A stretch of 54,347 bases of DNA from a virus (IMGVR_UViG_3300032342_001249:1-54347); one strand, 5' to 3'; shown: positions 1-54,347, counted from the first letter of the stretch. Notes: a model not told the origin generated them from the letters alone. A program made the numbers and translations.

Positions 1-312
1 ACTATCGCAACAAAAACTTTTGATCTTGCAGTTAATATGGGAGCAAAACGTTCTCACATTCTTCTTCAGACGGCAGTCAACAAGGCCTTTGGTCTTAACT
101 TGACGGTTGATGGTAATCTTGGTAAGGCCTCTTACAATGCCATTAACGCATGCCACGATGGTGATGATGAACAAACACTTCTCACTGCATATTGTCATGA
201 AGTGTGGGCTTTCTATCAACGGTTGATTGCCAACAATTCAAAATTGAAAGTATTTGCTAAGGGTTGGAAGAATCGCGCCTATGATTTGGGACAAGCTAAT
301 CAACTAGGTTGA
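1..312 (+). CDS. Endolysin fragment, GH108-type N-acetylmuramidase C-terminal part
   Basis: The reading frame is open from base 1 and has no start in the window, so this is the 3' part of a gene. The visible residues (FDLAVNMGAKRSHILLQTAV near the start, then VDGNLGKASYNAIN and a GWKNRAYDLG end) match the layout of GH108 muramidases: the end of the catalytic helix bundle followed by the PG_binding_3 region with its GWxNR ending. Family role: cuts the peptidoglycan glycan strand for host lysis. The catalytic Glu lies upstream of the window, so activity cannot be judged here. The next gene starts 50 bases downstream on the same strand. Confidence 0.75.
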   Translation, partial: TIATKTFDLAVNMGAKRSHILLQTAVNKAFGLNLTVDGNLGKASYNAINACHDGDDEQTLLTAYCHEVWAFYQRLIANNSKLKVFAKGWKNRAYDLGQANQLG

Positions 313-361
313 TTTGTTAATCTACTTCTTTGACAATCATTATTTCATAAAAGGAATCCAC

Positions 362-1393
362 ATGTTGAAGATTACACCATTGCATAGTCCAACGCATGAA
401 CAAGTCGTTCAATTTAATGATGATAACACAGGATTACAAGCCATCATTGCTATTCACTCAACAAAAAGAGGACCGGCACTTGGTGGTACACGGTTTTGGT
501 CATACGCTACTGAACAAGATATGCTTAATGATGTGCTTGCTTTAAGTGAAGCAATGACATACAAGAATGCAGCGGCAGAATTGCCATGTGGTGGTGGCAA
601 AGCTGTTATAAATTTGCCTCCCGGGGTAAAGAAAACTTCCGAGTTGTTAAAATCATACGGTGAAGCAGTTAATTATTTCAATGGCACATATATCACTGCG
701 GAAGATGTTGGTTGTCAACCGGGTGACATGACAATTATTTCTTCGGTAACTCCATACTGTCCGAAGAATGAAAAACCATCAGGACCAGCAACGGCACTTG
801 GTGTTTTATCTGCCATGATTGCTGGCATTAAACTTGGTATATATGAACTGCGTGATGCAACTGTCGTTGTTCAAGGTGTTGGAAATGTTGGTTCAATGTT
901 ATGTGAAATGTTGGTTCATGCAGGAGCAGAAGTGATAGTGACGGACACGGATGGCTGGAAGGTTAATGCGTTGATCAAACGGTTCCCTTCTATTAAGGCG
1001 TTACAGTCATCATCTTATTTGCAACCAGAACCACTTGCAGGAAAAATCAAAATATTTGCACCATGTGCATTGGGACCAGCACTTCGTGTTGGTGATGCAG
1101 CATTGATGGCATCACATTACGATATCGTTTGTGGTGCTGCAAACAATGCTGTTGAAAAAGCAGCAAATCAAGAACTAGAAGCCGCTGGTATTACGTATTG
1201 TCCTGATTTTATTGCAAATGCTGGCGGTGTAATTTCCGTTCACCATGATATCATTGGTACAACCCATCCAATGGTTGTGGCTGCTGATATTATTCGTATT
1301 GGTTCAAGAATGTTTGATATTCTTGATGGCATGGTGAATCATATCACCGCTATGGACAGTGCTATTGAATATGCAAAAGAGCGTTTGAAATAA
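362..1393 (+). CDS. Leucine/phenylalanine/valine dehydrogenase family protein
   Basis: A 343-aa protein of full family length. It has the Glu/Leu/Phe/Val dehydrogenase N-terminal domain with GGTRFW (41-46), Lys68 in AMTYKNAAAELPCGGGK and Lys80 at its end; both lysines fall at the positions used by Bacillus leucine dehydrogenase for substrate carboxylate binding and catalysis. A Rossmann motif GVGNVGSMLCE follows, then ANAGGVISV. Expected reaction: NAD-dependent reversible deamination of a branched-chain amino acid. Start chosen at ATG 362 after an AAAGGA ribosome site; an upstream in-frame start at 314 lacks one. Such an enzyme is unusual in a phage. The NAD salvage genes elsewhere in the window use the same cofactor, but a metabolic link is inference. 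Confidence 0.88.
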   Translation: MLKITPLHSPTHEQVVQFNDDNTGLQAIIAIHSTKRGPALGGTRFWSYATEQDMLNDVLALSEAMTYKNAAAELPCGGGKAVINLPPGVKKTSELLKSYGEAVNYFNGTYITAEDVGCQPGDMTIISSVTPYCPKNEKPSGPATALGVLSAMIAGIKLGIYELRDATVVVQGVGNVGSMLCEMLVHAGAEVIVTDTDGWKVNALIKRFPSIKALQSSSYLQPEPLAGKIKIFAPCALGPALRVGDAALMASHYDIVCGAANNAVEKAANQELEAAGITYCPDFIANAGGVISVHHDIIGTTHPMVVAADIIRIGSRMFDILDGMVNHITAMDSAIEYAKERLK

Positions 1394-1478
1394 AAGTTTT
1401 GCACTTTGTATCTCACTGCTCAATACATCGAACCCCGTCGATTGAAAAATATGTGATTTGAAATTTAGGAGTTGTATT

Positions 1479-1955
1479 GTGCTGGACTATCGGATGGTCA
1501 TCAATAAGATTTATTTGTCACTAAGATGTCTCCTTGTGGCAGCATTGCTTATCACCACCGACTGTCACGCCACCGATCTTGATATTGAAGGCCGTGAAAT
1601 GTTTAAAATCCTACACGATGAACAAGGCTGGCCATTACCAAAAGAGTATCCTCAGTACACACTTGGTATAACAGATGATGCTCCTCTTGTTTGTAAGAAA
1701 TCAGGCCGGGCCTGTTATTCAAATGGACGAATATGGATCTCTCGTGAACTTCTTGATAATGATATGATGCGTAAATCCGTAATTTTACACGAAAATGTTC
1801 ATCATTTACAGCAAGAAAAAAGTGGACCAGCTGTAACATGTATTCAAAATTGGAAGAGAGAAATAGACGCCTATCATGCACAACAGACGTATCTTTCTGA
1901 TCATTATAGAATATTTCTTGGACTCACTGTATCTATATTTTGTGTCCCCGAATAA
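1479..1955 (+). CDS. Secreted HExxH-type putative metalloprotein
   Basis: A 158-aa protein with a hydrophobic N-terminal segment (about residues 10-28, CLLVAALLITTDCHA) that looks like a signal peptide. The core has ILHENVHHLQQE, a HExxH zinc motif on a helix, and a later E-I-D-A-Y that could supply the third ligand. Four or five cysteines suggest an oxidised, exported protein. Start chosen at GTG 1479, which sits 6 bases after AGGAG (1468-1472); an in-frame TTG at 1458 would put the ribosome site inside the gene. Its 3' end overlaps the convergent GIY-YIG gene by 23 bases. A peptidase activity in the periplasm is inferred from the motif only. Confidence 0.65.
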   Translation: MLDYRMVINKIYLSLRCLLVAALLITTDCHATDLDIEGREMFKILHDEQGWPLPKEYPQYTLGITDDAPLVCKKSGRACYSNGRIWISRELLDNDMMRKSVILHENVHHLQQEKSGPAVTCIQNWKREIDAYHAQQTYLSDHYRIFLGLTVSIFCVPE

Positions 1956-2646
1956 TAGAAACTAAGCGCACCGTCCATCCTTTGTATTCAGTTCTTCGTC
2001 CTTTACTGACATCGATAATTGCATCGGGACGAAGAGCGTGTTCTCTACAAAACTTAACCATACCACCAGTTATTAGATGAATTAATCCGTTGGGGTCAAT
2101 AAACTCAAAAGTTTTTGCGTTGGGATTGTTGGGGCCTTTACCTGATCGTGTTAATCGAATTCGTTTCATATCATTAGAGTGTTGTTGTCGAAGGTGTGTC
2201 GCTTTTTCTATTCCATGAACTTCTTCATAAGTTTTGTTTGCTAGTCGTTCTTTTGTTAATTGTCCAATTTTTTCTTTAACTTCTTTGGTGTGTGTTCTTC
2301 CGTACATACCATTATCTTTGCCTCGAAGAATGGGGCCACTATTACCACCAAGTGTGGTGTTATAGCCATTATAAAAAGTGTCATACGTGTCGATTAGTTC
2401 TATTTCAGCTCGGAATGCTTCTTTGGAACTGTCACAGACGTATAATAGTGTTTTTGTCCATACAGACTTCTCAAACTTGGCTTTGCGAATAGCACGATGA
2501 AACTTACTTTTGATATGAAGCGTACATCGCGCCTCGACGACGTGTTTGTTGAACCGCCAATCAATAGTTTTGCTAGTTGTGCCAATATAGGACTTTCCTG
2601 TATGCTTGTGGCTAAACATATAAATAGAGTGTGTGTATTTGTTCAT
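1933..2646 (-). CDS. GIY-YIG homing endonuclease
   Basis: A 237-aa protein. The N-terminal GIY-YIG core is seen as HSIYMFSHKHTGKSYIGTTS, followed by a helix with the conserved Arg (DWRFNKH) and a Glu in EIELIDTYDT. The middle (NGMYGRTHTKEVKEKIGQ) resembles the NUMOD3 DNA-binding motif common in phage homing enzymes. It lies opposite to its neighbours between the secreted protein gene and the metallophosphoesterase gene, which fits a mobile insertion. Start chosen at 2646 because the GIY-YIG domain begins right there; a longer frame runs up to 2754 without domain support. It belongs to the same group as the gene at 5695. Confidence 0.85.
   Translation of the reverse strand: MNKYTHSIYMFSHKHTGKSYIGTTSKTIDWRFNKHVVEARCTLHIKSKFHRAIRKAKFEKSVWTKTLLYVCDSSKEAFRAEIELIDTYDTFYNGYNTTLGGNSGPILRGKDNGMYGRTHTKEVKEKIGQLTKERLANKTYEEVHGIEKATHLRQQHSNDMKRIRLTRSGKGPNNPNAKTFEFIDPNGLIHLITGGMVKFCREHALRPDAIIDVSKGRRTEYKGWTVRLVSIIRGHKI
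2619..2626 (+). promoter_or_regulatory. T4-like late promoter TATAAATA
   Basis: A perfect TATAAATA followed by G, 46 bases before the metallophosphoesterase start. It lies inside the 5' end of the antisense GIY-YIG gene. Matches the T4 late -10 element; repeated many times in the window. Confidence 0.7.
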
Positions 2647-2671
2647 ACTTCTTCCAAGGAAACATGTATAT

Positions 2672-3475
2672 ATGATTATAAGACCGATCAGTGATCTCCA
2701 CTTGGAGTTTGCTCCAATTCTTCGAATGATTGAACTTGAAACAGACAAGGACACTGTTCTTGTACTGGCGGGAGACGTATGTGCAGTCCCTCATTATGAT
2801 AGAATTGGAAGACGATTCTTCAAAATGATGTCCGAACAATTCAAACACATCATCTATGTATTTGGCAACCACGAATTCTATAATGGCGGATCGTTCCTCT
2901 ACAGTCGTGAGTGGCTCAAAGAACATTTTGCAAAAGATGGTATCACTAACATTCACCTTTTAGAAGATGAAACAAAAGTGATTGATGATGTAGCATTTGT
3001 TGGAGCTACGTTGTGGACGGATTTTAATAAAGGCAATCCAGTAGTGATGGAATTGTCAAGACACTACATGGCTGATTATTCACAAACGTTTTGGGATCAT
3101 CCGGACCGTCGAACGAACAATGATTGGCGCAGGTTATGCCCACAAGATACGTATGATGTTCATAAAGCTTCAAAACAATATGTTTTTCAATCTGCTAAAG
3201 AGCAGAAAGATTTTGGTCGTAAGGTTGTCGTTGTGGTCCATCATGGGATTAGTGAAGAATCAGTCCATCGGCGCTTCAAAGGCAATCACATGAATCCGGC
3301 GTTTATTTCAGATTTGGTTCCTGAAATACTTGAAGTTCAGCCAAACATAGTCGTTCATGGACATGTGCACAATTGTTTTGATTACATGATTGGAGAAACA
3401 CGTGTTATTGTCAATCCTCGTGCTTATCCAAATGAGCACTTTGAGTGGGATGAAGCTTTGACAATTGAATTGTAG
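2672..3475 (+). CDS. Calcineurin-like metallophosphoesterase
   Basis: A 267-aa protein with the complete metallophosphoesterase motif series: SDLHLEF (D-x-H, residues 6-12), LAGDVCAV, VFGNHEFYNG (GNHE), VVVHHG and VVHGHVHNCFD (GHxH). These bind two metal ions; the family cleaves phosphomono- or phosphodiesters of proteins, nucleotides or nucleic acids. The substrate cannot be told from sequence. Start chosen at ATG 2672, directly before the first motif and 11 bases after AAGGA. It is preceded by a late promoter and followed by a terminator hairpin, so it forms a single-gene unit. Confidence 0.88.
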   Translation: MIIRPISDLHLEFAPILRMIELETDKDTVLVLAGDVCAVPHYDRIGRRFFKMMSEQFKHIIYVFGNHEFYNGGSFLYSREWLKEHFAKDGITNIHLLEDETKVIDDVAFVGATLWTDFNKGNPVVMELSRHYMADYSQTFWDHPDRRTNNDWRRLCPQDTYDVHKASKQYVFQSAKEQKDFGRKVVVVVHHGISEESVHRRFKGNHMNPAFISDLVPEILEVQPNIVVHGHVHNCFDYMIGETRVIVNPRAYPNEHFEWDEALTIEL

Positions 3476-3476
3476 G

Positions 3477-3505
3477 AAGGGTTGGGAAACTAGCCCTTTC
3501 TTGTT
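3477..3505 (+). terminator. Intrinsic terminator after metallophosphoesterase gene
   Basis: AAGGGTT (3477-3483) pairs with TAGCCCTT (3491-3498) around a GGGAAAC loop and runs into TCTTGTTTC. The next promoter begins 7 bases later. Confidence 0.55.
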
Positions 3506-3511
3506 TCTCCG

Positions 3512-3519
3512 TATAAATA
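3512..3519 (+). promoter_or_regulatory. T4-like late promoter TATAAATA
   Basis: Perfect TATAAATA-G, 22 bases before the ATG of the 84-aa gene at 3542 and directly after the preceding terminator. Confidence 0.75.
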
Positions 3520-3541
3520 GAATGACTTAGGAGAATTCACA

Positions 3542-3796
3542 ATGAATCTTAATTACATTCGCAAAGTTGCCGGTCTTCCACTTGTGGAAGCTAGTGATGC
3601 ATCACCAGCACACGAACAGAAAGAACATGCACTTTTCAAAAAGTGTTGCGAGGATCTCGCAAAGGTTCAATCAATGTGCGAAGCACGTTTGAAAGAAAAA
3701 TTGACAGATGAGCATAAAAAGCAATATACAGATCTTTGCAATTGCGCAAAGGGATGTTGCGAAGATATGCGTAAACATCTAACAAGCTACAAGTAA
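3542..3796 (+). CDS. Small Cys-rich helical protein with capsid-targeting-like leader
   Basis: An 84-aa protein of unknown function. The first 16 residues (MNLNYIRKVAGLPLVE) end in LVE followed by Ala-Ser, matching the T4 prohead-protease site (L/I)-x-E and the leader pattern of other proteins in this window. The rest is charged and helical with six cysteines in the pattern CC...C...C.C...CC, which could bind metal or form disulfides. ATG follows TTAGGAG. It forms its own unit between a late promoter and a hairpin at 3809. If the leader is cut, the mature part is 68 residues. Packaging in the head is inferred, not shown. Confidence 0.7.
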   Translation: MNLNYIRKVAGLPLVEASDASPAHEQKEHALFKKCCEDLAKVQSMCEARLKEKLTDEHKKQYTDLCNCAKGCCEDMRKHLTSYK

Positions 3797-3808
3797 TTGC
3801 CAATAAAT

Positions 3809-3842
3809 CTAACCTGTTGACCTTATAAGTTAAACAGGTTAG
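3809..3842 (+). promoter_or_regulatory. 10-bp hairpin upstream of NadM gene
   Basis: CTAACCTGTT (3809-3818) pairs perfectly with AACAGGTTAG (3833-3842). No U-run follows, so it is a weak terminator candidate; it may instead be part of the 5' leader of the NadM-Nudix gene. Confidence 0.5.
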
Positions 3843-3887
3843 GATGATTATAAGCTTTTACGGATTGGAATAGACCGATCTGTTTTA

Positions 3888-3906
3888 ATATCGAGGAGTT
3901 CGATAT
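3888..3906 (+). promoter_or_regulatory. Hairpin presenting the ribosome site of NadM gene
   Basis: ATATCGA (3888-3894) pairs with TCGATAT (3900-3906). The Shine-Dalgarno GGAG lies in the 5-base loop and the first two bases of the ATG (3905) are in the stem. This could tune translation of the NAD gene. Confidence 0.5.
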
Positions 3907-4927
3907 GTCAAAAATCTACGATTACGTTATTTTCATTGGACGGTTCCAACCATTCCATGCTGGCCACAAACTAGTGGTTGATACTGCTTTATCAATCGCT
4001 GATAAGGTTATTATTTGCATGGGAAGTTCTTTTTCTCCTCGTACACCTAAGAATCCCTTTACCGTTACCGAACGTGAAAGCATGTTATACGACACGTTTC
4101 CGGATCAAGTTGCAAATATTAGGGTTGCTTTCATTCGTGATCAGTTGTATAACGATCAAATGTGGGCGGCTAGTATTCAAGAAGAAGTTGATCGAATTGT
4201 TCATAGTAATGGATGGACAGACAAACCTCCCCGTGTTGCAATTATTGGTCATTCAAAAGATGACAGCAGCTATTATCTGAAAATGTTCCCACAGTGGACT
4301 CTCATTGAACACGAGATGGATGACATGGTTAATGCGACAGACATTCGTGAGTTGTATTTTGAAGGTAAGAATTTGAAGTTTTTGCAAACTATTCTGTCAG
4401 CGCCAGTGTTCCGTCGTTTGGAAGTGTTCAAAATGACGCAGGAGTATAAAACACTGGTAAAGGAACATACCATCATCAAACAGTACAAGAAACGTTGGGA
4501 AGTTGCTCCATTCCCGCCGACGTTTGTTACAGTTGATGCTGTGGTTGTTCAATCCGGGCATGTCTTAATGGTCACTCGAGATGCTGCACCAGGGGAAGGT
4601 CTGAAAGCGTTGCCTGGTGGATTCCTTGAACAAGATGAAACTTTGATCGATGGTGTTATTCGTGAACTTCGTGAAGAAACCGGTGTAAAAGTACCTGGAC
4701 CAGTGTTGAAAGGTTCTATTAAAGCATCACATGTGTTTGATGCTCCAAAGCGTTCTTTGCGTGGTCGCACAATTACTCATGCGTTCTTGATTGAACTTCC
4801 ACCTGGTACACTACCACCTGTTAAAGGTGGTGATGACGCCCGCGATGCTTTTTGGGTTCCTGTCAGTGAAATTCATAGTGATGAATGTTTTGATGATCAT
4901 TATGATATCATTCATTATTTTCTATAG
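3905..4927 (+). CDS. Bifunctional NMN adenylyltransferase / Nudix hydrolase (NadM-Nudix)
   Basis: A 340-aa two-domain protein. Residues 1-180 form a cytidylyltransferase-like NMN adenylyltransferase with IGRFQPFHAGH (nucleotide-binding HxGH) and SSFSPRTPKNPFT, the ISxxxxR-like region being less clear. Residues 200-340 carry a full Nudix box, GGFLEQDETLIDGVIRELRE followed by ETGV, fitting GX5EX7REUXEEXGU. Known two-domain relatives (Synechocystis slr0787, Francisella NadM) make NAD+ from NMN and ATP and hydrolyse ADP-ribose. Here it would work with NadV at 38828. The leader has two hairpins, one enclosing the ribosome site. The next gene follows after a 12-bp hairpin. Confident in family; in vivo direction of flux is inferred. 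Confidence 0.92.
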   Translation: MSKIYDYVIFIGRFQPFHAGHKLVVDTALSIADKVIICMGSSFSPRTPKNPFTVTERESMLYDTFPDQVANIRVAFIRDQLYNDQMWAASIQEEVDRIVHSNGWTDKPPRVAIIGHSKDDSSYYLKMFPQWTLIEHEMDDMVNATDIRELYFEGKNLKFLQTILSAPVFRRLEVFKMTQEYKTLVKEHTIIKQYKKRWEVAPFPPTFVTVDAVVVQSGHVLMVTRDAAPGEGLKALPGGFLEQDETLIDGVIRELREETGVKVPGPVLKGSIKASHVFDAPKRSLRGRTITHAFLIELPPGTLPPVKGGDDARDAFWVPVSEIHSDECFDDHYDIIHYFL

Positions 4928-4936
4928 TTGTATTCT

Positions 4937-4967
4937 CTAGAACGGTGAGGTAATATCACCGTTCTAG
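4937..4967 (+). promoter_or_regulatory. Perfect 12-bp hairpin between NadM and the kinase-like gene
   Basis: CTAGAACGGTGA (4937-4948) pairs with TCACCGTTCTAG (4956-4967) around a 7-base loop. The last bases overlap the AGGAG ribosome site (4966-4970). No U-run follows, so it is more likely an RNA-stability or translation-control element than a terminator. Confidence 0.55.
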
Positions 4968-4978
4968 GAGATTTAGTA

Positions 4979-5521
4979 ATGCAAGAAAATAAAAAACTAA
5001 CAGTTATAAATTTCTTTGGTGGTCCTTTCGTTGGCAAATCAACTATTGCTCCTTTACTCTTCGGCAAGATGAAGAAGAAAGGTTACAAAGTTGAATTTGT
5101 TCATGAATTCGCAAAAGATTGTGTGTGGGAAAGCATGTCACACATCTTTACCGAACAAGACTATATCTTTGCCCAGCAACATCGGATGATTCGTCGTCTC
5201 GTTCGTCATGATATTGATTACGCAATCGTTGATAGCTCAATTCTTCTGGGACTCTTGTATATGCCTGATTGGTTTCCTAAAACATTTGAACCATTCTTAC
5301 TTGAAGTGTTTCATTCGTACACCAACATTAATATCTTCCTAGAACGCAATCTAGCAATTCCTTATATCGAAGCCGGTCGCAATCAAACAGAAGAACAGGC
5401 AAAACAGAAAGATGTTGAATTGAAGGAATTGTTACATAAGCATTCAATTCCATATGAAAGTTTTATTGTTGATGATACGGTTGAAGATCGTATTTTAGCT
5501 CAACTTCCAAATCTATGTTGA
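4979..5521 (+). CDS. P-loop ATPase, NadR-kinase/AAA_28-like
   Basis: A 180-aa P-loop protein. Walker A is GGPFVGKST (residues 14-22); the Walker B-like strand is DYAIVDSSILLG, and a lid-type region contains RNLAIPYIEAGRNQTEEQA. The layout (VINFFGGPFVGKST, then VEFVHEFAKD, then a basic helix) resembles the ribosylnicotinamide kinase domain of NadR and the AAA_28 family of phage kinases. It directly follows the NadM-Nudix gene, so a role in NAD precursor phosphorylation is plausible, but a deoxynucleoside or other small-molecule kinase is possible. ATG follows AGGAG. Confidence 0.7.
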   Translation: MQENKKLTVINFFGGPFVGKSTIAPLLFGKMKKKGYKVEFVHEFAKDCVWESMSHIFTEQDYIFAQQHRMIRRLVRHDIDYAIVDSSILLGLLYMPDWFPKTFEPFLLEVFHSYTNINIFLERNLAIPYIEAGRNQTEEQAKQKDVELKELLHKHSIPYESFIVDDTVEDRILAQLPNLC

Positions 5522-5534
5522 CTTTACCCTCAAT

Positions 5535-5542
5535 CATAAATA
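5535..5542 (+). promoter_or_regulatory. Late-promoter-like CATAAATA
   Basis: CATAAATA followed by AG, 14 bases before the tRNA(CAU) gene at 5557. Confidence 0.5.
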
Positions 5543-5556
5543 AGATGTACTTCTAT

Positions 5557-5629
5557 TGCGGGATAGAGCAGTGGCAGCTCGTCAGGCTCATAACCTGAAG
5601 GCCGGGGTGTTCGATTCCCTCTCCCGCTA
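5557..5629 (+). tRNA. tRNA with CAU anticodon (Met, fMet or Ile2)
   Basis: Anticodon stem TCAGG/CCTGA with loop CTCATAA gives CAU. D arm GAGC/GCTC. Acceptor TGCGGGA/TCCCGCT leaves the 1-72 pair as T-T, which is initiator-like, but the three G-C pairs typical of fMet are absent. T stem is imperfect. CCA is not encoded. Confidence 0.8.
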
Positions 5630-5681
5630 ATGCGAGGAGTTAATCACTTCTCATGGTTTTGTTCGAGTTTTAATATCGAAC

Positions 5682-5689
5682 CATAAATA
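5682..5689 (+). promoter_or_regulatory. Late-promoter-like CATAAATA 5 nt before ATG
   Basis: CATAAATA ends 5 bases before the ATG at 5695 of the GIY-YIG gene, with no Shine-Dalgarno between. T4 late transcripts start about 6 bases after this motif, so the mRNA would be leaderless. Confidence 0.6.
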
Positions 5690-5694
5690 GTGAT

Positions 5695-6375
5695 ATGGAT
5701 GAATATCATTATGTGGTGTACAAAACTATAAACAATGTGAATGGTAGAACGTATGTTGGAGTTCATAAAACCAAAAACATTGATGATGCATATCTGGGGT
5801 CGGGTACGCTTATCAGGCGTGCTGTGAAGAAATATGGCCGAGAGAACTTTTCGAAGGTGATATTGGCCGTCTTCGATAATCCTGATGATATGTTTTTTAT
5901 GGAGGAACTGCTCGTTAACGAAACAACCCTTCAAGAAAACAAATCATACAATCTTGTTCGAGGTGGACGAAATTCCATTAGCTTTGTTAATGATAACCTG
6001 GAACAATTTCGTCCTGCGGAAAAAAGGAAACAATGGGCGGCAAAGGGTCGCCAGGCAATAAACGAGTTATATACCATTGAAGAGCGCCATGTCTGGAGCA
6101 TTCGAGGAACAAATCGTGCGAAAGAGCTTCAAGTTGGCTTGTATAATTCTGCTAACAGAGCTTTGGGTGGGTTTGCAGGGAAACAACATACGGAGGAAAG
6201 TAAGCGAAGTATTGGCGAAAAGAACTCGCAACTCCAGAAAGGAAAACGCAATTCTCAATTTGGTAAAATTTGGATTTACAGCGACAAACAGAGAAAATGC
6301 TTGTCAGTTCTTAAAGATGCTGCTAATGTCTATCTTGAACAGGGATGGAAAAGGGGTCGTAAGAAATACATGTAG
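5695..6375 (+). CDS. GIY-YIG homing endonuclease
   Basis: A 226-aa protein with the GIY-YIG core HYVVYKTINNVNGRTYVGVH, a LGSGTLIRRAVKKYGRENF segment (the S-G-x-x-I-x-x-A-x-x-K-Y-G region of phage Seg-type enzymes) and a catalytic Glu in MEELLVNE. The C-terminal part (QLQKGKRNSQFGKIWIYSD) looks like a DNA-binding tail. It sits between tRNA(CAU) and the bS21 gene. Its ATG is 5 bases after a late-promoter motif and has no ribosome site, so translation from a leaderless transcript is suspected. Confidence 0.85.
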   Translation: MDEYHYVVYKTINNVNGRTYVGVHKTKNIDDAYLGSGTLIRRAVKKYGRENFSKVILAVFDNPDDMFFMEELLVNETTLQENKSYNLVRGGRNSISFVNDNLEQFRPAEKRKQWAAKGRQAINELYTIEERHVWSIRGTNRAKELQVGLYNSANRALGGFAGKQHTEESKRSIGEKNSQLQKGKRNSQFGKIWIYSDKQRKCLSVLKDAANVYLEQGWKRGRKKYM

Positions 6376-6723
6376 AGGAGGAAAGCTCCTACTGGGTCAA
6401 GCTGGTAATCTACGCCAATCAGTTGCATGGGTGAGTGATACTTCATCTACTGTAGCCTATATGGAGTCTTCAAACAAGTTCGCTTGAATGATAACTGTAT
6501 AGCGTTGTTGATAACGTATATCAATCCCTTCGTAAGGGTTAGAAACGGTCCAACTATTGGGTAGTATAGTCCTGGCTGATGGTAACAAGCCGCTACGGTT
6601 CGAGGAATGCTGGATTGAAAGATACCAGTATACTGAGAGTCTACAAGAGTGTGGCACTGACCAACTTTATCTCTGATTGGCCCTTTGGGTGGCTTGACCC
6701 AAATAGACTATAAGAAAGAGCAA
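6376..6723 (+). other. 348-bp non-coding region, structured leader of bS21 gene
   Basis: No credible ORF or tRNA is seen. Hairpins: AGGAG/CTCCT right after the GIY-YIG stop; AATCCCTT/AAGGGTT near 6523-6541 (loop CGT); CTGG/CCAG near 6610-6630; and TTTGGGT/ACCCAAA at 6684-6703, 20 bases before the bS21 ATG. The length and folding suggest an RNA with its own role or a regulatory 5' leader. Confidence 0.45.
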
Positions 6724-6948
6724 ATGCCAAAGATTGATCTTAATCCAGAAAGACAGTCCATTAAGGACATCGAAGTCGCCCTTCGTAAATTGAAGAAGAA
6801 GGTTGAAGCCGGTGGTGTCCTCAAAAAGCTCCACGAACTTGAGGCATACGAGCGCCCAGGCATCAAACGCAATCGCAAGCGTTCAGCGGCGATTATGCGT
6901 TGGAAGAGGGAGCAAGACAAAACAAAACTTCCGCCAAAATTATACTAA
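6724..6948 (+). CDS. rpsU: Small ribosomal subunit protein bS21
   Basis: A 74-aa basic protein with the bS21 layout: MPKIDL start, then DIEVALRKLKKKVEAGGVL, corresponding to ALRRFKRSCEKAGVL of the E. coli protein, then LEAYERPGIKRNRKRSAAI, corresponding to EFYEKPTTERKRAKASAV. In bacteria bS21 sits near the 3' end of 16S rRNA and the anti-Shine-Dalgarno and helps initiation. Phage-encoded copies are known in pelagiphages and jumbo phages and may bias ribosomes to phage mRNA. Start chosen at 6724, where homology begins; a longer frame from 6685 runs through a hairpin. Weak ribosome site GAAAGAG. Confidence 0.9.
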   Translation: MPKIDLNPERQSIKDIEVALRKLKKKVEAGGVLKKLHELEAYERPGIKRNRKRSAAIMRWKREQDKTKLPPKLY

Positions 6949-7014
6949 GTACAAATTCTTCATGAGCAATTCATTCAAGAAACTAGTAAAGCTATTCCAA
7001 CAGGATACGGAAAA

Positions 7015-7251
7015 ATGAAAGCACTAAAACTTCCGGTAGTCATTCAGAAACTAATAGATCGCGCCTTTATGAAAAAATGGCTCCATTCCACCTATTCGTC
7101 TCATTATGATTCTAAGCCTGGTGATTTGATTGAATCCTTAACAGTACGAGAACGTGAATTGCTTATGAAAGCAACACAAGAAGATTTTCAAGACACCGAT
7201 CATCGAATTGAACAAGATTTGCAAGCCGCCAATAAACGTAAAACAGTTTAA
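7015..7251 (+). CDS. Hypothetical 78-aa protein
   Basis: Not recognised. A charged, helix-rich protein: a basic N-terminal half (VVIQKLIDRAFMKKWLH) and an acidic second half (SLTVRERELLMKATQEDFQD). ATG overlaps the stop of a very short frame and is preceded by AGGATACGG. It is 66 bases downstream of the bS21 gene on the same strand, so it is probably co-transcribed. Confidence 0.6.
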   Translation: MKALKLPVVIQKLIDRAFMKKWLHSTYSSHYDSKPGDLIESLTVRERELLMKATQEDFQDTDHRIEQDLQAANKRKTV

Positions 7252-7329
7252 GGAACTTCACGTTTATAACACATATATAGAACTACACACGACTTAGAAG
7301 GCTGGGTAGTAGTACCGAACCTTCACTTA

Positions 7330-7361
7330 ACTCACTTTAATAAATTAGGATCTTAGTGAGT
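7330..7361 (+). promoter_or_regulatory. Hairpin in leader of zinc-ribbon gene
   Basis: ACTCACT (7330-7336) pairs with AGTGAGT (7355-7361), 22 bases before the ATG at 7384. A second hairpin, GAAGG/CCTTC, lies at about 7297-7323. No U-run follows either. Confidence 0.35.
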
Positions 7362-7383
7362 GGTCCGTATAAGAGGGGTCGCA

Positions 7384-8313
7384 ATGATGTATGGAAATAA
7401 GCTAGCCGTAGCTATCAAATCCAACGGTAAAGTCCTTCGTGAATTTAAGGACATCGTTTATCTGCCATTCAGCGCAGAATACTCAATTTTTATTAAGAAT
7501 CTCGAAACAGTTCGTGCTTCAATCAAAATTTTGATTGACGGCAATGATATTGGTGAAGGAACGACGTTTGTCATTCCTGCGAGTTCGTCTATTGAAATTG
7601 AGCGATTTGTTAAGAATGGAAACTTTAACAAAGGTAATCGCTTCAAGTTTATTGAGCGCAACGCCTCCGTTGAAAATCATCGAGGTATTGGTGGTGAAGA
7701 TGGATTAGTTGTTGTTGAATATCAATTTGAACAACGTGCACCAAAAACTGAATATGTTTATAAAGAGGTTGTTGAAATTGAACGACGTTGGCCACGACGC
7801 TTGGGTTGGAATGAACTGCATACTCCTCCACCAATTTGGTACGGCGCCGGGGCGATATCGAGTTCGAATCTAATCCAAGCTAATTCCGGAACTAGTAATT
7901 TGAGGGGAGCAACTCTTAATTCTAGTGGTGGTCAAGGAGTAGAATCCGCTACATCGCTCATCGGCTCTAGTGGTGATCACGGTGAGCAAGTATTGCTAAA
8001 TTCAGCAAATACATTCTCACAAACAGTGTATGATTCATGTCCAGCATCCTCTGGAAATTTTTCTGCAAACGATGCTGGTATTACTGCTGCAGGTTCTGTG
8101 TCAGAACAGAAATTTCAAACAGCAGCATGGTTTCCAACACAAGCTGAAAAGTACAGTTTGGTATTAAAGTTGTTGGGACAGACGGAAACAGGTAAACAGG
8201 TTGTACAAGCAGTTACAGTAAAAAAGAAACAGAAGTGTTCCACATGTGATCACATGAATAAGGCCAATGCCAAGTTCTGCACAGAATGTGGTACCTCGTT
8301 GGAAATAGTGTAA
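7384..8313 (+). CDS. Hypothetical protein with C-terminal zinc ribbon
   Basis: A 309-aa protein. Residues 1-125 are beta-rich (YGNKLAVAIKSNGKVLREFK..., repeated Gly/Val pattern) and look like a structural domain. The middle is Ser/Gly/Asn-rich, low complexity. The last 30 residues hold CSTCDHMNKANAKFCTECG, a classic zinc ribbon with two CxxC pairs. Start chosen at ATG 7384 after AGGGGT; the alternative GTG at 7360 is inside a hairpin. A terminator follows. Function unknown. Confidence 0.75.
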   Translation: MMYGNKLAVAIKSNGKVLREFKDIVYLPFSAEYSIFIKNLETVRASIKILIDGNDIGEGTTFVIPASSSIEIERFVKNGNFNKGNRFKFIERNASVENHRGIGGEDGLVVVEYQFEQRAPKTEYVYKEVVEIERRWPRRLGWNELHTPPPIWYGAGAISSSNLIQANSGTSNLRGATLNSSGGQGVESATSLIGSSGDHGEQVLLNSANTFSQTVYDSCPASSGNFSANDAGITAAGSVSEQKFQTAAWFPTQAEKYSLVLKLLGQTETGKQVVQAVTVKKKQKCSTCDHMNKANAKFCTECGTSLEIV

Positions 8314-8316
8314 TAA

Positions 8317-8343
8317 TCGGGGGCCATGTGCCCCCGAGTTTTC
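8317..8343 (+). terminator. Intrinsic terminator
   Basis: TCGGGGG (8317-8323) and CCCCCGA (8331-8337) form a strong G-C stem followed by GTTTT. It closes the zinc-ribbon gene unit. Confidence 0.85.
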
Positions 8344-8352
8344 CCTGCCAAA

Positions 8353-8360
8353 CATAAATA
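8353..8360 (+). promoter_or_regulatory. Late-promoter-like CATAAATA
   Basis: CATAAATA 20 bases before the ATG at 8381, directly after the terminator at 8317; the ribosome site GGAGG lies between. Confidence 0.65.
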
Positions 8361-8380
8361 TCCTCAACTGGAGGATTCAC

Positions 8381-8752
8381 ATGGCTGTATCCGATTTTTT
8401 ATCTGCTAATAAATTACTTACAAAAGTTGCTGCCGGAGTAGCGGCGATTGTTACCATTGCAACCGCTGCTGCAGCAGTAGATGGTCGGTATGTGAAAACA
8501 GCTAACTTTGAACAATACCAACAACGTCAAGAACAACTTAGTCAAAAAATTGTTGTTCGTCAGGACATGACCTCATTTCAAATGAGAGTTCAACAATTGG
8601 AAGATAAGTTGTTTGAGCTTCGTCAGGTGGAACATCCATCAGCAGCTCAAAGAGCTATGGTTCTTCGATATCAAGATCAACTTCGAGCTGCTCAGACTGC
8701 ATTACGAGATGCAGAACAGGCTCTCAGAATTCTGGAAGTCCCGAGTCGTTAA
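8381..8752 (+). CDS. Membrane-anchored coiled-coil protein
   Basis: A 123-aa protein with one membrane segment at about residues 15-34 (VAAGVAAIVTIATAAAAV) followed by a long Gln/Glu/Arg-rich coiled coil to the end. ATG follows CTGGAGG. The topology (short inside, long outside) resembles inner-membrane spanins and other lysis helpers, but no sequence signature proves this. Its 3' end overlaps the convergent protease gene by 4 bases. Confidence 0.7.
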   Translation: MAVSDFLSANKLLTKVAAGVAAIVTIATAAAAVDGRYVKTANFEQYQQRQEQLSQKIVVRQDMTSFQMRVQQLEDKLFELRQVEHPSAAQRAMVLRYQDQLRAAQTALRDAEQALRILEVPSR

Positions 8753-9423
8753 TTTGTCATCGTTTTTTCTGGACCAAGTGAGCTTAGTCCGTTTACTGTA
8801 GGCTGACCTGTTGGCAGTTTAATAAATGATCGAACTTTAAGAACTGACACGCCAATAGCAATGTAATGATGCATATCAGAAATATTGAAATTTGGTGGAC
8901 CTTGTGGGATACCAATAATTGAATCAACGATTGCAACGAGTTTGCTATCTTTCTTCGTAAACATTCCACCGCCGGAATTACCAAACGTAATATCCACCGT
9001 TGTTACCATTTGTTCATTCTTATTGAGACCTTGAAAGCGACCCTCTGTTGCAAGTTGAACTTCCACAAGTTGATACAGAGGATAACCAACACCAACTAAT
9101 TCTTCATCGATGCTTGGAATACCATCCGCCAAAGGTGCACAAGGACAGTGTATATCTGGTGCATATAATAATGCCAAATCGCCAAAAGGATCTATCTTGA
9201 CAACACGTGCCCTGGCATAATTATCAATGACAATTGACCCTTTTGGAATAGCTAAAACCACATGAGCAGAAGTAATCAAATAACCATCAGCAATTGACAC
9301 ACCAGAACCACTAGCTGTTTGAATTTGAATTTGATGAACATACGAACGTTCTTTTGAAAAGTCTTGAGCTGATACACCCACTGTACTGATCAGTAAGCAA
9401 AGTGTTAATAGTAGTCTCTTCAT
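8749..9423 (-). CDS. Secreted trypsin-like serine protease
   Basis: A 224-aa S1/HtrA-like protein with a signal peptide ending near VSA-QD (residue 19). The catalytic triad is readable: His54 in ITSAHVV, Asp82 in DPFGDLALL, and Ser150 in FGNSGGG. No PDZ domain follows, so it is a stand-alone protease domain of the HtrA type. It would act in the periplasm or outside. Transcribed opposite to its neighbours from a perfect late promoter at 9448-9455 with an AGGAGAA ribosome site. Target unknown; processing of host surface proteins or phage structural proteins is a guess. Confidence 0.85.
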   Translation of the reverse strand: MKRLLLTLCLLISTVGVSAQDFSKERSYVHQIQIQTASGSGVSIADGYLITSAHVVLAIPKGSIVIDNYARARVVKIDPFGDLALLYAPDIHCPCAPLADGIPSIDEELVGVGYPLYQLVEVQLATEGRFQGLNKNEQMVTTVDITFGNSGGGMFTKKDSKLVAIVDSIIGIPQGPPNFNISDMHHYIAIGVSVLKVRSFIKLPTGQPTVNGLSSLGPEKTMTN

Positions 9424-9447
9424 TTCATTCTCCTGGCTTCATAACCC

Positions 9448-9455
9448 TATTTATA
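9448..9455 (-). promoter_or_regulatory. T4-like late promoter TATAAATA, minus strand
   Basis: TATTTATA on the given strand reads TATAAATAG on the minus strand, 24 bases before the protease ATG at 9423. Confidence 0.75.
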
Positions 9456-9547
9456 GATTAGTTGAAAGGGGACGGCGTCTCGAAATAAAGTGTAAAAAAT
9501 CAAAAATACCGTCCGAGTTCTATAAACGAACTTCGACTGCTGATGGC

Positions 9548-9937
9548 TTGCAACGTCAGTGTATTGTATGCATGAAACAAAATGACGCAATGTACTATCA
9601 AGCGAACAAGAAAAAGTTGATTAAGCGTTACGTGCGACAACAAAAGAGTCGTGCTCAAAAATTTTACAATTTGTTTAAGCAGTATGCTTACTGTACGGTC
9701 TGTCAAGAACAAGATGTGTGTTGTTTGGACCTACATCATATTGACCCTAAACAAAAAGACTTTACAATTTCATCTGTTTTAAGAACCTATACATGGGAGC
9801 GAATTGTTGACGAAATGGAGAAATGTACCGTATTATGTCGTAATTGCCATTCAAAGGTTCATAAGTATGGTGAGGCGTTTGTCGCTCAAAAGACCCTAAA
9901 TCAAAATCTAGCAACAAAGTTTTTGAAGCTCGTATAG
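9548..9937 (+). CDS. HNH endonuclease, 5'-damaged copy
   Basis: From the TTG at 9548 this gives 129 aa with CIVCMKQ, a CxxC pair (CTVCQEQ), the LDLHHIDPKQKDF HNH core and CRNCHSKVHK. It is the same family as the genes at 14242 and 19166. Those begin with MxxxCxxCxxxK...F; here the matching frame continues upstream to about 9482 (KCKKSKIPSEFYKRTSTADG) but has no ATG, GTG or TTG in place and lacks the first Cys of the pair. The N-terminus therefore seems lost next to the divergent protease promoter. The 3' end overlaps the next tRNA by 10 bases. May be a pseudogene. Confidence 0.7.
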   Translation: MQRQCIVCMKQNDAMYYQANKKKLIKRYVRQQKSRAQKFYNLFKQYAYCTVCQEQDVCCLDLHHIDPKQKDFTISSVLRTYTWERIVDEMEKCTVLCRNCHSKVHKYGEAFVAQKTLNQNLATKFLKLV

Positions 9938-10002
9938 TTCAGAGGTAGAACGGGGAATTCTAAATTCCTGCGTCGCGGGTTCGAGTCCTGCTGCGGGCAC
10001 CA
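9928..10002 (+). tRNA. tRNA with CUA (amber) anticodon, putative suppressor
   Basis: All arms fit: acceptor GCTCGTA/TGCGGGC, D arm GTTC-AGAGGTA-GAAC, G26, anticodon stem GGGAA/TTCCT, loop TTCTAAA, T arm GCGGG-TTCGAGT-CCTGC, CCA encoded. The 7-base loop has U33 and anticodon CUA, reading UAG. An Arg(UCU) reading needs a register shift that gives an A-A mismatch and two G-U pairs and removes base 26. Amino acid identity not determined. Its U8-A9-G10 forms the stop codon of the HNH gene. Confidence 0.65.
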
Positions 10003-10029
10003 TATTTTGGAAACTCGTGTTGTTTCCAT

Positions 10030-10037
10030 CATAAATA
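10030..10037 (+). promoter_or_regulatory. Late-promoter-like CATAAATA
   Basis: CATAAATA 62 bases before the VWA gene at 10100. Confidence 0.6.
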
Positions 10038-10099
10038 CGTTGTCATTTATATGACAGAAGAGAATACATTTTTAACTTTTATCAGACGGGAGAAGGAAC

Positions 10100-11419
10100 A
10101 TGAAGACATATGTAGGTATCGCACGCGATCATAGCGTTTCAATTCGCAGTTACGGTCTCGAAGGTGCATGCACCAAAGACTACAATACGCAAATCGCGGC
10201 AATTCAAGCAGGTTCAACACAATACAATCAAGACTCAATCGTTAGCGTTGTTCGTTTCAGCGACGTCGTCGAACGTGAAGTCGTCAATTCGCCGGTTGGA
10301 GTTTTGACACCTATCACAATATATCGTGCTAATGGTGGTTCGACCCGATTGTACGACGGTATCGGCGAACTGATTTCAATTTTCGAAAAGTTACCAGATG
10401 CAAACGATCCGAACGTTGCGTTCTTGATTATGGCTATTACCGACGGCGAAGAGAATTCTTCTCGTACCTGGCGTAGTGATCATCTGCAACGTAAGATGCA
10501 TCAATTGCAAGGAACAGATCGTTGGACATTCACGATTCGCGTCCCACGCGGGTTCAAACGTGCGTTGGTTCAACGTGGGTTCTATGAAGGTAACGTCTTC
10601 GAATGGGAACAAACACAACAAGGAATGCAAATTGCAGAAGCGGCAACTTCACTCAGTGTTGGTTCTTACTATGCAGCACGTTCACGTGGTGTAACGATGA
10701 CCAAATCGTTTTACACAACGGATTTGAGCAATGTTAATATCAAGACAATTCAAACGAACTTGATTGATATTTCCAAGCAAATTAGTGAATGGAAAGTCAA
10801 TACTGATACAGAGTCACAAATGCAAATTCGTGAATTTGCAGAAAAGATGAGTGGTAAGCCAATGCTTCGTGGGGCTGCATTCTACGAACTAGTTAAGAAA
10901 GAAGATGAGGTTCAAGAATATAAATTGATCATGATTCGTGACCGTGCAACACGTGCTGTATATTGTGGTCCGAATGCACGTCAACTTCTCAATCTACCAA
11001 CAAGTGGCACAATTCAACTTCGTCCAGGTGATCATGCAGCGTATGACGTGTTTATCCAATCAACCTCTGTTAACCGCAAGTTGCCAGTTGGCACGACATT
11101 GATGTATTGGCCAAATGTTGGTGTGGGGTACATTGAAGGCAAGAGTGCACCAAAAGCTGCTGCATCAACTCCAGCCGTCAAACCTGCTCGCAAAGTTGGT
11201 GATCCCTCTCAACTAGTTCGTAAGCAACAAATTGCTGCTGGTATTGTTCCAACGACACCTTCGGGAGGAGATTGGAATGCTGGTTATACGACTGGTTATA
11301 AACATGGCCGTGGAAAACAAGCCAATCTAGCAAAGAAAGGTACGTTTGCCGGTAATGCGACTGCATATCAAGAAGGTTTCACTGATGGTAAGGCAAAGAA
11401 GGCAAGTAAAGTCAAGTAA
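10100..11419 (+). CDS. von Willebrand factor A domain protein
   Basis: A 439-aa protein. The N-terminal VWA domain shows the MIDAS metal site: DHSVS (DxSxS, residues 10-14), GGSTRLYDGIG with the MIDAS Thr, and ITDGEEN with the MIDAS Asp. The middle (about 230-350) is a beta-rich domain; a Pro/Ala/Lys linker follows, and the C-terminus is a Gly/Lys/Tyr-rich repeat-like tail (WNAGYTTGYKHGRGKQ, AYQEGFTDGKAKK). VWA domains bind partner proteins through a metal ion. No ATPase gene is adjacent; the MoxR-like ATPase lies at 27625. ATG follows GGGAGAAGGA. A strong terminator closes the gene. Confidence 0.85.
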   Translation: MKTYVGIARDHSVSIRSYGLEGACTKDYNTQIAAIQAGSTQYNQDSIVSVVRFSDVVEREVVNSPVGVLTPITIYRANGGSTRLYDGIGELISIFEKLPDANDPNVAFLIMAITDGEENSSRTWRSDHLQRKMHQLQGTDRWTFTIRVPRGFKRALVQRGFYEGNVFEWEQTQQGMQIAEAATSLSVGSYYAARSRGVTMTKSFYTTDLSNVNIKTIQTNLIDISKQISEWKVNTDTESQMQIREFAEKMSGKPMLRGAAFYELVKKEDEVQEYKLIMIRDRATRAVYCGPNARQLLNLPTSGTIQLRPGDHAAYDVFIQSTSVNRKLPVGTTLMYWPNVGVGYIEGKSAPKAAASTPAVKPARKVGDPSQLVRKQQIAAGIVPTTPSGGDWNAGYTTGYKHGRGKQANLAKKGTFAGNATAYQEGFTDGKAKKASKVK

Positions 11420-11434
11420 TTTAGTTTCAAACTG

Positions 11435-11466
11435 AAAATGCCCGTTTCGACGGGCATTTTTCTTTT
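11435..11466 (+). terminator. Intrinsic terminator after VWA gene
   Basis: AAAATGCCCG and CGGGCATTTT pair around TTTCGA, followed by TCTTTT. Confidence 0.9.
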
Positions 11467-11508
11467 GGGGGGTCAATAAGATAAAAACGTTAGTTGCCCC
11501 TTGTCTCC

Positions 11509-11516
11509 TATAAATA
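11509..11516 (+). promoter_or_regulatory. T4-like late promoter TATAAATA
   Basis: Perfect TATAAATA, 26 bases before the ATG at 11543. Confidence 0.75.
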
Positions 11517-11542
11517 TCATCACATCCATGGGAGATTCCACA

Positions 11543-13312
11543 ATGAAACAAGGCTTCATCATTGCTAAGAACAAGCAATCTAAGCTGTTCTTCAGCTCGC
11601 TCGGCTCTTACGACCGTCCTATTTGGACGGACAAATTAGAAGAAGCCGCATCATTTCACAGTGATTCAGTTGCTCATGCTTCAGTCAAGAAGCTATGGGA
11701 ACATCGTCATTGGTCATCAAAAGTTGTTGCTATTTCTGAACTAGAAGCATTTAGAATCGATCCAGCAACACATGACAAATTACCAATTGTGCCACAAGGT
11801 GAAACTGGTGACGCTGTATCTCCAGACGATGCTTCTGCGGATGTTGATTCACATTCTGAATATGCACCTGATGATGAACATGATGAACATGATGAACATG
11901 ATGAACATGATGAACATGATGAACATGATGAACATGATGATCCAGAAGATATGGATTCTGATCCAAACTCAAGTGAAAGCGAAACAGATCACATGGATTC
12001 TGATTCGTCTGATTCTATGGAAGATCAGCTCAGCGCAGATTCAACAGCTGATGAAGATAGTGATGTTGATGGTGATCAAGGCGATGAAGAATGTCCAACA
12101 TGTCATAAACATGCTGGTCAACATGAAGAAAATTGCGAAATGTCAATGCCTGTTGTTTCTCAAGAAGAAGAACACACACGTGGCGTGTTCAGGGATGGTG
12201 AGAAGGTAAAGTGGCACGGACATGATGCAGAAATCATCGGTCACCGTCGCGGTGAAACTGATTTTGTTGTTGTTCGTGTGGGTGGGCTTGACCGCAAAGT
12301 TCCGTACACGGAAATTACAAAAGTAACGGAATCAATTGAAGGTGTAAATCCACATATTGGTGCTCAAACAGCATCGGCTCATCCAGCCGGTGAACGTGCT
12401 GGACAGGCCCGCGCCGGAGAGCATGCCTGGTCAAATGCAAAACATGTATACGTATATCTCAATGGTCGCAAATACGATTTTGAAAATAATGCACCAGCTG
12501 CAATTCTGTTCATCAAGAAGTTAACTCCTGATGAACAGAAACTTGCAAAGATGGTTACAGAAAGTCCAGCATTAACTCTGACAAATCTTCCAGCCGGTGA
12601 ACGTGCTGGACAGGCCCGCGCCGGAGAGCATGCCTGGTCAGATCCATCGCAGGCAAAACATGTATGTGTATATCTCAATGGTCGCAAATACGATTTTAAA
12701 AACAATGCAGCTGAAGCTGTTCGATTCATGCAGAGGTTAACTCCTGATGAACAGAAACTTGCAAAGATGGTTACAGAAAGTCCAACGATGCCTAAGCGTC
12801 CTGGTAACGATCCTGCTCCACCACAAGAAAATAAGGATCTAATTCCAAACCTAACAAAACCAAAAGTTACAGACATTGGTTTTGATGATCCAGCTAATAT
12901 TCCTCACCCACCAGAAACCGATCTTACATACGCAACAGCGATGGCGCATGATGAAAAAGTAAAGATTCCTGGTAATGTGTTGGCAGCCTTGAAAGATAGT
13001 ATCAATGTGTTCCGTAAAGCAGCCGACTATAACAATAATCGTGATGATGCACAATCATCATTCTGTATGACAGTTACGGGTGCACTGGAAGAGCTTCACG
13101 ATCATATTAGTCAGGGTACAGTTGAAGGTCTTAAGCAAGCACAAATTAAGATGTCTTCTTGGATGAATCCAATTACAACAAACATTCCTGATGTTGTTCG
13201 TTTGTTTGTCGTTAATGGTGGACGCCAGCCAACATTGAAAGATATGTTTGACACTAAGCGTGGTGAAGCACTATTGAAGCGTGCATCCAAAGGCTTTGGA
13301 TATAAGGATTAA
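11543..13312 (+). CDS. Large acidic repeat-containing protein
   Basis: A 589-aa protein of unknown function. Residues 1-80 form a folded N-domain. Then comes a very acidic stretch with seven tandem Asp-Glu-His units and many Ser/Asp residues, a small Cys/His cluster (CPTCHKHAGQHEENC), an SH3-like barrel (KVKWHGHDAEIIGHRRGETD), two tandem copies of a 62-65 aa module (each starting PAGERAGQARAGEHAW and ending MVTESP), and a helical C-domain. ATG chosen at 11543 after GGGAGA; earlier in-frame ATGs have no ribosome site. Abundance signals and the late promoter suggest a virion or head-assembly role, but this is inference. Confidence 0.75.
   Translation: MKQGFIIAKNKQSKLFFSSLGSYDRPIWTDKLEEAASFHSDSVAHASVKKLWEHRHWSSKVVAISELEAFRIDPATHDKLPIVPQGETGDAVSPDDASADVDSHSEYAPDDEHDEHDEHDEHDEHDEHDEHDDPEDMDSDPNSSESETDHMDSDSSDSMEDQLSADSTADEDSDVDGDQGDEECPTCHKHAGQHEENCEMSMPVVSQEEEHTRGVFRDGEKVKWHGHDAEIIGHRRGETDFVVVRVGGLDRKVPYTEITKVTESIEGVNPHIGAQTASAHPAGERAGQARAGEHAWSNAKHVYVYLNGRKYDFENNAPAAILFIKKLTPDEQKLAKMVTESPALTLTNLPAGERAGQARAGEHAWSDPSQAKHVCVYLNGRKYDFKNNAAEAVRFMQRLTPDEQKLAKMVTESPTMPKRPGNDPAPPQENKDLIPNLTKPKVTDIGFDDPANIPHPPETDLTYATAMAHDEKVKIPGNVLAALKDSINVFRKAADYNNNRDDAQSSFCMTVTGALEELHDHISQGTVEGLKQAQIKMSSWMNPITTNIPDVVRLFVVNGGRQPTLKDMFDTKRGEALLKRASKGFGYKD
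11873..11935 (+). repeat. Seven tandem copies of GATGAACAT
   Basis: Seven perfect 9-bp units in the acidic protein gene encode (Asp-Glu-His)x7. Perfect identity suggests recent slippage expansion. Confidence 0.95.
12383..12568 (+). repeat. Tandem module copy 1 (62 codons)
   Basis: First copy of an in-frame duplication; the first 48 bases are nearly identical to those of copy 2 at 12590-12784. Confidence 0.9.
12590..12784 (+). repeat. Tandem module copy 2 (65 codons)
   Basis: Second copy, longer by three codons (DPSQ in place of N). Both ends are nearly identical at DNA level while the middle has diverged, which suggests partial gene conversion. Confidence 0.9.
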
Positions 13313-13316
13313 TTTG

Positions 13317-13475
13317 ATGACACTTGATGAGATTGTAGTTGAGAAAAAGGTTCTAAAAGAAGGAACTGCACCACGTGCGACTTCACCCATGGCGAAGTCG
13401 TCAAACAAAGGAAAGCAGAAAACTACAAAACGAGCAAAAGCTCGTCGTGTTACTTTTCAATGGTCCGGCGGTTGA
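13317..13475 (+). CDS. Small basic protein with LxE leader
   Basis: A 52-aa protein. The first 15 residues (MTLDEIVVEKKVLKE) end in LKE before Gly-Thr, the prohead-protease cleavage pattern. The remainder is strongly basic (SSNKGKQKTTKRAKARR) and could bind DNA, as T4 internal head proteins do. ATG follows AAGGA at 13305. It starts 4 bases after the stop of the acidic repeat gene, so the two are probably co-expressed. Confidence 0.65.
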   Translation: MTLDEIVVEKKVLKEGTAPRATSPMAKSSNKGKQKTTKRAKARRVTFQWSGG

Positions 13476-13609
13476 TTTACTATAACAAATCACATATACT
13501 TACAAAATATTGAAACTTGACAGTTGGAAAGACAACGGCTACCCAAAGTGCTAATGGAGAGTGGTTGGATACATCCATTGAAATAGTTTCAAAAACTGTT
13601 GACCTCTTC

Positions 13610-13617
13610 TATAAATA
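13610..13617 (+). promoter_or_regulatory. T4-like late promoter TATAAATA
   Basis: Perfect TATAAATA-G, 53 bases before the small leader ORF at 13671 and upstream of the attenuator-like region and tRNA array. Confidence 0.75.
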
Positions 13618-13670
13618 GAGGTACAGTAATTAAATATTTGCTTTACAAAATTTAACCGAAGGGTAATGAA

Positions 13671-13805
13671 ATGCAACATTGTCTACACCAACATAGCTGG
13701 CAACTGAGCGATAGTTCGCTCGGGCTGAGCTCTATGCGTTCATATCGATTTGAACGTGTTGAGCAGCCTAGCAGCTCCCTTCGTGGAGATGATCTGAGAG
13801 CATAA
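13671..13805 (+). CDS. Putative 44-aa leader peptide of tRNA array
   Basis: ATG preceded by GAAGGG at a spacing of 7 bases. The peptide starts MQHCLHQHSW (three His in the first eight residues) and is rich in Ser. No family recognised. The segment 13773-13785 inside its last third can pair with the 5' arm of the terminator downstream (see 13773-13862), the arrangement of a leader peptide in a transcription attenuator. The first tRNA downstream is tRNA-His. It could instead be a non-coding small RNA; GAGCGA/TTCGCTC forms a hairpin in it. Confidence 0.45.
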   Translation: MQHCLHQHSWQLSDSSLGLSSMRSYRFERVEQPSSSLRGDDLRA

Positions 13806-13862
13806 TTTCAGAAAATCAGAACAAACACGAAGGGCAGCTCCGGAAACGAAGCTGCCCTTTTT
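13773..13862 (+). promoter_or_regulatory. Candidate transcription attenuator (antiterminator/terminator)
   Basis: Segment A, AGCTCCCTTCGTG (13773-13785), is complementary to segment B, CACGAAGGGCAGCT (13826-13839), over 13 bp with one bulged C. Segment B also forms the 5' arm of the terminator with segment C (13850-13857). A:B and B:C pairing exclude each other. Confidence 0.55.
13832..13862 (+). terminator. Intrinsic terminator in front of tRNA array
   Basis: GGGCAGCT (13832-13839) pairs with AGCTGCCC (13850-13857), followed by TTTTT. Confidence 0.85.
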
Positions 13863-13877
13863 ATTTGCTCTTTGATG

Positions 13878-14103
13878 TACGTCCAGATAGGAAACGAGAT
13901 CCTACTGTGGACGTAAAATATACAGGAATTGTCGGCGGCTAGGATGAAAGTACTGGCGTGAACAGTACGAGTAAAAGTAGTCACCACAGGGACAGCCTGT
14001 GGTAGAGTACGATAAGTATTCTAGAGGAACACTATAGAGGATGGTGGATTCCCGTATGGGGATTCACTGCTTAGTCTGCGGACAAAGGTCTTCTGTAGTG
14101 TTC
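13878..14103 (+). ncRNA. Candidate structured RNA upstream of tRNA-His
   Basis: Several helices can be drawn: TACGTCC/GGACGTA with an inner AGGA/TCCT (13878-13915); GTACTG/CAGTAC (13950-13968); CCACAGG/CCTGTGG (13984-14002); GTGGATTCCC/GGGGATTCAC (14044-14067); and a long-range pairing of GAACACTATAG (14027-14037) with CTGTAGTGTTC (14093-14103) that encloses the previous hairpin. No ORF covers it. Not recognised as tmRNA, RNase P or another known class. Confidence 0.55.
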
Positions 14104-14124
14104 TTAGTGGATTTTCACTTCAAT

Positions 14125-14201
14125 GGTGGTCGTAGTGTAGTGGTTCTGCATACTTGGCTGTGAACCAGGGGGTACCGGATCGTAACCGGTCGATCACCCC
14201 A
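14125..14201 (+). tRNA. tRNA-His(GUG)
   Basis: Anticodon stem CTTGG/CCAGG with loop CTGTGAA. The extra G at -1 pairs with C73 (GGTGGTCG against CGATCACC), the His identity element. CCA encoded. First tRNA of the array. Confidence 0.95.
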
Positions 14202-14209
14202 AGTTCAAC

Positions 14210-14217
14210 TATAAATA
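14210..14217 (+). promoter_or_regulatory. T4-like late promoter TATAAATA
   Basis: Perfect TATAAATA, 24 bases before the HNH gene at 14242 and 8 bases after tRNA-His. Confidence 0.75.
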
Positions 14218-14241
14218 AAGTTGAACTCAATAGGAAGTGAA

Positions 14242-14664
14242 ATGTCAGCAAAACGAAAAATTTGTACACAATGTAAGAAAGAGAAAGCTATCACAGAATA
14301 TCGCCGTGATAGACTGCGAACAGACGGTCGAAATTCAGCTTGTAAAGTTTGCATGCGAAGTTTGCAAAGTAAACGATATAAAGAACTTTATTCACAAACA
14401 AGAGCAACACGTGATAAAGCTCTTAGAGATGAAAATCGAAAGAAACTTGATGAAATTAAACGGTTTTGTGGATGTTCGTGTTGTGATGAAAAAGAACTTG
14501 TATGTTTGGAATTTCATCATCGCAATTCATCGCAAAAAGATTTTACAATTGGTCAAAATACTCACAGAACGTGGAATTATATTGAAAGTGAGATTTCAAA
14601 ATGTACGATTGTGTGTTCAAATTGTCATAAAAAGATTCATGCTGGCTTAGTGAAAATCCCCTAA
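14242..14664 (+). CDS. HNH homing endonuclease
   Basis: A 140-aa protein. N-terminal CTQCKKEKAITEYRRD and CKVCMRS zinc motifs, then CSCCDEKELVCLEFHHRNSS (HNH core with HH) and CSNCHKKIH. Same family as 9548 and 19166, which have the same order of motifs. ATG follows AGGAAG. It is placed between tRNA-His and a tRNA-like gene, the usual position for phage homing enzymes that cut tRNA regions. Probably free-standing, not intron-borne. Confidence 0.88.
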   Translation: MSAKRKICTQCKKEKAITEYRRDRLRTDGRNSACKVCMRSLQSKRYKELYSQTRATRDKALRDENRKKLDEIKRFCGCSCCDEKELVCLEFHHRNSSQKDFTIGQNTHRTWNYIESEISKCTIVCSNCHKKIHAGLVKIP

Positions 14665-14684
14665 GAGCATTACGTGTTCTTAAT

Positions 14685-14756
14685 TGGAGAGTAGCTCAGA
14701 GAAAGAGCACCAGCAACTACGGCTGGATGTCGATGGTTTAAGTCCATCCTTTCCAA
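14685..14756 (+). tRNA. Atypical tRNA-like gene, loop AACTACG without U33
   Basis: Clean cloverleaf: acceptor TGGAGAG/CTTTCCA, D arm GCTC-AGAGAAA-GAGC, anticodon stem CCAGC/GCTGG, T arm GATGG-TTTAAGT-CCATC. But position 33 is A, the D loop lacks G18-G19, and T-loop position 56 is T instead of C. Formal anticodon CUA. CCA is not properly encoded (CAA). Paralog of 15176. Confidence 0.55.
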
Positions 14757-14761
14757 CAAAT

Positions 14762-14852
14762 GGTAGATTGGCAGAGTGGCGATTGCAGCGGTTTGCTAAA
14801 CCGTAGACTGGCGAAAGTCGGTCCATAGGTTCGAGTCCTATATCTACCGCCA
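14762..14852 (+). tRNA. tRNA-Ser(GCU)
   Basis: Acceptor GGTAGAT/ATCTACC, loop TGCTAAA, long variable arm, T arm ATAGG-TTCGAGT-CCTAT, CCA encoded. Confidence 0.93.
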
Positions 14853-15000
14853 AATTGATAAGCACATGTTGAGGGACTGAAAAGACATGTCACCACTGGT
14901 CAACGTTCCAAATATCTCGTGTAAGGGAATTACCTCGGACCCTGCGAAGGTTTGAAGTGCCGTTCAACTCGGCAACGGGATGCCAAATTAAAAGTTTAAT

Positions 15001-15076
15001 ACCATCATAGTGTAGTGGTTCTGCACGCGATCCTGTCACGGTTGAAGTAGGAGTTCGATCCTCCTTGGTGGTGCCA
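15001..15076 (+). tRNA. tRNA-Asp(GUC)
   Basis: Acceptor ACCATCA/TGGTGGT, anticodon stem CGATC/GGTTG, loop CTGTCAC, CCA encoded. Confidence 0.92.
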
Positions 15077-15087
15077 AATTATTATAT

Positions 15088-15173
15088 GGGGTGTTAGCAT
15101 AGTCTGGCTTAATGCGCTTGCCTGTCACGTGTCACGCAAGAGATCACGAGTTCAAATCTCGTACATCCCGCCA
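15088..15173 (+). tRNA. tRNA-Asp(GUC)-like with 14-nt anticodon loop
   Basis: Acceptor GGGGTGT/ACATCCC, D arm GCAT/ATGC, stem CTTGC/GCAAG, T arm ACGAG-TTCAAAT-CTCGT and CCA are all intact. The anticodon loop is 14 bases because TGTCACG is present twice in tandem (15123-15136). Removal of one copy restores a normal GUC loop. Either a damaged gene or an unusual processing substrate. Confidence 0.75.
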
Positions 15174-15175
15174 AT

Positions 15176-15250
15176 AGGAGAGTAGCTCAGATGCAAGAGC
15201 GCAGCCCACGGGGGCTGAGGTCGATGGTTTAAATCCATCCTCTCCTACCA
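15176..15250 (+). tRNA. Atypical tRNA-like gene with 6-nt loop CACGGG
   Basis: Acceptor AGGAGAG/CTCTCCT, D arm GCTC-AGATGCAA-GAGC, stem CAGCC/GGCTG, T arm GATGG-TTTAAAT-CCATC, CCA encoded. The anticodon loop has six bases and no U33; the D loop lacks G18-G19 and T-loop C56 is T. Sister of 14685 with the same defects. Decoding function doubtful. Confidence 0.55.
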
Positions 15251-15279
15251 ATTATAAGGAAAAGAGATACCGTGATCTT

Positions 15280-15319
15280 CCAGCCAGCAAGGGCTGGTGA
15301 CTTCCACAACCGGGAAGTC
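15280..15319 (+). other. Two adjacent hairpins in tRNA spacer
   Basis: CCAGCC/GGCTGG (15280-15297) and GACTTCC/GGAAGTC (15299-15319) stand back to back between tRNA genes; no U-run follows. Possible processing signals. Confidence 0.45.
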
Positions 15320-15342
15320 TAATAAATGCACGGGCCAATTTT

Positions 15343-15427
15343 GCGTGTGTGCCCGACCGGTAAGGGGCGAGGCTGTAACCCTCGAGCATGCTAGCCATAG
15401 GTGGTTCGATTCCATCCACACGCACCA
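15343..15427 (+). tRNA. tRNA-Tyr(GUA)
   Basis: Acceptor GCGTGTG/CACACGC, anticodon stem CGAGG/CCTCG, loop CTGTAAC, long variable arm as in bacterial Tyr, CCA encoded. Confidence 0.93.
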
Positions 15428-15437
15428 AGTTTTAAAT

Positions 15438-15520
15438 GTATCGGCTGGGCATTGGCGAGCCCAAGTGGCTGTAACCCACCCGTCTAGGCTGTGGCGGTTC
15501 AACTCCGTCCCGATACACCA
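15438..15520 (+). tRNA. tRNA-Tyr(GUA), second copy
   Basis: Acceptor GTATCGG/CCGATAC, loop CTGTAAC, anticodon stem AGTGG/CCACC with one mismatch, long variable arm, CCA encoded. Diverged from the preceding Tyr gene. Confidence 0.85.
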
Positions 15521-15540
15521 TTGATTCAAGCGGAAAAAGC

Positions 15541-15570
15541 TGCCCCAACACCTTGGAAAGGTATGGGGCA
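15541..15570 (+). other. Hairpin in tRNA spacer
   Basis: TGCCCC/GGGGCA outer stem with inner ACCTT/AAGGT. No U-run follows. Confidence 0.45.
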
Positions 15571-15583
15571 CCTATACCAATAT

Positions 15584-15659
15584 GGTGCATTGGCAGAGCG
15601 GTTAGTGCGTTTCCCTCATAAGGAAAAAAACAGTGGTTCGAATCCACTATGCACCACCA
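15584..15659 (+). tRNA. tRNA with CAU anticodon (Met or Ile2)
   Basis: Acceptor GGTGCAT/ATGCACC, anticodon stem TTTCC/GGAAA, loop CTCATAA, T arm GTGG-TTCGAAT-CCAC, CCA encoded. Sequence alone does not separate elongator Met from lysidine-modified Ile. Confidence 0.9.
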
Positions 15660-15690
15660 AGTTGTGATTAACTTAACTTTCAGAAATAAT

Positions 15691-15777
15691 GCCTTTGTGG
15701 TGGAATTGGTATACACACGATGTTGAGAACGTCGGCCCTTAAGTGGGATGCAGGTTCGATTCCTGTCAAAGGCACCA
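15691..15777 (+). tRNA. tRNA-Leu(GAG)
   Basis: Acceptor GCCTTTG/CAAAGGC, anticodon stem CGATG/CGTCG, loop TTGAGAA, long variable arm, CCA encoded. Confidence 0.92.
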
Positions 15778-15781
15778 AGTT

Positions 15782-15850
15782 GTTGCGTAGTAAGACGGTT
15801 ACTTCACTTATGGAAAAAGAGAGTTAGAGGTTCGATTCCTCTCCTGGAAA
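15782..15850 (+). pseudogene. tRNA remnant with intact T arm only
   Basis: AGAGG-TTCGATT-CCTCT is a perfect T arm, but no 5' acceptor strand matches the bases after it and no anticodon arm is seen. It shares the start GTTGCGTAG with a similar remnant at 20457. Confidence 0.4.
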
Positions 15851-15897
15851 GCTGGTGCTACTTCGTCACTGTCTGCGACTTTAACTCAGCTTGAAAT

Positions 15898-15967
15898 GGC
15901 GAGATAGTTTAATGGAGAACATCCCCAAATGGAGGGGATAGCGTAGGTTAGAATCCTTCTCTTGCCT
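15898..15967 (+). tRNA. Atypical tRNA-like gene, loop AAATGGA without U33
   Basis: Acceptor GGCGAGA/TCTTGCC, D arm GTTT/GAAC, anticodon stem TCCCC/GGGGA. Position 33 is A, T-loop TTAGAAT has A at 56, and the T stem has a T-T mismatch. CCA not encoded. Formal anticodon AUG; a Pro(UGG) origin by one-base slippage is possible. Confidence 0.5.
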
Positions 15968-16042
15968 CTAATTAACTGGACGAGAAAACCCACGAACCTG
16001 ACATGATGGATGGTTCAAAGCACGAATCAAAGTAAAAATTAT

Positions 16043-16119
16043 CAGGGTGTGATGCCAATTGGAAGGCGACCTCTTTTGGAAAGAGGAATATGCACGTTCG
16101 AGCCGTGTCACCCTGACCA
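16043..16119 (+). tRNA. tRNA-Pro(UGG)
   Basis: Acceptor CAGGGTG/CACCCTG, anticodon stem CCTCT/AGAGG, loop TTTGGAA (A37, where Pro usually has G37), CCA encoded. Confidence 0.85.
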
Positions 16120-16130
16120 AGTAATACAAT

Positions 16131-16209
16131 CTCTCTTTCGCCTAGTCTGGTTATGGCACCTCGTTTGGGGCGAGGAAAAACGTCCGTTCGAATCGGACAA
16201 GAGAGACCA
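16131..16209 (+). tRNA. tRNA-Pro(UGG), second copy
   Basis: Acceptor CTCTCTT/AAGAGAG, anticodon stem CCTCG/CGAGG, loop TTTGGGG with G37, CCA encoded. Confidence 0.9.
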
Positions 16210-16213
16210 AGTT

Positions 16214-16291
16214 GTCCCTATCGTCTATTGGTTTGAGGACGGGAGCCTTTCAAGCTCCAGAGCGCGGGTTCGAATCCCCGTAGGGACGCCA
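16214..16291 (+). tRNA. tRNA-Glu(UUC)
   Basis: Acceptor GTCCCTA/TAGGGAC, anticodon stem GGAGC/GCTCC, loop CTTTCAA, T arm with TTCGAAT, CCA encoded. Confidence 0.95.
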
Positions 16292-16296
16292 AGTAT

Positions 16297-16387
16297 GGAA
16301 GATATCGCGACGGCTCGCGGCCTTGCCTTGAAAACAAGTACAGCGGTGATGAACCGCTGGGGGATCGACACCTTCTATCTTCTGCCA
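16297..16387 (+). tRNA. tRNA-Ser(UGA)
   Basis: Acceptor GGAAGAT/ATCTTCT, loop CTTGAAA, long variable arm, CCA encoded. The T loop reads ATCGACA, with A in place of T54. Confidence 0.82.
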
Positions 16388-16394
16388 AGTTAAT

Positions 16395-16471
16395 GCACAG
16401 GTAGCTCAGCCTGGTAGAGCAGCTGGTTGAAAACCAGCGTGGCGGTGGTTCAATTCCATCTCTGTGCACCA
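16395..16471 (+). tRNA. tRNA-Phe(GAA)
   Basis: Acceptor GCACAGG/TCTGTGC, anticodon stem GCTGG/CCAGC, loop TTGAAAA, CCA encoded. Its last base is also the first base of the promoter motif at 16471. Confidence 0.94.
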
Positions 16472-16478
16472 ATAAATA
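16471..16478 (+). promoter_or_regulatory. Late-promoter-like AATAAATA 5 nt before ATG
   Basis: Ends exactly 5 bases before the ATG of the GNAT gene at 16484; no ribosome site between. Leaderless transcript expected, as at 5682 and 17301. Confidence 0.55.
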
Positions 16479-16483
16479 ACACC

Positions 16484-16873
16484 ATGAAACTAACCGAAAT
16501 CATTACTGATGACACTGAAACATTTAAGAGATTGTTTCAAGTATTTATCAACAGTAGACAGCGTAATCAGTGGTTGGAAACTGACACGATCAAAATCTAC
16601 ATACGCAAAGGTACACACATGATTGATGGAAATCTTGCCAAGACCCTCGACATCGCAAATATCAACATCGATGAAACGGAGCGTGGTCAGGGTGTTGGAA
16701 CAATGTTGATCGATTGGCTGCATCAACAAAATCCGTTTCCTGTAACACATGTTGAAAATATTCAAAATCCACGTTTGTATACACACCTAAAGAGGCTCGG
16801 TTGGTTAGATGTTGCTGGTACGGAGCCGCCAAGTGTTTACAAACTCAAATACATCCATCGACTAACGGTTTAG
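16484..16873 (+). CDS. GNAT-like N-acetyltransferase
   Basis: A 129-aa protein. The acetyl-CoA loop is visible as DETERGQGVGTMLIDWL (R/Q-x-x-G-x-G) after the strand IANINID, and VENIQNPRLYTHLKRLGWLD matches GNAT motif B (N-x-x-x-x-x-Y-x-x-x-G). Substrate unknown; some toxin-like GNATs acetylate aminoacyl-tRNA, and the location inside a tRNA array makes this worth testing, but nothing in the sequence proves it. The N-terminus MKLTEIITDD resembles the LxE leaders. No ribosome site precedes the ATG. The last 23 bases are shared with tRNA-Glu(CUC). Confidence 0.75.
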   Translation: MKLTEIITDDTETFKRLFQVFINSRQRNQWLETDTIKIYIRKGTHMIDGNLAKTLDIANINIDETERGQGVGTMLIDWLHQQNPFPVTHVENIQNPRLYTHLKRLGWLDVAGTEPPSVYKLKYIHRLTV

Positions 16874-16923
16874 GTCGCTACGTTCTCAGCGTGGAAATAC
16901 CGGCTCGAATCCGGTTGGGTGTA
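16851..16923 (+). tRNA. tRNA-Glu(CUC) overlapping the GNAT gene
   Basis: Acceptor ACATCCA/TGGGTGT, D arm GACT/GGTC with GG in the loop, anticodon stem CTACG/CGTGG, loop TTCTCAG, T arm ACCGG-CTCGAAT-CCGGT. The 5' 23 bases encode the last residues and stop of GNAT. CCA is not encoded (CAT). Confidence 0.82.
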
Positions 16924-16938
16924 CATTAGTTACTCGAT

Positions 16939-17012
16939 GGCCCTGTGGTGTAGTGGTAACATGACTGTCTCCAAAACAGATGACCGAGGTCCGATTCCTT
17001 GCAGGGTCGCCA
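16939..17012 (+). tRNA. tRNA-Trp(CCA)
   Basis: Acceptor GGCCCTG/CAGGGTC, loop CTCCAAA, anticodon stem with one A-A mismatch at its top, CCA encoded. Confidence 0.9.
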
Positions 17013-17156
17013 AATGAAATACTATTGTGATGATCGAAGACATCTTGGTTCCATGGCGAACGATATCCACATTACGATATTCCAAAACGAAGAATTGTTG
17101 AAGTGACAACAAAGTGCAATTTAGTAAGTAGTAAAGAATTATTAACAATGATTAAA

Positions 17157-17235
17157 GCAGCCGTGGCAGAGGTGGTCCTACGTGCGCGAGCCTGAAGAGC
17201 TTGAGATATCCGTTCGATTCGGGTCGGCTGCGCCA
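17157..17235 (+). tRNA. tRNA-Phe(GAA)-like, second copy
   Basis: Acceptor GCAGCCG/CGGCTGC, anticodon stem CGAGC/GCTTG, loop CTGAAGA, T arm ATCCG-TTCGATT-CGGGT, CCA encoded. The D loop is unusually long (about 14 bases), so identity is less sure. Confidence 0.72.
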
Positions 17236-17248
17236 ACTAAATAGTAAC

Positions 17249-17293
17249 GGTCTCGTGGCGGAATTGGTAGACGCGCAAGCTTGAGCTTGGTAG
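17249..17293 (+). pseudogene. 5' half of tRNA-Leu interrupted by HNH gene
   Basis: GGTCTCG acceptor, Leu-type D arm (GGCGGAATTGGTAGACGC) and the start of a GAG anticodon arm. Its acceptor is perfectly complementary to CGAGACC at 17837-17843, the 3' end of the tRNA-Leu that follows the HNH gene. The HNH gene lies between. Confidence 0.7.
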
Positions 17294-17300
17294 ACTTGCT

Positions 17301-17308
17301 CATAAATA
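17301..17308 (+). promoter_or_regulatory. Late-promoter-like CATAAATA 5 nt before ATG
   Basis: Ends 5 bases before the ATG of the HNH gene at 17314; flanked by GCTC/GAGC. Third case of this exact spacing. Confidence 0.6.
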
Positions 17309-17313
17309 AGAGC

Positions 17314-17760
17314 ATGAAGTATACCAAAGAATTATTAGAACAACACGTCCCCCACGTTCATTCAAATGCGGAATTAGCACGCAGACTGGGGATTGTTCCC
17401 ACAGGAAGTAACACAACCAACCTGGCAAAGCGGTGTCGTCAGCATAACATAGACACCGCTCATTTTACAGGTCAAGCCCACAAACGTGGCAACCATGCTA
17501 ACAATCGATTAGCACATTCGGAAGTGTTGGTGCTGCGCGATAAGATGCAAGGTAGAAACTCTGTTGCAAGGTTACGTAGAGCCATGTTAGAGTCAGGAAT
17601 ACAATACCGTTGTGAGTGTGGCAATGAGGGAGTGTGGAGAGAAAAACTACTACCCCTTGACATTGATCATATCAATGGTGAATTTTGGGATAATAGGCGC
17701 AGCAATCTGCGGTTCATGTGTCCAAATTGTCATAGGCAAACGGATACGTGGGGTAAATAA
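17314..17760 (+). CDS. HNH homing endonuclease inserted in tRNA-Leu
   Basis: A 148-aa protein. N-terminal helix-turn-helix-like part (NAELARRLGIVPTGSNTTNL) and C-terminal HNH domain: CECGNEGVWREK, LDIDHINGEFWDNRRSNLRF and CPNCHRQTDTW. It belongs to a different HNH family from 9548/14242/19166 and is typical of phage endonucleases with a DNA-binding N-part. It sits between a 5' tRNA-Leu half and a tRNA-Leu(GAG) gene, which marks its insertion target. No ribosome site; the ATG is 5 bases after a late-promoter motif. Confidence 0.88.
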   Translation: MKYTKELLEQHVPHVHSNAELARRLGIVPTGSNTTNLAKRCRQHNIDTAHFTGQAHKRGNHANNRLAHSEVLVLRDKMQGRNSVARLRRAMLESGIQYRCECGNEGVWREKLLPLDIDHINGEFWDNRRSNLRFMCPNCHRQTDTWGK

Positions 17761-17761
17761 T

Positions 17762-17847
17762 GGGATCGTGATGTAATTGGTAGCCTTCACACGTTGAGAT
17801 CGTGTGGCTCGTAGAGCGTGGGGGTTCGAGTCCCTCCGAGACCACCA
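17762..17847 (+). tRNA. tRNA-Leu(GAG), recombinant-looking
   Basis: Anticodon stem CACACG/CGTGTG, loop TTGAGAT, variable arm CTC-GTA-GAG, T arm with TTCGAGT, CCA encoded. Its own 5' acceptor GGGATCG has two mismatches to CGAGACC, whereas the half at 17249 matches perfectly. Confidence 0.75.
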
Positions 17848-17864
17848 TTAGAAAGGGAGTACAA

Positions 17865-18407
17865 ATGAAAGTACGCATCGGTAAATATCGTTCATGGATC
17901 GGTCCATATCAACTTGCTGACATGTTGCAGTATGTTGGTTTGTCTGAAGATCGCTGTTATGCAATTGGAAAGTGGTTAGCAGAAACATGGCTCAATACTG
18001 CATGTGAATGGCTCCATAGTAAGAAGAACCGAGCAGTAAAGATTCATATTGATGATTATGATGTGTGGTCAATGGATTCCACGTTAGCGTATATTGTGTT
18101 GCCGATGCTGAAAAAACTTCAAGAAGTAAAACACGGCTCGCCCATGACGGATGATGAAGACGTACCGGAACAACTTCGTTCAACGGCAGCTCCTCCAACA
18201 AAAAGTGAATGGGACACGGATGATCTATTTCATGATCGTTGGGCGTACATTCTTGGTGAAATGATTTGGGCATTTGAACAAATTCATCCTGAGAACGAAG
18301 AGGAACAATTCAAAAAATACAAGGATGAAGAGAGAGACGAGAGAGAAAAACGAACCAGCAATGGCCTGCGATTGTTCGGGAAGTACTTCCGAGCATTGTG
18401 GGATTGA
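17865..18407 (+). CDS. Conserved phage protein of unknown function
   Basis: A 180-aa protein. The second half (WDTDDLFHDRWAYILGEMIW, then AFEQIHPENEEEQF, and a C-terminus NGLRLFGKYFRALWD) is Trp/acidic-rich and its C-terminus recurs as a fragment at 18931-19083. I do not recognise a functional family. ATG follows AAGGGAG. The next gene starts 2 bases after its stop. Confidence 0.72.
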   Translation: MKVRIGKYRSWIGPYQLADMLQYVGLSEDRCYAIGKWLAETWLNTACEWLHSKKNRAVKIHIDDYDVWSMDSTLAYIVLPMLKKLQEVKHGSPMTDDEDVPEQLRSTAAPPTKSEWDTDDLFHDRWAYILGEMIWAFEQIHPENEEEQFKKYKDEERDEREKRTSNGLRLFGKYFRALWD

Positions 18408-18409
18408 TA

Positions 18410-18931
18410 ATGAAGATTGAAGACATTATCGAATCGTTAAATTTCACAACCAACATCGCATGGAACGGCGACGTGGGTACATTTGAAGTTAACAACCAAA
18501 AGTTTGTGATTACCGTTCGCCCAGCAAATGCCAATGAGAGACAAACGTTTGTTCCATTCTTTGGCAATCGTGCAAATGTGGGAAATGTTGACTTTTCTGC
18601 CGTTACACCAGATGGAACATTGACACAAGATTTAACATCCACGTCTGGAGCAACAGCAATGAAAGTTTTTTCAGTTGTTGCTCAAGCAGTAGCAGAACAA
18701 ATTGCGCAACATCAATACAATATAGTCGTATGTGTTGCAAAACAGAGTGCAAGTCCTACCAACTATACTAATCGTGTTGTCGCGTATGAAACAATCATTG
18801 AACGGGCGGCACGAAAAGCAGGAATGTTGTCAATGACATTGGTGAGCAACGTAACAGAGACTGTATATGTTGTGTATAAACTTGAGCTACATGCTGAAAT
18901 GCAACACGTTAAACAACATTTAGATACTTGA
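18410..18931 (+). CDS. Hypothetical protein with IxE leader
   Basis: A 173-aa protein of unknown function. Starts MKIEDIIE-S, a short leader of the (I)xE type. The rest alternates beta strands and a long helix (FSVVAQAVAEQIAQHQYNIV), ending in a His-rich tail. It lies between a full gene (17865) and the 3' fragment of a paralog of that gene, so it was probably inserted into, or arose with, a tandem duplication. Confidence 0.65.
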   Translation: MKIEDIIESLNFTTNIAWNGDVGTFEVNNQKFVITVRPANANERQTFVPFFGNRANVGNVDFSAVTPDGTLTQDLTSTSGATAMKVFSVVAQAVAEQIAQHQYNIVVCVAKQSASPTNYTNRVVAYETIIERAARKAGMLSMTLVSNVTETVYVVYKLELHAEMQHVKQHLDT

Positions 18932-19083
18932 TTTGGACTTTTGAACAAATTCATCCAGACAATGATTGGGAATGTCAATATTTTGGACCCACGTTTAATA
19001 TGGAAGGTCATGATAAACATAATCAACGAATCGAAAATGGTTTACGATTGTTTGGGAAATATTTTCGAGCGTTGTGGGATTAA
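18931..19083 (+). pseudogene. 3' fragment of a paralog of gene 17865
   Basis: Translated in frame, this gives IWTFEQIHPDNDWE and ends NGLRLFGKYFRALWD, matching the C-terminus of the 17865 protein. It has no start codon and its 5' end abuts the stop of 18410. A broken duplicate. Confidence 0.8.
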
Positions 19084-19133
19084 AATAATGTCAAGTTTCC
19101 TTAGCAAAGAATGGTGATTTTTCGTTTTCGAAT

Positions 19134-19141
19134 AGTAAATA
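19134..19141 (+). promoter_or_regulatory. Late-promoter-like AGTAAATA
   Basis: Weaker match 24 bases before the HNH gene at 19166. Confidence 0.35.
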
Positions 19142-19165
19142 GATTTCGAAAGCGAGGAGAATCAC

Positions 19166-19594
19166 ATGAAAACGTGTTCATCGTGCAGTAAAGGGAAATC
19201 AAACAATGATTTCCGACGTAACAAAAATGCACCAGACGGCTATCAATATTACTGTAAGCTGTGTGCGAGTGAAAAGATTCGATCTGCTTATAAAGCAAAG
19301 TATGCTTACAAGGTTAGAACGCGATCGAATAAGCGTCTTGCGGAGAATCGACAACGAATTCAGAATTACAAGCTGCAGCATCCATGCAATTGTGGTGAAA
19401 TTCATGTGGCTTGTCTTGAATTTCACCACACAGGTGGAAAGGATTTTACCATTGCTGAACGAATGACTAATGCATGGGAAACGATTGAACGCGAGATTCA
19501 AAAATGTATAGTTGTATGTCGTAATTGTCATGCAAAAATACACTGGGAAGATCAACTGGACAGGCGCGCCAGAGCTGATTCGAAATCAGATTGA
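19166..19594 (+). CDS. HNH homing endonuclease
   Basis: A 142-aa protein with MKTCSSCSKGKSNNDFRRN, CKLCASE, CNCGEIHVACLEFHHTGGK and CRNCHAKIH: the same motif order as 14242 and 9548. ATG follows GAGGAG. Its last 49 bases lie inside tRNA-Ser(CGA), so the tail after CHAKIH is encoded by tRNA sequence. This fits insertion or extension of a homing gene directly against a tRNA target. Confidence 0.88.
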   Translation: MKTCSSCSKGKSNNDFRRNKNAPDGYQYYCKLCASEKIRSAYKAKYAYKVRTRSNKRLAENRQRIQNYKLQHPCNCGEIHVACLEFHHTGGKDFTIAERMTNAWETIEREIQKCIVVCRNCHAKIHWEDQLDRRARADSKSD

Positions 19595-19632
19595 ACCGGT
19601 AACGGTTTGGGCTTCGATTGCTCGATCTTCCA
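19546..19632 (+). tRNA. tRNA-Ser(CGA) overlapping the HNH gene
   Basis: Acceptor GGAAGAT/ATCTTCC, loop TTCGAAA, long variable arm (ACCGGT-AAC-GGTTT type), T loop TTCGATT. The 5' 49 bases are also coding. CCA not encoded (CAA). Confidence 0.85.
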
Positions 19633-19644
19633 CAAATGTAATAT

Positions 19645-19728
19645 GGCCATGTGGTGGAACTGGTATACACGCTATCCTCAGAAGGTAGTCCTCGCAAGGG
19701 GTTGCAGGTTCGAGTCCTGTTATGGCCA
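19645..19728 (+). tRNA. tRNA-Leu(CAG)
   Basis: Acceptor GGCCATG/TATGGCC, anticodon stem CTATC/GGTAG, loop CTCAGAA, long variable arm, T loop TTCGAGT. CCA not encoded (CAA). Confidence 0.9.
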
Positions 19729-19770
19729 CAAACAATGTGAACTGTTACGATCGAACAGTAATAGTCATTT

Positions 19771-19845
19771 GCCCTCGTGGTGTATTGGAGAACATATGAC
19801 GCTTCGAACGTCATGAAAAGGGTTCGATTCCTTTCGAGGGTACCA
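19771..19845 (+). tRNA. tRNA-Arg(UCG)
   Basis: Acceptor GCCCTCG/CGAGGGT, anticodon stem TGACG/CGTCA, loop CTTCGAA, CCA encoded. Confidence 0.93.
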
Positions 19846-19860
19846 AATTAGGAGCATATT

Positions 19861-20076
19861 ATGGGATGGAGTTTCATGCAACGTCAATGTCAAAACTGGC
19901 AAGATCAGTCAAGTTGGCGTAAACATGACGATACCTGTCCCTATTGGATGGGACATAGCAAACGAAAGCGTGCCTTGAAGTGTGTTGGTGACTACCACTT
20001 TAATCAGTACTGTAGAGCGTCAGCACGGTTGCGTAAGTTGTATTGGAAATTACATCCACAAGAGAGAAGTTTTTAA
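19861..20076 (+). CDS. Hypothetical 71-aa basic protein
   Basis: Not recognised. Trp-, Cys- and Arg/Lys-rich (CPYWMGHSKRKRALKC), with four cysteines. ATG follows AGGAG at a spacing of 6 bases. Lies between tRNA-Arg(UCG) and a structured non-coding stretch. Confidence 0.6.
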   Translation: MGWSFMQRQCQNWQDQSSWRKHDDTCPYWMGHSKRKRALKCVGDYHFNQYCRASARLRKLYWKLHPQERSF

Positions 20077-20079
20077 ATA

Positions 20080-20260
20080 TTGAGAAAGTGCGGTGTGGGC
20101 ATCTGCTATCGAGGCGGAAATAGACACACAGGGCTGCGCAGGTCGTATGGTCCGGGCACAAACGGTAGAAGCTGACGACGAGCTAACCCAAATGGGACTA
20201 CTGTATGGCACTCTGAATGCTGGGTTGTGCGGATTGGTGTGAATCCAATCATTTTCTCAA
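20080..20260 (+). ncRNA. Candidate structured RNA in tRNA array
   Basis: TTGAGAAAGTG (20080-20090) pairs with CATTTTCTCAA (20250-20260) over 11 bp, enclosing 160 bases. Inside, GTCGT/ACGAC, AACCCA/TGGGTT and a T-arm-like GATTGG/CCAATC (20232-20250) can form. No ORF or tRNA fits. Confidence 0.5.
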
Positions 20261-20271
20261 CAGAATCCATC

Positions 20272-20357
20272 GCGGAATCGAGAAGTGGCTGTCTCACCGG
20301 GTTCATACCCCGGGCACGAAAGTGCAAGGTCTGGTTCGAATCCAACTTCCGCAACCA
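20272..20357 (+). tRNA. CAU-anticodon tRNA with long variable arm
   Basis: Acceptor GCGGAA/TTCCGC, D arm GAG/CTC, anticodon stem CCGGG/CCCGG, loop TTCATAC, variable arm GCAC-GAAA-GTGC (stable tetraloop hairpin), T loop TTCGAAT with a weak stem, CCA encoded. CAU in a class II body is unusual; Met and Ile tRNAs have short variable loops. Confidence 0.6.
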
Positions 20358-20378
20358 AGTTATCATGTAAGTAAAATT

Positions 20379-20455
20379 CTAGATGTGGGAAAGCCTGGTT
20401 AATCTACCTCCCTCGGAAGGAGGAGACGCTGGTTCGAATCCAGCCATCTAGACCA
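20379..20455 (+). tRNA. tRNA-Pro(CGG)
   Basis: Acceptor CTAGATG/CATCTAG, anticodon stem CCTCC/GGAGG, loop CTCGGAA, T arm GCTGG-TTCGAAT-CCAGC, CCA encoded. Confidence 0.92.
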
Positions 20456-20456
20456 A

Positions 20457-20560
20457 CAGTTGCGTAGGAGTGACATACTTCAATCCAAACCGCGAATAGG
20501 AGTTCGATTCTCCTGTAGTCGTCTAATGGTAAGACAGCGGTCAATAAGAACGTCATATCC
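20457..20560 (+). pseudogene. tRNA remnants (T arm, then D-arm-like half)
   Basis: AGGAG-TTCGATT-CTCCT is a perfect T arm, followed directly by GTAGTCGTCTAATGGTAAGAC, which looks like the 5' acceptor and D arm of another tRNA. No complete cloverleaf could be drawn. Shares GTTGCGTAG with 15785. Confidence 0.4.
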
Positions 20561-20579
20561 GAACTATCTCTGTTGATAT

Positions 20580-20667
20580 TGGGGCGAGGAGTGAAGTGGT
20601 CGAGCCAGCAGCCTTTGAAGCTGTTCGCGAAAAGCGAAAGTACGTTCGAGTCGTACCGCCCTAACCA
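20580..20667 (+). tRNA. UUG-anticodon tRNA with long variable arm
   Basis: Acceptor TGGGGCG/CGCCCTA, Ser/Leu-type D region, anticodon stem GCAGC/GCTGT, loop CTTTGAA (anticodon UUG, Gln), variable arm TCGC-GAAAA-GCGA, T arm GTACG-TTCGAGT-CGTAC, CCA encoded. Shifting the loop to UGA (Ser) breaks the stem. Body and anticodon disagree. Confidence 0.62.
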
Positions 20668-20668
20668 A

Positions 20669-21448
20669 TTATGGAGTTTGACAGCCTTTGAGTAGCTTAT
20701 CTTGTGCTGCTGGAGACATTGCAATAAAACCTGTCGTAGCCATTTGTTTGCCCTTGATGTACAAATAATTATTTCCGGCACCTGGACTACTTTCGTATTT
20801 GTACCAAACAAGATCACCACCAAGTGAATCACCACCAGCAATTACAGCAAATGTTCGTAAATTTTGAGTCCTTCCACGAAAAGATAAATTATAAACAATT
20901 GTGCTGCTATACACAGTGTTAAATTCCAATCCATTTCGTAGTGCTGCTTTTCGAATAGCCAAAAAATTATTAGTTTGAGGACCCCAGGTGAATCCAGAAG
21001 GATCTCCAGCATACAGGTCTGTTGTTCCTTTGAAATATGGATTGTTAATTTTCTTGCGATGATCAGCCGCGGTAAAGATGTGATGGGGAATATTCTTTTT
21101 TGATATTTGTGTTACCGATCCTAATTTGGATTCCTGAGCAACAAGTTCTTTTACAGCGGTTTTTAACGCTTTACGTCGTGCTAGTGCGGCTGGCAATCGA
21201 ACTATATATCCGTGCATTGTTGGCACGTAAGTTTTAAGAATCTTATCTTCTTGCAACATGGGATTTGGACCGCCAATGTATTTGATGGTTGTGTACGCAT
21301 GTGGTGTGGAGGTATAAGCTTTATCAATTGAACTAACGATAATATGAGCCTGAAGCGCATCATCCCATAAGCTTTGATAATGAGCAATGTGGTGATCAAT
21401 GATGGAAATTTCTCGTTCCAGCCCCGCTAATTTTTCATCGAATATCAT
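20669..21448 (-). CDS. Paralogous family protein A
   Basis: A 259-aa protein of unknown function, one of three paralogs (with 21445 and 23865). N-terminal coiled-coil (LEREISIIDHHIAHYQSLWD), a basic linker, and a C-domain with NPYFKGTTDLYAGDPSGFTW, RNGLEFNTVYSS and FAVIAGGDSLGGDLVWYKYE. ATG overlaps the stop of the 21445 gene by 4 bases, so both are translated from one minus-strand transcript started near 22266. Confidence 0.75.
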   Translation of the reverse strand: MIFDEKLAGLEREISIIDHHIAHYQSLWDDALQAHIIVSSIDKAYTSTPHAYTTIKYIGGPNPMLQEDKILKTYVPTMHGYIVRLPAALARRKALKTAVKELVAQESKLGSVTQISKKNIPHHIFTAADHRKKINNPYFKGTTDLYAGDPSGFTWGPQTNNFLAIRKAALRNGLEFNTVYSSTIVYNLSFRGRTQNLRTFAVIAGGDSLGGDLVWYKYESSPGAGNNYLYIKGKQMATTGFIAMSPAAQDKLLKGCQTP

Positions 21449-22233
21449 ACTTGTACTGCCGATGGTTGATGTATTAATTGTATTTTTTTCAAAGCATTGA
21501 TGATTCTACTTGGTTGAAGCGCACGAGATGTCTTGTGCTGTGTACCAAGAAGAAATAGGCGAGTGGTACGGTCATGACTAGGCTTGCGTGTATAGATAAT
21601 GTCACCATGCCCACCAACAGCTAGAAAAGCAGGATTGCCTCTGCTTCCTTCACTGGCATATACAACATCGAAGTGTAGACCATACTTGGCCATTAATTGT
21701 TTGAGATTATAAAATTCAACAGCTGCAATTGCATCCCAATTAAAGCCTTCAGGTGAACCAGCGTATCGGTTTATAGTCGAAAAATAATATGGATTATCAA
21801 CAGTGTCACGACCACTCAACCTAACTACCTTAGGTACTTGAAAAGCAGGAATTTGTATTGCTGCTGCTTGTGGATCCGCAATAACAGATTGTTTCATTGC
21901 TGATCGCTGAGCTTTTCGATTTTTATCGATCTCTTTTTCTAGTCGATCACCAGCACGGCTGATGTTGTTTAATTCTATTGCTAACCGTTGATGCTGTGGA
22001 GTGTTAGTAATGTATATTACACCACCACGACCATATGGTGACTTTAATGATAGATATTCAATATCGTTAGGATTCTTTTTTACATGAATGGGATTCGTTT
22101 GTGATATTTGATTTTCAAGATCACCAAAAATACTTCGATAATGATTTAATCGATGATCAAGCGACTTTTGAACTCGTTTGAGACGAATTAGTTGGTCTTC
22201 AACAGATTTCCCGGCAAAATCATTAATTTTCAT
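21445..22233 (-). CDS. Paralogous family protein B
   Basis: A 262-aa protein. Same order as A: N-terminal coiled-coil (QKSLDHRLNHYRSIFGDLEN), linker, then NPYYFSTINRYAGSPEGFNW, KYGLHFDVVYASEGSRGNPA and FLAVGGHGDIIYTR. Starts MKINDFAGKS; no clean LxE site. First gene of a minus-strand pair and transcribed from the palindromic late promoter at 22266-22277. Confidence 0.75.
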   Translation of the reverse strand: MKINDFAGKSVEDQLIRLKRVQKSLDHRLNHYRSIFGDLENQISQTNPIHVKKNPNDIEYLSLKSPYGRGGVIYITNTPQHQRLAIELNNISRAGDRLEKEIDKNRKAQRSAMKQSVIADPQAAAIQIPAFQVPKVVRLSGRDTVDNPYYFSTINRYAGSPEGFNWDAIAAVEFYNLKQLMAKYGLHFDVVYASEGSRGNPAFLAVGGHGDIIYTRKPSHDRTTRLFLLGTQHKTSRALQPSRIINALKKIQLIHQPSAVQV

Positions 22234-22265
22234 AAGGTAGTTATCTTTTGGAGTTCATGAGCTAG

Positions 22266-22277
22266 TATTTATAAATA
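22266..22277. promoter_or_regulatory. Divergent late promoter TATTTATAAATA
   Basis: TATAAATA on the plus strand (22270-22277) overlaps TATAAATA on the minus strand (22266-22273). It lies 25 bases before the plus-strand gene at 22303 and 32 bases before the minus-strand gene starting at 22233. Confidence 0.75.
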
Positions 22278-22302
22278 TCCCTGAATCCAAGGAAAATACA
22301 CC

Positions 22303-23199
22303 ATGAAAATTAAAGACGTTCTAGCAGAAATGGCCAAGAAAGATGATGCAGAAGCTCTGTATCTTCAGCACGTAATAAACAGCGGAATGAGTCGTAGTGA
22401 TTTCATTAGCCTATTACAAAAGCAATTGGGTATGACACCAGCTGGTGCTGCGACATACTACCACAATGCTAAAACAGCTCATACTGCTGGGAAGATTAGT
22501 GGAAGTCCTGCATCACCAATCGCACCCGCTGCTCTAAATCCTGCACACGCGGTTTCAACACCTCGTGCAGCTAAAGTTGCTCCAGTCCCTGTTCAAGCAG
22601 CCCCAGCACAGTGGCTCTTGGATAAAAAAGTGAACGCTACAATAAATCCAAGTGGTCTTTATGATGTACAAGGTGATGTGGATCTTGGTCCAATAAGTGA
22701 AAAAGAACTTCCAATAGCCTTTGGACATGTGGCAGGGAACTTTTTATGTTCTGGTGGCGACTTAATGACCCTAAAAGGATGTCCAACATTAGTTGATGGT
22801 GATTTTTTTGTTGATCACAATCAATTGGCGTCTCTCGTTGGTGGACCAACGGCAGTTGGACTACACGTGACCGTATCAGGAAATGAACAACTTTCTTCAC
22901 TGGAAGGTGCACCACAACAAATTGGTGGTAAGTTGTATCTTCAAGCACTTCCAAATTTGAAATCATTGCAGAACATTCACAAGTCAATAAAACAAATTAA
23001 TGGCGTGATTGACCTGACTGGAACACCCATCCAATCTAACGTTCTTGGGTTGTTGATGATTAAGAAACTTCCAAGTGTGAAAATGGATAACAAAAAAGTG
23101 ATGGAAATTATCAATAAACATCTTGCCGCCGATCGTGATATTCACCAGTGTCAGGAAGAATTGCTTGAAGCAGGACTTGCAAATTTCGCTCGTCTTTGA
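22303..23199 (+). CDS. LRR-like protein with capsid-targeting-like leader
   Basis: A 298-aa protein. Leader MKIKDVLAE before Met-Ala, an LxE site. A helical N-domain follows, an Ala/Pro-rich linker (about 70-105), and then a repeat solenoid with units such as LMTLKGCPTLVDGDFFVDHN, LASLVGGPTAVG and LSSLEGAPQQIGGKLYLQ, typical of phage/bacterial beta-LRR repeats. C-terminus helical. Probably a protein-binding factor. ATG follows CCAAGGAA. Paired divergently with the paralogous minus-strand genes. Confidence 0.75.
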   Translation: MKIKDVLAEMAKKDDAEALYLQHVINSGMSRSDFISLLQKQLGMTPAGAATYYHNAKTAHTAGKISGSPASPIAPAALNPAHAVSTPRAAKVAPVPVQAAPAQWLLDKKVNATINPSGLYDVQGDVDLGPISEKELPIAFGHVAGNFLCSGGDLMTLKGCPTLVDGDFFVDHNQLASLVGGPTAVGLHVTVSGNEQLSSLEGAPQQIGGKLYLQALPNLKSLQNIHKSIKQINGVIDLTGTPIQSNVLGLLMIKKLPSVKMDNKKVMEIINKHLAADRDIHQCQEELLEAGLANFARL

Positions 23200-23206
23200 G
23201 ATTAAT

Positions 23207-23280
23207 TGCCTTGTAGTGTAATGGTAGCACACGAGCCTCTGAAGTTCGTTGTCTTGGTTCGAATCCAGGCAGGGTAGCCA
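23207..23280 (+). tRNA. tRNA-Gln(CUG)
   Basis: Acceptor TGCCTTG/CAGGGTA, anticodon stem CGAGC/GTTCG, loop CTCTGAA, T arm CTTGG-TTCGAAT-CCAGG, CCA encoded. Confidence 0.9.
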
Positions 23281-23334
23281 ATTACAATTGAGGTTGTCAA
23301 AGAGGGGAATAAGTAGTACAGTGATCGTTTAAAT

Positions 23335-23412
23335 GCACACGTGTCGGAGTGGTCAAACGAGACTGCCTGCAAAGCAGTAAAATCGGGAGTTCGAATCTCT
23401 CCGTGTGCTCCA
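23335..23412 (+). tRNA. tRNA-Cys(GCA)
   Basis: Acceptor GCACACG/CGTGTGC, anticodon stem ACTGC/GCAGT, loop CTGCAAA, CCA encoded. Confidence 0.93.
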
Positions 23413-23419
23413 ATAATCA

Positions 23420-23427
23420 GATAAATA
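23420..23427 (+). promoter_or_regulatory. Late-promoter-like GATAAATA
   Basis: GATAAATA-G 10 bases before the ClpS ATG at 23438, with GAGG in between. Confidence 0.5.
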
Positions 23428-23437
23428 GAGGTGTTAG

Positions 23438-23758
23438 ATGACAGAGCATGATCAAGATGGTGGAACAGGTACGATTTCGATCGAAAGAGAAGAAATTAGT
23501 ATTAAGCAACCATCGATGTATCAGGTCATACTGTATAATGATGACTACACTCCATTCAATTTTGTAATGGATGTATTGGTGAAATTCTTTCAGATGGATA
23601 GCCAAAAGGCTTTTAATGTCATGATGGTTGCTCATACAACTGGGAAAGTAATTTGTGGCGTATATCCGAAAGATATCGCTGAAACAAAAGCTAACCAAGC
23701 TACAGAGTATTCAAAAGTACGTGAACATCCGTTACAGTTTTCTGTAGAAGAAGTATAA
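23438..23758 (+). CDS. clpS: ATP-dependent Clp protease adaptor ClpS
   Basis: A 106-aa protein with the ClpS fold signature: YQVILYNDDYTPFNFVMDVL (the substrate-pocket NDDxTPxxFV), FFQMDSQKAFNVMMVAHTTG, CGVYPKDIAETKANQ and a C-terminal LQFSVEEV. Family role: delivers N-degron substrates to ClpAP and can block other substrates. The acidic, flexible N-tail (1-25) needed to engage ClpA is present. In a phage it could redirect host proteolysis; this is inference. Located between tRNA-Cys and tRNA-Gly. Confidence 0.93.
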   Translation: MTEHDQDGGTGTISIEREEISIKQPSMYQVILYNDDYTPFNFVMDVLVKFFQMDSQKAFNVMMVAHTTGKVICGVYPKDIAETKANQATEYSKVREHPLQFSVEEV

Positions 23759-23775
23759 AGTGACGCAAATTTAAT

Positions 23776-23849
23776 GCGGGTATGGTATAAAGGTTGTGCC
23801 CCAGACTTCCAATCTGGAGATAAGGGTCCGAGTCCCTTTACCCGCTCCA
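23776..23849 (+). tRNA. tRNA-Gly(UCC)
   Basis: Acceptor GCGGGTA/TACCCGC, anticodon stem CCAGA/TCTGG, loop CTTCCAA, CCA encoded. The following gene's ribosome site starts in its CCA end. Confidence 0.93.
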
Positions 23850-23864
23850 AGGAGTACAGCAGCA

Positions 23865-24647
23865 GTGGAATTAGAAGAATTATTTGAATCGGACGATGAG
23901 ATGCTTAGTCGGTATGACCGACAATTGCGTTCGATTAATCACCGTCTCCAGTTTTGGAAAGATCAGTGGGATGATTTACATACTTCACCCCATATTTTTT
24001 CATTGTGGCGTGCGGGTGTGTCCGGAATACCAATACATAATCAAAAAGTAATTGGAAATGACCTGGTCGATGAGATTAATCATCCAGAATTGGTGACTGC
24101 ATTGACAAATATGCTTGCAAAGAAGGAAACACTGGTCGCGAAAAAAGCTACCACCATTAGACAGCAAAAAGCAACAGCACATAAGATTTCAAAAGCGAAA
24201 CAAGCAACAAAAATTTCAAGTACGATTGCGAACATACCACCAACAATCGATCTACCACATAAAAGTTCAACAGGGGTGAAGTTCCGAACAACCCGAAATC
24301 CATATTTAGATTTTTCACATTTTCAATTTGCAGGTAATGCTGATGAATATCATTGGAAGGGTGATGTTGTTTATTATCTTAAACTTAAAACCCTGCTTCA
24401 TAAGTATGGTTTAAAATTTGATGTTGTATATGTTAGCCGTGATGCAGATCCAACAAAACCAGCTGCGTTTGCCGCAATTGGACAAAGTCCAAAAGGACCG
24501 TTGGTGTGGTATCGTGGCGGTAATGGAGGAAAATCTAGTCGTTTCTATGCACCAACATTTTGGCATCTTGGTGTAAATGTAAAATCTTTAACAACGTGGC
24601 CTGATAGTTGGGTACACTCTTTTAAGGAATTATCTAACAACCCATGA
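23865..24647 (+). CDS. Paralogous family protein C
   Basis: A 260-aa protein. Starts at GTG 23865 after AAGGAG; an upstream ATG at 23796 lies in tRNA-Gly. Same order as A and B: N-terminal coiled-coil (LRSINHRLQFWKDQWDDL), Lys/Ala-rich linker, then NPYLDFSHFQFAGNADEYHW, KYGLKFDVVYVSRDADPTKP and FAAIGQSPKGPLVWYRGG. Function unknown. The stop TGA overlaps the first two bases of the next tRNA. Confidence 0.75.
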   Translation: MELEELFESDDEMLSRYDRQLRSINHRLQFWKDQWDDLHTSPHIFSLWRAGVSGIPIHNQKVIGNDLVDEINHPELVTALTNMLAKKETLVAKKATTIRQQKATAHKISKAKQATKISSTIANIPPTIDLPHKSSTGVKFRTTRNPYLDFSHFQFAGNADEYHWKGDVVYYLKLKTLLHKYGLKFDVVYVSRDADPTKPAAFAAIGQSPKGPLVWYRGGNGGKSSRFYAPTFWHLGVNVKSLTTWPDSWVHSFKELSNNP

Positions 24648-24717
24648 CGTGATGGCTGAATGGTCAGGCGGCAATTTGCAAAATTGTCTTATGTAGGTTC
24701 GAATCCTACTTACGTCT
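24646..24717 (+). tRNA. tRNA-Cys(GCA), second copy
   Basis: Acceptor GACGTGA/TTACGTC, anticodon stem GCAAT/ATTGT, loop TTGCAAA, T arm GTAGG-TTCGAAT-CCTAC. CCA not encoded. Confidence 0.9.
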
Positions 24718-24736
24718 CAAATAAGGAATTTGTATC

Positions 24737-25210
24737 ATGGAACAGCCTAACCAAGATAATCACCCTGATTATCATAGTGGCATTGGTACTATTGTGTATG
24801 ATCCATATCGTGGAGATATGAAGGGTCGTACAAAGTGGTGGTGTATTGTTGAAGTTGACAAAGAAATTACGCGCTACTACCGTTGGTGGTTGCAACGTGA
24901 AAAACACATTATTCTTCAAAAACCAGCATGGGATGCTCACATTTCTGTTATTCGAGGTGAGCATGCTTGTTCTCAACATCCTGAATTTTGGAAAAAGTAT
25001 CAGGGTCAGAAAATTCATTTCAAATACGAACATGGCAACCTTTGTCGGGAAGCTGATGCGGATGGTGGATTTTTCTATTGGATCGACGTAGACTGTAATT
25101 TCTTAAATCAAGTTCGTGCGGAATTTGGATTGCCACGTGGTTGGCGATTTCATCTTACTATTGGACGTACGTATCAGTACGAAGCACGAAAACCAAAGGG
25201 AAAATTATGA
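24737..25210 (+). CDS. 2H phosphoesterase superfamily protein
   Basis: A 157-aa protein with the two family motifs: H68-I-S70 in WDAHISVIRGE and H139-L-T141 in FHLTIGRT. A Trp-rich segment (TKWWC, RYYRWWLQ) precedes the first. The 2H fold cleaves 2',3'-cyclic or 3',5'-linked nucleotides; members include RNA-repair-type phosphodiesterases and the anti-CBASS nuclease Acb1 (T4 57B, about 150 aa). Overall sequence is not visibly Acb1, so the substrate is open. ATG follows AAGGAAT; the next ORF overlaps by ATGA. Confidence 0.75.
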   Translation: MEQPNQDNHPDYHSGIGTIVYDPYRGDMKGRTKWWCIVEVDKEITRYYRWWLQREKHIILQKPAWDAHISVIRGEHACSQHPEFWKKYQGQKIHFKYEHGNLCREADADGGFFYWIDVDCNFLNQVRAEFGLPRGWRFHLTIGRTYQYEARKPKGKL

Positions 25211-25350
25211 AAAATATGTGGATTGATATTCAGTTGTGGTGGGATTCGCTCTCCTCCGAATTACGAGAAGTACTAAAAATGACCATTTTTGTTTTCATTA
25301 TCATTATACTTTTAAGTTCATTATTATTATCCTTATTAAATAACGAATGA
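25207..25350 (+). CDS. Small single-span membrane protein
   Basis: A 47-aa protein: amphipathic Trp-rich N-part (MWIDIQLWWDSLSSELRE) and one membrane helix (MTIFVFIIIILLSSLLLSLL). ATGA overlap with the upstream 2H gene and the downstream 25347 gene shows translational coupling. Confidence 0.65.
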   Translation: MKNMWIDIQLWWDSLSSELREVLKMTIFVFIIIILLSSLLLSLLNNE

Positions 25351-25661
25351 GTACCTGGAAACCAACATCTGTTGAAGAGACACCAGTCTTGCGTCTTAGT
25401 GCTTGGGTTGTATATGAATTGCCAGACGGCAGTCGACATTTCAATGGATTTAACATGACAGAAGGCGAAGGTCGTGTGTCTTCACCAATTGTACAATGGG
25501 ATCCAATCACACGTTGTGGAGTAACACGTAGTGGACGGGTATACATGCTTGAAGGTGCTTCCTATATGAACATAGAAGCATCATACGTTTGGGATACGTG
25601 GCGGCATATCTACGGAATTATGAAATATACTGATGTTTCAAACGAATATGAAAATCAATAA
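25347..25661 (+). CDS. Hypothetical 104-aa phage protein
   Basis: Beta-rich with the core LPDGSRHFNGFNMTEGEGRV and TRCGVTRSGRVYMLEG. Resembles small conserved phage proteins of unknown function. Start overlaps the stop of the membrane protein gene (ATGA). Confidence 0.7.
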   Translation: MSTWKPTSVEETPVLRLSAWVVYELPDGSRHFNGFNMTEGEGRVSSPIVQWDPITRCGVTRSGRVYMLEGASYMNIEASYVWDTWRHIYGIMKYTDVSNEYENQ

Positions 25662-25664
25662 ATA
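25657..25664 (+). promoter_or_regulatory. Late-promoter-like AATAAATA
   Basis: AATAAATA-G 10 bases before tRNA-Val(UAC). Confidence 0.4.
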
Positions 25665-25674
25665 GGGAATTACA

Positions 25675-25749
25675 GGGTGGTTAGCTCAGCGGTAGAGTTT
25701 TTGCCTTACACGCAAGATGTCGGGGGTTCGATCCCCTCACCACCCACCA
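25675..25749 (+). tRNA. tRNA-Val(UAC)
   Basis: Acceptor GGGTGGT/ACCACCC, anticodon stem TTGC/GCAA core, loop CTTACAC, T arm with TTCGATC, CCA encoded. Confidence 0.92.
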
Positions 25750-25770
25750 AAATACGGAGATTTATACAAA

Positions 25771-25995
25771 ATGACGAAACAGTTGTTGCTGCCGAATTTT
25801 CTTAATATATTCGAACATAAACTTGTTCGAATGAAGAAACAAATCAAAACTGAACTCGATAAGCCAAAAAAAGAAAGGAAACGTGCGGAATTGAAAGATT
25901 TGCTTAAGGGTGCAAAACACTTGCAAAATGCAATTGGTAAAGTGAAGAAACAAACTATCAAGTTGTGCCCGCATTGTGGTAAAGAAGTTGAATAA
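25771..25995 (+). CDS. Hypothetical basic protein with C-terminal CxxC
   Basis: A 74-aa protein, helical and Lys-rich, ending LCPHCGKEVE. A single CxxC; it could bind zinc as a dimer. ATG follows ACGGAG. Unknown function. Confidence 0.6.
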   Translation: MTKQLLLPNFLNIFEHKLVRMKKQIKTELDKPKKERKRAELKDLLKGAKHLQNAIGKVKKQTIKLCPHCGKEVE

Positions 25996-25997
25996 CT

Positions 25998-26029
25998 GGG
26001 AGTATGGCGTAATGGCAGCCGCAAAAATT
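25998..26029 (+). pseudogene. 5' half of a tRNA
   Basis: GGGAGTA followed by a D-arm-like GGCGTAATGGCAGCC, then directly the complete tRNA-Leu(UAG). No matching 3' half was found. Confidence 0.5.
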
Positions 26030-26030
26030 A

Positions 26031-26115
26031 GGGCCGGTGGCGGAATTGGTAGACGCACCAGATTTAGAGTCTGGCATCGAAAGGTGTGAGAGTTCGAGTC
26101 TCTCACGGCCCACCA
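26031..26115 (+). tRNA. tRNA-Leu(UAG)
   Basis: Acceptor GGGCCGG/ACGGCCC (last pair G-A), anticodon stem CCAGA/TCTGG, loop TTTAGAG, long variable arm, CCA encoded. Confidence 0.9.
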
Positions 26116-26125
26116 AGGAGATAGT

Positions 26126-26248
26126 ATGAATTATGTAAAATGGGGTGTTATTGCTGTATTTGCTCTTATATTTGCTCTTGTAGTTGCATGGTTAGGAATC
26201 GGAGCGTGGCATCAAATACAGTACGTGAAAGTTTTGTGGCACTCGTAA
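26126..26248 (+). CDS. Single-span membrane peptide
   Basis: A 40-aa ORF: MNYVKW, then a membrane helix (GVIAVFALIFALVVAWLGIG) and a short basic/His tail. ATG 5 bases after AAGGAG. Function unknown. It overlaps the start of the next ORF. Confidence 0.6.
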   Translation: MNYVKWGVIAVFALIFALVVAWLGIGAWHQIQYVKVLWHS

Positions 26249-26415
26249 GAACGTGTTGGAGATGTAATACGCCCATACAACAATGTATGGGCGGTATTGC
26301 TGCTGGCAATCTTCTTGCATTCTGGGAGGGGAAACAAACAACTATTCGCGAAACTTGTGGAACGTGTGTTCTCGAATATGAAATTCGACCATATCTGCTC
26401 CCATCAGAAATATAG
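26236..26415 (+). CDS. Small zinc-finger-like protein
   Basis: About 59 aa from GTG 26236: CWRCNTPIQQC and ETCGTCVLEYE give two CxxC pairs for one zinc. The start is uncertain; an in-frame ATG at 26188 has no ribosome site. Stop TAG overlaps the first base of tRNA-Ser(GGA). Confidence 0.5.
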   Translation: MALVRTCWRCNTPIQQCMGGIAAGNLLAFWEGKQTTIRETCGTCVLEYEIRPYLLPSEI

Positions 26416-26506
26416 GAAGAATGGCTGAGTCTGGCTTAAGGCACTACGTTGGAAACGTAGCGGAGAGGTAACTCTCCCGTGGGTTCAAATCCCACTTCTT
26501 CCACCA
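26415..26506 (+). tRNA. tRNA-Ser(GGA)
   Basis: Acceptor GGAAGAA/TTCTTCC, anticodon stem CTACG/CGTAG, loop TTGGAAA, variable arm GGAGAG/CTCTCC, CCA encoded. Confidence 0.94.
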
Positions 26507-26568
26507 AAATAATTTCATATATACTCTAATACACCCTTACATAAGTTTGGGGTTAATAGGAGCCGACC

Positions 26569-26976
26569 ATGAAACATATTATCTCTATCGCAATTGCTGC
26601 TGTGTTGTCTCTAGCTGCTTTTGGTAGCTGGGCACAAAGTGAAAATCTTCCAAATGATGTTTGTACACTCCGTGGTAACATTGCTTCCATGATTGTTGGT
26701 CAAAAAAGTCAAGGCGCCCCTCTAGAGGCACTAAAAGGCTCGTTTGGCAGCTGGCTAAGGAGTGGCATGCGAGGCTCGGATCAATTGCGACAAGCTCAAA
26801 TGAAAGATTGGTTCAATACGTGGACAGGAGAAGTTTTTGAGCGCTGGTTTGAATCAGTGTACACAAAATATGACGTTGATTACAAAAAAGCATATGAACA
26901 AGAACATGCTGATTGCTTGGCACGTAATAATGCAAAGCCGGTTGACACAGAGGTTGACACAACAGAGGTAAAATAA
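26569..26976 (+). CDS. Secreted hypothetical protein
   Basis: A 135-aa protein with a clear signal peptide (MKHIISIAIAAVLSLAAFGS, cleavage after WAQ or GSWA). The mature part is helical with Trp and two Cys (DVCTLRG, ADCLARN), probably disulfide-linked. No family recognised. ATG follows TAGGAG. Periplasmic location expected. Confidence 0.7.
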   Translation: MKHIISIAIAAVLSLAAFGSWAQSENLPNDVCTLRGNIASMIVGQKSQGAPLEALKGSFGSWLRSGMRGSDQLRQAQMKDWFNTWTGEVFERWFESVYTKYDVDYKKAYEQEHADCLARNNAKPVDTEVDTTEVK

Positions 26977-26987
26977 CTGTTTTATGA

Positions 26988-27028
26988 GATTATGTGCCCG
27001 AATCCCTGTATGGTTAAGACACATAATC
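26988..27028 (+). ncRNA. Hairpin region upstream of tRNA-Arg(ACG)
   Basis: GATTATGTG (26988-26996) pairs with CACATAATC (27020-27028). The following 140 bases have GGGTAG/CTATCC and no ORF. It leads into the terminator at 27170. Confidence 0.4.
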
Positions 27029-27169
27029 AATAGTCTGGTGGACCAAAGAAGTGGATTACGCAGAGGAAAGGCGCCTAACCGTTGAAGCGTAGTCTTGCCG
27101 TAAGGAAGGGTAGCTCATAAACTATCCGTGGCGAAGTGGAAGCCGCACCGCGTGGCTCAATACCCAGCA

Positions 27170-27193
27170 GAAAGGTGGAATGCCTTTCTTTTT
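27170..27193 (+). terminator. Intrinsic terminator before tRNA-Arg(ACG)
   Basis: GAAAGG/CCTTTC stem followed by TTTTT, ending at the first base of the tRNA. GAAAGGC at 27066-27072 could pair with the 3' arm GCCTTTC instead. Confidence 0.65.
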
Positions 27194-27269
27194 GCCCTCG
27201 TAGTTCATTGGATAGAACGCTTCGCTACGAACGAAGAGGTAGGGGGTCCGATTCCCTCCGAGGGTACCA
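27194..27269 (+). tRNA. tRNA-Arg(ACG)
   Basis: Acceptor GCCCTCG/CGAGGGT, anticodon stem CTTCG/CGAAG, loop CTACGAA, CCA encoded. Confidence 0.94.
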
Positions 27270-27271
27270 AT

Positions 27272-27347
27272 TGGCGATTAGTTTAGAGGCAAAAACACTA
27301 CCTCGACATGGTAGAGACCACAGGTCCGAGTCCTGTATCGCCAACCA
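27272..27347 (+). tRNA. tRNA-Val(GAC) with C33
   Basis: Acceptor TGGCGAT/ATCGCCA, D arm GTTT/AAAC, anticodon stem CTACC/GGTAG, loop TCGACAT (C at position 33), T arm ACAGG-TCCGAGT-CCTGT, CCA encoded. Confidence 0.82.
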
Positions 27348-27366
27348 CATCTTTAATCGAAGTCGT

Positions 27367-27374
27367 CATAAATA
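27367..27374 (+). promoter_or_regulatory. Late-promoter-like CATAAATA
   Basis: CATAAATA 31 bases before the ATG at 27406; drives the MoxR/VWA operon. Confidence 0.65.
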
Positions 27375-27405
27375 TCTCTTACAACACAGTTTTCGTGGAG
27401 ATGTG

Positions 27406-27621
27406 ATGAAGATTCTCGAAATCCAAGAGCGCTTGCTTGAACACCAACGTTTGAAAGAAAAACAAGCTGCTTCCCCTTTAGTTGAACGTGTGGTACAATC
27501 ATCTCGTTCATCTCATGTTTTCGGCTTAGACCCAATTCTTGATGCAGACACCATCGAACAAATTGATGCCTTCAAACACAGCAATCCTCAGTTGTACAAA
27601 AAAATCATGAATATGGACTAA
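27406..27621 (+). CDS. Small helical protein with IxE leader, first gene of MoxR operon
   Basis: A 71-aa protein starting MKILEIQE-R, an IxE leader, followed by LLEHQRLKEKQ and an acidic C-terminus. Three bases separate it from the AAA+ gene, so the three genes 27406-31993 form one operon. ATG follows GTGGAG. Function unknown; it could be a packaged peptide or a regulator of the ATPase. Confidence 0.65.
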   Translation: MKILEIQERLLEHQRLKEKQAASPLVERVVQSSRSSHVFGLDPILDADTIEQIDAFKHSNPQLYKKIMNMD

Positions 27622-27624
27622 CAC

Positions 27625-30183
27625 ATGAAAAATCAGCTAGTTCGTCTTGCCGAGAAAGTTCTTGGCCACATGTCACACTATAGCGAAGGACACCATAAGG
27701 GTGGTGTCCTTTTAACTGGCGATCCAGGCGTGGGAAAAACAACATTTGTTGAAACACTTGCAAGCCTTCTAGGCATTCATGCTGTTGTTGTGGAAGTCCC
27801 CCACATTACTGAAGAGCATTTGATTAATATTCCGTTCATTGTGTTTAATCCACAGTCTAATTCCACCCAAACTGGTGTTCAGCAAATCACATCTGAATAT
27901 AAACTGGTATTGGCTCAGTCGAACCTGTACAATCAACTCGCTCATGCTCGTCCAATGGAAGATCATGCGTATATAGAGCATATCAAGCATTCTCCAAACT
28001 ACATCCAACAATTGTACAAAGCGTTCGGTGGAACAGAAACAAAAATTCCTGACGCATTCAAACAGGCACGTCAAACATATGGTGTGATTTTGTTTCTTGA
28101 CGAATACTATCGTCAAACATCCATGAGAATTCGAAATATTCTCCGTGGTATTTTGAACAATAAAATTGGAATGCATACAATTCCTGATAATGTGTATATC
28201 ATGTATGCATCAAATATGCGCGATCAGGGGTTGGAGAGTATTCCTCCAAATAATCAATTTACGGCTATCGATTATAAAACACCTCGTAAAGAGGACTGGT
28301 TTGATTGGCTCGTGGCTAAGTATCAAAATGATACGCACGTTCGTCTCAACGAAAATATCATTAAACATTTTAAAAAGTTGTTAAAAGATGAACACATGAG
28401 TTACGTTGATGTTGCAAAGGAAGTTCGCACGTCACCACGCCGCTGGGAACAACTTTTGTTGTACATTAATTCTGGCATTCCTGTACGTGACGAACAAGAT
28501 GCACGTGCGTTGATTACAAACGTTCGCAACAACTTTATTAATTATCAAACTGGTCAACATAGTGATTTAGCGGATAAAATTGTTGATGCAACGGCCAAAT
28601 TGATCAAAGAAACATCGAATGTTGATGTGAGTAGTAGCAATCTTCTTGAGCCACACGAGTGGCGTGAAGCGCTAAACCATCAAGTTGAGCAAGCAATGAA
28701 ACTTGGTGAACGTCGCAAGTACATTCCTGTTGTATCAGGACCTCCAGGAATTGGAAAAACAGCTCAAGCCGCCGCCGTTGCCGATAAACATAATCTGCGT
28801 TTGATTGAAATTGAAGTTAGCCAATTAAATCCAGATGATGTTGTAGGGTTACCGCTTCCTGGCGATCGCAAAGATGAAGAAATTGCCGTGAAATTCTCAG
28901 TACCTAAGCTGTATCGAGAAATTATGGATAAGATTAAGCACGCTGATGAAGCGTATATTGCTGACCTAAAGAAGAAGTATGGAACTGATGCAAACAAACA
29001 TATCAGTGCCTATATGGATCAGCGTTGGAAATATTTGATTTTCTTTGATGAAATCAACACAGTTGATGAAAAGACTTTTAATGCTCTGCGTCGTGTTATC
29101 TTAGAAAAAAACTTCGGTCCATCTGGTGACGAAAGTGGAAAACTTATTGAACTACCAAAGAGCGCTATTGTTGTTGCTGCTATGAATCCTCAAGGTAGTC
29201 ACACAACAGAAATGACACAGCATTTTAAAGATGTGGTTGATATTATTCCGGCGTCTGCTAGTTGGAAACAAACGAAACAGTGGCTTGGAGCTAAAAAATT
29301 CAAAGGAATCCCTGAAGAAGTTTCCACAGTTGCAATGAATGTTATGCAAGCGTTTGTTGATAAGTTCAAGGAAAAAGGTTCGGAACATTCTGCCGATCAA
29401 CGTCCATTTCACTTGGATGTGGGATCACCATTGTATATCTCTCCACGCGAATATACGGATATTTACGCAACATTGGTTCGTGAGTTGAATTCAGGAATTT
29501 CAAAAGTACTTAACGATGACTCAATTAAGGCTGATCAAATTCGTTCAGAGATTGATGATGTTATTGGTGAAGCATTGGAAGATTCATTGAATTTTATTTT
29601 CGACAAGCATGGAGTAGACAAGGAAGAATTCATGCATCAGTTGAAGGCATGGGTCTCTGCACTTGATGCAAGTATTTTAGGTGGCGTGTTGTCAAAGAAA
29701 GCTAAAACAACACCAATGGGACAAACATTGTCCAGCTATATGGATGGTAAAAACATCACAAACATGTCCGATGATATTGACATCATCAATGCCAACAATT
29801 CAGTCAACAATGCTCAATTCATTGAAGACGTTCGCGATATGATTGTATCTAAACTGAAAGATGATGCTTCAATTCAACAATATATTTTGAAAGAAGATCA
29901 GCCAAAAGTGACATTGAAAGGTGATACAATTACTACAGATCCAAGTACAAAAGTTTCATCTTTTGAGAACTTCATTCTTGCGTTGTTGTATACATTACAC
30001 ATTCACAAATATCAGAATGATCGCGTTGCATCTGTGGGACGAGCTTTGTCTTCTTCATTGTCAGAAACCATCAGCAAGTTGTTTAAAGCTAATAAAATTA
30101 CAGATGATGTCAAGGATGAAGTTGCAACATCAACAGTTCAACTGCGAAGCGATATCCACGATCTTCTCTCCAAATTGAAGTGA
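27625..30183 (+). CDS. MoxR-like tandem AAA+ ATPase
   Basis: An 852-aa protein with two AAA+ modules. Module 1: Walker A GDPGVGKTT (about 32-40), Walker B VILFLDEYYRQ, sensor-1 YIMYASN. Module 2: Walker A SGPPGIGKTA (about 372-381), Walker B LIFFDEINTVDEKTFNALRR, sensor-1 IVVAAMNPQG. Module 2 fits the AAA_5/MoxR type, which works as a chaperone with VWA partners. The next gene, 8 bases downstream, encodes such a partner. The C-terminal 250 residues are helical and unassigned. Role in infection unknown; remodelling of a host or virion complex is inferred. Confidence 0.87.
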   Translation: MKNQLVRLAEKVLGHMSHYSEGHHKGGVLLTGDPGVGKTTFVETLASLLGIHAVVVEVPHITEEHLINIPFIVFNPQSNSTQTGVQQITSEYKLVLAQSNLYNQLAHARPMEDHAYIEHIKHSPNYIQQLYKAFGGTETKIPDAFKQARQTYGVILFLDEYYRQTSMRIRNILRGILNNKIGMHTIPDNVYIMYASNMRDQGLESIPPNNQFTAIDYKTPRKEDWFDWLVAKYQNDTHVRLNENIIKHFKKLLKDEHMSYVDVAKEVRTSPRRWEQLLLYINSGIPVRDEQDARALITNVRNNFINYQTGQHSDLADKIVDATAKLIKETSNVDVSSSNLLEPHEWREALNHQVEQAMKLGERRKYIPVVSGPPGIGKTAQAAAVADKHNLRLIEIEVSQLNPDDVVGLPLPGDRKDEEIAVKFSVPKLYREIMDKIKHADEAYIADLKKKYGTDANKHISAYMDQRWKYLIFFDEINTVDEKTFNALRRVILEKNFGPSGDESGKLIELPKSAIVVAAMNPQGSHTTEMTQHFKDVVDIIPASASWKQTKQWLGAKKFKGIPEEVSTVAMNVMQAFVDKFKEKGSEHSADQRPFHLDVGSPLYISPREYTDIYATLVRELNSGISKVLNDDSIKADQIRSEIDDVIGEALEDSLNFIFDKHGVDKEEFMHQLKAWVSALDASILGGVLSKKAKTTPMGQTLSSYMDGKNITNMSDDIDIINANNSVNNAQFIEDVRDMIVSKLKDDASIQQYILKEDQPKVTLKGDTITTDPSTKVSSFENFILALLYTLHIHKYQNDRVASVGRALSSSLSETISKLFKANKITDDVKDEVATSTVQLRSDIHDLLSKLK

Positions 30184-30190
30184 GATACTA

Positions 30191-31993
30191 ATGGGCCGCT
30201 TGCGTAGAGTGTTCATGGAAGGTCTCGAGAACAGGAAATATGCACCTGGTCAGGTGAAGTTTTCTGCTTCAACTTTAAACGATCCTCATATTCGTAAAAT
30301 TCTACAAGAAATTTCAACCACTACAGGAAAGCCTGTCAGCGAACTTGCACAACATATTGCAAAAGAACAGGCCGAATTTCAAGACATTGCTAAGAAGGCA
30401 CCTGTATTGTATTCAACTCTTGAAAAGAACGTTGTTGAAGATTCTACGTTTAACATGTTTCAAAAAGCAAAAGTTCCAGTTAATGGACCAAAATTAAACA
30501 CCACAACATTTTATAGATTAATGCGAAGCATTCGTGCCGACCATGATGAATTTCTTCCCTTGCGAAGTTTTGTTGATCGTAGAACACTAACAACTCCCAA
30601 GATTATCTTTACACAAGAGGGTGATACAGGTCCATATCGATCAGTTACCACTGCCGCTGCAACACCAACTGGTGATTTCATTTTTAATGTACCATTCTGT
30701 CAAGCATTACTTGACTATGCTCATCTTAAAGGCCTTAAACCTAAAGGTCATAAGTACATTTCCAATGGTGGTGATATTCCCGACGAATATGCTTATATTG
30801 AATTCTTGATTATGCATGAATTTATGCATTACAGTAATGATGATTTTTTCTATCAAAAGATCATTCCGAATGCTAATCCCAAAATCATTAACTGGGTTGG
30901 TGATTTTCGAACAAACTATCTACTTGTCAAGAGTGGATACGAGCAACTCCCCATAGGATTATTTAATGATGATATTAACTACGATCGACAAGCACATTAC
31001 GTTGATATGTACAAAATTGTTGAAGATGAATTCAAAAAACTTGGCAAAGATCAACAAGATAAACTACGAGCAAAGCTTGATGGCATGTCTGATGATCATG
31101 AACCCGGACAACAGCAGGGTGAGGAAGAAGAAATTCCTGATGGAGTTACTCCATCTGATATAGATGCTAATGGTACAAGTATTGATAGAAAAATGCGAGA
31201 TGCCACAGATTCTACCAATGAAGAACGTGATAAAAAGCAAGAAGGAGAAGGAAAAGGTCCGGGTCAAGGTGGCACACCTGGTACTGCAAAGCACGAAAAA
31301 CCGCAAGGAATTGATTATTCAAAAATTATGCCAACGTTCAATTGGCAAACGCTAATTCGACGTTTTGTTTCTTCAGCACGTCCACGTTCAGAAGAAACTT
31401 ATGCAAAGCCACACCGTCGAAATGTATCAGGATTAGATAGTGCACGTCAGGTTGGTGCATCTGCTATTAAACCAGCAGAGAAACCAATGGATTTTGCAGA
31501 TATTTCGCTTGGATTTGTCATTGATAGTTCCGGATCAATGTCAAACGTTATCACTAGTGTCATGTCAAACGTTGTTAATTTAATGAAAACACCAATATTC
31601 CGCAAAACACAAGTGTTATTTTTTCGTTTTAGTGGTTCATACGAAATTTACAAAATGGTATTCTCTACTAATCAAGCTGGAAAAGTGGATACGTGGACAG
31701 CTAAACCAAAATATGACCACAAAGCAATTGATTTACTTAATCAACATTTTGGTGCTGGAACAACATTTTCTTCCGCTTTGGCTGGAGAAATTGGTGGAGC
31801 ATTAAGTGCAGGATATAATATGGTATTTTTCTTAGATGCGGATATTAACAGTGGTGAAAATCTTCAAAACTTTGCCGCGTTGGTTAAAGCCCATCCAAAA
31901 AATGTATTTGTGATATTTGATAGTCGTGCCACATATATTAGTTTCCGTCAAATATCAGGCATTTCTACACCAAATATTACGTATTTTCAGTAG
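30191..31993 (+). CDS. Metallopeptidase-like / VWA domain protein (MoxR partner)
   Basis: A 600-aa protein. The N-half has IMHEFMHYSNDDFF (HExxH) and INWVGDFRTNYLLV, fitting the DUF2201-type zincin-like domain. An acidic, low-complexity linker (about 295-375, DDHEPGQQQGEEEE) follows. The C-half is a VWA-like domain with LGFVIDSSGSMSNV (DxSxS MIDAS), GAGTTFSSAL and FFLDADINSG. This domain order occurs in bacterial proteins coupled to MoxR ATPases. The ATG has only a weak ribosome site, so translation may depend on the upstream gene. Confidence 0.85.
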   Translation: MGRLRRVFMEGLENRKYAPGQVKFSASTLNDPHIRKILQEISTTTGKPVSELAQHIAKEQAEFQDIAKKAPVLYSTLEKNVVEDSTFNMFQKAKVPVNGPKLNTTTFYRLMRSIRADHDEFLPLRSFVDRRTLTTPKIIFTQEGDTGPYRSVTTAAATPTGDFIFNVPFCQALLDYAHLKGLKPKGHKYISNGGDIPDEYAYIEFLIMHEFMHYSNDDFFYQKIIPNANPKIINWVGDFRTNYLLVKSGYEQLPIGLFNDDINYDRQAHYVDMYKIVEDEFKKLGKDQQDKLRAKLDGMSDDHEPGQQQGEEEEIPDGVTPSDIDANGTSIDRKMRDATDSTNEERDKKQEGEGKGPGQGGTPGTAKHEKPQGIDYSKIMPTFNWQTLIRRFVSSARPRSEETYAKPHRRNVSGLDSARQVGASAIKPAEKPMDFADISLGFVIDSSGSMSNVITSVMSNVVNLMKTPIFRKTQVLFFRFSGSYEIYKMVFSTNQAGKVDTWTAKPKYDHKAIDLLNQHFGAGTTFSSALAGEIGGALSAGYNMVFFLDADINSGENLQNFAALVKAHPKNVFVIFDSRATYISFRQISGISTPNITYFQ

Positions 31994-32083
31994 TTGGTAG
32001 ACTTGTGTGACTTCATGGAGCAAATTATAAACGCGTTGACAGACTCAAAGGAATCGTTGAATATATAAGGGCATGATTGTAAT

Positions 32084-32166
32084 ACCAGTGTGGACAAATT
32101 GGTAAAGTCGCCAAGTTCAAACCTTGGTCTCGTAAGACATTGTCGGTTCGACTCCGACCACTGGTA
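32084..32166 (+). tRNA. tRNA-Leu(CAA)
   Basis: Acceptor ACCAGTG/CACTGGT, anticodon stem CCAAG/CTTGG, loop TTCAAAC, long variable arm, T arm GTCGG-TTCGACT-CCGAC. CCA not encoded. Confidence 0.92.
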
Positions 32167-32193
32167 CAAATTAACTAAACTAGATGAGCAAAA

Positions 32194-32400
32194 ATGGCAA
32201 CTACAGCAGCAAATAAGAAACTTGAAGGTCTTTACATTCGCAAATATAATGGTAAGACTGTTGTTTCTTGTCTGTACAACGGGCGTGGTATCGGACATGG
32301 TAAGTATTTCGCTGCCATGGTTGATAGTGCTCTTGTACTAGATGCAACTGGTCGTCCAATTCCTTTCACCGAACTTGGTGATCTTGTGCGAGCACTTTAA
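32194..32400 (+). CDS. Hypothetical 68-aa protein
   Basis: Not recognised. Beta-rich (GLYIRKYNGKTVVSCLYNGRG), ending GDLVRAL. Starts 27 bases after tRNA-Leu; weak ribosome site. The stop overlaps the next ATG (TAATG). Confidence 0.6.
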   Translation: MATTAANKKLEGLYIRKYNGKTVVSCLYNGRGIGHGKYFAAMVDSALVLDATGRPIPFTELGDLVRAL

Positions 32401-32639
32401 TGGTAGAATCTGATTCTATTACAGTTAATGGATTGTCACTTCCATCAAGAATCGCCCTCCGAATTTTTGTGATTACATATCTTTTATGTTGTTGGACGAT
32501 TATTGGATATGTTATTGGATGGGGTGATCCAGACAATAGTCTTCACACTTCTGCTCTGGCATGGTCATTTGGAACATCATCTGCAACGTTATTCGCATAC
32601 TGTGTTGATAATTGGAATGTAATACGAAATGCAAAATAA
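32400..32639 (+). CDS. Two-span membrane protein
   Basis: A 79-aa protein with two membrane helices (FVITYLLCCWTIIGYVIGW and ALAWSFGTSSATLFAYCV). Size and topology would suit a class II holin, but an endolysin is not adjacent here. Translationally coupled to 32194. Confidence 0.65.
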   Translation: MVESDSITVNGLSLPSRIALRIFVITYLLCCWTIIGYVIGWGDPDNSLHTSALAWSFGTSSATLFAYCVDNWNVIRNAK

Positions 32640-32643
32640 TAAT

Positions 32644-32685
32644 GCCCTCGTGGTGGAATGGTAGACACGGGATATTTAGGCCACG
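32644..32685 (+). pseudogene. 5' half of a tRNA-Leu
   Basis: GCCCTCG and a Leu-type D arm (GGTGGAATGGTAGACAC), then a broken anticodon arm, directly followed by the complete tRNA-Leu(UAA). Confidence 0.55.
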
Positions 32686-32688
32686 TTT

Positions 32689-32772
32689 GCCGGAATGGCT
32701 TAGGTAAATTGGTACAGCCGCTCGACTTAAGATCGTGTGCTTTTGTGGGTTCGAATCCCTCTTCCGGCACCA
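32689..32772 (+). tRNA. tRNA-Leu(UAA)
   Basis: Acceptor GCCGGAA/TTCCGGC, loop CTTAAGA, anticodon stem CTCGA/TCGTG with one T-T, long variable arm, CCA encoded. Confidence 0.9.
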
Positions 32773-32789
32773 AAAAATGGAGAAGAAAT

Positions 32790-33107
32790 ATGTTGGATAT
32801 TACTAGAGAGAATTTGGGACAAGAAGTTTTAAGTTCCGAAATACCAGTAGTGTTAGATTTTTGGGCGGCGTGGTGTGGTCCTTGTAAGATGATGGCACCA
32901 GTGTTCGAACAGCTGGCCGAACAATTTAAAGATAAAGCAAAATTCGCCAAAGTAGATATTGATACCAACACAGACCTAGGACAAAAATTCAATGTTCGTG
33001 GCATTCCAACGTTTGCATTAATCAAAGCTGGAACAGTCATTGATGTTGTGGTTGGAGCAAGATCGCAATCACAAATGCAAGCATGGTTGGAAAAAAATCT
33101 AAGCTAA
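32790..33107 (+). CDS. trxA: Thioredoxin
   Basis: A 105-aa protein of standard thioredoxin length with the active site FWAAWCGPCKMMAP, the buried VDIDTN strand and the cis-proline GIPTF. Reduces disulfides in the cytoplasm; phage thioredoxins may support ribonucleotide reductase or DNA polymerase, but neither gene is in the window. Start chosen at ATG 32790 after GGAGAAG; upstream in-frame sequence is tRNA-Leu. Confidence 0.95.
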   Translation: MLDITRENLGQEVLSSEIPVVLDFWAAWCGPCKMMAPVFEQLAEQFKDKAKFAKVDIDTNTDLGQKFNVRGIPTFALIKAGTVIDVVVGARSQSQMQAWLEKNLS

Positions 33108-33165
33108 TAATTCAGGATTGACCTATTTCTTTTCTTGATGTAAAATTCAGACTTTCCTAAACAAA

Positions 33166-33173
33166 TGTAAATA
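33166..33173 (+). promoter_or_regulatory. Late-promoter-like TGTAAATA
   Basis: Weaker match 8 bases before tRNA-Ser(UGA). Confidence 0.3.
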
Positions 33174-33181
33174 CAAAAATA

Positions 33182-33271
33182 GGAAGTGTGGCAGAGAGGT
33201 CTATTGCACCTGCCTTGAAAGCAGGCGAGCCTGCAAGGGCTCCGTGGGTCCGAATCCTACCACTTCCGCCA
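33182..33271 (+). tRNA. tRNA-Ser(UGA), second copy
   Basis: Acceptor GGAAGTG/CACTTCC, anticodon stem CCTGC/GCAGG, loop CTTGAAA, long variable arm, CCA encoded. Confidence 0.93.
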
Positions 33272-33379
33272 ATTACGGCTGGCAAATGCATGCTGGGTAA
33301 TCGTGGTGAGTCGATCCAGGAAACTGGGTTGTGCAGGTGAATTAACACTGGCGAAGCCACGCCAATAGACGAGGGCTAT

Positions 33380-33835
33380 ATGACTACTATTAAAAAAGGT
33401 TATCGTTTGACAGTAACTTCGTGGGAGAATGATTCTGATAACCATTGGACCATTTCTCATGAAGGATACACGCAAGAAGAAATGGCTTTCTTAGTCGACT
33501 TTGTACAGTTGTTTTATTCAAAGAACGATTACAAAGGCCGGGAGGGATTTGGTAATATGTACGACCCGCATCAGTGCGAATGGGAAGGTTTGGTGGCAGC
33601 ATTTACCAAACTCGTCAAAAAACATGGTGTGACAGTTCTCAATACATTAGAGTACGAAGTCACACAAGAGGAAATGAGTGACGAAAATACTTCGAGCGAT
33701 CTCGTCTCTGAGCTTCACGGAAAATTTTTTGGTTACGGGGACTTTACGACACGTGTATTGGACACTTTTATTGTCGAATACATTCCGATGGACGTAGAAC
33801 TGAAGGACGTTACAGCGCAATTTGTGAAAGTATGA
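33380..33835 (+). CDS. Hypothetical 151-aa phage protein
   Basis: Not recognised. Acidic, mixed alpha/beta: a Lys-rich start, ENDSDNHWTISHEGYTQEEM, and an acidic middle (SDENTSSDLVSELHGKFFGY). ATG after GAGGGC. No close context clue; the next gene follows after 35 bases. Confidence 0.65.
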   Translation: MTTIKKGYRLTVTSWENDSDNHWTISHEGYTQEEMAFLVDFVQLFYSKNDYKGREGFGNMYDPHQCEWEGLVAAFTKLVKKHGVTVLNTLEYEVTQEEMSDENTSSDLVSELHGKFFGYGDFTTRVLDTFIVEYIPMDVELKDVTAQFVKV

Positions 33836-33870
33836 AAGTAAGACATTAAGTTCGAAGAGGAGTCGGAATC

Positions 33871-34122
33871 ATGAGCGAGAAGTGGAATGCTGATGAAGTA
33901 ATCTGCCCAAATTGCTGCCACCAGTTTCGTGCAATCCCAGTGAACGTGGTTGAAAAGATGAGTGAACTCGAGGCATGTATAAAAAACCAGGAGGCTCAAA
34001 TTGTAGGGAGGCATCAATACGTCGGGCAAGATTTTCAATTTCGACTTGATAGAGCACTCAGACGGGCCGAAGCCGCCGAGGAGACAGTGCGCAGGTTCGA
34101 GTCTGGAACCGATCGCCGATAA
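33871..34122 (+). CDS. Small zinc-motif coiled-coil protein
   Basis: An 83-aa protein: CPNCCHQF near the N-terminus, then a charged coiled-coil (LDRALRRAEAAEETVRRFES). ATG follows GAGGAG. Function unknown. Confidence 0.65.
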   Translation: MSEKWNADEVICPNCCHQFRAIPVNVVEKMSELEACIKNQEAQIVGRHQYVGQDFQFRLDRALRRAEAAEETVRRFESGTDRR

Positions 34123-34130
34123 GATAAATA
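34123..34130 (+). promoter_or_regulatory. Late-promoter-like GATAAATA
   Basis: GATAAATA overlapping the end of the previous gene region, 15 bases before the ATG at 34146. Confidence 0.5.
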
Positions 34131-34145
34131 TCTCGGAGAAATCTG

Positions 34146-35006
34146 ATGCGCAGTGATTTGAACAAACAGTTGTGTGAGCGTCAACGACGTGGGTCGTCGA
34201 TGTCTTACAGCCCATGGCGTCGCGACAAACGTCATGAAGAACAATATCAAGTTGGTCGCGAAGACGATGAAACTTTCGATGGTGTAAGTTCTGGCCATCG
34301 TGAAAGCATGACCAAGCGGTACGGTTGGGATCGTAAATCTTTCAATGAAAATTTAAAGCCGCTCTACGGCTTTATCCACAAATCTGTTGGTCGCAAGTGG
34401 GATGATGTTTACAGCGAAATTTGTTCCGTGTTTGACAAGCGCTCGGTCATCAATCAACATATTCTGACTCACCTCGAACAGTACGTTGAGCAACAAATTA
34501 ATGTTGGCGAAGATGGTAAGTTATATATTGCTGATTATCAATATATCACTCCACGGAAGTTGCCACATCTTCTCGAAGAAAGCTCTTACACTGAGTACTA
34601 CGTCGACCCTCGCGATGGTATTCTTAAGCGGAATGTTGTTGCTATTTCCCGCAAAGAAAGCAATAAACGAGCTCGTGTACGTTTGGAAGCCAAAAAAGCT
34701 CTAACGCAACGAATTGTCAACAAGACAACAGAATTGCATAAAATCAAGTTTGTTAAGGTTGATGGCATTGTCCATGCCGAAGATGGTGTTTGGTACGAAG
34801 TTAAATTTTCGGAACAGAAACCTGTTCGTCGCTTCGAATATTGGCAACCTATTTGGGCCAAGAAACCCATGTCTCGTGAAGTAGTTGAATATCCATATGC
34901 TATGGATGTGTTGCGAGGCGCTGTTCATGAAAAGCGCTATGCTTCGGAAAAACGACAACTGGCTCGTAAAGATCTCAAACACTACGGTTTGACAAACGGT
35001 GAATAA
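34146..35006 (+). CDS. Conserved phage protein, 286 aa, unknown function
   Basis: Basic N-terminus, a block with NLKPLYGFIHKSVGRKWDDV and YSEICSVFDKRSVINQHILT, then a C-half rich in Lys/Arg (SRKESNKRARVRLEAKKALT). The block recurs in bacterial and phage proteins of unknown role, as far as I recall. ATG preceded by CGGAGAAAT. No catalytic motif seen. Confidence 0.7.
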   Translation: MRSDLNKQLCERQRRGSSMSYSPWRRDKRHEEQYQVGREDDETFDGVSSGHRESMTKRYGWDRKSFNENLKPLYGFIHKSVGRKWDDVYSEICSVFDKRSVINQHILTHLEQYVEQQINVGEDGKLYIADYQYITPRKLPHLLEESSYTEYYVDPRDGILKRNVVAISRKESNKRARVRLEAKKALTQRIVNKTTELHKIKFVKVDGIVHAEDGVWYEVKFSEQKPVRRFEYWQPIWAKKPMSREVVEYPYAMDVLRGAVHEKRYASEKRQLARKDLKHYGLTNGE

Positions 35007-35035
35007 TTTAGTATAGTGATCACAAAGGGAATCAC

Positions 35036-35305
35036 ATGAATATGTTTACACTTGAACCAGAACAGCTCGCTAAAATTCACGAATGGTCTCATGCACAAGA
35101 TCAAATTGTAATTGCAACCCAACGTGAAAAAATGTCGCCAGAAGAATTTGATCATTTAACAATGAATGGAGATTATGCTTATTATGGTGCAATTGGTGGT
35201 GAATTAACGTACTGTTTTACTCCCAATGGGTTGGGATGTGTAGTTGTAGTACGGCACAGTGGTACAAATGCTGAATTGGACGTTTCTGAGTACGATAGTT
35301 GGTAA
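35036..35305 (+). CDS. Hypothetical 89-aa protein
   Basis: Small acidic alpha/beta protein (FTLEPEQLAKIHEWSHAQDQ, then GGELTYCFTPNGLGCVVVV). ATG after AAAGGGAA. Followed 2 bases later by the 35308 gene, so probably co-translated. Confidence 0.65.
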   Translation: MNMFTLEPEQLAKIHEWSHAQDQIVIATQREKMSPEEFDHLTMNGDYAYYGAIGGELTYCFTPNGLGCVVVVRHSGTNAELDVSEYDSW

Positions 35306-35307
35306 AT

Positions 35308-35520
35308 ATGATTTGTATCGCTGATGCTCGTAACTTTATCCTCTACGATTTTTGCATTCGTCCGCCTACACATATAGTTGATGCTCGCGTACGTAGTCGA
35401 GACTTATTGTGTGATTATCCATTAGATGATCAAACAAAGCAGCGGAAAGTAATTGAATATGTCGTAGAAACATGGTTTCCAAAAGATCAACAGCGTCCGA
35501 AATTGCAGGTGGTGAAGTGA
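35308..35520 (+). CDS. Hypothetical 70-aa protein
   Basis: Not recognised. Basic, with FCIRPPTHIVDARVRSRDLL and VVETWFPKDQQ. Start ATG 35308 two bases after the preceding stop. The stop lies 3 bases before tRNA-Arg(CCU). Confidence 0.6.
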   Translation: MICIADARNFILYDFCIRPPTHIVDARVRSRDLLCDYPLDDQTKQRKVIEYVVETWFPKDQQRPKLQVVK

Positions 35521-35522
35521 AT

Positions 35523-35593
35523 ACCCTGTCCGGCGGAGTTCCGGCGGCGACGGTCCTAACGTTGCTTAGAAGGTTCGACTCCTTTACAGGGTG
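35523..35593 (+). tRNA. tRNA-Arg(CCU)
   Basis: Acceptor ACCCTGT/ACAGGGT, anticodon stem CGACG/CGTTG, loop GTCCTAA, T loop TTCGACT. CCA incomplete (CAA). The D region is GC-rich with GGC/GGC ambiguity. Confidence 0.82.
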
Positions 35594-35596
35594 CAA

Positions 35597-35824
35597 ATGA
35601 TGGCGTACTGGAATATTTTTGTTCGAGATTGTAATGGTGTTGTTTGGGGACACCGTATTTATTTTGATCGACATCAGTTTTGGGGAATTGAAAATTTATA
35701 TCGAGTGTTTCCACCAAATCAATGGACTGTGTTTTTACATAAACTTTTCACTGATAATACAGGTAGTGTGACAATTACACGTGCAGATGGAGAGACAAAC
35801 GTTATTAACTGGATTAAAGAGTAA
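35597..35824 (+). CDS. Hypothetical 75-aa protein
   Basis: Starts ATGATGGCG 4 bases after tRNA-Arg(CCU); AGGGTG in the tRNA acceptor end is the only ribosome-site-like sequence. Beta-rich and aromatic (YWNIFVRDCNGVVWGHRIYF). Unknown function. Confidence 0.6.
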   Translation: MMAYWNIFVRDCNGVVWGHRIYFDRHQFWGIENLYRVFPPNQWTVFLHKLFTDNTGSVTITRADGETNVINWIKE

Positions 35825-35838
35825 TGCAAATTTATAAA

Positions 35839-35920
35839 GCTGGGTTCGCATAGCGGCGATTGCACCTGCTTTGTAAGCAGGTATCCCACATCGGGGGTTC
35901 GAGTCCCTCACCCAGCACCA
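35839..35920 (+). tRNA. tRNA-Thr(UGU)
   Basis: Acceptor GCTGGGT/ACCCAGC, anticodon stem CCTGC/GCAGG, loop TTTGTAA, T loop TTCGAGT, CCA encoded. The last clear tRNA in the window. Confidence 0.93.
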
Positions 35921-36026
35921 AAATTTATGACACAACCAAGTTGACGTTTCACCCTTAATCATAGATACTCATTAATGAACGGCTGGTCTATCGCTGGTCT
36001 TTTGTTTTGAAAGGGAGCAGATAACA

Positions 36027-36770
36027 ATGTTTTTAAGTCGGTTTCGAGGCAATTACTGGTCGTGCAGTGAATTTGCAGACTGGGTCCGTCGTAAGTTTGG
36101 TGGCATTGAGAAGCCACTTGCTGCCACAATGGAAGAGTGGGATCAATATAAAGTTGACGCTCAAGCAAAGAGCAAGGTTGTGTATTGGTTGACCGGTGAT
36201 GGATTGACAATACTGCAAAACATTGTTTATTTTCCTTACGATGTTCTTGACGCAGTTCGTTATTACTTTGTCACTCGTTTTATTACAAAGCCACACATGG
36301 TTCCAACACGATTGGAGCCAGGTGTGTATCACGAGACTGACACACGCTTGTTTCACGGAGCGTTTGAGCTTCTTGTTGACTTCATTGAAATTGAAAAGGC
36401 ATGGATGGCAGTCGTGTTTGATAGCAAGGGAGAAGAATGGGAAAAGTATGGATATCCACGGTGGTATCGTTATCGTTTGTTGAGATGGACACGTAAGTTT
36501 CGTAGTCCAGAAGCAGGACTGGCACATCTTGAGTGGGAGATGTCTCTTGACAACGATGGTCCAGAAGGATGTCCGTCACAGGCAGCAGCGGCTCGTGAAC
36601 AGCTCGCAATATACAAGTGGTGGAAGACAGAACGGCCAGCTAGAGTTGAACCATACGATGTAAAGGGTTTGACGTACGAACAGCGTCACGAAATGGAAGA
36701 AAAGTATTTTCAAGAAGACGACGAGATGTTTATTCGTTTGATCAAGGTTAGAAGGAGTTTGTGGACATAA
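36027..36770 (+). CDS. Conserved phage protein, 247 aa, unknown function
   Basis: Trp/Tyr-rich alpha-helical protein beginning MFLSRFRGNYWSCSEFADWV, with LDAVRYYFVTRFITKPHMVP, GVYHETDTRLFHGAFELLVD and EIEKAWMAVV. I recall this set of motifs as a common phage family without assigned function. ATG after AAAGGGAG. Confidence 0.72.
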   Translation: MFLSRFRGNYWSCSEFADWVRRKFGGIEKPLAATMEEWDQYKVDAQAKSKVVYWLTGDGLTILQNIVYFPYDVLDAVRYYFVTRFITKPHMVPTRLEPGVYHETDTRLFHGAFELLVDFIEIEKAWMAVVFDSKGEEWEKYGYPRWYRYRLLRWTRKFRSPEAGLAHLEWEMSLDNDGPEGCPSQAAAAREQLAIYKWWKTERPARVEPYDVKGLTYEQRHEMEEKYFQEDDEMFIRLIKVRRSLWT

Positions 36771-37116
36771 AGAGGAGATAGATTGAGCTATCGCTGCCTT
36801 GAAAACAAGGTAGAGGAAGTTCAGGGATGCCTAGAACAGGATTCAACGCAATGTGGGAGGGACTGTGGTCCCATTCGCACCATAACGTTGGCCGCATTAA
36901 GCTAAACAGAATCCTATGACGCTGTTCGCCGAGGATTCGGGTTAGTGCAGTCTTCTATAAACGGAGACCAAACAGTTTAAAACTGTTTGAGACGAATGAT
37001 AGCATAAAACAGAACCCTGGCTACGGATCTATCTACTTTTTGTTGTTTTGTTTAGAACACCTCTTATTAGCCGTTCACAAATAAAGCATAAATACCCTTC
37101 TACACGAGGGTATTTC
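36771..37116 (+). other. 346-bp non-coding, structured region
   Basis: No ORF. AGGATTC (about 36837) can pair with GAATCCT (about 36911), enclosing GGGAC/GTCCC; AAACAGTTT/AAACTGTTT form a palindromic hairpin at about 36969-36988. The first part (TGCCTTGAAAACAAGG) looks like a remnant of a Ser-type anticodon arm. The region ends in the promoter at 37087. Confidence 0.4.
37087..37094 (+). promoter_or_regulatory. Late-promoter-like CATAAATA
   Basis: CATAAATA 22 bases before the nucleotidyltransferase ATG at 37117. Confidence 0.65.
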
Positions 37117-38190
37117 ATGCGTTTCCTACAAGAACTAGAAGGTAATCGAGCAATTGCCAAGTCAGTTGAGAAAACTTACTTCAATGTAACCTTTCACGAA
37201 TCGTTTGGGGCGTTTCTGGAAGCCTTGCGATGTGAAAAACTCATACTTGAAGATACACAGCGAGTGGTTGTAGAACGTGGACATCTATGGGCTGATTGTC
37301 GTCGACAAGAAGGTATTATGGTTATTACAGAAGATAATCCGCTACTTACAAAAGCCACAAAGCGAATGATTGTCGGCGCTACTCGATCTACATTGGAATT
37401 ATTTGAACACGTTTTATCCCGGTATGCAACGTATTGTATTACAGAAGATATTGAACCTGACCAAATCAAAGTTAATGCTCAATATCACGAAAAACTCAAT
37501 CCATTATTTTGGGATGAATATGAAGATGGTCCACGGCTGAAAGATGATATCCGCAAGAAAATGCTTGATATTTCTGATGCATTCTGCAAATATTTGAAAA
37601 TGCCAGAAATGCATATTAGTGATATTATCTTGACAGGCAGCAACGCAAATTTTAATTGGACGGATGAGAGTGATGTTGATCTTCACGTCATTGTCGATAT
37701 GAACCAAGTTGTGAATGTGTATGGTCAGATTGTTCCAGAATATTTGGAAACAAAGCGCCGATTGTGGAATGATCAACATGAAATTACACTACACGATAAG
37801 AATGTGGAAATATATGTTCAAGATGAACAAGAACCACACACATCATCTGGAATTTATTCACTCAAGCAAAATGCGTGGGTAACAGAACCAAAATACGAAA
37901 AGCCAGAATATGACACAATTGCTGTTCGTACAAAGATAGCGAAATTTGTAAGCCACATAGATGATCTAATAGACTCAGAACAATGCGATCCAAGATGTGC
38001 AGAAGATATGATAAACAAACTTAAACGATACCGCAAAGCAGGTCTTCAGAAGAGCGGCGAATTCTCAGTTGAGAATTTGGTGTTCAAGTATCTTCGTAAC
38101 AATGGTTATCTAGAAAAGATCTCCGAGTGTAAACGACAAGGAATTGATTCGAAATTATCCATTGAAGATGAAGAATGGTGGAAAAAGTAA
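37117..38190 (+). CDS. Pol-beta-like nucleotidyltransferase with LxE-type leader
   Basis: A 357-aa protein. Leader MRFLQELE before Gly-Asn (L-x-E with cleavage predicted after residue 8). In the middle, ILTGSNANFNWTDESDVDLH carries the nucleotidyltransferase signature G-S...D-x-D, with a third acidic residue probable in EIYVQDEQE. The fold transfers a nucleotide to protein, RNA or small molecules. Similar phage proteins occur in T4-like cyanophages, as far as I recall. ATG at 37117 after GAGGGT; a longer frame from 37048 crosses the promoter. Confidence 0.78.
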   Translation: MRFLQELEGNRAIAKSVEKTYFNVTFHESFGAFLEALRCEKLILEDTQRVVVERGHLWADCRRQEGIMVITEDNPLLTKATKRMIVGATRSTLELFEHVLSRYATYCITEDIEPDQIKVNAQYHEKLNPLFWDEYEDGPRLKDDIRKKMLDISDAFCKYLKMPEMHISDIILTGSNANFNWTDESDVDLHVIVDMNQVVNVYGQIVPEYLETKRRLWNDQHEITLHDKNVEIYVQDEQEPHTSSGIYSLKQNAWVTEPKYEKPEYDTIAVRTKIAKFVSHIDDLIDSEQCDPRCAEDMINKLKRYRKAGLQKSGEFSVENLVFKYLRNNGYLEKISECKRQGIDSKLSIEDEEWWKK

Positions 38191-38210
38191 CTTACCCTAA
38201 GGAGAATAAC

Positions 38211-38312
38211 ATGGATCTAGTTACATTGGTAATTGGGGTTGTAGTAGGCGCAGTCTTCTCTCCATTTTGGATGAAAGTTTGGAATATGGTCAAAGGCTGG
38301 TTCACGAAGTAA
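38211..38312 (+). CDS. 33-aa membrane peptide
   Basis: MDLVTLVIGVVVGAVFSPFW then a Lys/Trp-containing tail. ATG 6 bases after AAGGAG. One membrane helix; function unknown. Confidence 0.6.
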   Translation: MDLVTLVIGVVVGAVFSPFWMKVWNMVKGWFTK

Positions 38313-38338
38313 GGTTGTAAAGTTGAGAGGTGTGTATC

Positions 38339-38686
38339 ATGTCGTCGTTGCTTCGATTAATTTTTTGGGGTGCGCTCTGGCTAACCGCTTGGGTGTTTAC
38401 TACATTACTTCGAAGAGTTACAAAGAAGCCACGATTGGACAATTGTCTTACTTGGTCTCTTCGCCGATGGGATGAAGAAGGTGGCTACCTCGTTATCAGA
38501 TGGGGCCGGAGCGCCCGGTACAGCTGGATGAGGTGGCCACATTTTTTGTGGCTACCAGAAGACCAAAATGAGCAGCTTCGTCATTTTTTGCCCCGTGATG
38601 AAAAACATGATGAAGTGTTACTTCCTGCTCCATGGTTTGAAGGATATATTCAAAAGGGTGATCCTAAAGATATTTCAGAAAATTAA
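38339..38686 (+). CDS. Membrane-anchored hypothetical protein
   Basis: A 115-aa protein with an N-terminal membrane helix (LLRLIFWGALWLTAWVFTTL) and an aromatic soluble part (GGYLVIRWGRSARYSWMRWP). ATG 38339 follows GAGAGG; an in-frame GTG lies 9 bases earlier. Conserved-looking but unassigned. Confidence 0.65.
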   Translation: MSSLLRLIFWGALWLTAWVFTTLLRRVTKKPRLDNCLTWSLRRWDEEGGYLVIRWGRSARYSWMRWPHFLWLPEDQNEQLRHFLPRDEKHDEVLLPAPWFEGYIQKGDPKDISEN

Positions 38687-38694
38687 GAAGGCAT

Positions 38695-38702
38695 AATAAA
38701 TA
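38695..38702 (+). promoter_or_regulatory. Late-promoter-like AATAAATA upstream of nadV
   Basis: AATAAATA located at the 5' border of the three-hairpin leader of nadV. Confidence 0.5.
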
Positions 38703-38804
38703 CTGTTGTCAAACGAGTGGATTACTCGTACAGTGAAATGTAATAAGGTCAGTTAGGAACCTCAGCTCCTAACAAGAAGTGCTCAAGTGGATAGACTGCT
38801 TGAG
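38702..38804 (+). promoter_or_regulatory. Three-hairpin 5' leader of nadV, candidate cis-regulatory RNA
   Basis: Hairpin 1: ACTGT/ACAGT outer and ACGAGT/ACTCGT inner stems (38702-38735). Hairpin 2: GTTAGGA/TCCTAAC (38752-38773). Hairpin 3: CTCAAG/CTTGAG (38782-38804). The ribosome site AAAGGAG and ATG 38828 follow. Confidence 0.5.
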
Positions 38805-38827
38805 GGTTAAAGCAAAGGAGCTTTGCT

Positions 38828-40213
38828 ATGAAATCGAATCTCATTCTCAATGGTATTCTCAATACCGACAGTTACAAACTTTCCCACTGGAAACAATACA
38901 AGCCGAATACAGCGACCGTTGTTTCATATATCGAATCCCGCGGTGGTTCATTCGACTATACCCAATTTTTTGGACTTCAGATTTACCTGAAAGAATATTT
39001 GTCTCAACGAATTACGCTGGAGATGATTGATCAGGCTGAAAAGATTGCACTTGCTCACGGTGAACCGTTCAATCGCGAGGGTTGGGAATACATCGTAACT
39101 ATTCACGAAGGTCGTCTACCACTTCGTGTCAAAGCAGTTCGTGAAGGTACGAATCTTCCAACCAAAAATGTTCTTGTGACAATTGAAAATACTGATCCGA
39201 AATGTTTTTGGTTGCCATCGTATGTCGAAACTGGTGCCCTACGAGCAGTATGGTATGGTACGACTGTGTCAACAATCAGCAAAAATATTAAGAAAGTTAT
39301 TGCTGAATACTTGGAAGAAACGGGTGATCCTTCTCTGATCAATTTCAAACTCCACGATTTTGGTGCACGTGGTGTTTCTTCAAAAGAAAGTGCTGGTATC
39401 GGTGGGGCAGCACACTTGGTTAATTTCATGGGTACGGATACAATTGAAGGTCTCCTGTATGCCATGGAATACTACAATACTTCTGAAGTTCCTGGTTACG
39501 GCATTCCAGCTGCCGAACACAGTACAATTACAGCATATGGTCGTGATGGTGAAGTTGACGCCTTTCGCAACATGCTTCAACAATTCGGCAAGAAAGGTGC
39601 ATTGTTTGCCGTTGTATCTGACAGCTATGACATCTACAACGCTGTTACTAATCTGTGGGGTGGAGAACTCAAACAGGAAGTAATTGACAGTGGTGCAACA
39701 TTGGTTGTTCGTCCTGACAGTGGACACCCGGCCTCGGTTGTACTCGAATGTGTGCATCGTCTTGATACAGCATTTGGTTCTGTGGTCAATGCCAAGGGTT
39801 ATCGAGTTCTCAATACTGTTCGTGTCATTCAAGGCGATGGCATCAACGAAGTGAGCATTCGTGAAATTCTGTTCACGTTGAAGATGCATGGGTATTCAGC
39901 TGACAACGTTGCGTTCGGTATGGGAGGCGCTCTCCTTCAACATATGAATCGTGACACATTGCAATTTGCTCAAAAAGCTTGTGCAATGTTGATCGACGGA
40001 AATTGGGTTGATATCTACAAGGATCCTGTTACCGATCCAGCCAAGAAGAGTAAACGTGGTCGGCTCGGATTGTACAAGAATGAGCAAGGTGAATATTACA
40101 CAGATCGTGAAGATCTGACAAAAGAAAGCCAACTTGTAACAGTTTTCGAAAATGGTACTATAACGAAGGAGTGGACGTTCGCTGAAGTACGTGAACAGGC
40201 CAACGCATCATGA
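38828..40213 (+). CDS. nadV: Nicotinamide phosphoribosyltransferase NadV (NAMPT)
   Basis: A 461-aa protein of full NAMPT length. Landmarks: DSYKLSHWKQYKP at the N-terminus, KLHDFGARGVSSKESAGIGG, PAAEHSTITAYG with the catalytic-loop His, VVSDSYDIYNAV, LVVRPDSGHP and RVIQGDGINE (phosphate and ribose binding). Makes NMN from nicotinamide and PRPP. First gene of a tightly coupled operon: its stop overlaps the PnuC ATG by 4 bases. Works with NadR and NadM-Nudix to restore NAD+. The leader has three hairpins. Confidence 0.96.
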   Translation: MKSNLILNGILNTDSYKLSHWKQYKPNTATVVSYIESRGGSFDYTQFFGLQIYLKEYLSQRITLEMIDQAEKIALAHGEPFNREGWEYIVTIHEGRLPLRVKAVREGTNLPTKNVLVTIENTDPKCFWLPSYVETGALRAVWYGTTVSTISKNIKKVIAEYLEETGDPSLINFKLHDFGARGVSSKESAGIGGAAHLVNFMGTDTIEGLLYAMEYYNTSEVPGYGIPAAEHSTITAYGRDGEVDAFRNMLQQFGKKGALFAVVSDSYDIYNAVTNLWGGELKQEVIDSGATLVVRPDSGHPASVVLECVHRLDTAFGSVVNAKGYRVLNTVRVIQGDGINEVSIREILFTLKMHGYSADNVAFGMGGALLQHMNRDTLQFAQKACAMLIDGNWVDIYKDPVTDPAKKSKRGRLGLYKNEQGEYYTDREDLTKESQLVTVFENGTITKEWTFAEVREQANAS

Positions 40214-40896
40214 AAAAGTTAGCTTATGGTATTTTCGCAGTCATTTCTCTGATGCTTTTTGCTGGGGCATATTACGAGATACTACCCACCACGATCCCTG
40301 AAGTCTTGGGGTTTGTAACAGGGGTCGTGTGTGTATGGCTCGTTGTTAAAGAGAATATGTGGAACTGGCCAATTGGAATTGCGAATAGTGCATTCTTCCT
40401 GTACACATTTTGGATAGCAAATTTGTTCGCTGACTCCATGCTACAAGTTGTTTACATTGTTCTAGGTTTTCTAGGATGGTACTGGTGGAAATTTGGGGGC
40501 GATAGTCGAAAGGAACTTACAGTTGGACGTGTGAGTTATCTCGAGATGATTTTGTTGGCAATAGCTGCTGGAATTGGTACTGTCTTCATGACACAATATC
40601 TCGAGAGTATCAAAGACGCTGCCCCATTCCTAGATGCTGTCACAACGATTTCTAGCCTCGTTGCACAATACCTTTTGTCGAGAAAGTATCTTGAGAACTG
40701 GTATGTTTGGATCGTTACTGACGTGGTGTACATCTACTTATACATCATCAAAGGACTTTACCTCACAAGTGTAACCTATATTGTGTTCTTGATTCTTTGT
40801 TTTATTGGATTAGTTGCTTGGAGGAAAACATGGAACAAACAACTGGACTCGTCATCGGCAAGTTCTATCCATTCCACCATGGCCACAAATTCCTAA
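40210..40896 (+). CDS. pnuC: Nicotinamide riboside transporter PnuC
   Basis: A 228-aa membrane protein with about seven spans. The PnuC core is visible as ENMWNWPIGIANSAFFLYTF, DSMLQVVYIVLGFLGWYWW and LENWYVWIVTDVVYIYLYII, the last resembling the NWxxWxxxDxxxxxxY substrate motif. Takes up nicotinamide riboside through the inner membrane, driven by phosphorylation by NadR. Overlaps nadV (ATGA) and contains the start of nadR (40830), so the three are co-translated. Confidence 0.95.
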   Translation: MKKLAYGIFAVISLMLFAGAYYEILPTTIPEVLGFVTGVVCVWLVVKENMWNWPIGIANSAFFLYTFWIANLFADSMLQVVYIVLGFLGWYWWKFGGDSRKELTVGRVSYLEMILLAIAAGIGTVFMTQYLESIKDAAPFLDAVTTISSLVAQYLLSRKYLENWYVWIVTDVVYIYLYIIKGLYLTSVTYIVFLILCFIGLVAWRKTWNKQLDSSSASSIHSTMATNS

Positions 40897-41801
40897 TTGA
40901 GTTTGCAAGTGGGTATGTTGATCAGGTGACGGTAATTGTTTGTTACAAACAGGCAGACATAATTCCCGCATTTCATCGAGTAGAGTGGATCAAAGAGGCG
41001 CACCCCTCTGCGATTGTTCTTAGTGTATTATGTGATCATTTAGCAGACGACGACTCAGGAGCTTGGGCGGACACTGTTCGTAATATGATTGGTGTTCCTG
41101 ATTTTGTGTTTACCTCTGAAGATTATGGCGATCCGTTTTGCGCTTTTTTAGGTTCAACACACATTCTTGTTGATAAACAAAGATTGCATGTACCAATTTC
41201 TGCAACACTCATTCGTTCAAACCCGCAAGCCCATTTTGAAAGACTTGATCCGTGCGTTCGAGCGTACTTTGCAAAACGAATTGCTTTTGTTGGGGCAGAA
41301 TCGACAGGAACTACAACACTTGCTAAAGCAGTTGCAGCAAAGTACCACACACCGTGGGTTCCTGAGTATGGCCGCTTATATGCCGAAGGGTTAGTAACAA
41401 AGGGATTGAGTTGGTTTGATGATGATTTTGTGCACATTGCTCAGACCCAAAATGCCATCGAAGATCACATGGCTCGACAGTCAAATGGATATTTGATCGT
41501 TGACACAACGTCGTTTGCTACGTCAGTGTTTCAATTGAAATATCTGGGACATGTCACACAAAAAGTTCTTGATGTTTCAAAAGATCGAAAATATGATATG
41601 TACTTTGTTACCTATCCAGATATTCCTTTTGAACAAGATGGTACGCGCGACTCTGTTGATGATAGAATGACTATGCATCAAATGTTTATTGATGCATTAG
41701 AACGAACTGGACAACGTCACATTGTCGTCAAAGGAACTCTTCAGCAGAGACTTGATGTAGTTAGTGCGTATGTTGACAAAGGGTACTATTCGAACGTATA
41801 G
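40830..41801 (+). CDS. nadR: NadR-type NMN adenylyltransferase / ribosylnicotinamide kinase
   Basis: A 323-aa two-domain protein. Residues 1-150: adenylyltransferase with GLVIGKFYPFHHGHKF (HxGH) and ISATLIRSNP (ISxTxxR). Residues 160-323: kinase with P-loop FVGAESTGTTTLAK and VDTTSFATSV. The helix-turn-helix repressor domain of enterobacterial NadR is absent. Converts nicotinamide riboside to NMN and then NAD+. ATG 40830 after TTGGAGGA lies within the 3' end of pnuC. A second adenylyltransferase gene is at 3905. Confidence 0.94.
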   Translation: MEQTTGLVIGKFYPFHHGHKFLIEFASGYVDQVTVIVCYKQADIIPAFHRVEWIKEAHPSAIVLSVLCDHLADDDSGAWADTVRNMIGVPDFVFTSEDYGDPFCAFLGSTHILVDKQRLHVPISATLIRSNPQAHFERLDPCVRAYFAKRIAFVGAESTGTTTLAKAVAAKYHTPWVPEYGRLYAEGLVTKGLSWFDDDFVHIAQTQNAIEDHMARQSNGYLIVDTTSFATSVFQLKYLGHVTQKVLDVSKDRKYDMYFVTYPDIPFEQDGTRDSVDDRMTMHQMFIDALERTGQRHIVVKGTLQQRLDVVSAYVDKGYYSNV

Positions 41802-41825
41802 TGTTTACTCTTTAGGAGTTTCAAA

Positions 41826-42041
41826 ATGTTACGATGGTTTTTGCAGAGTATGGTTTGGCTTGGTGATGTTGCTGTCATCGGAATTGCTTCGTGGTTGATT
41901 TGGTTGTATCCTACTCAACCGTTGATTTGGATCATCGTTGCTTTGTCTTTTCAAGCATGGTATAAAACGGGCGGATTTGACGGATGGAATCCGCATAAAA
42001 TTAAACAATTTATTTCTAATGCGAAGAAGGTGGGGTTATGA
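41826..42041 (+). CDS. Small two-span membrane protein
   Basis: A 71-aa protein with two hydrophobic segments (WLGDVAVIGIASWLIWLY and LIWIIVALSFQAWY) and a basic C-tail. ATG after AGGAG. ATGA overlap with the next gene; both may serve the NAD block, but this is only position. Confidence 0.65.
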   Translation: MLRWFLQSMVWLGDVAVIGIASWLIWLYPTQPLIWIIVALSFQAWYKTGGFDGWNPHKIKQFISNAKKVGL

Positions 42042-42331
42042 AAATACTCGAACAGGGTCCAGGTTGGAGCATGGAGATGATTTGTACCGGTAATGGCAAT
42101 GGAGGCGCCGGGTGCGCATCAAAGTTATTGGTTGAGGAATGTGATCTGTTCATAACAGGACATGGTTACATGGATGGCTCATTTGATCATTTTGTTACAT
42201 TTCGGTGTTGCAATTGTGGTACCGAAACGGATGTAAATGTTCCACATCGCATACGGAACGTATTGATGAAGGCACATCGCGAAAGAAATGGTGTAGCGTG
42301 GTCTCACTTAAAAAGTTTCCCGGCCAATTAA
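42038..42331 (+). CDS. Small zinc-binding phage protein
   Basis: A 97-aa protein with MICTGNGNGGAGCASKL and FRCCNCGTETDV: Cys-x7-Cys and CxxC arranged as a zinc knuckle. I recall similar small proteins in many phages; function unknown. Coupled to 41826 by ATGA, and NadK begins 1 base after its stop. Confidence 0.7.
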   Translation: MKILEQGPGWSMEMICTGNGNGGAGCASKLLVEECDLFITGHGYMDGSFDHFVTFRCCNCGTETDVNVPHRIRNVLMKAHRERNGVAWSHLKSFPAN

Positions 42332-42332
42332 T

Positions 42333-43175
42333 ATGTTTACTTCCGTATTTGCAGTACTCCATCCAACGAAGAAACCTGCACGTGTTCAAATGATGCTTGA
42401 AGCAATTCAAGCGGCGTGTCAACGTGCTCATGTTAATTTTGTTACTGAAGAAGCAGCTATCTTCAATACGACGTTAATTGTTGCAATTGGCGGCGATGGA
42501 ACAATGTTGCAAGCAATGCGAACTGCTGTTTTGCATGATGCAACTGCTGTTGGCATCAATCTTGGACGAGTTGGTTTTTTGACTGATATTAACTCCAGTC
42601 AATTTCCATCACAAGTCAATTTTGAAGACTTTTTCACAAATTTGTTGACAGGATCTAATGTGAATCAATTTGTTGAACAGCGAACAATGTTGTGGATCAT
42701 TCGTGGTGCAAAACCAAATCTTGCTGGAAATGAAGTTTCAATTTCTCGTACTGGTTCGGACAGTATGATTGAATATAGCATTTATGTTAATCGTTCTGCA
42801 GTTGGCACTCACCGCGCTAATAGTATTTTAATTTCAACAGCAACAGGCTCAACCGCGTACGCTCTATCTGCAGGTGGTGCTCTTATGCTTCCGGCGCTCG
42901 ATGCTTTTCAAATTGTCCCAGTTGCTCCTCTAACCTTAACGTCTCGCCCAATTGTTGTTCCTGGTGACAGTTTGATCACAATTGAAGCGTGGGCAAGTGG
43001 TATTTCCGTACGTGCAGATGGTAATGTTATTGAAGAAACAAACCAAACCTTTACACGAGAAAATCCCTTTAGCATCACGCTACAAGCGTTTGAACGTCGT
43101 TGTAAAGTGTTACATTTAGATGGTTGGAATTTCTTTGATATTCTTTCTGAGAAGTTAGGTTGGATCAAAGAATGA
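42333..43175 (+). CDS. nadK: NAD kinase
   Basis: A 280-aa protein with all family motifs: IVAIGGDGTML (GGDG), INLGRVGFLTD, NEVSI (the NE/D motif), ISTATGSTAYALSAGG (the Gly-rich TGSTAY loop) and PLTLTSRPIVVPG. Transfers phosphate from ATP to NAD+ to give NADP+. Finding it in a phage beside nadV-pnuC-nadR is unusual and suggests that the phage controls both NAD and NADP pools. Its stop overlaps the next ATG (ATGA). Confidence 0.95.
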   Translation: MFTSVFAVLHPTKKPARVQMMLEAIQAACQRAHVNFVTEEAAIFNTTLIVAIGGDGTMLQAMRTAVLHDATAVGINLGRVGFLTDINSSQFPSQVNFEDFFTNLLTGSNVNQFVEQRTMLWIIRGAKPNLAGNEVSISRTGSDSMIEYSIYVNRSAVGTHRANSILISTATGSTAYALSAGGALMLPALDAFQIVPVAPLTLTSRPIVVPGDSLITIEAWASGISVRADGNVIEETNQTFTRENPFSITLQAFERRCKVLHLDGWNFFDILSEKLGWIKE

Positions 43176-43870
43176 AATACCTTCTCCAACAAGAGGTTAG
43201 TTTAAAAGTTATGAAGCTAAACGAAATTAAAATTGACGTCGATGACGAAAAATCACTCGATATTGAACCTCTCAAGCATGTCAAGCCAACATACAATCAA
43301 TACCGCAAGCAATTGAACACCATGGCTGCTTGTAACATGATTAAGCAGCTTGGCGAGCCTGGAGTGTTTGGAGTTGCATATGCGTCTCCAAACGATCCAA
43401 GATTGGCTGTAAAAACGTATAAGATGAATGCTAAATATCCCGACTATCAATGGGATGCTTATACGCAGTATTTGATGCAAGTCATGAATCGAAAGCACAA
43501 TCCTTACTTTCCAAAAATCTATGATGTGCAAATTTTTGCCTGCACATCAGGTCGTGGACAACCAAAGATGTATGGTGTTGTTCATATGGAAAAATTACAT
43601 CCTCTTGGTAAAGACTATAGGAAGTTTTATCCATTTAATGATCCAGAATATGATTTATCTGATCCTGATCAATTTAACGATCCAGATCGAATGTTTTTCT
43701 TGCTTAAAATTCTTCGTGGAAAAGATCCAGCATTATACGATACGATTAACCTGATTCATCGTCTTGCAGATAATCATAGTTTCACACTCGACACACATGA
43801 AGCAAATGTTATGTGGCGTGGCACAGGATCAGATCGCCATTTAGTTTTCACAGATCCTCTCGCTTGGTAG
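43172..43870 (+). CDS. Protein-kinase-fold protein with leader-like N-terminus
   Basis: A 232-aa protein. LGEPGVFGVAYASPNDPRLA then VKTYK resembles a kinase G-loop and VAIK Lys; LDTHEANVMWRG resembles the D-x-x-x-x-N catalytic loop, and VFTDPLAW the D-x-x metal loop (TDP instead of DFG). This places it in the protein-kinase/aminoglycoside-phosphotransferase fold; activity untested. The N-terminus has MKYLLQQE and, at 43211, MKLNEIKI, both leader-like. The ATG at 43172 is coupled to nadK. Confidence 0.65.
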   Translation: MKYLLQQEVSLKVMKLNEIKIDVDDEKSLDIEPLKHVKPTYNQYRKQLNTMAACNMIKQLGEPGVFGVAYASPNDPRLAVKTYKMNAKYPDYQWDAYTQYLMQVMNRKHNPYFPKIYDVQIFACTSGRGQPKMYGVVHMEKLHPLGKDYRKFYPFNDPEYDLSDPDQFNDPDRMFFLLKILRGKDPALYDTINLIHRLADNHSFTLDTHEANVMWRGTGSDRHLVFTDPLAW

Positions 43871-43884
43871 TTGTCTCTTCCCTG

Positions 43885-43892
43885 TATAAATG
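43885..43892 (+). promoter_or_regulatory. Late-promoter-like TATAAATG
   Basis: TATAAATG 16 bases before the NADAR gene ATG at 43909. Confidence 0.45.
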
Positions 43893-43908
43893 AGATACTG
43901 TCTATTCT

Positions 43909-44346
43909 ATGGACAAAATCTCAACTTTTTTTGGTGCTCATCGCTTTCTCTCGAATTTTTGGCCCGCTCAATTCGTGTGGGATAATATCGTTTGGGAATC
44001 TAGTGAACATGCTTACGTGGCTGCAAAAACTCTTGATCGAGACCTTCGTATCAAAATTTCTAAAATGGATGGTAAGGGGGAAGTTAAACGATTTGGACGT
44101 ACTATTGAACTTCGTTCCGATTGGGAACAAGTTAAAGTTGATCTAATGTACGAAATTGTTTATGCAAAGTTTTATCAAAATCCAAACTTAAAACAAAAAT
44201 TACTCAACACTGGTGATGCTATTCTTGAAGAAGGCAACACTTGGGGAGACCGTGTGTGGGGCATTAGTCCACCTGATAGCGGCAACGGTCGCAACGAACT
44301 TGGAAAAATCTTAATGCGTTTAAGAACAGTATTAGGAGGTTCATGA
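43909..44346 (+). CDS. NADAR (YbiA-like) family protein
   Basis: A 145-aa protein with the family signature FGAHRFLSNFWPAQFVWD, SSEHAYVAAKTL, an Arg-rich middle and the C-terminal GNTWGDRVWGIS plus GNGRNELGKILMRLR. NADAR proteins hydrolyse N-glycosidic bonds; members act on riboflavin intermediates or remove ADP-ribose from guanine in DNA, reversing DarT-type modification. Located in the NAD block. No strong ribosome site (ATTCTATGG). Confidence 0.9.
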   Translation: MDKISTFFGAHRFLSNFWPAQFVWDNIVWESSEHAYVAAKTLDRDLRIKISKMDGKGEVKRFGRTIELRSDWEQVKVDLMYEIVYAKFYQNPNLKQKLLNTGDAILEEGNTWGDRVWGISPPDSGNGRNELGKILMRLRTVLGGS

Positions 44347-44359
44347 TGTGGTACCATCG

Positions 44360-44367
44360 TATAAATA
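44360..44367 (+). promoter_or_regulatory. T4-like late promoter TATAAATA
   Basis: Perfect TATAAATA 22 bases before the ATG at 44390. Confidence 0.75.
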
Positions 44368-44389
44368 CCCGCATAACGGAGAATAATTG

Positions 44390-44965
44390 ATGGGACTAAC
44401 ACGAAAAGCAACAAATCGAGAACTCGAAATACGAAATGAGAACAGGTATACATTACATCCACAAGAGAAAAAACGATGCACGCAGTGTGAAATTGTTTAC
44501 GACGATATTGAAACAAACTTTGATATTCATCATAAACAAATTGATGGACGTTATGGCTATAGTGGGCAATGTAAACATTGCTTACAGACAATACGAGCTG
44601 ATCGAAAAGATCGGCGGAAACGGGACGTAAAGTGGTATGGTGAATGGTTGCTAGCACACATAAGGTTTCGTGCTAAAAACTCTGATCTTGCTTTTTCACT
44701 AACGGCACAATTTTTATTTGATTTGTGGGTGGGACAAAATGGTAAGTGTTTTTATACTGGCGAAGAGATGGATTTCTTTGCTGTAACGTCCGATAAAAAA
44801 TCACCACATAAAGATTTTCCTTCGTTGGATCGAATGATTCCTAATGTTGGATATACAGAACAGAATGTTGTTTGGTGTAAGTGGGGAGTAAACAGAATGA
44901 AAAACGATTTGACAAAAGATGAGTTTGTCGCCTTTTGTCTGCAGGTGATAAAAAATGTTAAGTAA
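44390..44965 (+). CDS. HNH-type endonuclease
   Basis: A 191-aa protein. N-terminal CTQCEIVYDD and CKHCLQT zinc pair, a middle helical part, then GQNGKCFYTGEEMDF and FPSLDRMIPNVGYTEQNVVW, the layout of a divergent HNH nuclease (SLDRxxPxxGYxxxNVVWC), with MKNDLTKDEF at the end. Has its own late promoter and overlaps the next gene by 11 bases, as expected for a mobile insertion in the NAD block. Confidence 0.78.
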   Translation: MGLTRKATNRELEIRNENRYTLHPQEKKRCTQCEIVYDDIETNFDIHHKQIDGRYGYSGQCKHCLQTIRADRKDRRKRDVKWYGEWLLAHIRFRAKNSDLAFSLTAQFLFDLWVGQNGKCFYTGEEMDFFAVTSDKKSPHKDFPSLDRMIPNVGYTEQNVVWCKWGVNRMKNDLTKDEFVAFCLQVIKNVK

Positions 44966-45503
44966 AAACATATATTATTGCGGGATTGGAAGTCGCGAAA
45001 CTCCGGAAGATATTATTGTTCAAATGAAAATATTTGCTGGCGAAGCAGCATTATGTGGGGCTGTTCTTCGTTCCGGTGCTGCAGCAGGTGCCGACATGGC
45101 CTTTGAAGAAGGATGTGGCAAAGGACCAAAACAAATTTTTATTCCATGGAATGGTTTTCAAAAGAAACGTGAAGATACTCAAACATTCCTTCCGTTGGAC
45201 GAAGCCGGTGATTTGGCAGCAAAGGTTCATCCATATTATAGAACTATGCGTCGACCGAACAAATTATTAATTGCCCGTAACATGCATCAAATCATGGGAC
45301 CAGATTTAGATACCCCTACAAATTTTGTAGTATGTTGGACTAAGGATGGCTGCACGGATCATCATACCTATACTCCACAAAAAACTGGAGGGACGGGATC
45401 AGCTATTGCTCTTGCCTCAACACAAAAGATTCCTGTATTTAATTTGTTACATCCACAGCATTTGCAACAAGCATATCAACAACTTGTTGAGATTATGAAG
45501 TAA
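44955..45503 (+). CDS. SLOG-domain (DprA/LOG-like) protein
   Basis: A 182-aa Rossmann-like protein with YYCGIGSRETP, LRSGAAAGADMAFEEG (the SGG/AxGxD loop of DprA and LOG folds) and GGTGSAIALA near the C-terminus. SLOG domains bind nucleotides or NAD/ADP-ribose derivatives; phage homologs are often annotated as DNA recombination mediators. Placed between NADAR and a deoxyribosyltransferase-like gene, so a nucleotide-signal function is attractive but unproven. No strong ribosome site; the start lies inside the HNH gene. Confidence 0.8.
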   Translation: MLSKNIYYCGIGSRETPEDIIVQMKIFAGEAALCGAVLRSGAAAGADMAFEEGCGKGPKQIFIPWNGFQKKREDTQTFLPLDEAGDLAAKVHPYYRTMRRPNKLLIARNMHQIMGPDLDTPTNFVVCWTKDGCTDHHTYTPQKTGGTGSAIALASTQKIPVFNLLHPQHLQQAYQQLVEIMK

Positions 45504-45540
45504 GTTAGCGATAATTAAATCACTTATTAAGGAGTTCAAA

Positions 45541-45612
45541 ATGTTATTTCTTGCATTGTTCACATTCTGCGTTGCGTTAGCTTTCCACGCAATATTCGGA
45601 ATCGGCAGTTAA
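45541..45612 (+). CDS. 23-aa membrane peptide
   Basis: MLFLALFTFCVALAFHAIFG: one membrane helix. ATG 6 bases after AAGGAG, a strong ribosome site that supports translation. Confidence 0.55.
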   Translation: MLFLALFTFCVALAFHAIFGIGS

Positions 45613-45625
45613 GGATCTTTAAATA

Positions 45626-46339
45626 ATGATCAATCATCCTCTGTATCCTAATGGTAATTTGTATTTGTCTGGTGGAATGCAATTCGCAGATAACTTAGGT
45701 GCGTCATGGCGTGAACAATGTTCAATTACTTTGCGGGGAATGAAATACTACCCAATCGATATTACATCGCTCGATAAAGAATATTCAGCGGTGTGTGGAC
45801 ATCCATATATGTTCCTCGAAACGACAGATTTGCTTCAATACAAGTCAAATATTCGTCGACAGATTGTTCGTGCTGATATTGAATTAGTTCGCCACCATAG
45901 TCATGCACTGGTAGTTTATTTCGACGTTGCAGCTCAACGTGGAGCTGGAACGCAAAGCGAATGTCAAGAAGCATATGATCACGATGTGCCATATTTTCTA
46001 GTAAATGGTCTACCAGAATGGAAACAAGTGCCTGGTTGGATCCGAGCAAATGCTACGAGAATGTTTGATACATTTGACGATCTGCATCAATATTTGGGCA
46101 AATTACCAGACAGAATTTTACAACGTGACGTATATGGAAATCGTCATGCTGCTCCATATTACTTATGTTCACTATGTGGTGACCCATTTACGAAGAGTGG
46201 TGCACAATTTGTATCAAAATTAACTCCGATCTATTGCAAAAGTTGCGTTGATATTGTTAAAAGAACTCATGAAGCTCATGCAGATCGGTACGAATTCTTT
46301 ATCCAACAAATGGAAAAAGACGCTAAGCAAGGAGAATAG
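45626..46339 (+). CDS. Nucleoside 2-deoxyribosyltransferase-like protein with zinc finger
   Basis: A 237-aa protein. The N-domain starts LYLSGGMQFADNLGASWR and continues with IVRADIELVRHHSHALVVYF and QRGAGTQSECQEAYDHDVPY, the layout of nucleoside deoxyribosyltransferases (GxxD/N near the start, conserved GT-E helix). The C-terminal 55 residues have CSLCGDPF and YCKSCVD, a zinc finger. It could cut a nucleoside-type glycosidic bond. Fits the neighbouring SLOG and NADAR genes; substrate unknown. Confidence 0.75.
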   Translation: MINHPLYPNGNLYLSGGMQFADNLGASWREQCSITLRGMKYYPIDITSLDKEYSAVCGHPYMFLETTDLLQYKSNIRRQIVRADIELVRHHSHALVVYFDVAAQRGAGTQSECQEAYDHDVPYFLVNGLPEWKQVPGWIRANATRMFDTFDDLHQYLGKLPDRILQRDVYGNRHAAPYYLCSLCGDPFTKSGAQFVSKLTPIYCKSCVDIVKRTHEAHADRYEFFIQQMEKDAKQGE

Positions 46340-46341
46340 AT

Positions 46342-46626
46342 ATGCCATATATTGTAGATGAGAAAAGAAACGTGCTAGATCCTCATATTGAGGCGATTTT
46401 AAATGCCCTTAGGGAGTTAGAGTCGGATGATCCGTCCAACAACATGGAAGGTAACATTAACTACATTATTACACGAATTTTACATCGTGTGTACAAAGAC
46501 GGTGGATATCGTGGTGTCAATGATGCGATGGGAGCAGTTTTTTGTGCTTCTCTCGAATTTTACCGCAAAGTCGCCGCACCGTACGAAGATCAAAAAGAGT
46601 TTGAAAACGGTCCTGTACAAGGGTAA
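46342..46626 (+). CDS. DUF6899-like small conserved protein
   Basis: A 94-aa protein: MPYIVDEKRNVLDPHIEAIL, GNINYIITRILHRVYK and FYRKVAAPYEDQKEFENGPV. This spacing (MPYI...NYxIT...EFYRR...YEdxKxxxNGdV) is that of a widespread small family in phages and bacteria without known function. Starts 2 bases after the preceding stop. Confidence 0.8.
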   Translation: MPYIVDEKRNVLDPHIEAILNALRELESDDPSNNMEGNINYIITRILHRVYKDGGYRGVNDAMGAVFCASLEFYRKVAAPYEDQKEFENGPVQG

Positions 46627-46647
46627 AGGCTTGGGGCAAATTTTGCG

Positions 46648-46655
46648 GGTAAATA
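46648..46655 (+). promoter_or_regulatory. Late-promoter-like GGTAAATA
   Basis: GGTAAATA 18 bases before the ATG at 46674. Confidence 0.4.
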
Positions 46656-46673
46656 CTCCGAAAGGAGATTATT

Positions 46674-46853
46674 ATGCTTACAGAAGTTGCCCCAACTCGT
46701 TATATCGTTAAAGTGAACGGTGTTGCCGTTTGCACTCCACAACCCACGTACCAATTAGCAGAAGCTCAGATTCTATCTCTGCCAGAAGCATCACGTCAGT
46801 ATGCTCAAGTCATTCCTGTGACTGTCGATAATAAAGAACTTTTACTTGGATAA
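46674..46853 (+). CDS. Hypothetical 59-aa protein
   Basis: MLTEVAPTRYIVKVNGVAVC, then a short helical and a beta part. Has a TAAATA motif and a strong AAAGGAG. LTE near the start resembles the leaders but lies too early to be sure. Unknown function. Confidence 0.6.
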   Translation: MLTEVAPTRYIVKVNGVAVCTPQPTYQLAEAQILSLPEASRQYAQVIPVTVDNKELLLG

Positions 46854-46864
46854 ACATGCTCCTC

Positions 46865-46872
46865 TGTAAATA
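46865..46872 (+). promoter_or_regulatory. Late-promoter-like TGTAAATA
   Basis: TGTAAATA-G 22 bases before the ATG at 46895. Confidence 0.45.
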
Positions 46873-46894
46873 GCATCACTTTTACGGAGGTACC

Positions 46895-47047
46895 ATGACA
46901 GTTGTTGAAGATCTTATCGATCGTGTAGATATGATTCTAACGATCCTGCGCGAGGATGAAGCGCAATTTTACATCGTTTTAGAACTTGCTCACCAGCTAC
47001 GAGACGAGCTTACCCAAATCTCATCTGAACCAGAAGGCGACGACTAA
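46895..47047 (+). CDS. Hypothetical 50-aa acidic helical protein
   Basis: MTVVEDLIDRVDMILTILRE followed by an acidic helix. ATG after ACGGAGG with a TAAATA motif upstream. Unknown function. Confidence 0.6.
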   Translation: MTVVEDLIDRVDMILTILREDEAQFYIVLELAHQLRDELTQISSEPEGDD

Positions 47048-47050
47048 ATA
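47043..47050 (+). promoter_or_regulatory. Late-promoter-like ACTAAATA
   Basis: Overlaps the stop of 46895 and precedes the ATG at 47075 by 24 bases. Confidence 0.4.
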
Positions 47051-47074
47051 TCCATATATTTTACGGAGATATTG

Positions 47075-47302
47075 ATGCGTTTAGATGAAATTATTAGTCC
47101 AATTGAAAACCCCATTGAAACTCGTGGGGCAGATGATAAATACCGTGAGACATTAGTTGATGGTGTTAATGACATAGTTAATTACGGCGAGAAATACGTA
47201 CAAGCACCAAAAAAGCGTAAAAAACGCATGCCAGCAACTGATCCAGCAACAAATTCAATTATCAACACACTCTGGCACTACCAGAATGCGGACGCCTCGT
47301 AA
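47075..47302 (+). CDS. Small protein with leader-like N-terminus
   Basis: A 75-aa protein starting MRLDEIISPIE-N. Contains a basic block (APKKRKKRMP). First gene of the 47-50 kb series of leader-bearing proteins. ATG after ACGGAG; a TTG one codon earlier is less likely. Confidence 0.6.
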   Translation: MRLDEIISPIENPIETRGADDKYRETLVDGVNDIVNYGEKYVQAPKKRKKRMPATDPATNSIINTLWHYQNADAS

Positions 47303-47314
47303 GGGAGAACGGAT

Positions 47315-47821
47315 ATGCCAGCAGTAAGCAGAGCTCAACAACATTTTTTCGGTATGGTGCATGCCCTTAAGAAGGGTACGCTAAAAATGTCAAGTCTCCC
47401 ATCTAGTCTTGTTGGAAAACTTCAAACGGCGGCAAAAAGCATTTCCGGTAAAGCTGCTAAAGATTTTGCAAAGACAAAGTCGAAGAAACTTCCTCAACAT
47501 GTGACCGAAAGTGTAGAATTTGTACTACCAGAAATGTCATTCAAAGACTATTTGATTTTTGAATACACAATATGTGAACAAATAACCCAAGAAGAAATTG
47601 TGTTGGTTGAAACACTTCTTCTTGAAAAAAAGAAACCTTCTGCAGGTCTTTCCAAGAAAAAGAAGCATGCAATTGCTATGAAAGCTGCTCATGGAAAAGA
47701 TATTGGTAAAAAAGGTAAGAACTTTAAAAAAGTTGCTGCAAAAGCAGCAAAACGATATGGCAGCAAAGAAGCTGGTGATAAAGTTGCAGCTGCAGCAATG
47801 TGGAAGAACGCCAGGGGATAA
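47315..47821 (+). CDS. DUF3008-like protein with Lys-rich tail and internal LxE sites
   Basis: A 168-aa protein. N-terminus MPAVSRAQQHFFGMVHALKK matches the short DUF3008-type motif. The middle has several (L/I)-x-E-type sites: LPEM, LIFE and TLLLE-KKK at about residue 106. The C-terminal 60 residues are strongly basic (LSKKKKHAIAMKAAHGKDIG, KKVAAKAAKRYGSKEAG). Cutting after LLLE would free a DNA-binding peptide like T4 internal proteins. ATG after AAGGGAG. Confidence 0.7.
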   Translation: MPAVSRAQQHFFGMVHALKKGTLKMSSLPSSLVGKLQTAAKSISGKAAKDFAKTKSKKLPQHVTESVEFVLPEMSFKDYLIFEYTICEQITQEEIVLVETLLLEKKKPSAGLSKKKKHAIAMKAAHGKDIGKKGKNFKKVAAKAAKRYGSKEAGDKVAAAAMWKNARG

Positions 47822-47823
47822 AA

Positions 47824-48552
47824 ATGAAACTTAGTGACATTTTGAATGAAGGTCCATTAGATTTTGTTGGTGGAGCAGCTAGTGAGCTTGGTCGAATGAC
47901 TGGACGCAGTGCTCCTGTTCGAGCTGTTCGCAACGTTATTGGTGCAGGGCAAGCAGCATCACATGCTGCAAATATTCGTCGCTCCTTAAATAAATTAGTT
48001 GTTCAGTTTGTTCGCACAGCAGAAAAGCTTTCAAAACTTTCTGGACAATTTACACCTCCTACAGTTCAACAAGCTCCTACAGCAAAACCAGTGCAAAAAC
48101 GTGGGCCACCACCTCCTGCATCATCTCAGGTGCCAGATGCATTTCGTACAAATGGAACACCGTCAATGAGCAATGGTGGATACGATTTTGCGTCATTTAT
48201 GAAACAATTTAATGGTGAACAACTTGCAGAAGGACCAATCGACTTTATTAAAGGAGCCGGCCATTATGTTGGTAATTCAATAGCTAATTACATTTCATCT
48301 CGCCAACATCCCATTGTAAAGGGCTTTCAGAACATGGTTAATGCTGGTCATGCAGCTTCACAAAAAGGTGATATACGAAAACAAATTGCTCTAAAGCAAC
48401 AACTTTTACAACTTGCTGCACAAATTCAAGCAACAGTTAAACAAAATCCTGCTGTGTGGTCTCAAGTTCAACAAATTATCAAAAATAGCACTCAAAATGG
48501 ACAGCAAATTGAAACTCAATTGCGTCAAGCGATGGCGAGGGCACCTCGATGA
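47824..48552 (+). CDS. Duplicated internal-head-protein-like polyprotein
   Basis: A 242-aa protein with two homologous halves. Half 1 starts MKLSDILNEGPLDFVGGAAS and has NVIGAGQAASHAANIRRSL. Half 2 starts QLAEGPIDFIKGAGHYVGNS (about residue 140) and has NMVNAGHAASQKGDIRKQI. Both carry an LxE-G site (LNE, LAE) before P-(L/I)-D-F. A Pro-rich linker lies between. Cleavage at both would give two similar basic helical peptides. ATG after AGGGGAT; the next gene overlaps by ATGA. Confidence 0.72.
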   Translation: MKLSDILNEGPLDFVGGAASELGRMTGRSAPVRAVRNVIGAGQAASHAANIRRSLNKLVVQFVRTAEKLSKLSGQFTPPTVQQAPTAKPVQKRGPPPPASSQVPDAFRTNGTPSMSNGGYDFASFMKQFNGEQLAEGPIDFIKGAGHYVGNSIANYISSRQHPIVKGFQNMVNAGHAASQKGDIRKQIALKQQLLQLAAQIQATVKQNPAVWSQVQQIIKNSTQNGQQIETQLRQAMARAPR

Positions 48553-49520
48553 ACTTGCGTGAATTTCTATTGACAGAGGCAAAAGCGAAGAAGAAAAGCA
48601 TTAAGAAAGTTGCCCGCCGCGTGTATCATCGTGATTACGAAAAAACAAAGAACAAGCCATATCGTAAATACGATCCTAAACAACACGAGCATCAAAGCCT
48701 TTCAGAACATGAAGAACCAATGACGGGTGATCAAATGATGCGTCTGTCGAAATTTCTTTCACATCATAATGAACATGATGCAGATCGCAAACTTCGGTAT
48801 GATCTACATCTGCTTCGTTTGATTAGTCGTGAGACACAACCAAAAGGAACGGAAGTTACAACGGAACATGGACAAAAAATCGTCCGTTATTTCTATTCCC
48901 TACAAAATAAACCATCAGAAGTGTTCTCAAAATTCAAAGAGATATTTGGAGTTCCTGTAGATCGTTCATCTTCAGGCCGTAATGAAATTACCGCCAAGTT
49001 TAAAGATAAACTAACTGGTACTAGTCTTAACCTTCGATATAGTCCAACACAACAGTATTTCGTTGCAGAATATCCACTTCACTCTGATACTGGTTCAAGT
49101 CCTGTTGCTGAATATTGTGTTGCACAAATTTCCAACGTTGTTAAGTTTCTTTCTGAAGGTAAGATTGGTAATAAAGATATTTTCCTGATACTTGTTGAAA
49201 CTCCAGGCATTGGTGCACCATTCGGTGGCGGAGCTGCAGCTGATCAAAATAATGGCACGGCCGATTTTCGTAAAGATGTTTCAGGAATGACTGATCAAAT
49301 TGTTCATATTCGTGGCGCATTGGCAAACCATCTTCGTGCCGACAACCATGATTGGACATACTTCGAAAATGCACCATCAATTGATGATGCAGCAAAAAGA
49401 CTTGTACAAATTATCAACAAACTTCCAGAAGCAACGGGTGCATCTATAGCTGCTGTTCAACAAACAGCACAGCAAGTTGCCCGTGTGTATTGGGGACAGA
49501 ATAACGTCGGCGAGCAATAA
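48549..49520 (+). CDS. Leader-bearing 323-aa protein, unknown function
   Basis: Starts MNLREFLLTE before AKAKKK, a clear LxE site followed by a basic segment (AKKKSIKKVARRVYHRDYEK). Then a helical His-rich part and a folded alpha/beta domain of about 200 residues (ISNVVKFLSEGKIGNKDIFL, GIGAPFGGGAAADQNNG). No enzyme motif recognised. Coupled by ATGA to the polyprotein gene. Confidence 0.68.
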   Translation: MNLREFLLTEAKAKKKSIKKVARRVYHRDYEKTKNKPYRKYDPKQHEHQSLSEHEEPMTGDQMMRLSKFLSHHNEHDADRKLRYDLHLLRLISRETQPKGTEVTTEHGQKIVRYFYSLQNKPSEVFSKFKEIFGVPVDRSSSGRNEITAKFKDKLTGTSLNLRYSPTQQYFVAEYPLHSDTGSSPVAEYCVAQISNVVKFLSEGKIGNKDIFLILVETPGIGAPFGGGAAADQNNGTADFRKDVSGMTDQIVHIRGALANHLRADNHDWTYFENAPSIDDAAKRLVQIINKLPEATGASIAAVQQTAQQVARVYWGQNNVGEQ

Positions 49521-49578
49521 TTTCTGTTGCCTTTTGACCCTGATTAGTTGACCATGCATCAAATGTGTGGAGGGTCTC

Positions 49579-49839
49579 ATGAAACTTTTCAAAATTCAAG
49601 AAGGTACTGCTGCTCGTCTCGTTAATGTTGAAAAACAAACGGAACAGCCATTCGTTACTCGAAAAGAATTGTTGCTCGATTGTGAAGACATTCTCTTCGA
49701 TCCCGTAAGTGTATACAATCAAACGAAACAAATCATCAGCGAATATGGAATTATGCAAGGTGATATCGATCAACGTGCAAAATATGTGTTGATCGTTCCT
49801 GCAATATTTGTTGAAATTCAGATTGAGGATGACGAATGA
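49579..49839 (+). CDS. Small leader-bearing protein
   Basis: An 86-aa protein starting MKLFKIQE before Gly-Thr-Ala, an IxE site. The rest is acidic, alpha/beta ([20 protein letters not shown]). ATG after GGAGGG. The CCA-enzyme gene overlaps its stop by ATGA. Confidence 0.65.
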
Positions 49840-50876
49840 AAATCTATCAAGTAGGCGGTTGTGTCCGAGACAAGTTACTCGGCTTGACACCTAAAGATAT
49901 TGATTATGTTGTTGTGGGGTCAACTCCACAGCAAATGCTCGACTTGGGCTATCAACAAGTGGGGTCAAGCTTTCCCGTTTTCTTGAAGGACGGTGAAGAA
50001 TATGCTCTTGCTCGTACGGAACGAAAGACTGGTGTGGGCTATAATGGCTTTGAAACAAAACACGATCCAAATGTTACTTTGGAAGATGATTTGTGTCGGC
50101 GAGACTTAACAATCAACTCTATGGCGATGGATGAAGATGGTCATCTATTTGATCCACATGGTGGTCAGTCAGATCTTCAAGCACAAATACTGCGACATAC
50201 CAGCGAAGCGTTTGCTGAAGATCCTGTTCGTGTTCTTCGTACAGCCCGATTTGCAGCCCGGTACAAGTTTGACATTGCTCCTGACACAATTGAATTGATG
50301 AACAAAATTGCTCATGAATTAGATTTTATTCCACAAGAGCGAATTTGGACGGAGATTGAAAAAGGGTTGATGGAAAAAACTCCTGCAGTAATGTTTGACA
50401 CGTTGACACGATGTGGTGCTTTTACTCGATCCGATGCTCTTAAACCATATTGCAAGTACAGTTCCAATCGATTGTGGCAGGTTACTTCTGAACATGATTT
50501 GATTGTTCGATTTGTATTGATTTCTCATGCTTTCGCAGATGACGATTATACAACGTGTCGTATTCCAAACGATTGTGCTGAGGTTAGCCGCACTTTCAAC
50601 AAACATTTCAACGATTTTGTGCATTATTCGTTCTTCACTACGGCACAATGTTTGGATGTGTTATATGAGATGCGAGCATTTAGTGGATCGGCAATGGTTA
50701 TGCAAAAGTGTGTAGAAACATTAGCATTATTTCCAGAACTGGACGTTCAACTGTCAATGATTATGAGTGATTGGAAAAATGCTAAGAGCGTTGATGCTGC
50801 TTCAATTGCAATAAAATGTACAACGGGTCAACAGATCAAAGAAGCAATATACTCTGCACGATTGACAGCTCTATAA
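49836..50876 (+). CDS. cca: CCA-adding tRNA nucleotidyltransferase
   Basis: A 346-aa class II enzyme: [21 protein letters not shown] (D-x-D metal site), [26 protein letters not shown], then a helical neck. Adds CCA to tRNA 3' ends. In this window many tRNAs encode CCA, but several (for example 16851, 19546, 19645, 24646, 32084, 35523) do not, so a phage enzyme makes sense; it would also repair clipped tRNA ends. A strong terminator follows. Confidence 0.95.
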
Positions 50877-50908
50877 AGAGAGGGCAAAAAATGCCCTCTC
50901 TTTGTTTT
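50877..50908 (+). terminator. Intrinsic terminator after cca
   Basis: AGAGAGGGCA and TGCCCTCTCT form a 10-bp stem followed by TTGTTTT. Confidence 0.9.
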
Positions 50909-50916
50909 CCCGACCC

Positions 50917-50924
50917 TGTAAATA
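50917..50924 (+). promoter_or_regulatory. Late-promoter-like TGTAAATA
   Basis: TGTAAATA directly after the cca terminator, 30 bases before the GTG at 50955. Confidence 0.5.
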
Positions 50925-50954
50925 CACTACACTTCTCAAGAAAAGGAGAATGTA

Positions 50955-52277
50955 GTGTTTGAAGCAAGGGCGATGTACATAGCACAAGCTATGGGTGCAA
51001 AGGTTGTAAAATCAATCGAGCGAGATCGAACTGTTCCGAAATCTTTCAAGAAGAAAGATTTCGTTCTTGCTGACACGAGTAACCTTGATCTCTCAACTAT
51101 TATTACGTTTTTAGATCGTCTTAAGCAGGCCGACCCGACACCAAATCATCAATACTTGCAATGGATTACCAAACGATATTGTGAAGGAGATTTTCACTTT
51201 GAAGACTTGGAAAGAGTAAAGGACGAAGTTGAAGCCTTTCACAACTACAAACCACGTCTCAAACGAGATAGAAAGCCGACAGATATCAACCAATACAAAT
51301 CAACTGCTGAAGTGTTTGCATTGGTTGAAGACTATCGAACAGAAAATGTTGCTCCTTCACAAAAAGAAGCGGGGAGGCGCCAAGAACATCAATTAATCGT
51401 CGACGGAAAAGCGTATTGGAAGTATCAGGGAGAAACAATCAAAGTGATAGTACCTCGTACGAAAGAGGCAGCAATTCACTTCGGTAAAGGAACTCGTTGG
51501 TGCACTTCTGCAACACAAAGAAATTACTTTGATATTTATAATAAAGAAGGCCCCCTTTATATTATCATGTCAGATTCTGGAAAGTATCAGTTTCATTTTC
51601 AATCACACCAGTACATGACAGCACTCGATCAACGAGTTACCCTTGGTCCATTAATTAAACAGTACCCAGAACTGAAAGATGCTTTTGACGACATAGCACA
51701 ATCGATTGGGTTCATTCCTTTGATGAAAATTGTTACATCTGAAGGATTACTCGCAGCACTACAATCATCACTGACATCTCGCAATGTCCAATACTTCCAA
51801 GATGGATTTCTTTCTATAGCTGATCTTTTAGATTGTGTTGACAAAAGAGCACAAAATGAAAAAATTGCTCTCTTGGTTGTAGGGCACGATCCAAGTCTTG
51901 CATTGAGATTGATTAGACCAGATTTACAACAACTTGCATCTTTTCAATCTGCAATTATTGAACGCCGTCCCGAACTACTGCAATCAGCCAATCCAGCTAT
52001 TCAAACTCCTCAACTTGTGTCAGCAGTTCTTCGACGTGCCCCAACGATGCTTCGATATGTTCGTCATGATTTAATGGAAAAATCCTTATTATTAGAAGCA
52101 GTTAAAACAACTCCGGAAGTGTTAGGACAAGTACCAATACATTTGCAAGACATTGATGTCATCAAATGTGCTATGCGAGCAACAACTAATCGTAATACAA
52201 AACGCCGCCTGATAAATATGGTACATGATCTAAAATTACGCAAATATCTCAGTGACGCATTAAAAGAGGCATCATAA
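50955..52277 (+). CDS. DUF4116-like protein with GKGTRWCT motif
   Basis: A 440-aa protein. Middle: IVPRTKEAAIHFGKGTRWCT followed by NYFDIYNKEGPLYIIM, a motif set I recall from many large phages (function unknown). C-terminal 170 residues are helical repeats (IRPDLQQLASFQSAIIERRP, VLRRAPTMLRYVRHDLMEKS) similar to DUF4116 repeats. GTG start at 50955 after AAGGAGAA. Co-directional with the IscA gene starting 1 base after its stop. Confidence 0.75.
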   Translation: MFEARAMYIAQAMGAKVVKSIERDRTVPKSFKKKDFVLADTSNLDLSTIITFLDRLKQADPTPNHQYLQWITKRYCEGDFHFEDLERVKDEVEAFHNYKPRLKRDRKPTDINQYKSTAEVFALVEDYRTENVAPSQKEAGRRQEHQLIVDGKAYWKYQGETIKVIVPRTKEAAIHFGKGTRWCTSATQRNYFDIYNKEGPLYIIMSDSGKYQFHFQSHQYMTALDQRVTLGPLIKQYPELKDAFDDIAQSIGFIPLMKIVTSEGLLAALQSSLTSRNVQYFQDGFLSIADLLDCVDKRAQNEKIALLVVGHDPSLALRLIRPDLQQLASFQSAIIERRPELLQSANPAIQTPQLVSAVLRRAPTMLRYVRHDLMEKSLLLEAVKTTPEVLGQVPIHLQDIDVIKCAMRATTNRNTKRRLINMVHDLKLRKYLSDALKEAS

Positions 52278-52278
52278 T

Positions 52279-52620
52279 ATGACACAAGTAGTGAATTTAA
52301 CCGAAGCAGCAATTTTTCACATTCAGAAAGCAATTGAGAAGCGAGGAGCAGGTATTGGCATTCGTTTTGGTATAAAAAAGGTGGGTTGCACAGGATACGC
52401 TTACGTTACTGAATACGTGGATCAACCCATTGCCCCGGCATTGGAACAAATATTTGAGGGATTTACGGTATTCATTAAACCTGAAGATGAGCGATTTGTT
52501 ACAGGATTGATGATTGATTATACACGGAAGGGATTTCAAGAAGGCTTCCAATTTAACAATCCTAATGAGAAGGCTCGATGCGGGTGCGGTTCGTCCTTTA
52601 CTATAAATACCAATGAATAA
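52279..52620 (+). CDS. A-type iron-sulfur carrier (IscA/HesB/ErpA family)
   Basis: A 113-aa protein with the three conserved cysteines: one in KKVGCTGYAY and two in ARCGCGSSF. LTEAAIFHIQKAI opens the fold. Carries iron-sulfur clusters to apoproteins in the cytoplasm. The HesB family is known in some marine phages. The role here is probably maintenance of a phage or host Fe-S enzyme; no such enzyme is in the window. Two late promoters lie at its 3' end. Confidence 0.9.
   Translation: MTQVVNLTEAAIFHIQKAIEKRGAGIGIRFGIKKVGCTGYAYVTEYVDQPIAPALEQIFEGFTVFIKPEDERFVTGLMIDYTRKGFQEGFQFNNPNEKARCGCGSSFTINTNE
52602..52609 (+). promoter_or_regulatory. T4-like late promoter TATAAATA
   Basis: Perfect TATAAATA inside the last codons of the IscA gene, 66 bases before the HNH gene. 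Confidence 0.6.
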
Positions 52621-52650
52621 TTCATAAAATGTCAACTTTTTCGTTCTGTT

Positions 52651-52658
52651 TATAAATA
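52651..52658 (+). promoter_or_regulatory. T4-like late promoter TATAAATA
   Basis: Perfect TATAAATA 16 bases before the ATG at 52675; the second of a tandem pair. Confidence 0.75.
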
Positions 52659-52674
52659 TAACAGGAGAAAAAGA

Positions 52675-53268
52675 ATGTATCTGAAACAAGAACGTATTTC
52701 TTATGAAAATCAGGAATCAACAAGATTACGGCTTCGACACCGAACGATTGTGCACTTCAAGTGCGACAATTGTGGACAACAATTCACACGAAATCGTGGT
52801 GACGTTGCTCCAAAACGACTAACGAACAAATATAAGCATTACTGTGAAAAATGCCCGTCCATCCACCTAGCTCACGCTGAAGGGCTTAAAGTCCGCCGCC
52901 AGCGTTGTTATGAAAAGGTTGGTGAACGACGAATGGGTACAGAAGGATACAATCAAATTTATGTCGGTCCTGACTATCCTTTCCTTCCTCGTCGTAAATA
53001 TAGTAGTTATTACTGGCTTGATGAACACGTTTATATCATGAAGAATAAACTTCAACGGCGATTGAAATCAAAGGAAGTTGTACATCATCTTGATGGAAAT
53101 AAAACGAACAATACCGAGAATAATTTGGTGCTGCTAACTGTTCAACAACACAACAACTGCCACGCAAAAGCGGAACAAGTTGTATTTGATTTATACAGAA
53201 AGGGGCTTGTTCGTTTTGACAACATTACTAATCTATACGAATGGTGCGGAGAAAGTTTTTCCATGTAA
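52675..53268 (+). CDS. HNH endonuclease
   Basis: A 197-aa protein. N-terminal zinc ribbon (FKCDNCGQQFTRN, HYCEKCPS) and C-terminal HNH: EHVYIMKNKLQRRLKSKEVV, then HHLDGNKTNNTENNLVLLTV and HNNCHAKA. The HH-D-N-N-N pattern is that of HNH_3-type phage homing enzymes. ATG after ACAGGAGAA. Likely a mobile gene between the IscA and RMF-like genes. Confidence 0.87.
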   Translation: MYLKQERISYENQESTRLRLRHRTIVHFKCDNCGQQFTRNRGDVAPKRLTNKYKHYCEKCPSIHLAHAEGLKVRRQRCYEKVGERRMGTEGYNQIYVGPDYPFLPRRKYSSYYWLDEHVYIMKNKLQRRLKSKEVVHHLDGNKTNNTENNLVLLTVQQHNNCHAKAEQVVFDLYRKGLVRFDNITNLYEWCGESFSM

Positions 53269-53281
53269 GAGGAGGATCCCA

Positions 53282-53431
53282 GTGGATTCACGTTTTTGGT
53301 ATTGGGAAGGATGGTGGGCTTTTCATAAAGGATGTCTTATAAGCGACTGCCCGTATGAATTTGGGACACAAGAATATAAAGACTGGATCACAGGGTGGTA
53401 TGACGTGTCAAGAGAAGTCGATAGCGCATAA
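53282..53431 (+). CDS. RMF-like small protein
   Basis: A 49-aa protein whose spacing G10..A13...G17.....C23-P24-Y25.........W35..G38-W39 matches ribosome modulation factor (G..A...G.....CPY........W..GW). RMF binds near the anti-Shine-Dalgarno site of the 30S subunit and makes idle 100S ribosomes. GTG start after AGAGGAGG. A short length and the strong ribosome site fit. Ribosome binding is inferred from motif spacing alone. Confidence 0.68.
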   Translation: MDSRFWYWEGWWAFHKGCLISDCPYEFGTQEYKDWITGWYDVSREVDSA

Positions 53432-53434
53432 ATA
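53427..53434 (+). promoter_or_regulatory. Late-promoter-like CATAAATA
   Basis: Overlaps the stop of the RMF-like gene and precedes the structural gene ATG by 22 bases. Confidence 0.65.
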
Positions 53435-53456
53435 AGAAGAATCTAGGAGAAAATTA

Positions 53457-54248
53457 ATGACAGCTACACAAACCGTTGGAACACCAGAGTATTTCGTTGT
53501 CACTGGAACAATCGTAGGCATTGCTGCCTTCAATGCTGCAGTTGAAGTGAAAATCAATGCAGGGTATGCTCCAATCGGTATTCCTTATACTGACGGTGTA
53601 AACATTGAACAGGTAATGTTTCGAGGCGTTGTCGCATCGTTTATTGCACAGTATGCAATTTTGGCTCTCCCCGGAGCATCATCAGCAGGATACCAAGTAG
53701 TTGATACAGGTGGTGGACACGTTGGTGCAGATCCAACGGGCCTAACGCCTGATGCAACGGTTTATACAGCATCAGTCGTTGTAGATGGTGGAGCACCACA
53801 ACTAATTGATGTTACGGGTTCTACAGCACAAGACTACACTACACTTATTGCTGAACTTCAAACTGATACAGTTGGTGCAACATGGGCACTTGTCGGTGGT
53901 GATCTTCGACTCACCTCAAATACAACTGGTGTCACTTCAACAATTGCCATCACAGACGTGGATTTGTTTGCTACATTAACAGGCTTTGTCGCTATCAATG
54001 CTGCCGTACCAGGTACAAACACAAATCCTGATTCATTTCAGGTGGATGGCGATCAAGCAGCTGACTTTCAATCAGGATATCGTTTCACTGTTTCAGGCTC
54101 CACTGGTAATGATGGCGTATACACAGTGTATCCAACAGGACCAGTTGTTATAGGAGGTCCACTTACAAACATTCCAGTAGTCGAAACAGTTCCTGATTCA
54201 ACACCAGACGGATTTATCGTTGCTTACGCACCATCCGTAGGTCCATAA
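53457..54248 (+). CDS. Putative virion structural protein
   Basis: A 263-aa protein, beta-rich, Gly/Thr/Val-dominated and low in Lys/Arg, as in phage tail or capsid decoration proteins. Units such as GADPTGLTPDATVYTASVVV and DFQSGYRFTVSGSTGNDGVY resemble beta-sandwich modules of tail-associated proteins. ATG after TAGGAGAA, late promoter upstream. Exact virion location unknown. Confidence 0.65.
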   Translation: MTATQTVGTPEYFVVTGTIVGIAAFNAAVEVKINAGYAPIGIPYTDGVNIEQVMFRGVVASFIAQYAILALPGASSAGYQVVDTGGGHVGADPTGLTPDATVYTASVVVDGGAPQLIDVTGSTAQDYTTLIAELQTDTVGATWALVGGDLRLTSNTTGVTSTIAITDVDLFATLTGFVAINAAVPGTNTNPDSFQVDGDQAADFQSGYRFTVSGSTGNDGVYTVYPTGPVVIGGPLTNIPVVETVPDSTPDGFIVAYAPSVGP

Positions 54249-54258
54249 GGAGAATAAC

Positions 54259-54347
54259 ATGGCAACAGCATCCTATAGTTTCGAACCAGGTCAAACAGTG
54301 TGGTGTATTGTTAGTAGCCCACCATTTGTTCAAGCCGCAGTCGTCGC
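54259..54347 (+). CDS. Putative structural protein, 5' part
   Basis: ATG after AAGGAGAATAAC; about 29 codons (MATASYSFEPGQTVWCIVSS) before the window ends. Same operon as the preceding structural gene; too short to assign. Confidence 0.55.
   Translation, partial: MATASYSFEPGQTVWCIVSSPPFVQAAVV

Follow-up and report, generated by a model that had tools for sequence, protein, structure and literature searches.

Positions 38828–43175 of the window, a 54,347-bp virus record from IMG/VR taken in its entirety, probably encode a phage module for the salvage and restoration of NAD(P) in which the branch leading to NADP would uphold NADP(H) when NAD is attacked. The gene identities, motifs, fold, and conserved linkage of the module are established; its unusual part is an NAD kinase (NadK). 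The salvage of NAD by phages is an established counter to immunity, yet NADP has not been part of this picture; a NadK that recurs beside NadV in phages opens their protection of, or need for, the NADP(H) pool to testing.

Gene content of the block

The window is a piece of a large phage that contains approximately 30 well-scoring tRNAs and also encodes a CCA transferase. The genes for NadV, PnuC, NadR, and NadK are closely packed in the block; the gene for NatV lies apart, 34 kb from the main block, and all five are on the + strand. The nadV and pnuC genes overlap by 4 nt, the ATG of nadR (40830) is located within pnuC with a GGAGG site upstream, and the gap between nadR and nadK holds two short ORFs. 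On the 3′ side of NadK, the order is a distant relative of the T7 0.7 kinase family, NADAR, and, after one further ORF, a SLOG/DprA-like protein. The features are as follows:

3905–4927, +: NatV (NadM-Nudix), NMN adenylyltransferase and ADP-ribose pyrophosphatase (NF003786, PDB 2qjo)
4979–5521, +: stand-alone AAA_28 kinase, Walker A intact, fold nearest the NadR ribosylnicotinamide kinase domain
32658–33107, +: thioredoxin (TIGR01068, above cut-off)
38828–40213, +: NadV, nicotinamide phosphoribosyltransferase (NF006629, PDB 7yqo, conserved motifs)
40210–40896, +: PnuC, nicotinamide riboside transporter (TIGR01528, PDB 4qtn)
40830–41801, +: NadR, NMN adenylyltransferase and ribosylnicotinamide kinase domains (PHROG 3462, motifs)
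41826–42041, +: predicted membrane protein, 71 aa, no assigned function, in frame past the NadR TAG stop
42038–42331, +: small protein, 97 aa, no assigned function (ORF without a Pfam match)
42333–43175, +: NadK, NAD kinase (Pfam NAD_kinase and NAD_kinase_C, motifs, fold)
43160–43870, +: distant relative of the T7 0.7 protein kinase family (PHROG 15752)
43909–44346, +: NADAR, ADP-ribose N-glycosidase-like (PF08719, 100 bits)
44955–45503, +: SLOG/DprA-like protein (PHROG 768)

The first-pass annotation described a near-complete NAD(P) module consisting of NadV, PnuC, NadR, and NAD kinase, with a NadM-Nudix protein elsewhere; matches to families and structures confirm these gene calls. NadV scores 636 bits against NF006629 (cut-off 405; E 3e-191), has the Pfam domains NAMPT_N and NAPRTase, can be aligned end to end with nicotinamide phosphoribosyltransferases of known structure (PDB 7yqo, E 5e-165), and retains the conserved sites H231, R295/D297 (RPDSG), and the GTDT motif. 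PnuC is identified by TIGR01528 (110 bits; cut-off 42) and PDB 4qtn (E 3e-15), and NatV by NF003786 (420 bits; cut-off 397) and PDB 2qjo (E 1e-98), with both its NMNAT motif and its Nudix box intact. NadR matches PHROG 3462 (E 6e-67) and scores 195 bits against TIGR01526, below the cut-off of 341; the HxGH and ISxTxxR motifs of the NMNAT domain are present (GKFYPFHHGH and ISATLIRS). As also claimed, then, two NMN adenylyltransferases with family matches and retained motifs (NatV at 3905 and NadR at 40830) are encoded by the same phage.

The kinase domain of NadR departs from the canonical sequence: its P-loop is GAESTGTTT, in which the Walker A lysine is replaced by threonine (..GGA ACT ACA ACA.., codon ACT). 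Because ACT is two base changes from a lysine codon, a single sequencing error is excluded. The lysine is kept in 63 of 64 comparison NadRs, L074 being the exception, and a pattern scan located the threonine motif in true NadRs of the L074 contig and of two additional phage lineages. In addition, a NadR beside pnuC on a plasmid of the actinobacterium Miltoncostaea oceani (L210:1347-3124) reads GAESTGTST. The recurrence in three other phage lineages and on the plasmid rules out decay as the cause of the substitution and identifies it as a conserved trait of a NadR subfamily. The pnuC-nadR pair of L210 also places this subfamily with a non-canonical P-loop in cells.

With threonine in place of the Walker A lysine, phosphorylation of the riboside by this NadR is uncertain, a correction to the first-pass proposal that NMN is made from either precursor. 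The AAA_28 protein that is encoded approximately 50 nt past NatV could possibly serve as a replacement riboside kinase; its model aligns best with NadR kinase domains (Z 15–16), with thymidylate kinases close (Z about 14). NadR-kinase-like AAA_28 proteins were seen in five contigs that contain NadK (L019, L024, L031, L042, and L066), in several of them near NadV, NatV, or NadK.

As a separate observation, tRNAs with a CTA (amber suppressor) anticodon are called at 9928–10002, also a good Rfam match, and at 14685–14757. The stop codon of nadR is TAG (41799–41801), and readthrough would produce an in-frame fusion of NadR with the 71-aa membrane ORF next to PnuC; recoding of TAG, suggested by these tRNAs, is rejected, since the standard code leaves conserved genes uninterrupted.

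A phage clade of NAD kinases

Both Pfam domains of NadK (NAD_kinase and NAD_kinase_C) score above their cut-offs, its sequence matches NAD kinases from Salmonella and Pseudomonas, and its AlphaFold model (pLDDT 95) retrieves NAD kinases throughout the best 50 PDB matches listed; its scores are below the NCBIfam equivalog cut-offs for NAD kinase, a common outcome when identity is about 30%. The fold, the intact GGDG, NE, and TGSTAY motifs, and the terminal KLGW are shared with proteobacterial NAD kinases (PDB 7qvs and 2an1).

In 50,697 phage records we obtained 32 NadK matches, among which we found one convincing phage NadK, in Sinorhizobium phage Phosso; the four others that were inspected are bacterial DNA (tlyA-nadK twice, mrcB-ppnK-yeaC, and grpE-nadK-recN). 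Scans of IMG/VR that used one NadK or NadR protein as the query gave no matches, and the IMG/VR loci were retrieved with alignment queries, which yielded 53 NadK loci. The window NadK groups exclusively with phage sequences, in a clade that has support of 100/100 (tree of 45) and an SH-aLRT of 99 (tree of 102); the nearest members of this clade are 34–51% identical. Terminase scores above the cut-off on six clade contigs, which identifies tailed phages.

In 11 of the 14 other clade loci, NadV is located ≤10 kb from NadK, so the adjacency is not due to chance; in the remaining three, NadV is at 10.2 kb, at 46 kb, or absent from one short contig. On eight clade contigs (seven distinct phages; 109–364 kb), the distance is ≤4 kb. 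Six clade loci, as well as L048 from outside the clade, have NatV ≤10 kb from NadK. The order in the window, NadV..NadK-NADAR-SLOG..CCA, is common to L014, L015, L017, and L020, and NadK-NADAR is retained in L018 and L019, so that NADAR is directly 3′ of NadK in all six; NADAR and SLOG are, that is, conserved neighbors of NadK in the relatives. The order is NatV-NadV-thioredoxin-NadK in L016 and L023, and L024 and L026 carry NadK, NatV, NadV, and SLOG. An ORF of 212 aa located about 2.45 kb upstream of NadK in L018 and L019 is a second, weak NadK match and a possible paralogue.

Outside the clade, NadV is also near NadK in L044, L048, and L049, and the L044/L049, L048, and Phosso lineages of NadK are each linked to NAD salvage genes. 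A single clade of all phage NadKs is rejected (p-AU 0.037), as is a single clade of the window clade with L048 (p-AU 0.034); monophyly of the clade with Phosso (p-AU 0.33) or with L044/L049 (p-AU 0.10) is not. Among the 80 best-matching NadV loci of IMG/VR (not a random sample), NatV is near NadV in 72 and NadK is within 10 kb in one. NadK is thus a rare addition to a common NAD module; within the clade, it usually sits beside the module. The location of PnuC-NadR between NadV and NadK is an unusual feature of the window; among its nearest relatives, a clear full NadR is missing from L014 and L020, and that of L015/L017 is >60 kb away. More generally, NadK is beside PnuC-NadR in 0 of 59 NadR loci, and elsewhere only in Phosso.

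Possible functions of the NADP branch

We infer the activities of the enzymes in the module, their expression, and their benefit to the phage. NadV would convert nicotinamide, the waste of host NADases and of NAD use by the phage, to NMN; PnuC would import nicotinamide riboside; NatV and NadR would adenylate NMN to NAD+; and NadK would phosphorylate part of the NAD+ to NADP+. The first-pass route from riboside and nicotinamide through NMN and NAD to NADP thus appears correct as judged by the gene identities. The Nudix half of NatV, NADAR, and SLOG would process ADP-ribose-type products, and the NADAR and SLOG neighbors fit such a clean-up. NADP is formed solely by NAD kinase, from NAD; a module that restores NAD but lacks NadK therefore relies on the NadK of the host.

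By homology to NARP2, the NAD branch would counter NADase immunity, and an anti-NADase role for the module is plausible. The NARP2 pathway, in which a NadV-type phosphoribosyltransferase and an NMN adenylyltransferase rebuild NAD+ from nicotinamide (Osterman et al., 2024, as cited in PMC11984713 and PMC12028318), is described in PMC11984713 as replenishing NAD+ against NADases. The window encodes both enzymes, in agreement with the first-pass assignment; their predicted restoration of NAD follows from family membership and from the NARP2 work as PMC11984713 cites it. The window adds genes predicted to serve NADP synthesis, riboside import, and the processing of ADP-ribose.

The NADP branch would keep NADP(H) available to thioredoxin and ribonucleotide reductase (RNR) while NAD is attacked. 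In addition to its position between NadV and NadK in L016 and L023, thioredoxin is ≤10 kb from NadK in others, including the window. A class I RNR is encoded by every clade contig >180 kb; none was seen in the window, a 54-kb fragment. The RNR of the long contigs and the nearby thioredoxin favor upkeep of NADP(H) for reductive biosynthesis; because jumbo phages often encode both, this evidence is weak and no more than suggestive. With that weight, supply of NADPH for dNTP synthesis fits the neighborhood at least as well as the use of NadK suggested by the first-pass annotation, the shifting of NAD into NADP, which is less attacked by some defense NADases, so that the cofactor survives Thoeris, SIR2, and DSR. 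The adjacency of NadK to NadV agrees with such hiding, as does its position beside NADAR (mostly also SLOG) in L014, L015, and L018–L020, these being proposed counters to ADP-ribose-based immunity (PMC9503650). However, the substrate preference of NADases varies, two clade members have thioredoxin and not NADAR next to NadK, and the single NadK among the 80 NadV loci implies that anti-NADase modules seldom need one; we consider hiding unlikely. That NadK was gained by chance and is unused, for which its overall rarity and the odd residue at position 163 could be cited, is very unlikely: the ORF is intact, the catalytic motifs are conserved despite the large divergence, synteny is preserved in several lineages, and the model is of high confidence.

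Residue 163 also raises the question of the acceptor. In the window NadK, residues 163 and 164 are Asn-Ser, in contrast to Asp-Gly in cellular NAD kinases. The Asp is present in 84 of 84 bacterial and 22 of 23 other viral NadKs; in the clade (n = 15), the residue is Asn in 11, Ser in three, and Asp in one, and eight have Ser as the following residue, a position held by Gly everywhere else; these counts overstate independence because they include near-duplicates (L015/L017 and L018/L019). The Asp at this position (Mtb Asp189, Lm Asp150) reaches across the dimer to contact the amide of nicotinamide and sets the orientation of the stacking Tyr (PMC8553519); every cellular NadK used has it, and it is outside the published definition of the family. 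Asn or Ser takes the place of this Asp in all but one of the 15 clade members, which might alter recognition of the nicotinamide end, such that NADH, the nicotinate dinucleotide, or an ADP-ribose derivative (e.g., an immune signal) is preferred over NAD+, and the neighboring proteins act on ADP-ribose compounds. We regard this as improbable: all 15 clade NadKs retain the catalytic motifs (GGDG, NE/D, GST, and a late Asp) and 12 the stacking Tyr, an amide could still be bound by Asn, the Arg at position 161 matches that of the NAD+-specific NadK from E. coli, and ADP-ribose is not phosphorylated by cellular NAD kinases (PMC8553519). The broader proposal, that a phage-specific clade recurrent in the NAD modules of jumbo phages uses a changed acceptor (an ADP-ribose-derived immune signal or NADH) and does not simply convert NAD+ to NADP+, is quite doubtful. 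The homology and fold of NadK hold; activity with NAD+ does not follow from either. The substituted residue is a precise point at which to probe the NADP branch, for which upkeep of NADP(H) remains our preferred function.

Relation to known systems

NadV, NatV, NadR, and PnuC are already known to occur together (PMC7139368; PMC9503650 for NadV, NadM, and NadR). The same four enzymes are found in Vibrio phage KVP40 and Ochrobactrum phage vB_OspM_OC, those of KVP40 being reported as sufficient for salvage in work cited in PMC7139368, which mentions no NAD kinase. The window differs in the altered P-loop of NadR and in the presence of NadK, with NADAR and SLOG after the block. Salvage by NadV/NadM/NadR and NADAR near NadV/NadM are both described in a survey that covered NAD-ADPr systems across 21,191 viral proteomes (PMC9503650); NAD kinase is absent from its main text. 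In the open-access literature, we located no paper on NAD kinase with either jumbo phage or bacteriophage and auxiliary metabolic gene, which does not establish priority. The new details, as read from sequence, are the replacement of Asp by Asn/Ser in the clade NadKs and a NadR kinase domain that lacks the Walker A lysine. In Phosso (a jumbo phage, 469 kb), NadK is 4.6 kb from PnuC and close to NadR; its NadK is about 24% identical to that of the window, falls outside the clade on a long branch of the best tree, and keeps the Asp, and its NadV, unlike that of the window, is far from NadK.

Two other genes of the window may be mentioned. At the left end (314–1393), a Glu/Leu/Phe/Val-type amino acid dehydrogenase is encoded that is matched in just 8 of the 50,697 phage records and for which the nearest NCBIfam model is tryptophan dehydrogenase ScyB, with a score far below the cut-off. 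An IscA/SufA-type iron-sulfur assembly protein (52279–52620) is encoded downstream of the CCA transferase, and the same order is found in L020.
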